Shown here: piece after piece, positions 1-20,758 of the stretch
Numbering within the stretch: the first letter of the stretch is position 1
Layout of the letters: every line of letters starts with the position of its first letter
Origin: a virus
Reading direction: 5' to 3' (one strand)
IMG/VR virus record: IMGVR_UViG_3300009130_000169
Coordinates: 1 to 20,758 of that record
DNA: 20,758 nt
Notes under the pieces: model-generated
What the model was told of the DNA's origin: nothing
Seen by the model: only the letters and a program-made list of their open reading frames with translations
Database searches by the model: none
Position numbers and translations under genes: made by a program

Positions 1-665
1 CCAACGAACTATTAGAAGAAATTTACAACGATTCTCAAGTATTAACTCGTAGTGACGTTATTGTGGAAGCATTTGACAGATTAGCAAATGTAGACAAGAC
101 GAATGAACATGAGGTACGTAGAGCAATCTTATTAGCGTTTACTGCATTATTCGCGTTAGAAGCGATTGCATTTATGGCATCGTTTGCGGTTACGTTCTCC
201 ATTGTAGAAACTGGTAAGTTCCAAGGTATTGGTAAGTTAGTACAACTTATTTGCCGTGACGAAGTTTTGCACACTCGAATGGATTACACCATTCTGGACA
301 TATTAGTTAAAGACCCAGAATGGCAAACAACAATCCATGAGTGTAATGGGGAGATTAAAGAACTATTAGATCAAGTAGTTGAAAATGAAATTAGTTGGTC
401 AAAGTATGTATTCAGTGAAGGTCGTGAAGTTATAGGTTTGAATGAGCAATTACTTACTGATTACGTGGAGCATATGGCTGCACCAGTTTACAAAGTATTT
501 GGTCTAACACCTAATCGAGAAGTACGTAAGAATCCATTACCTTACATGGAGAAGTACATCGACCCAAGCAAGATACAAACAGCTAACATGGAACTTCAAA
601 ACAGTAGCTACTTGATAGGTACTATTGAAGATGACACAAGAGATTTAGACTTTGGGGATATATAA
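1..665 (+). CDS. nrdB: Ribonucleotide reductase class I beta subunit, 5'-truncated
   Basis: This is the C-terminal part (about 220 residues) of the small, radical-generating subunit of class I ribonucleotide reductase, which with NrdA reduces ribonucleotides to deoxyribonucleotides. The reading frame is open from base 3 to the left edge, so the gene starts outside the window; the GTG at 63 is internal. Visible family features are the helix EAIAFMASFA, matching E. coli EAIRFYVSFA with iron ligand E204, and CRDEVLH, matching RDEALH with ligands E238 and H241. Near the end, SSYLIGTIEDD matches the tail carrying radical-transfer Tyr356 and the NrdA-binding C-terminus. The stop codon overlaps the next start (TAATG). 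NrdA is presumably upstream. The family assignment is firm; the missing N-terminus holds the remaining ligands and the radical tyrosine. Confidence 0.93.
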   Translation, partial: NELLEEIYNDSQVLTRSDVIVEAFDRLANVDKTNEHEVRRAILLAFTALFALEAIAFMASFAVTFSIVETGKFQGIGKLVQLICRDEVLHTRMDYTILDILVKDPEWQTTIHECNGEIKELLDQVVENEISWSKYVFSEGREVIGLNEQLLTDYVEHMAAPVYKVFGLTPNREVRKNPLPYMEKYIDPSKIQTANMELQNSSYLIGTIEDDTRDLDFGDI

Positions 666-1129
666 TGAGTAATTCATTTATTCAAGACGCATTGCGTACA
701 GAGTCACCCAAATACTTCCCACAAGACCCACGAGTACTACATGCTGCGTTCGGTCTTGTAACAGAAGCAGGTGAACTACTTGACGCACTAAAGAAGGCTT
801 CGTTTTATGGACGTGAGCTAGATGTGACAAACATCAAAGAAGAAGCAGGTGACATCCTGTGGTATCTAGCAATTCTATTTGATGCGGTAGGTACTGACTT
901 CGAAACAGAACAAGCTCGTGTGATTGCTAAGTTGAAAGCACGATTCCCAGAGAAGTTCACAGAACAAGAAGCTTTTGAACGGGATTTGAAAACAGAGCGG
1001 AAAATATTAGAAGGTAATCTTTGCGACACATGTACAGAAAACTTCGCAGTATGTAATGGTGAACCTAAATTCGGCAACGGTTGTGGAAAAGCCAATGTAA
1101 TTGCATGTAAGGCACATAAGGTAGGATAA
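665..1129 (+). CDS. MazG-like nucleotide pyrophosphohydrolase with Cys-rich tail
   Basis: A 154-residue protein of the all-alpha MazG/dUTPase-type NTP pyrophosphohydrolase superfamily, which hydrolyses (d)NTPs or related nucleotides to monophosphates and pyrophosphate. The metal-binding pattern is visible as E34-x2-E37 in TEAGELLDALKK and E60-x2-D63 in IKEEAGDILWYL, a complete single MazG domain over about residues 20-95. Residues 117-151 form an unusual tail with C120-x2-C123, C130, C140, C148 and H151, which could bind zinc (inference). The start codon overlaps the nrdB stop as TAATG, so it is probably translated together with RNR, which fits a role in nucleotide pool control. The substrate (dNTP, ppGpp or damaged nucleotides) cannot be told from sequence. 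Confidence 0.85.
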   Translation: MSNSFIQDALRTESPKYFPQDPRVLHAAFGLVTEAGELLDALKKASFYGRELDVTNIKEEAGDILWYLAILFDAVGTDFETEQARVIAKLKARFPEKFTEQEAFERDLKTERKILEGNLCDTCTENFAVCNGEPKFGNGCGKANVIACKAHKVG

Positions 1130-1524
1130 TGATAGGTACTAACACATACAGAACTCAGCACTTTTCACCCGAGGGTGACGAAAAGTTTACTTGTAGTTGT
1201 TGTAAAGGTGGTGGTATTAGTATAGCTACATTAATTGTGCTAGAAGTAATAAGAATGCACTTTAATAAGCCAGTCACCATACTATCAGCAGCACGTTGTA
1301 GAAAATATAATAAACAAGTAGGTGGTTCAAAAAATAGTGAACATATATTCACAGAAGATGAACCATTAGTAGATGCAGTAGACATACATGTAAAGGATGT
1401 TTCAGTACAAGAACTATACATGTTTCTAAAGAATCTGCCATTTGCCAACTTGTTAGGAATCGGTAAGTACAAGAATTTTATACATATAGATACCCGTGGC
1501 TATGCTGCAAGGTGGTCTGTATAG
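1129..1524 (+). CDS. M15-family zinc peptidase (endolysin-like or cell-wall peptidase)
   Basis: A 131-residue protein resembling the peptidase M15_3 group (D-Ala-D-Ala carboxypeptidase / L-Ala-D-Glu endopeptidase fold) that cleaves peptidoglycan peptides. The N-terminal HFSPEGDEKFTCSCCKGGG matches the usual HF..xEF.C.C..G opening. Zinc-site candidates are H72 in SEH, D85 in AVDIH and H119 in IHID. The spacing H72 to D85 is about six residues longer than the common SxHxxGxAxD form because of the segment IFTEDEPLV. No signal peptide or membrane segment is seen, so release would need a holin or delivery in the virion. It overlaps the mazG-like stop by TAATG and ends the leftmost gene cluster. 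It could be the phage endolysin, although it sits among metabolism genes rather than beside a holin. Confidence 0.75.
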   Translation: MIGTNTYRTQHFSPEGDEKFTCSCCKGGGISIATLIVLEVIRMHFNKPVTILSAARCRKYNKQVGGSKNSEHIFTEDEPLVDAVDIHVKDVSVQELYMFLKNLPFANLLGIGKYKNFIHIDTRGYAARWSV

Positions 1525-1534
1525 CATAATTATA

Positions 1535-1554
1535 GAGTCACTACATAGTGACTC
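1535..1554. promoter_or_regulatory. Perfect 9-bp inverted repeat downstream of the peptidase gene
   Basis: GAGTCACTA, then CA, then TAGTGACTC forms a perfect dyad starting 10 bases after the peptidase stop. As RNA it can fold as an 8-bp stem with a 4-base loop. It is followed by ATTTACTT rather than a clean T-run, so it is at best a weak intrinsic terminator. An RNase III processing hairpin or a protein-binding dyad are alternatives. The sequence is seen directly; the function is inference. Confidence 0.55.
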
Positions 1555-1601
1555 ATTTACTTAAAATACATCTTACACAATACATTCTGATGTCTAGTTT
1601 G

Positions 1602-1624
1602 TTTAACTTAATTATATAGGGTGT
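1602..1624 (+). promoter_or_regulatory. Candidate phage RNA polymerase promoter
   Basis: TTTAACTTAATTATATA followed by GGGTGT has the shape of a T7-class promoter: an AT-rich 17 bases, then a TATA-GGG initiation block with a predicted +1 at 1619. It lies in the only intergenic gap of any size in the left half, 28 bases upstream of the next start codon. No well-spaced sigma70 -35/-10 pair was found around it. No second copy was found in an intergenic position here, so the assignment rests on resemblance alone. Confidence 0.35.
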
Positions 1625-1646
1625 ATTTTAAATAAAGGAGAATAAA

Positions 1647-2015
1647 ATGAGTATAAAAGAAGGTGATCAAGTTGACGTTAAAACAACTTGCTTAAAACAA
1701 GCATTACATATAGCAAAACATTTAGAAGAAGGTTTACCAGATACTTTACATGTCGGACTAACTGGAGGAGTACTATACAAAGAAGGCGAAAGAAAAGATA
1801 TAGATTTCGTGGTATACTCGCATAAATGTTTTAACCAGATAGATACAAATGATCTTGCTGAAAAACTAAGAACTCTAGGATTTACATATGTAACTAATTA
1901 CGGTCGTGTAATAAAAAGTGTATTTACAACAGAAAATAAAGAAATAGACGTAGACATAATAGTACCAGAAAGTAAATCAGGAGAATATGTAGACCCGCAT
2001 GTACGACCTTGTTAA
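1647..2015 (+). CDS. Small nucleotidyltransferase-fold protein
   Basis: A 122-residue protein showing the minimal polymerase-beta-type nucleotidyltransferase signature. G40-G41 is followed by D51-I-D53 (segment GGVLYKEGERKDIDFVV), with a third acidic strand at EIDVDIIV (D101, D103). In this superfamily these Asp residues bind the two metals for NMP transfer to a protein, RNA or small molecule. The start has a strong AAAGGAG at a good distance and is the first gene after the regulatory gap, so it probably leads the DNA replication operon ending in DNA polymerase, whose start is 9 bases downstream. No extra domain, signal peptide or membrane segment is seen. Target and role are unknown; minimal MNT-type, tRNA-modifying or host-targeting enzymes are possible. 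Confidence 0.65.
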   Translation: MSIKEGDQVDVKTTCLKQALHIAKHLEEGLPDTLHVGLTGGVLYKEGERKDIDFVVYSHKCFNQIDTNDLAEKLRTLGFTYVTNYGRVIKSVFTTENKEIDVDIIVPESKSGEYVDPHVRPC

Positions 2016-2024
2016 GGAAATAAT

Positions 2025-4379
2025 ATGATAATTTTAACATTTGATTTAGAAACAGAAAATCATAAATTAAATAAACGGGTAGCATCGTCTTTTGACCCAC
2101 GTAACTATATTGTTATGGTAGGTTGGTCAGTAAACGGTGGAGAAAGAAAACAAAAGTATTACAAAGAAAACCATAGAGAGCCAGTAATGCCTGTAGAAGT
2201 TCTAAATCAAATGGGAAAAGGAGATATCATTAATGGTTTTAATATTAAGTTTGATTTACTTTGGGTATGGAGAGAACCAGCACTTAGAGCAGCACTGAAA
2301 CGTGGTGTAACAATTTACTGTGGTCAGTATGTAGAATATTTACTAGGTGGTATGACACAAGACGTACAAATGTGTTCAATGAATGACATTGCTACTAACT
2401 ATGGTGGTGGTTGTAAGATTGACGCAGTAAAAGAAATGTGGGAAGAAGGTTGTTTAACGAGTGAAATACCTAGAGACTTACTTACAGATTATTTAGTAGG
2501 TACTAAAGAAATTGTAGGTGATGTACAAAACACATGGCTTATATACGTAGGTCAGATTAAACGTATGAAAAAATACTTCCCTAAAGAATTTCGTACTATG
2601 CTTAAATTTAGAATGGATGGATTATTAGCAACTACTGAAATGGAATATAACGGTATGTTAGTAAACGCACAAAAAGGTGAAGAACTACGTTTAGATTTAA
2701 TGGAAAAGTTAGAAGCTGCATCAAATAAATTAGACAGCTTTATACCAGAGTTACCACCAGAATTAATATTTAACTGGGGTTCTCCGCAAATGGCATCATG
2801 TATTATATTTGGTGGTACAGTAAAGTACGAAAAATGGCTACCTCATAAAGATGAGAATGGTAACATATTATACGCTAAGAAGAAAGTAGAGTTTCCTTTA
2901 TTTGATATACCCGTATTAGAAGAAGATAAATGGATACTTAAAAAAGACGTACCAGTAGACCCAGAGAATACAAAAGTAGCAGGTGCATTACATGTGATGG
3001 AAGTACCAACAGGTACACCTAATACAGTATCACGTAAGGGTAAAACATATTTAGTACAAAAACGTTATCAAGGTGGGCAGAAACGTGGTTTAGGTAAAAC
3101 TAAACAAATGTCAGTACCAGATTTAACAAAGCCAAAAGGTGCTAAACAACCACATTACTTTACATTTAAAGGTTACACTAAACCTAATAAGAGTTGGTTA
3201 GGTGCTATGACAGACGCATTCGATAAACCTGTATATTCAGTAGCAGCCAGTGTTATTGAAGAACTGTCTAAACGAGGTTTACCATTTACAGACGCACTAG
3301 CAGAAAGAACATCAATACTTAAAGACTTAGGTACTTACTATTACATGGAAGACAAGAAAGGCAATAAAAAAGGTATGTTAACTTTGTTAGGTGAAGATAA
3401 CATTCTTCACCATAAACTAAATCATACAAGTACAGTTACATCAAGATTGTCATGTAGTGACCCTAACTTACAAACATTACCAAGGAAAGGTACATCAAAA
3501 GTTAAGCAAATGTTTACATCCCGTTTTGAAAATGGCTCATTAGCAGAGATTGATTATTCTCAATTAGAAGTAGTAGTACAAGGTGTACTATCCAGAGATA
3601 AACAATTAATGATAGACTTAAATAATAAAGTTGATTTTCATTGTAAAAGATTAGCCGCAAAACTAAATGAAAACTACGAAGATGTATTACATAAATGTAA
3701 AGTAGAAGAAGATGAAGAATATTGTAAAATGCGTACAGGTGCTAAAGCATTCTCGTTCCAGCGAGCATACGGTGCAGGTGTAGACGCTGTTGTACAATCT
3801 ACAGGTATGAGTAAAGCAGATGTAGAAGCATTAGTAGAAGCAGAGAATAAACTATATCCTATGGTAGCTGAATTCGACAAAATGCTAGAAACAACAATTA
3901 AGAATAATCGTATTAAAACAGATAAGAAACTATTCTTAGAAGGTGTAGCATTCACACAAGGTGAATCACATTGGGATAGCCCAACAGGTACTAGATATGT
4001 ATGGAGAGAAGGTATAACACCAGACTTCATGCACAAACACGGTAAATATACAGGTTTCTCACCAACTGAAAGAAAGAACTATCCAGTACAAGGATTTGGT
4101 GGAGAGATTGTACAAACTATGTTAGGTAAAGTATTTAGATACATGTTAGAAAATGATAACTTTAACGATAAAGTATTACTAATTAATACGGTACACGATT
4201 GTGTGTTATTAGATGGTGATACAGAAACTATAAAACCTGTAGCAAAAGAAGTACAAAAGATATTAGAATCAGTACCAGAAGTATTCAACACTGCGTACCC
4301 TGATTTAAGAATAGAAGTGCCTTTCCCGTGTGAAACAGAGATAGGTAAAGATTTATATAAAATGGAAGTATTGCACTAA
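2025..4379 (+). CDS. Family A DNA polymerase (replicative, with 3'-5' exonuclease)
   Basis: A 784-residue T7-like replicative DNA polymerase. The N-terminal exonuclease shows Exo I FDLE (D7, E9) and Exo II N73-x3-D77, with a probable Exo III aspartate at D166 in GDVQNT. The polymerase domain shows TSRLSCSDPNLQ near residue 472, motif A EIDYSQLE (D510), motif B AKAFSFQRAYG (K574, F578, Y582) and motif C VHDC (H724, D725, C726). F578 is at the position of E. coli F762, which affects nucleotide discrimination. Motif C has Cys where HDE is usual. Residues about 270-400 form a lysine-rich insertion absent from T7 polymerase, between the thumb-like part and motif 1. The gene follows the nucleotidyltransferase by 9 bases with AAGGAA as ribosome site. 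Primase/helicase are not in the window. Confidence 0.96.
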   Translation: MIILTFDLETENHKLNKRVASSFDPRNYIVMVGWSVNGGERKQKYYKENHREPVMPVEVLNQMGKGDIINGFNIKFDLLWVWREPALRAALKRGVTIYCGQYVEYLLGGMTQDVQMCSMNDIATNYGGGCKIDAVKEMWEEGCLTSEIPRDLLTDYLVGTKEIVGDVQNTWLIYVGQIKRMKKYFPKEFRTMLKFRMDGLLATTEMEYNGMLVNAQKGEELRLDLMEKLEAASNKLDSFIPELPPELIFNWGSPQMASCIIFGGTVKYEKWLPHKDENGNILYAKKKVEFPLFDIPVLEEDKWILKKDVPVDPENTKVAGALHVMEVPTGTPNTVSRKGKTYLVQKRYQGGQKRGLGKTKQMSVPDLTKPKGAKQPHYFTFKGYTKPNKSWLGAMTDAFDKPVYSVAASVIEELSKRGLPFTDALAERTSILKDLGTYYYMEDKKGNKKGMLTLLGEDNILHHKLNHTSTVTSRLSCSDPNLQTLPRKGTSKVKQMFTSRFENGSLAEIDYSQLEVVVQGVLSRDKQLMIDLNNKVDFHCKRLAAKLNENYEDVLHKCKVEEDEEYCKMRTGAKAFSFQRAYGAGVDAVVQSTGMSKADVEALVEAENKLYPMVAEFDKMLETTIKNNRIKTDKKLFLEGVAFTQGESHWDSPTGTRYVWREGITPDFMHKHGKYTGFSPTERKNYPVQGFGGEIVQTMLGKVFRYMLENDNFNDKVLLINTVHDCVLLDGDTETIKPVAKEVQKILESVPEVFNTAYPDLRIEVPFPCETEIGKDLYKMEVLH

Positions 4380-4555
4380 TGAAATTAAGAGAAATATTAA
4401 ATAGGTTTAGTAAAAATAAAGAAGACTTAGAAAGATTTATTGAAAATACGTCGGAAAAAATAGATGTACATGAAGAGGTTATAAAAGTTTTAAAAGAAGA
4501 CAATAATGTGGCGAAACGTAGTTTAAAAATGATTAAAAAGATATTAGGAGAATAA
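4379..4555 (+). CDS. Small charged hypothetical protein, 58 residues
   Basis: The ATG at 4379 overlaps the DNA polymerase stop as TAATG, the coupling seen at many junctions here, and the frame runs to TAA at 4553-4555. The product begins MKLREILNRFSKNKEDLERF and ends KMIKKILGE. It is lysine- and glutamate-rich and probably all helical, with no cysteine and no membrane segment. It fills the otherwise empty space between DNA polymerase and the putative SSB, whose ribosome site AGGAG lies within its last codons. I do not recognise the family; a role as a small replication accessory is only suggested by position. Confidence 0.7.
   Translation: MKLREILNRFSKNKEDLERFIENTSEKIDVHEEVIKVLKEDNNVAKRSLKMIKKILGE
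4546..4550 (+). promoter_or_regulatory. Ribosome binding site deciding a TTG start
   Basis: AGGAG sits 6 bases upstream of the TTG at 4557. There is no ATG or GTG in this frame that would keep the conserved N-terminal part of the product, so this site supports TTG as the real start of the SSB-like gene. Confidence 0.7.
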
Positions 4556-4556
4556 A

Positions 4557-5381
4557 TTGGATATTAACGCAATTAACAGTGCCGCTATTGAGGCAGAAGA
4601 TTTAACAGTAGACCAGAAGTTTGAAAGAGAACTACCAAAAGCAGGTATTGCTTTTTTACGATTATTAAGCTATGTAGAATTAGGTAGATTTGAATCGAAA
4701 AACCCAACACATAAACCAGCTTTAAAAACAATATTAACATTTGAATTATCACACCCTAAACATCAAATTGATATTGATGGTAAGAAAGTTAATCAAACTA
4801 TTCAAGTAAGAGTAAACAAAGGAACAACAAGTAAATCTGGTTTCCGTAAATTATTCAAAGTAATGAATGCAGCTTGCGGTGGCACACATAAAGGTTTTGC
4901 TTCTATGATTGGACAACCTATGTTAGGTGAGATTTATCATAATGAAGTAGGTGAAGGTGATAAGAAACAGACTTATGCTAACTTAGATTTAGATGGTGCA
5001 TGGTCTATGAAACGTCCAGTTAAAATTGATGAAATCTCAGAAGAAGAAACATCTATTGCTATACCAGAATTACAAGGTACACCATCGTTATTCTTCTGGG
5101 AAAACCCATCACTATCAGATGAACAAGTAAAAGAAACTTGGGATAGCATCTTCATTGAAGGTGAACGTGAAGTAGAAGACGAGAAGACTAAAGAGAAGGT
5201 CTTGAAGTCCAAGAACTGGATTCAAGAGTTAATTCAGACTAATATTGAATGGGAAGGTAGTAGAACACAAGCTCTAACACAAGAACATATTAATATTGAC
5301 GAATTAGAAGATGAACCAGATTTATCACACCTATCAGAAAATGCAACAGGTGAGCCTGAGCTGCCTTCTTTAGACGATTAA
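4557..5381 (+). CDS. Putative single-stranded DNA-binding protein (T7 gp2.5 analogue)
   Basis: A 274-residue protein between DNA polymerase and exonuclease, the place where T7-like phages often carry their SSB. The central part (about residues 30-175) looks beta-rich, with LLSYVELGRFESKNPTHKP, KTILTFELSHP and an ANLDLDGAW strand, consistent with an OB-like fold. The C-terminal about 30 residues are strongly acidic (DELEDEPDLSHL... ELPSLDD), as in gp2.5 and bacterial SSB, where the acidic tail recruits polymerase and helicase. The start is TTG with AGGAG 6 bases upstream. Its first 16 residues (MDINAINSAAIEAEDL) resemble those of the following exonuclease. The assignment rests on position, length and acidic tail rather than a catalytic motif, so another DNA-binding role remains possible. 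Confidence 0.55.
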   Translation: MDINAINSAAIEAEDLTVDQKFERELPKAGIAFLRLLSYVELGRFESKNPTHKPALKTILTFELSHPKHQIDIDGKKVNQTIQVRVNKGTTSKSGFRKLFKVMNAACGGTHKGFASMIGQPMLGEIYHNEVGEGDKKQTYANLDLDGAWSMKRPVKIDEISEEETSIAIPELQGTPSLFFWENPSLSDEQVKETWDSIFIEGEREVEDEKTKEKVLKSKNWIQELIQTNIEWEGSRTQALTQEHINIDELEDEPDLSHLSENATGEPELPSLDD

Positions 5382-5390
5382 GGTAATGGC

Positions 5391-6398
5391 ATGGATATTC
5401 AAAATATTGCCGCCAGCGCTGCGGAGAATGACGATTTAAACCCTAAAATCCATGCCGAAAGGGTTTTACAGGCTGACGCAGATTTTTTCTGTTATTACTG
5501 TGCATGGACAGACGAATCAATACAAGAGAACTTTAACGCACTTAAGAACATGTTACAAAAGAAGCGTGTAATGGCAGGTGCAGGACACATTAATGTACAT
5601 TTAACATTAGGCTTAAAAGGTGGACGAGAACAGTTCGCCTCTGTAAAACCGTATCAAGAAAATAGAGCAGACAGAGACCCTATTAAAACAGAAAGGGTAA
5701 GACAGTTACGCACTATGTTAGGTAATTATAAAACACCAGAGATAACACCGGTAGTTAACGTATTTCAGGAAGCAGACGATTCTTTATCACAAATGCAGTT
5801 AGCTAGACGTAAAGAGTTAGGTAACAATAGTTCTATTATTATGTCGGGTGATAAAGATTTATGGATGGTAGAAGGTTTACACTGTGACCCAGAAACAGGT
5901 AGAGTATATAATGTAAAAGGTTATGGAAGTACATCATATAAAGAGGTAGGTAACGTAAAACCTAAGTTGATAGGTACAGGTACGTCATGGTTCTGGCACC
6001 AGATGATAATGGGCGATACAGCAGACAATATACCAGGATTACCTAAATTAACAGGACGTTTAGCTAATAAGTATTTACCAACTAAAACATATAACCCTAA
6101 TAGAAAAGCGTTAGCTTGTGGTGAAGCGAAAGCCGTAGCTATGTTAAACGGTGTAACTAATGACTACGACGCAATGAAAATTGTAACAGAAGCATACTCA
6201 GACTTTTATAGAGATGGTTGGCAATACATGTTTCTTGAACAGGCATTCTTACTATGGATGCGTAGAACAAGTAAGGTACTAGATGTATGTGATTTCTTAA
6301 AAGAAGTAGGTTTTAATGTTACTCCATCAGGAGAACAGAAAGACCGTTTAAAACGATTTAAGCAATTGGCTAAGTTACAGATGGAGAGATTTGAATGA
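5391..6398 (+). CDS. 5'-3' exonuclease, FEN/T7 gp6-like
   Basis: A 335-residue flap/5'-nuclease family protein, probably the phage exonuclease that removes RNA primers and degrades host DNA. Metal-site motifs are in the expected order: EADD at 127-130, SGDKDLWMV with D154 and D156, and MGDTADNIPGLP with D209 and D212, the helix-hairpin-helix entry of FEN nucleases. It is about the length of T7 gp6 (300) plus an N-terminal extension. The start at 5391 has only a weak AAGG upstream, 9 bases after the SSB-like stop; the ATG at 5386 is out of frame. The 3' end overlaps the next gene by ATGA. The N-terminal segment MDIQNIAASAAENDDL resembles that of the upstream SSB-like protein. Confidence 0.9.
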   Translation: MDIQNIAASAAENDDLNPKIHAERVLQADADFFCYYCAWTDESIQENFNALKNMLQKKRVMAGAGHINVHLTLGLKGGREQFASVKPYQENRADRDPIKTERVRQLRTMLGNYKTPEITPVVNVFQEADDSLSQMQLARRKELGNNSSIIMSGDKDLWMVEGLHCDPETGRVYNVKGYGSTSYKEVGNVKPKLIGTGTSWFWHQMIMGDTADNIPGLPKLTGRLANKYLPTKTYNPNRKALACGEAKAVAMLNGVTNDYDAMKIVTEAYSDFYRDGWQYMFLEQAFLLWMRRTSKVLDVCDFLKEVGFNVTPSGEQKDRLKRFKQLAKLQMERFE

Positions 6399-6622
6399 AG
6401 TTTATAATAGCAGTAAACGAAAGTGACACAGAAGAAGGTAATGGTTCAGTAACATTTGATGTAGTAGAAACAGATAGTAACAACCCACGTACTAATAAAA
6501 GAAAACTAAAAGAATATTTAACAGAACGTGGTGTACCTAATAAAGAACATAAAAAGGTATTAAAAGCATTAGGCTTTTGGGGAAGTGCTTTAGGGAGTAA
6601 CCATGAAACCACAAAAAGCTAA
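6395..6622 (+). CDS. Hypothetical protein, 75 residues
   Basis: A small gene overlapping the exonuclease stop by ATGA and the ligase start by 20 bases, so it is probably coupled to both. The product begins MKFIIAVNESDTEEGNGSV with a possible beta-rich first half, followed by a basic helical stretch (TNKRKLKEYLTERGVPNKEHKK). No cysteines, signal peptide or known motif are seen. The tight overlaps and in-operon location support a real gene, but I do not recognise it. Confidence 0.65.
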   Translation: MKFIIAVNESDTEEGNGSVTFDVVETDSNNPRTNKRKLKEYLTERGVPNKEHKKVLKALGFWGSALGSNHETTKS

Positions 6623-7451
6623 ACACTTCCATTTAGAACAAGCTAAGAAGAATCCTAATTACATCGACACAAAAGTTCATATCTTTGAAAAGTATGATGG
6701 GTGGTATGGATACTATGAAAACGGACATATATACTCAAGAGCAGGTAGAATTATACCGAGTGTACAGTGGCTAGCCGACAAGATTAAAGCAGTATATCCG
6801 TATACAGGTGTATTAATATTCGAGATATTAGTAAAAGGTGTAGAAGATTTCCCAACACTGAACGGATTATTAAATCGTAAAAAAGAACCATGTTATAACG
6901 CTTACTTAAGAGTGCATGATTTTAGAGTAGGGGTTAGTCTAACGCCTTTTAATATACGCTTTAGACAAGCTGCCCAAGCAGTAGATATCATGAACTTAGA
7001 TGAAGTAGTAATGGCACCTATTATTAAAACTGTTACATTAGGGTTAGATGCAGAACAAACACTTTTAGATGTAGCAAGAAGTATATGGAAAGAAGGTGGC
7101 GAAGGAATCATAATAAAGAACGCCAAAGGTAAATATATATTTGGTGCTAGAAACTCTGACATTATGAAGATTAAACAAGAAATAACTAAAGACTTACTTG
7201 TTATTGGAATGGACGAGGGTAAAGGTAAATACAGTGGTACATTAGGTCGTTTAGTATGTAAAAGTACAAAAGGAGAAATAGTAGTATCTGGTATGACCGA
7301 TAAACAACGTGATGATTGGTGGACTGGAAGAGAAACTATTATAGGTAAAGTTATTGAAGTTAAAGCTATGTTAGAACTACCAGATGGTATGTTAAGAGAG
7401 CCTAGATTTAAAGCAGTAAGACATGATAAAACACAGGAAGATATCGATTAA
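6603..7451 (+). CDS. ATP-dependent DNA ligase
   Basis: A 282-residue minimal ATP-dependent ligase that seals nicks during replication and recombination. Nucleotidyltransferase motifs are in order: motif I EKYDGWYG with adenylation lysine K30, motif III-like VLIFEIL with E73, motif IV EGIIIK (E166 to K171), and motif V MKIK (K188, K190). Residues about 192-282 form the OB domain. Motif I reads K-Y-D-G-W-Y, so the Arg usual at the sixth position (KxDGxR) is Tyr35. The protein is shorter than T7 ligase (359). A good ribosome site, GGGAG, precedes the ATG. The stop overlaps the endonuclease VII start as TAATG, linking it to recombination functions. Confidence 0.9.
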   Translation: MKPQKAKHFHLEQAKKNPNYIDTKVHIFEKYDGWYGYYENGHIYSRAGRIIPSVQWLADKIKAVYPYTGVLIFEILVKGVEDFPTLNGLLNRKKEPCYNAYLRVHDFRVGVSLTPFNIRFRQAAQAVDIMNLDEVVMAPIIKTVTLGLDAEQTLLDVARSIWKEGGEGIIIKNAKGKYIFGARNSDIMKIKQEITKDLLVIGMDEGKGKYSGTLGRLVCKSTKGEIVVSGMTDKQRDDWWTGRETIIGKVIEVKAMLELPDGMLREPRFKAVRHDKTQEDID

Positions 7452-7822
7452 TGAGACTTAAAACGAATCAAGTTGATAGCGTTTTAAAGCAATTAGTTAG
7501 TAAGCAGGGTGCAAAATGCGCTATATGTGGTAGACCTTTTACTAGAAAAGATTACGCAGTATTAGACCATGATCATGATACAGGATTCATTCGTGGTGCT
7601 ATTCATAATTCGTGTAATGGTATAGAAGGAAAAATCAAGGTAATAGCAAGAAGAAGTCATGCTGGTGTACAACCATACGAGTACATGATAGGACTTGGTA
7701 AATATCTTGAAAAGCACTCTACCCCACAAGTAAACATTTTGCACCCTACCCACAAAACAGCTGACGAAAAGCGCTTAGAACGTAATAGAAAAGCAAGAGA
7801 AGCAAGGGCAAAGAAACGATGA
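7451..7822 (+). CDS. Recombination endonuclease VII (Holliday junction resolvase)
   Basis: A 123-residue His-Me finger (HNH-type) nuclease of the T4 gp49 endonuclease VII family, which resolves branched DNA before packaging and can substitute for T7 endonuclease I. C23-x2-C26 and LDHDHDTG (D39, H40, H42) match T4 CLIC and LDHDHELNG. AIHNSCNGIEG matches T4 LLCNLCNAAEG, giving N56 as the catalytic Asn. The zinc site here reads C23, C26, H52, C55, because T4 C58 is replaced by His. The C-terminal about 20 residues are very basic (KRLERNRKAREARAKKR) and may bind DNA. It overlaps the RNA polymerase start by ATGA. Confidence 0.9.
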   Translation: MRLKTNQVDSVLKQLVSKQGAKCAICGRPFTRKDYAVLDHDHDTGFIRGAIHNSCNGIEGKIKVIARRSHAGVQPYEYMIGLGKYLEKHSTPQVNILHPTHKTADEKRLERNRKAREARAKKR

Positions 7823-10215
7823 ACTTACGCGACCAAATAGAATGGGAAAGAGTATGTGTAGAACGAGGTTCTGAGCAATACTTCAAGTCACAAGATAGAC
7901 TTCGAGACACAGGACAAGCTGAATTAACCGATGCTGTAGTATTTCAGTTAAGAGATAGAATTGTAGAAGTAGCAGAACGTATAGAATTTCTAGCCAACAA
8001 AAATAATGGTAAACAGGCTATATACAATAAGTTATTAAAACACGCCTCACAAGGTACAGACTATATGCAGATGGCATACATCGGTATGCAAACAGCATTC
8101 CAAACTATTGGGGAGCGTAAAGATAACACGTTATTAAAAGTATGTTTATCAATAGCCAGTAAAATAGAAGTTAACTTAAAATGTAAAATGTTTGAAGTTA
8201 GTTATCCAGAATATTACAACACTGTAGTACATTCATTTGCACAACAAAAAGTAGATGATTATACACATAAACAAAAAACATTAATGAAGAAGTTTAGAGA
8301 CTTTGATATTAACTGGTACGATTGGACACCATCACAAAAGGTTCAAGTTGGTCAGAAAATAATGGCTTGTGTAATGGATACTTTCTCTGATGTATTATTC
8401 ATACAAAAGCATTGGAGAGGTGGTAAAAGTACGCATAAGTTAGAAGCTACTGTAGCATTTGATGAATGGGCGGCCATATTTGAAAGAGAGCGAGGATTCA
8501 TGTTTCCTGCTTTCTTACCATTAAAGATTGTGCCTAGAGACTGGGACAGTCAAAGACATGGTGGTTACTATACACCAAAGATGCAAAAGAATTTCATTAA
8601 AACCAGAGGTAAGATACATAAAGATTTTGTTTATGCTAATCCACCAGAAAGGCATATAGCTGTAGTAAATAAACTACAAAAAACTTCATGGTGTATAAAT
8701 AAGCAAGTATTAGAAGTCCAAAAGATTGTATATGAAAAAGGTTTAGCAATAGGTGTACCAAGTAGCATAGAGATTAAACCACCACCGTTCCCAGAACATT
8801 TACGAGAAGTTGCTAAAACAGATTTAACAACAGAACAACAATTAGAGGTTTCTTGTTGGAAAGAAGTAGCTAAACGTGAGTACGACAAAGAACGTAAACG
8901 TAAAGGACAAGTAATAGCATTTACTCAATCTTTTAGATTAGCAAAAGAGCTTGAAGATTGGGAAGAGTTTTATTATGTGTATACTACGGATTTCAGAGGT
9001 CGTATATATTGTGCTACAGCAGGGTTAAGTCCACAAGGTGCAGACTCGTCTAAAGGTTTATTACTTTTTAAAGAAGGGGTAGAACTAGGTGAGTCGGGTA
9101 TTAAATGGTTAGCTATACACGGATCTAATACATATGGTGTAGATAAAGTATCATTCGAAGAACGAGTAGCGTTTATTAAATCGGAAGAACGGCATATAAG
9201 AGCAGTAGTAGACGATCCAATATCTAGCAGAGAATATTGGGGGAATGCAGATAAACCTTATCAGTTTTTAGCATTCTGTTTTGAGTGGGTAGCATGTGAT
9301 TGCGGTAGATTAAAGACTTTCAAAAGTCAAATACCTGTAGGGCAAGATGGCAGCTGTAATGGTTTACAGCATTATTCAGCAATACTTCGAGATAGTGTTG
9401 GAGCATACGCTACTAACTTAACTAAAACAGATAAACCACAAGATATATACGCACAAGTAGCTGTACGTTGTGTAGAATTACTAAAAGACATAGATGACCC
9501 AAGAGCAAGAAAATGGTTAAAAGTAGGTGTTAATAGAAAACTAGCTAAAAAGCCAGTTATGACATTACCTTACGGAGCAACTAAAGTATCTGCTAGACAA
9601 GCTATATTAGATTACGTTGATGATAATTGGAGTAAGTTTAATTTAGACGAAAAATATAAGTGGGAGTTCGCAAAGTTCTTAACACCTATATTGTGGGACG
9701 CTATCGGAGATGTAGTAATAGCAGCTAGAGTAGGTATGAAATGGTTACAACAAAACTCTGGAAAATACTTTGCACATTGGTTAACGCCTATAGGATTTCC
9801 AGTGTTTCAATTCTACAGTGAATCTAGTGAACATAAGATTAAAACACAAATAAACGGTGGACTAACCTTAAAATTACACCAGTTTGATAAAGATGTACCA
9901 GCAAACCCTTATGGACAAAGGAACGGTATTGCACCAAATTTTATACATAGTCTGGATAGTACTCATTTAGTAACTACTGTAGAAAAGTCAAACTTTATTA
10001 GTTACTCAATGGTACATGATGATTTTGGATGTCATGCAGGTAATGCCGAAATACTAGCAAAAGATATACGTATAGCATTTAAAGAACTATATGAGAATCA
10101 CGATGTATTAAATGAGTGGATTACTCAAGTAAAACCACACGAAGATATAGAAACACCAGAATGTGGTGATTACAAAATAGAGGAGATATTAGATGCCAAT
10201 TACTTCTTTGGATAA
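7819..10215 (+). CDS. Single-subunit DNA-directed RNA polymerase, T7 family
   Basis: A 798-residue phage RNA polymerase that would transcribe the late genes from phage-specific promoters. Diagnostic motifs are TTDFRGRIY (D391 and R395, as T7 D421 region), QDGSCNGLQHYSA with metal-binding D510 (T7 D537), and KKPVMTLPYG with K577 and Y585 (T7 K631 and Y639). VHDDFG carries catalytic D734 (T7 D812). The segment around HKIKTQINGGLTLKLHQ corresponds to the promoter specificity loop, and GIAPNFIHSLD follows as in T7. It is about 85 residues shorter than T7 polymerase and ends YFFG, not the FAFA foot of T7. Its gene overlaps endonuclease VII by ATGA and lies just before the virion module, as in phiKMV-like phages. 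Confidence 0.97.
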   Translation: MNLRDQIEWERVCVERGSEQYFKSQDRLRDTGQAELTDAVVFQLRDRIVEVAERIEFLANKNNGKQAIYNKLLKHASQGTDYMQMAYIGMQTAFQTIGERKDNTLLKVCLSIASKIEVNLKCKMFEVSYPEYYNTVVHSFAQQKVDDYTHKQKTLMKKFRDFDINWYDWTPSQKVQVGQKIMACVMDTFSDVLFIQKHWRGGKSTHKLEATVAFDEWAAIFERERGFMFPAFLPLKIVPRDWDSQRHGGYYTPKMQKNFIKTRGKIHKDFVYANPPERHIAVVNKLQKTSWCINKQVLEVQKIVYEKGLAIGVPSSIEIKPPPFPEHLREVAKTDLTTEQQLEVSCWKEVAKREYDKERKRKGQVIAFTQSFRLAKELEDWEEFYYVYTTDFRGRIYCATAGLSPQGADSSKGLLLFKEGVELGESGIKWLAIHGSNTYGVDKVSFEERVAFIKSEERHIRAVVDDPISSREYWGNADKPYQFLAFCFEWVACDCGRLKTFKSQIPVGQDGSCNGLQHYSAILRDSVGAYATNLTKTDKPQDIYAQVAVRCVELLKDIDDPRARKWLKVGVNRKLAKKPVMTLPYGATKVSARQAILDYVDDNWSKFNLDEKYKWEFAKFLTPILWDAIGDVVIAARVGMKWLQQNSGKYFAHWLTPIGFPVFQFYSESSEHKIKTQINGGLTLKLHQFDKDVPANPYGQRNGIAPNFIHSLDSTHLVTTVEKSNFISYSMVHDDFGCHAGNAEILAKDIRIAFKELYENHDVLNEWITQVKPHEDIETPECGDYKIEEILDANYFFG

Positions 10216-10375
10216 AGATGCACTAGGTCTTGGTAAAAGGCAATTAGAAATATTAAAAACAATATTCCCGAAAAGAAACTATACACCAAAAGTAGGTGAT
10301 AGAGATATCATGTTTCATGAAGGACAACAATCTGTAATTAATATGATAGAAAAGAAACTTAACGAGGGTTGGTAA
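10193..10375 (+). CDS. Small hypothetical protein, 60 residues
   Basis: The start overlaps the RNA polymerase end by 23 bases and is preceded by GAGGAGAT, one of the better ribosome sites in the window. The product begins MPITSLDKDALGLGKRQLEI. Its second half (GDRDIMFHEGQQSVINMIEKK) has the pattern of a short helical phage protein found before head genes, an impression from small portal-proximal proteins rather than a firm family match. The stop overlaps the next ATG as TAATG. Function unknown. Confidence 0.65.
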   Translation: MPITSLDKDALGLGKRQLEILKTIFPKRNYTPKVGDRDIMFHEGQQSVINMIEKKLNEGW

Positions 10376-10833
10376 TGGATTTAATAAAAACAGTGCGTAA
10401 TCCTCATTGGGGAAAATTAGACATACCTACAAGAAGAAGAATTCTACTAGATTTAGAAAGTACTTGTAAAAAGTTAGAAGTAGAACATAAAGCAGAGATC
10501 CCTGTAAAAGAAACATTATGTGAAGGTGTTTATACAAGAGAAGTATTTATACCTAAAGGTACTGTATTAGTTGGAGAGATACATAAAACTACACACATAA
10601 GTTTACTAACAAAAGGGAAAATATGTGTTATATCAGAAGATGGTAGAGAAATACTAGATGCTGAAAATAATACAATAACTTTAATAAGTAAAGCAGGAAC
10701 TAAACGCGCAGGATATACTTTAGAAGATAGTGTATGGATAACAATCCACAAGACTAAACGTAAGTCCATAAAGAAGATTAAGCAGGATATAATATCTCCC
10801 TCATACGAATTATTAAGTAATAAGGGGAAGTAA
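10375..10833 (+). CDS. Hypothetical protein, possible cupin-like beta-barrel
   Basis: A 152-residue protein. I choose the ATG at 10375, which overlaps the previous stop as TAATG and has GAGGG 6 bases upstream, over the in-frame TTG two codons earlier. After a helical N-terminal third (about 1-45), residues 48-135 look like a small beta-barrel: TREVFIPKGTVLVGEIHK, ISLLTKGKICVIS, then SKAGTKRAGY and VWITIHKT. This alternation of strands with an H and G-rich first half resembles a double-stranded beta-helix (cupin), but a full metal-binding His set is not clear. It lies between RNA polymerase and the portal, where phages often keep small virion or morphogenesis genes. The function is not known. 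Confidence 0.75.
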   Translation: MDLIKTVRNPHWGKLDIPTRRRILLDLESTCKKLEVEHKAEIPVKETLCEGVYTREVFIPKGTVLVGEIHKTTHISLLTKGKICVISEDGREILDAENNTITLISKAGTKRAGYTLEDSVWITIHKTKRKSIKKIKQDIISPSYELLSNKGK

Positions 10834-10834
10834 T

Positions 10835-11077
10835 ATGTCATGGGTAGCAACAGCTATTGTAGCATCTACTGCCGTAAATGTAACTATGCAAAAGAAAGCT
10901 GCTAAGAAGGCTAGAAAACAAGCTAAAGAAGATGAAGCAGCTGCACGTAAAGCAGAAGTATTTGCAGAAACAGAAGGTAGTGGCTTAGGTGAACTAGGCG
11001 AAGTACGTCTAGGACTAGATGATGAAGTTGATACAAGAGTAAAGCGTAAGACCAAACGTGCCTCACTAAGTATTTAG
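10835..11077 (+). CDS. Small virion-associated candidate with hydrophobic N-terminus
   Basis: An 80-residue protein starting MSWVATAIVASTAVNVTM, a short hydrophobic stretch. A strongly charged, Ala/Lys-rich probable coiled coil follows (about 19-45, KKAAKKARKQAKEDEAAARK), then a glycine-rich acidic linker and a basic end KRKTKRASLSI. AGGGGAAG precedes the ATG. It is immediately upstream of the portal gene, and its stop lies just before the portal ribosome site. By position it could be compared with T7 gp6.7 or gp7.3, small virion/tail assembly proteins, but there is no clear sequence match, so this is inference. A membrane-inserting or DNA-ejection role would suit the N-terminus. Confidence 0.7.
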   Translation: MSWVATAIVASTAVNVTMQKKAAKKARKQAKEDEAAARKAEVFAETEGSGLGELGEVRLGLDDEVDTRVKRKTKRASLSI

Positions 11078-11085
11078 GAGAGACA

Positions 11086-12612
11086 ATGAAACTTGGAGAC
11101 TTACACAATTTATACCTAAGTGGAGAGTATAAATTAAAGAAAGAGTTTAACGACCATACTTACAGAAATGAATCTTTAATTGAAAGAGCTGAACAATATG
11201 CCGGATGGACATTGCCAGTAACATTTCCAATAGATGAGTTATCTAACAATGAAGAACTACAAAATGATTATCAATCAGTAGGAGCGCATGCTGTAACAAA
11301 CCTTGCTAACAAAATAATGATAGCACTGTTTCAACCGTCTAGACCTTTCTTTAAAATGACTCTTAATGATAAACAAAAACAAGAACTAGAAGAAGAAGCA
11401 GCGTTAGACCAAGCAGAGATTGAAAAAGTGTTAGCTTATTCCGAACGTGAAGCAATGCGTGAGTTGGAAAGAGTTCGTGCAAGAGTGACGTTAACAAATA
11501 TAATCACACAATTAATAATTACTGGAAACAGTTTAATGTATTTAGGTAAAGATAGTATCCAAGAATACACTTTACGAGATTATGTAGTTAAGCGTGATTT
11601 AGAAGGAGAAGTTGTAAAGATTATATTCCGTGATGCAAAACAAGTTATGGGATTAACAGAAGAACAACAACTTTTAGCTAAAGAACATAATTACAAAGAA
11701 AGTGATACAGTAACATTATTTACATGTGTACAGAGAGTAGGTAAACGTTATATAGTTTGGCAAGAATTAGAAGACTTATGTTATTGTCACGAGAGGATAG
11801 GTCAATATAGCTTAAAAGATTGTCCTTGGGTTCCATTAACTTGGAACTTAGCAAGAAAGCAAGATTACGGAACAGGTTTAGTAGAGAATCACGCTGGAGA
11901 TTTTCATTCATTATCTACAGTATCAGAAGCTATACTAGACTACGTAACATTACTTACTGATGTTAAAACGTTGGTTAATCCAGCAGGGCAAACAGATGTT
12001 AAGGTAATAACAGAAGCACCTTCTGGCTCATATGTACCAGGAGTAGAAGAAGACTTATTTGTTCATACACCAAACATTGCAGGTAACACAATATTCTTAA
12101 GAGAAGAATTTGCAGCAATAGAAAAACGTATAGGTGTAGCATTTTTAGTTAATTCAGCAGTAACACGGGACGCAGAACGAGTAACAGCCGAAGAAATTAG
12201 AATGCAAGCTAATGAGTTAGAAAGCTCTTTAGGTGGTGTATATTCTAGATTAGCTACAGAACTACAAGTACCATTAGCAAGATACTTGTTAAAATCAGTA
12301 GATAAGACATTTAAAGATGTAGAACCTACTATAGTAACTGGATTAGAATCACTATCACGTAATTCAGAATTAGATAGGTTAAGAAGCTTCTTTATAGACT
12401 TGAACGCTTTAGCAGAAGTACCAGAAGAAGTAGCAATAAGAATAGATTACGAAAAACTTATATCCGTATTAGGTGCAAGACATGGCGTAGACTATGACGC
12501 AATACTTAAACCTAAAGAACAAGTAGAAGAAGATTTGCGTAAACGTATGGCACTTAATGCAGAAGCAGAAGGTATGCGTGAGCAAGCAGTAACACAAGGT
12601 AAAGGAGAATAA
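11086..12612 (+). CDS. Portal protein (head-tail connector), T7 gp8-like
   Basis: A 508-residue portal protein, close to T7 gp8 (536). As a dodecameric ring it would form the DNA entry and exit channel and nucleate capsid assembly. Typical features are the N-terminal RAEQYAGWTLP segment, AHAVTNLANKIMIALFQPSRPFF (family pattern: loss of soluble N-terminus into a hydrophobic helix), and a charged helical stretch at about 99-136. A TGNSLMYL strand, DYVVKRDLEGEV, and the later RVTAEEIRMQANELE and LGGVYSRLATELQVPLARYLL helices typical of podovirus connectors follow. The ribosome site AGGAG is 7 bases upstream. The stop overlaps the following gene region (TAATGTG). Order and content with scaffold and capsid make this firm. 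Confidence 0.93.
   Translation: MKLGDLHNLYLSGEYKLKKEFNDHTYRNESLIERAEQYAGWTLPVTFPIDELSNNEELQNDYQSVGAHAVTNLANKIMIALFQPSRPFFKMTLNDKQKQELEEEAALDQAEIEKVLAYSEREAMRELERVRARVTLTNIITQLIITGNSLMYLGKDSIQEYTLRDYVVKRDLEGEVVKIIFRDAKQVMGLTEEQQLLAKEHNYKESDTVTLFTCVQRVGKRYIVWQELEDLCYCHERIGQYSLKDCPWVPLTWNLARKQDYGTGLVENHAGDFHSLSTVSEAILDYVTLLTDVKTLVNPAGQTDVKVITEAPSGSYVPGVEEDLFVHTPNIAGNTIFLREEFAAIEKRIGVAFLVNSAVTRDAERVTAEEIRMQANELESSLGGVYSRLATELQVPLARYLLKSVDKTFKDVEPTIVTGLESLSRNSELDRLRSFFIDLNALAEVPEEVAIRIDYEKLISVLGARHGVDYDAILKPKEQVEEDLRKRMALNAEAEGMREQAVTQGKGE
12604..12607 (+). promoter_or_regulatory. Ribosome binding site deciding a GTG start
   Basis: GGAG is 6 bases before GTG 12614. An ATG at 12612 overlaps it in another frame but meets a stop after 9 codons, so this site supports GTG as the scaffold start. 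Confidence 0.65.
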
Positions 12613-12613
12613 T

Positions 12614-13384
12614 GTGTCAGAAGAAAACTCACAAACTGTAGACACAGAAAATAAATCCCCTAACGAAGAGCAGGGACAACAGACACAACAAAAACAAGAA
12701 CAACAAGCACCAACTGTTGTACCAGAAGATAAAGTAGAAACACCTACAGAAGAGACAACATCAGTATTACAGGACACAACTAAAGTCGGTAAATTACAGA
12801 AGTTAGTATCAGATGCAGGTTTAAAACCTAGTGAAGTAGCAAAAGATATCACAGAAGCCAATGGTGAAATTAGTGCGGATATATTGAAAGCATTAGTAGA
12901 TAAACATGGTGAAGCTGTAGGTAGTCTTATTGCAGAAAAACTTACTGGTCTACATAAAGAAAACGTAGCAACTGCAAAATCTAGAGATAAGGCAGTATAC
13001 GACCAAGTACAAAAAGCATTTGAAGGTATTACAGACCAATCAGGTGAAGAAACGTGGAAAGAGTTGTCATCTTGGGCTGGTGAAAACATACCAGCAGAAC
13101 AAAAACCAGAAATTAATAAACTATTACAACAAGGTGGTTTTGCTGCGGAATTAGCAACAAATTATTTAGTAGAACAGTTTAAAAATTCCGATGGTTTTAC
13201 ACAAGAGGCTAAATTAGTGTCTGGTGATAGTGGTACAACTTATACCAAAGATACACCACTATCTGCAACAGAATATAATGTAGAGTTAAATAAACTATTA
13301 GAGAAAGGTCATGTATATGGCCAATCTACAGAAATTGCTAAACTAGACGCTAGACGACTAAAAGCCATGAAGAATAATTTTTAA
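12614..13384 (+). CDS. Capsid assembly scaffolding protein, T7 gp9-like
   Basis: A 256-residue acidic, Gln/Glu/Thr-rich protein between portal and major capsid, the fixed position of the scaffold in T7-like phages (T7 gp9, 307). The first 50 residues are low-complexity and probably disordered (EEQGQQTQQKQEQQAP). The middle is helical (LQKLVSDAGLKPSEVAKDI, VEQFKNSDGFTQEAKLV) and the last 15 residues are basic (LDARRLKAMKNNF), as expected for a capsid-binding C-terminal helix. It would direct procapsid assembly and then leave. The start is GTG with GGAG 6 bases upstream. Stop and capsid start are 15 bases apart. Assignment is by position, composition and length, since scaffolds diverge fast. 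Confidence 0.87.
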   Translation: MSEENSQTVDTENKSPNEEQGQQTQQKQEQQAPTVVPEDKVETPTEETTSVLQDTTKVGKLQKLVSDAGLKPSEVAKDITEANGEISADILKALVDKHGEAVGSLIAEKLTGLHKENVATAKSRDKAVYDQVQKAFEGITDQSGEETWKELSSWAGENIPAEQKPEINKLLQQGGFAAELATNYLVEQFKNSDGFTQEAKLVSGDSGTTYTKDTPLSATEYNVELNKLLEKGHVYGQSTEIAKLDARRLKAMKNNF

Positions 13385-13399
13385 TAAGTAGGAGATAAA

Positions 13400-14506
13400 A
13401 TGTCAATTCTTGGACAACAAGTAGCAGCAGACCAAGCGCGTAGTGGTCATCAAGGTGGTATCGATTCCGGTAACATTAACCCGTTGTACATTGAACAGTA
13501 CGGTGGAGAAGTAGAACATCGTTTCTTAAAAGATTCAATGATGCGGCAATTCTTTAAATTCAAATCTGTCCGTGGTACAGATACAGTAACTAACAGCCGT
13601 ATCGGTTCGACATCATTACAGAAAGTAACTCGTGGTGTACGTCCGACAGATAACGCACCCACCTTTGATAACATCTCAGTTAAAGTAGATACTATTGTAT
13701 TAGCTCGTACTAATACTTTCTTACTAGATGATTTCTTATCAAGTATTGATGTACGTAAAGAAGTTGGTATGGAACATGGTAAGGAGATTGGTAAATTCTT
13801 TGATGAAACATTTGTTATTCAAGGTATTAAAGCTAGTCAGGTTACTAACCAAGACCCTGATAATAACTTAACAGGTGGTTGGGAAGATGCTATTCATACA
13901 GGCGGTGGTTCTAAACCAGCAAACATTGTACGTACAGCACCGAAAGATTTCCAAGGTGGTACAGTAGTTATCTTAAACGCTGTAGGTGATGAAGATGACC
14001 CAGACTTATTAGAACGTGCTATCCAAGACTTATGTCAAGGTATCGAAGAGAAAGACGTAGAAACAGGTGATGCTGTATTATTAATGCGTCCAGCACAATA
14101 CTACGTGTTATTACGTAACGACAAGTTATTAGATAAAGATTTCTCTTCAAGTAATGGTGACTATGCAAAAGGTACTATCTTACGTAGCAACGGTGTACGT
14201 ATCGAAGTTACTAACCGTTTCCCTAAACAAGCTGATGTAGGTGTAACACACCACTTATCTAATGCAGGTAATGGTAACGCTTATGACGCAACACAGGCAG
14301 ACGTAAACTGTAAAGTAGTGTTACTTAAACCTAAAGCATTGTTAGCAGGTGAAACAATTCCATTAACATCGAAGGTTTACTACCACGATGTAGAATTACA
14401 ATGGTTCATTGATTCATATCTAGCATTTGGTGTAACACCAAATCGAGCAGAGTGCGCAGGTGGTATATTCCGATTCGACCCAGACGAGGAAACACCAACA
14501 CCATAA
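13400..14506 (+). CDS. Major capsid protein, T7 gp10-like
   Basis: A 368-residue protein that would form the T=7 icosahedral shell with the HK97 fold, slightly longer than T7 gp10A (345). Matching features are the N-terminal IEQYGGEVEHRFLKDSMM and FKSVRGTDTVTNSRIG, then the KVDTIVLARTNTFLLDDFLSSIDVRKE E-loop/long helix region common to podovirus capsid proteins. LERAIQDLCQGIEEKDV and the C-terminal ETIPLTSKVYYHDVELQWFIDSYLAFGV follow. The AGGAG site (AGGAGATAAAATG) is strong. Arginine codons are nearly all CGT with no AGA or AGG, unlike neighbouring genes, which fits very high expression. No slippery signal for a T7 10B-like extension was found; TAA is followed by the terminator region. Confidence 0.95.
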   Translation: MSILGQQVAADQARSGHQGGIDSGNINPLYIEQYGGEVEHRFLKDSMMRQFFKFKSVRGTDTVTNSRIGSTSLQKVTRGVRPTDNAPTFDNISVKVDTIVLARTNTFLLDDFLSSIDVRKEVGMEHGKEIGKFFDETFVIQGIKASQVTNQDPDNNLTGGWEDAIHTGGGSKPANIVRTAPKDFQGGTVVILNAVGDEDDPDLLERAIQDLCQGIEEKDVETGDAVLLMRPAQYYVLLRNDKLLDKDFSSSNGDYAKGTILRSNGVRIEVTNRFPKQADVGVTHHLSNAGNGNAYDATQADVNCKVVLLKPKALLAGETIPLTSKVYYHDVELQWFIDSYLAFGVTPNRAECAGGIFRFDPDEETPTP

Positions 14507-14517
14507 ACCAATGGTAC

Positions 14518-14552
14518 ACTCAAGCACATTAGTAATAGTGTGCTTTATGAGT
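14518..14552 (+). terminator. Hairpin downstream of the major capsid gene
   Basis: The sequence folds into AAGCACATTA, loop GTAA, TAGTGTGCTT (14522-14545, one G-U pair), extended after a short bulge by ACTCA pairing with TGAGT (14518-14522 and 14548-14552). It starts 11 bases after the capsid stop. No T-run follows directly, so it may be an RNase III or mRNA-stability hairpin, or one half of a tandem terminator with the next hairpin. Confidence 0.55.
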
Positions 14553-14553
14553 A

Positions 14554-14600
14554 TCATTTTAAGGATATCTTCGTAGATATTTTTATTTTCATTTTAAGGA
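14554..14600 (+). repeat. 12-bp direct repeat flanking the terminator hairpin
   Basis: TCATTTTAAGGA occurs at 14554-14565 and again at 14589-14600. The second copy supplies the ribosome site AAGGAG for the tail tubular gene. The two copies flank the hairpin with T-tract. A duplication that built the spacer, or selection for two ribosome-site-like elements, are both possible. Confidence 0.6.
14561..14590 (+). terminator. Intrinsic terminator after the capsid gene (T7 T-phi position)
   Basis: ATATCT, loop TCGT, AGATAT (14565-14580) forms a 6-bp stem extended by A-U and G-U pairs from 14561, followed by TTTTATTTT on the + strand. The GC content is low but the architecture is that of a rho-independent terminator. 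It lies between capsid and tail tubular A, as T7 T-phi lies after gene 10, where partial termination keeps capsid mRNA high relative to downstream genes. Confidence 0.65.
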
Positions 14601-14606
14601 GTAAAC

Positions 14607-15203
14607 ATGAGTGAATTAGAAGCACTAAACATGTTACTTAGGTTAATCGGATCAAGTCCTGTATCTTCTGTAGATACAAATCACCCTGATGTAGCAAACG
14701 CTATGGCGTGTCTTACTAGAAACAATAAGAAAGCACAGAAGAGAGGGTGGTGGTTTAACACAAGTTACAATGTGATGTACTCACCCGATGTGGCTGGTAA
14801 TATTATAATACCATCACAAATACTTAGTGTCTTAACAACTGATGTTAACATCGTTAAAAGAGGTACTAAGTTATATAACAATTACACAAGTAGCTTCACT
14901 TTCTCTGAGACAGTCACAGTTATACGAGAAATAAGATTACTTGAATGGGAAGATTTACCAAGTTGTATGCAAGAATTTATTGTATATACAGCTGGTGCGG
15001 AATTTGTACGTGACGAATTAGAAGACCCAAATAAAGAAGCTAGCTTAAAACAAGATGCTGGATTGGCTATGATAGATATTAAAACAGAAGAGTTGAAGTC
15101 TTTAGAGATTAATCAGTTCCATGTAAATAGAATAGCACGAGCGCGAGCAGGTGTTAGACCAGCTAGGTTAAGTAGATTCAATAGACCTTTATTCGGAGAG
15201 TAA
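14607..15203 (+). CDS. Tail tubular protein A, T7 gp11-like
   Basis: A 198-residue adaptor protein, close to T7 gp11 (196), which forms the ring between portal and nozzle. The N-terminal EALNMLLRLIGSSPVSSVD, then DVANAMACLTRNNKKAQKRGWWFN and the late REIRLLEWEDLPSCMQEFIVYTAG are characteristic of the family (the GWWFN block is especially conserved). It begins 100 bases after the capsid gene with AAGGAG as ribosome site and is followed one base after its stop by tail tubular B. Arginine codons are mainly AGA or AGG. Confidence 0.93.
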   Translation: MSELEALNMLLRLIGSSPVSSVDTNHPDVANAMACLTRNNKKAQKRGWWFNTSYNVMYSPDVAGNIIIPSQILSVLTTDVNIVKRGTKLYNNYTSSFTFSETVTVIREIRLLEWEDLPSCMQEFIVYTAGAEFVRDELEDPNKEASLKQDAGLAMIDIKTEELKSLEINQFHVNRIARARAGVRPARLSRFNRPLFGE

Positions 15204-15204
15204 C

Positions 15205-17613
15205 ATGCGTATAGAAGGAACATATAAAACACCTACTATGGGTATGAGTACTCTCTCGGCTAGTAATAGAACAACTGGTACGGCAGCATTACAAGATAAT
15301 TTTAGGTCAGACAAAGTAGAAAAACTTACGAGAAGACCGCCACTAGAATTTGATAAATTACATTATATAAGTACAAGTTTAAATGATGGTTGGCATAATT
15401 ATTATAGAAAAGGTAACGAAGTATTAATAAAAGCAGCAAGTGATGGTATCGTACAAGCATTTGTAGATGGTGAACAGAAAACTGTAAATGGAGATATAAG
15501 TGCTTACGTTGCTAACGGAACAACAGACTTAACAAATACAGTACTTAAATTTACTACAGTAGCGGATACTACATATGTTGTAGATACTACAGTAAAAGCA
15601 AGAATGTTGAAGCCTTTAGAAGAACCAGTATTAGATACTAAACTTGGTGTATCTTATATAAACGTAACAGAGGCGTTAAATTACAGTGAGAATATAGGTT
15701 GGCGAGTTAGGTCAGAATATAACACAGCAGCAGCAGGTACCGTAACAATACCTGATTTTAATGCTTCACCAAGTCCTGAAACAGCAGATACAGCTAGGGC
15801 AACTAACGCAGTAGCAACATCATTGGCAGCAAGTATAAACGCAGCGGGTACAACACTACAAGCAGAGTCTAACGGTTCTACCGTAGCAGTATGGGATACC
15901 TATTTAGGTGGAGGATTCGATCCGGTTCTAGAGCCAGGTACAACTTGGGTAAACATAGTATTATCTGGTGCAGGTGGAGATCGTGCAACAATAGCGATAA
16001 ACAACACAGTAGATACATTAGAAGGTTTACCAAAGAATGCAGTAAATGGTAGTATTATAAAAGTACAACCTGACCCACAGACAGAGAAAGGGGTTTATTA
16101 CCTTAAAGCCACTTCTCAGATAGAAGATAAAGCAATAGAAACAGACCCAACATTATGGGAACTAGAAGAAGTTGTATGGACAGAGACTAGATCACCAGAT
16201 GAAGTACATTACTTTTCACAAGACACTATGCCTTACAAGATTGAGTATGATAGGGATAATGACGAATTTAATGTGTTAGAAGGTGGCTGGGAAGATAGAC
16301 GGGTAGGTGATGAAGACACTGTACCAAAACCAAACTTTGTAGACACAACTATAAATGGTATTGGTTATTTCCAAAAACGTTTAGTCTTTTTATCTAACAA
16401 TACAGTAAGTATGACTAGAGCAGATAAACCAGAAGATTGGTGGAGAAATTCAGCAACTAGTTTACTTGTTACGGATAGTGTATCAATAGAGTCTAGTGCT
16501 ACAGGAATAGATGAATTAAAAACAATAATACCACATAACAAGGATTTATTGATTAGTGCATCAAATGGGCATTTCAAGATTAACGGTAATATAGCAATAA
16601 CACCTCAAACTGTATCGATGACTTTAACATCATCCTTCGAAATACAAGACTCAGTACAACCTGTAAGTATGGACAATAATATTTACTTTATAGCACCTAT
16701 CGGAAGGTTTACAGGAATACAAGAATATACCGGACAAGAAAACACATCTCAGGATATGGCTACCCCTATAACAGATGAAATTATAGGGTTATTCGATAAC
16801 GACTGTTGGAGGATAACTAGCGATTCCAATACAGGTATACTAGCACTACTGTTAAATGATGGTACGCGAAATGTAATCTATATAGGAGAACGTCAAGAAA
16901 CTGATGAAGGTCATATGTTTGCATGGAGTAAGTGGACAACTAGTGTACAATCTATTATGCACATGTATTTTAGTAGAGGTATTCTACATGTTGTTGCACG
17001 AGATGATGCAGATACTTTATTCCTAAAACTACATATATATGAATCAGAGTTAAATACACAAAGAGTATTCCTTGATTTACTACAAAAAGTAGAATCTCCA
17101 GATGGGATAACAATACCAATAGAACCAATATATCTAACATCCCCTGTATATATAGCAGGAGAAGGCTGTGATTATCCTTTCGAGGAATTAACATTACCAT
17201 TAACAGAAAGCATTAGTGGTGGGCAACCATGTTCTATTTATGTAGGACATAGGTATATGTCAAGATACATACCCACAAGACCTTTTAGAGTAGACGGTGA
17301 TTTAAACAAGATTACAACCGATAGAATTAGAATACAAAGATATAGAATAACTATTGAAAATACACAAGAGATAAACTTTAGGATAGATTCAGAGTATTCT
17401 GATTTTGAAGACCAGAATTTTAATAGTAGAATAATGCGTTCAAATAGTAATCTAGTAGGTGAATACGTACCGTATAGTGGTAATATAGAATTCAGTTATA
17501 ATCAAAATGCTCATTTAGCAAAAGCCGAATTCTATACAGATGCAGTAACAGATGCAACTATTACAGATATAAGCTGGGCGGGACAACTATATAAAACAAG
17601 TGGGAGGTTATAA
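15205..17613 (+). CDS. Tail tubular protein B (nozzle), T7 gp12-like
   Basis: An 802-residue protein matching T7 gp12 (794) in size and order; six copies form the tail nozzle through which DNA leaves. Family features are the start MRIEGTYKTPTMGMSTLSAS (typical wording in other phages: QG.sqqpp..r..gq..eq.N), RPPLEFDKLHY, and the central beta-propeller-like part with DRVNF-like strands such as PNFVDTTINGIGYFQKRLVFLS and TRADKPEDWW. ISASNGHFKI, SSFEIQDSVQPVSMDNNIYF and the late YVGHRYMSRYIPTRPF block follow. The ATG is 2 bases after the tail tubular A stop; the stop overlaps the next start as TAATG. Confidence 0.93.
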   Translation: MRIEGTYKTPTMGMSTLSASNRTTGTAALQDNFRSDKVEKLTRRPPLEFDKLHYISTSLNDGWHNYYRKGNEVLIKAASDGIVQAFVDGEQKTVNGDISAYVANGTTDLTNTVLKFTTVADTTYVVDTTVKARMLKPLEEPVLDTKLGVSYINVTEALNYSENIGWRVRSEYNTAAAGTVTIPDFNASPSPETADTARATNAVATSLAASINAAGTTLQAESNGSTVAVWDTYLGGGFDPVLEPGTTWVNIVLSGAGGDRATIAINNTVDTLEGLPKNAVNGSIIKVQPDPQTEKGVYYLKATSQIEDKAIETDPTLWELEEVVWTETRSPDEVHYFSQDTMPYKIEYDRDNDEFNVLEGGWEDRRVGDEDTVPKPNFVDTTINGIGYFQKRLVFLSNNTVSMTRADKPEDWWRNSATSLLVTDSVSIESSATGIDELKTIIPHNKDLLISASNGHFKINGNIAITPQTVSMTLTSSFEIQDSVQPVSMDNNIYFIAPIGRFTGIQEYTGQENTSQDMATPITDEIIGLFDNDCWRITSDSNTGILALLLNDGTRNVIYIGERQETDEGHMFAWSKWTTSVQSIMHMYFSRGILHVVARDDADTLFLKLHIYESELNTQRVFLDLLQKVESPDGITIPIEPIYLTSPVYIAGEGCDYPFEELTLPLTESISGGQPCSIYVGHRYMSRYIPTRPFRVDGDLNKITTDRIRIQRYRITIENTQEINFRIDSEYSDFEDQNFNSRIMRSNSNLVGEYVPYSGNIEFSYNQNAHLAKAEFYTDAVTDATITDISWAGQLYKTSGRL

Positions 17614-18122
17614 TGTTATTTCAACAAGCAGTAGCCTCTAGTATGACAGCAGCAGAAGGAGTGTTTACTGGAGAGACTGATGCTTCAAGAGCTGCGTTTA
17701 CTACGAGTTACAATAAAGAAGCACAAAGACTTGCAGCATTGCGAGGAGGTCAACAAGCACTTAGTAACTTAGCAGCTATAAAACAAGATAGAATTTTAAC
17801 TAATACACAAATTAATATGGCCCAGCAACAAGCCGAAGCTGAAGCTGTAATATCAGCAGCAGTAGCAGGTGTTGAAGGACAATCTGTATTAGATATTATA
17901 GATCAGACACAGAAGTCAGAAGTATATCAAAAACATGCAGCAGCAGCTAGGGCAGAACAAGAATCTGAACAACAACTAGCAGCTATTGGTAATCAACGTG
18001 CATCACTACTAAGTATTAGAGACGACAAGATATCTATGTTTGGACAACAGTTACAAGCCTTCTCTTCTTTAGATAGACAAGATGTAAAAAACTTCGAAGC
18101 TTTCTTTGCGGGAGATAAATAA
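17613..18122 (+). CDS. Internal virion protein, T7 gp14-like
   Basis: A 169-residue Ala/Gln-rich, largely helical protein in the position of T7 gp14 (196 residues), an internal core protein ejected into the host outer membrane during DNA delivery. The segment NTQINMAQQQAEAEAVISAAVAGVEGQSV matches the gp14 pattern of a long helix followed by a glycine hinge and GxSV. The ribosome site GGGAGG and TAATG overlap support the start at 17613. The stop overlaps the next gene the same way, so it is probably co-translated with the next core protein. Assignment combines order, length and composition. Confidence 0.82.
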   Translation: MLFQQAVASSMTAAEGVFTGETDASRAAFTTSYNKEAQRLAALRGGQQALSNLAAIKQDRILTNTQINMAQQQAEAEAVISAAVAGVEGQSVLDIIDQTQKSEVYQKHAAAARAEQESEQQLAAIGNQRASLLSIRDDKISMFGQQLQAFSSLDRQDVKNFEAFFAGDK

Positions 18123-20395
18123 TGACACAATTTGGACAACCTGTAAGATCGGCTACAAGTGATGCTAAAGAAGGTATAATTAACCCACCTGCTAAAAGAG
18201 TAGCAACACGTAGTACAGCTATTCAATTACAGCCAGAACAAACATCAGGTGTATCATCGTTTGCTAATGCTATAGGCAGAGTAGCCCAAGAAGCGTTAAA
18301 CGAACAAACAGCTAACGTTAATGAAAGACGAGCTATAGAGGCTGCCGCTAGACAAGGTACTGCAAAAGGTATAAATGATGTAGATGCTACTAAAAAACGT
18401 ACAGGGTTTAATAAGTTTATATTTGGTGAAAATGTAGAGTATAGAGAAGCACAAAAACGTGCAGTAGCTAATGGAGTTACGGATTTATACCTACAAGCAG
18501 CATCAGAAATAGATACACATGCAGGAAGTACACCAGAAGAATACCAAGCTGTACTAGCTGAAAATTTAGATAGTATGCTAGAAAACTATGATGATAAAGA
18601 AACTAGAGCCTTAGTAACACAAGGTTGGGCTACTGCATCATCTAAGTTATCTAAGAAGCATTATGAAAATCATTACGCGTACAATCAACAGCAGCAAAGA
18701 GAGACTGTACGTAAATCTATTCGTTCATCAGCGGATATATTTACAATGGATGAATCGTTAGCAACCACACAAGAAGAACTACAAGGTGTAGAGCTAGCAA
18801 AGAATGCTTTATTTAATAGAAGTATGAAACCTGAGAAAATGAGTGACACAGCATGGGATTCTCTGATGAAAGAAGAGATAAACAACTCACTTAGAGAAGG
18901 TAACATAGGATTATATAAAGCAGCTAAGTCACGTGGCGTATTAGATGAATTATCTTTAGATGAACAAGTAGCACTAGAAAGGTCTATTGATAACTACGAT
19001 ACTGCATTTGGTCAAGAAGCTATGCTTTTATATGAACAAGCAGAATTACAAGCAGAAACAGTAAACACTTTAGAAGGTGCAAAGTTATCTTGGCTTGATA
19101 TGAACGCTAAATTAGACCAACTAGAGTCACGTAGTACAGGTACAGATAAAGCTAACTTAGCAATAGCTAGACAGCGTACAGGTGCACAGAAAGATATAAA
19201 CGCTAGAGAGAAAGCCTCGGATAATATAGCTTTAAAATCTATTAGAGAAGCTAAAAAGAAAGAAGATGCAGCAGCTAGAATGGATAGTATTAAACAAGCT
19301 TTATTACTAGATCCTGTTAGCCGTACAACTGCATTAAAAGACTTAGGTTATCCAAAGAAATCTGAATTAGAAGAGGCTATGGATTCTAATGTTATAAGTT
19401 TAATTAGTGACCTATCTCAGTCTAAGGATTTATTATCCAGTAAAGAAGCTATGGCAGAACTACTAGATAACAGAGGTATACAAGAAGCTGTAGTAAGACG
19501 TATTAAAGAGTCTAAAGTGGAAGTACCTTTAGTTAAAACATTAGCAGAAAACTACATTAACGGTTGGTCTACTTTAGTAGATGAAGATGGGCAACCTACT
19601 GAGAAATCCTTACAAGCTATGGGTTTACTTAGTATGTTAGAAAGAGATGCTAATAAGTTTAAATCTACTATTGGTGCGGATAATTATGATAATTGGTTAA
19701 TACTGAAACGTGGTGTACAAGTAGGTAAAACGGAAGATATGATACGTAAAGAGACAGAAGCTTTGTCTACATATAAACAAGATAAAGATTTACGTCTCGA
19801 TAGGTACCCAACTAAAACAGGGGAATCTAAACAAGATTATGTTAAGCGTATCGTAGGAAGAATACCTAACTACAATCCATCTGGGAATGAGTTAAACGAT
19901 CTATTAGTAGACTTCCAAAAAGGTTTAATTATAAACAATGGTAACTTTACTTTAGCAGAGAACTATATTATAGACTCAGTTAAAGGAGGTAGTATTGAGT
20001 ATAAAGGTAATCCAATATGGGGTGGTAAACATTTAGACGAATTAACACCAGACCATAGATTTGAACAAATAATGGATGGTAGTGAAGAACTCAATCTAAT
20101 GGTAGGTTATTTATCATTAGGTACAGGTGGTAAAAAAGATGATTTAGGTAATCCTAAATTTAGAAGACTAAGCGACTTATCAGATTTTACAATAAACGTA
20201 CCTATTAATGGTGATGGTATTGTAATAGATAGTACTAACTTCCAAGCACCTGTTCGTATATCAGAAGAAACACTACGTACATGGGATAGACAACTAACAC
20301 AACACGAAAAGTTTGAAAAGATGCGAGAGCAGATTCAAGCAGAACAAGTATTAAATGACTGGAAAACTAATCCAAACGCATTTAAAGCATTATAA
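18122..20395 (+). CDS. Internal virion protein, T7 gp15-like
   Basis: A 757-residue, mostly helical protein, nearly the size of T7 gp15 (747), in the matching position between the gp14-like gene and the last core gene. In T7, gp15 forms part of the internal core and the periplasmic ejection tube with gp16. Visible parts are the N-terminal SSFANAIGRVAQEALNEQ, RTGFNKFIFGENVEYREAQ and long charged helices (about 310-390). The ending is NDWKTNPNAFKAL, similar in style to core proteins. There is no signal peptide or catalytic motif. It starts as TAATG on the previous stop, and the next gene begins 11 bases after its stop. Confidence 0.85.
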   Translation: MTQFGQPVRSATSDAKEGIINPPAKRVATRSTAIQLQPEQTSGVSSFANAIGRVAQEALNEQTANVNERRAIEAAARQGTAKGINDVDATKKRTGFNKFIFGENVEYREAQKRAVANGVTDLYLQAASEIDTHAGSTPEEYQAVLAENLDSMLENYDDKETRALVTQGWATASSKLSKKHYENHYAYNQQQQRETVRKSIRSSADIFTMDESLATTQEELQGVELAKNALFNRSMKPEKMSDTAWDSLMKEEINNSLREGNIGLYKAAKSRGVLDELSLDEQVALERSIDNYDTAFGQEAMLLYEQAELQAETVNTLEGAKLSWLDMNAKLDQLESRSTGTDKANLAIARQRTGAQKDINAREKASDNIALKSIREAKKKEDAAARMDSIKQALLLDPVSRTTALKDLGYPKKSELEEAMDSNVISLISDLSQSKDLLSSKEAMAELLDNRGIQEAVVRRIKESKVEVPLVKTLAENYINGWSTLVDEDGQPTEKSLQAMGLLSMLERDANKFKSTIGADNYDNWLILKRGVQVGKTEDMIRKETEALSTYKQDKDLRLDRYPTKTGESKQDYVKRIVGRIPNYNPSGNELNDLLVDFQKGLIINNGNFTLAENYIIDSVKGGSIEYKGNPIWGGKHLDELTPDHRFEQIMDGSEELNLMVGYLSLGTGGKKDDLGNPKFRRLSDLSDFTINVPINGDGIVIDSTNFQAPVRISEETLRTWDRQLTQHEKFEKMREQIQAEQVLNDWKTNPNAFKAL

Positions 20396-20406
20396 AAAGG
20401 TAGTTT

Positions 20407-20758
20407 ATGAGCAATATTCAAAGAGTTATTGATGGTGACACCGTTGAGACAGAAGAAGGCAAGACTAGGGTAGGGTTCATAAACACACCTGAGTCTGTAC
20501 ATGAAGATAGTAAAAGAAATAAACCCGAAGGTGAGATAGCATCCAAGTTCGCTAAGACTATGTTACCAGAAGGGGAAGTTAAAGAAACACCAATTAAACA
20601 AGATGTATTTGGCAGGCAAGTATCAACTCTATCTAGAGAAATAGATGGTATAGAAATAGACTATGGTTTAATGGCATTAGATCAAAATATGTCTACATAC
20701 TTTACACAGTATGGTGAACACCCTGACCCTATGTTACATAATCAGTATAAAGAGTACT
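20407..20758 (+). CDS. Gene in T7 gp16 position, N-terminal SNase-like nuclease domain, 3'-truncated
   Basis: The ATG at 20407 (AAAGG upstream) opens a frame that stays open to the window edge, 117 residues. It begins MSNIQRVIDGDTVETEEGKT and contains INTPES, DVFGRQV, then GIEIDYGLMALDQNMSTYF. This is the order of staphylococcal nuclease (thermonuclease) family proteins: IDGDTV, R..xDTPE, a D-x-FGR block, and a helix with a late Tyr. Equivalents are D9, D11, T12 (SNase D19, D21, T22), R21 (R35), E29 (E43) and R70 (R87). SNase D40 is N26 here. Position after a gp15-like gene suggests the large internal virion protein gp16, which in T7 starts with a lytic transglycosylase. A stand-alone nuclease gene is possible because only the start is visible. 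Confidence 0.7.
   Translation, partial: MSNIQRVIDGDTVETEEGKTRVGFINTPESVHEDSKRNKPEGEIASKFAKTMLPEGEVKETPIKQDVFGRQVSTLSREIDGIEIDYGLMALDQNMSTYFTQYGEHPDPMLHNQYKEY

Follow-up and report, generated by a model that had tools for sequence, protein, structure and literature searches.

An SNase-like domain opens the gene at the gp16 position of a Foturvirus-like marine phage

Why would a T7-related phage encode a nuclease-like domain where T7 starts its gp16? The question is raised by the right-hand end of the window, by which we mean the whole stretch of DNA analyzed here (20,758 bp, the entire IMG/VR record). An ORF starts there with an ATG at 20407 and is still open at the final base, leaving 117 amino acids to be read. 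Since the window is already the whole record, it offers no further sequence for this gene, and its exact end sequence was absent from all other viral contigs searched. A sequence-only reading had proposed that an SNase-like domain opens the gene at the gp16 position, and the ORF itself, the profile of its relatives and the predicted fold all agree with this.

The genes ahead of the ORF lie in the same direction and comprise a T7-type RNA polymerase, the portal, an ORF at the scaffold position, the capsid, tube A, the nozzle, and ORFs at the gp14 and gp15 positions (features in Table 1). This gene order places the SNase ORF at the gp16 position. The RNA polymerase is nearest to those of the Alteromonas phages R8W and H4/4 (55%), genus Foturvirus, and the window phage is a Foturvirus-like, T7-related marine phage. 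Both isolates have the gene order of the window and a homologous protein, which we call SNase-gp16 (vB_AmeP_R8W gp43+gp44 and vB_AspP-H4/4 gp39+gp40). The succession nozzle, gp14, gp15, gp16 is present in the window and in the relatives. The gp14-position ORF gave no family match in Pfam or PHROGs; it sits between the nozzle and the gp15-like gene, as in R8W and H4/4. The gp15-position protein is 38–40% identical to the product of the gene just ahead of SNase-gp16 in R8W, H4/4 and other relatives. It stops at 20395, and the SNase ORF comes directly next. The in-frame TAG between the two shows that there is no read-in from the upstream frame, in contrast to R8W, H4/4 and IMGVR 3300030382_000911, where the upstream frame is fused to SNase.

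Table 1. Features of the window that place the SNase domain in its gene order.
Feature	Position	Strand	Remark
Peptidase M15, probable endolysin	1129..1524	+	Pfam Peptidase_M15_3, 6.5e-20
Tail tubular protein A, gp11 position	14607..15203	+	Pfam Tube, 2.6e-33
Nozzle, tail tubular protein B, gp12 position	15205..17613	+	Pfam Phage_nozzle, 5.4e-100
Small internal protein at gp14 position, 169 aa	17613..18122	+	position only
Internal virion protein at gp15 position, 757 aa	18122..20395	+	phrog_3883 'internal virion protein', 5.4e-17
In-frame TAG, two codons ahead of the SNase ATG	20401..20403	+	
N-terminal SNase domain of a predicted gp16-type internal core/ejection protein	20407..20757	+	gene cut by the contig end

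The match to the SNase family expected from the sequence-only reading holds for several relatives, which exceed the Pfam SNase (PF00565) cut-off of 21 unaided (up to 40.7 bits), but not for the window alone (18.5 bits, E = 0.003). A profile of five relatives matches solved staphylococcal nucleases at 6e-6 and aligns IDGDTV, R, TPE and GR with D19–D21, R35, T41–E43 and R87. By profile alignment, window residues D9, D11, R21, N26, T27, E29 and R70 correspond to D19, D21, R35, D40, T41, E43 and R87 in SNase numbering; R21, E29, R70 and N26 had been numbered correctly before. The window also matches phrog_37474 at profile positions 171–285 (4.5e-37). The AF2 model (pLDDT 63) finds staphylococcal nuclease as its best PDB match (Foldseek 7e-4, probability 1.0, TM 0.4–0.5). 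At this moderate confidence, its order of strands and helices, E-E-E-H-E-E-E-H, is that of SNase. Profiles and model together indicate that the end of the window encodes a real SNase domain despite its Pfam score below the cut-off. The domain also weakly matches phrog_8809 (E = 0.001), in the middle of the profile (positions 1101–1208 of 2317). No function is assigned to that family of very large phage proteins, which may be another case of an SNase within a giant protein.

The comparison set comprised 11 relatives: the isolates R8W and H4/4, and nine metagenomic contigs recovered by profile-based scans of viral contigs (L117, L009, L118, L119, L110, L120, L122, L125 and L111). Scans of viral contigs with single window proteins gave no matches; relatives came up when alignments, or the R8W protein with its greater length, served as queries. 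Over their full length, the 117 residues are 61% identical to R8W gp44 and 54% to H4/4 gp40; the closest relative is IMGVR 3300027742_000002 (L117), with an SNase that is 62% identical. R8W gp44 has 1,818 residues and begins with SNase, which in H4/4 gp40 comes after a lysozyme part. In every relative, SNase is the first domain of the frame, or the second behind a lysozyme, and SNase-gp16 lies directly downstream of the gp15-like gene or its lysozyme. From the SNase start, the frame continues for 1,726–2,082 residues in all 11.

In each case, the continuation is a body homologous to T7 gp16. A profile of ten SNase-gp16 proteins aligned with T7-type gp16 at an HHalign probability of 99.7% over 667 columns (about 470–1220 on the T7 side), and the bodies match phrog_342, 'internal virion protein with endolysin domain', at 1e-77 to 3e-74. 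The relatives thus bear out the proposed fusion of SNase to a large gp16-type core protein, and the opposite layout, with a stop after 150–200 residues and then a gp16 with its own transglycosylase, is seen in none of them (0/11). T7 gp16 itself, in which Pfam places SLT at 15–127, matches phrog_342 end to end. The matches at 1e-77 and 5e-75 begin at profile position 169 or 130, past the transglycosylase part, and SNase thus occupies the transglycosylase position. An AF2 model of 350 residues was too uncertain to place SNase against the body. Extrapolating from all 11 relatives, we take the window's own gene, of which 117 residues are visible, to be almost certainly an SNase-gp16 fusion. The identities of the SNase part and of the body correlate over the 11 phages (r = 0.73, 0/5,000 permutations), suggesting that an old fusion was inherited as a unit and not captured repeatedly in recent times.

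SNase-gp16 resembles T7 gp16 in its position after gp15, its homologous C-terminal part and the presence of an N-terminal enzyme domain. It differs in that this domain is an SNase where T7 has an SLT transglycosylase, and the proteins of the relatives are 400–760 residues longer than T7 gp16. GenBank describes the R8W and H4/4 proteins only as 'putative internal virion protein'. In PHROGs, the phrog_37474 profile covers a lysozyme (1–161), SNase (about 163–290) and the gp16 body, but it is labelled 'unknown function' with no domain named. No SNase was found in Pollyceevirus or in the Vibrio relatives K437b, JSF7 and 526E57-1. The gp16-like proteins of K437b (L005, 12197–16783) and JSF7 (L006, 10073–15124) show instead an ART-PolyVal (ADP-ribosyltransferase) match of about 2e-6, slightly under the Pfam cut-off, which is possibly another injected enzyme.

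Judged from these gene arrangements, SNase is the constant part and the cell-wall enzyme the variable, mobile part. The latter is not simply replaced by SNase, as a lysozyme is still attached in some relatives. It is joined N-terminally to SNase in R8W, H4/4 and L009 (IMGVR 3300030382_000911), the last of which reads lysozyme, SNase and gp16 as a single frame. In R8W and H4/4, a lysozyme gene ending in GTA AAA AAG TAG lies between gp15 and SNase-gp16, whereas no such gene occupies this place in the window, which encodes an M15 peptidase instead. The heptamer A AAA AAG followed by TAG is correctly phased in both isolates (H4/4, L003, 14474–14483; R8W, L002, 14462–14471), and the −1 frame from it enters SNase-gp16. 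A −1 frameshift at A AAA AAG TAG is the probable link between lysozyme and SNase in these two phages, and the H4/4 database record itself notes a −1 frameshift. No stimulatory RNA structure beyond that of shuffled sequences was found at this site. H4/4 has no ATG, GTG or TTG ahead of the SNase core in the −1 frame, so that its production of SNase-gp16 seems to depend on frameshifting; R8W, by contrast, has an ATG at the SNase part. We infer that one gene would yield both a free lysozyme and a lysozyme–SNase–gp16 fusion for the virion.

Other relatives place the lysozyme differently. The gp16 of L122 (10001–16246; 2,082 residues) has SNase at its N-terminus and a phage lysozyme at its C-terminus (Pfam, 1954–2073, 3e-17). 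In L111 (IMGVR 3300037587_000005), a lysozyme ORF with a hydrophobic N-terminus (15435–15956) lies in the +1 frame relative to SNase-gp16 and overlaps its 3' end. The overlap at 15480–15496, AAAAAAAG, contains a run of seven A and reflects either a second frameshift fusion, here C-terminal, an endolysin with a signal anchor or an error of assembly. L118 has its lysozyme elsewhere. No lysozyme was found in the window or in its closest relative, the window and several relatives being partial records. The M15 peptidase is present in the window and in this closest relative, and searches of relatives with a lysozyme did not find it; one type of endolysin seems to stand in for the other. A small ORF directly follows SNase-gp16 in L120 (8894–9232) and L125 (16080–16418). 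The former is M15_4-like (carboxypeptidase) by Pfam, the latter is similar by eye, and they are probably a third type of endolysin.

A Ca2+-dependent nuclease that is delivered to the periplasm with the ejectosome is, in our view, the best explanation overall and a likely one, given the sequences and the analogy with T7. SNase-gp16 would reside in the internal core and leave the particle together with the rest of the ejection proteins. After ejection, the N-terminal domain of T7 gp16 is periplasmic and its C-terminal part reaches the cytoplasm (PMC8954989). By this homology, the N-terminal nuclease would also reach the periplasm, which we consider fairly probable, and the entering genome would be shielded by the gp15/gp16 tunnel. 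SNase enzymes cut DNA and RNA with Ca2+ in the millimolar range, an ion that marine bacteria have in plenty in the periplasm but that is scarce in cytoplasm. During packaging in the cytoplasm, the nuclease would thus stay inactive, and it would become active on reaching the periplasm of a marine host. Such gating would spare the packaged genome and so answer how the phage restrains its own nuclease. We infer both the gating and the target from general SNase biochemistry. Among the uses considered, degradation of envelope-exposed DNA at entry, for example that of a superinfecting phage, would come first, and host nucleic acid near the channel second. Superinfecting or foreign DNA as the target is a tentative assignment. 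The stronger proposal, a virion-packaged, Ca-gated superinfection-exclusion enzyme that rids the periplasm of DNA from other phages or incoming elements, is doubtful. T7 gp16 is present in about 3 copies per virion (T7 record); so few copies of a gp16-type protein would limit bulk digestion, which counts against the nuclease explanation.

The nuclease might instead enter the cytoplasm and help to take over the host early on by cutting its DNA or RNA. Part of T7 gp16 does get to the cytoplasm (PMC8954989), and polyvalent injected phage proteins with DNase-like domains have been proposed to act against host or rival DNA (PMC5512222). However, the N-terminal domain of T7 gp16 remains periplasmic, and an untethered SNase would endanger the entering genome too. 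Free cytoplasmic Ca2+ is low, and the phages already have endonuclease VII and a 5'–3' exonuclease (R8W gp32; window 5391–6398). On balance, we regard a cytoplasmic role as unlikely.

Whether the domain is still an enzyme was judged from an alignment of 12 SNase sequences, the window and its 11 relatives (mean identity 50%, minimum 35%). D21, R35, E43 and R87 are unchanged in all 12. The invariant columns, 22 out of 117, include these four core catalytic residues (chance about 0.001), and pairwise dN/dS over the SNase part is low (0.09–0.26). We also considered that the catalytic set had been lost; this was not seen, the equivalents of the four residues being present in 12/12. Position 40, the Ca2+ ligand D40, is N in nine sequences, D in two and Q in one. 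T41 is kept in 11/12, with V in L125, and T41/P42 vary in some members.

The D40 ligand is thus gone in 10/12, which, with the variable T41/P42, would suit an OB-type nucleic-acid-binding or structural module that is an enzyme no longer and instead guides the end of the genome or serves as a docking site for gp15. SNase adjoins the gp15-binding 'tape' of T7 gp16 (PMC8954989), and the DNA of PhiM1 spools round enzyme-like ejectosome domains (PMC11440229). However, a binding-only OB fold is not expected to retain the catalytic arginines and glutamate, and D21, R35, E43 and R87 are constant although the sequences are up to 65% different. Asparagine at position 40 is, moreover, common in cellular SNases. 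It occurs in 17 of 28 parsed top-scoring SNases (about 60%), nearly all from Pseudomonadota, and in 8/59 of a mostly clostridial set that is biased by its search pattern. The suggestion that N26 modulates activity does not survive this comparison: N is ordinary here, relatives also have D or Q, and we rejected a special regulatory change. With N, Q or D at position 40 and T41V in L125, some members may bind the metal less well. We consider a mere binding module quite improbable and a catalytically competent SNase domain likely from the conserved residues. That the window phage has a short stand-alone SNase gene ahead of an ordinary gp16 is highly improbable. The window does end after 117 residues and other phages have stand-alone SNase genes, but in all 11 relatives, including the closest (62%), the frame at this position stays open for >1,700 residues, and the stand-alone phage and cellular SNases in our comparison mostly start with a signal or membrane segment, which the window ORF is without.

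The nearest precedent found is the BtI1 baseplate hub (Bacillus thuringiensis), which has an N-terminal SNase where its relative 0305phi8-36 gp147 has a transglycosylase (PMC2147016). Like SNase-gp16, it is a virion protein with SNase in the transglycosylase place. It is a single case noted in passing, however, and belongs to the tail hub of a myovirus with a Gram-positive host, not to the proteins ejected from inside a capsid. DNase-like domains are well known among phage proteins that are injected, and the polyvalent proteins are large, injected and multidomain, with lysozyme, ART and DNase-like domains (PMC5512222). The proteins of R8W, H4/4, L009 and L122 combine SNase with lysozyme, whereas the polyvalent hallmarks are MPTase, ART, ParB and RNAP. 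By Pfam, no hallmark domain, including MPTase and ParB-type, was found in the SNase members scanned, and the word SNase is absent from the polyvalent survey (PMC5512222). Searched as text, the R8W paper does not contain the word nuclease. Among open-licence papers, we found no report of an injected SNase in a podovirus, a search that could miss one in a subscription journal. SNase-gp16 is a real and conserved form of the gp16 ejection protein that apparently has not been described before, with a putative function as set out above.

T7-like ejection proteins are known for their cell-wall enzymes, and a conserved DNA-cutting enzyme at this place, which persists as the cell-wall enzyme appears and disappears, implies that the ejectosome has another task. 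A further question is how a phage can package such a nuclease together with its own genome. R8W and H4/4 are cultured on Alteromonas hosts, and SNase-gp16 is thus directly testable. If the stronger proposal above is true, a single entering particle would bring its own superinfection-exclusion enzyme ahead of any gene expression.
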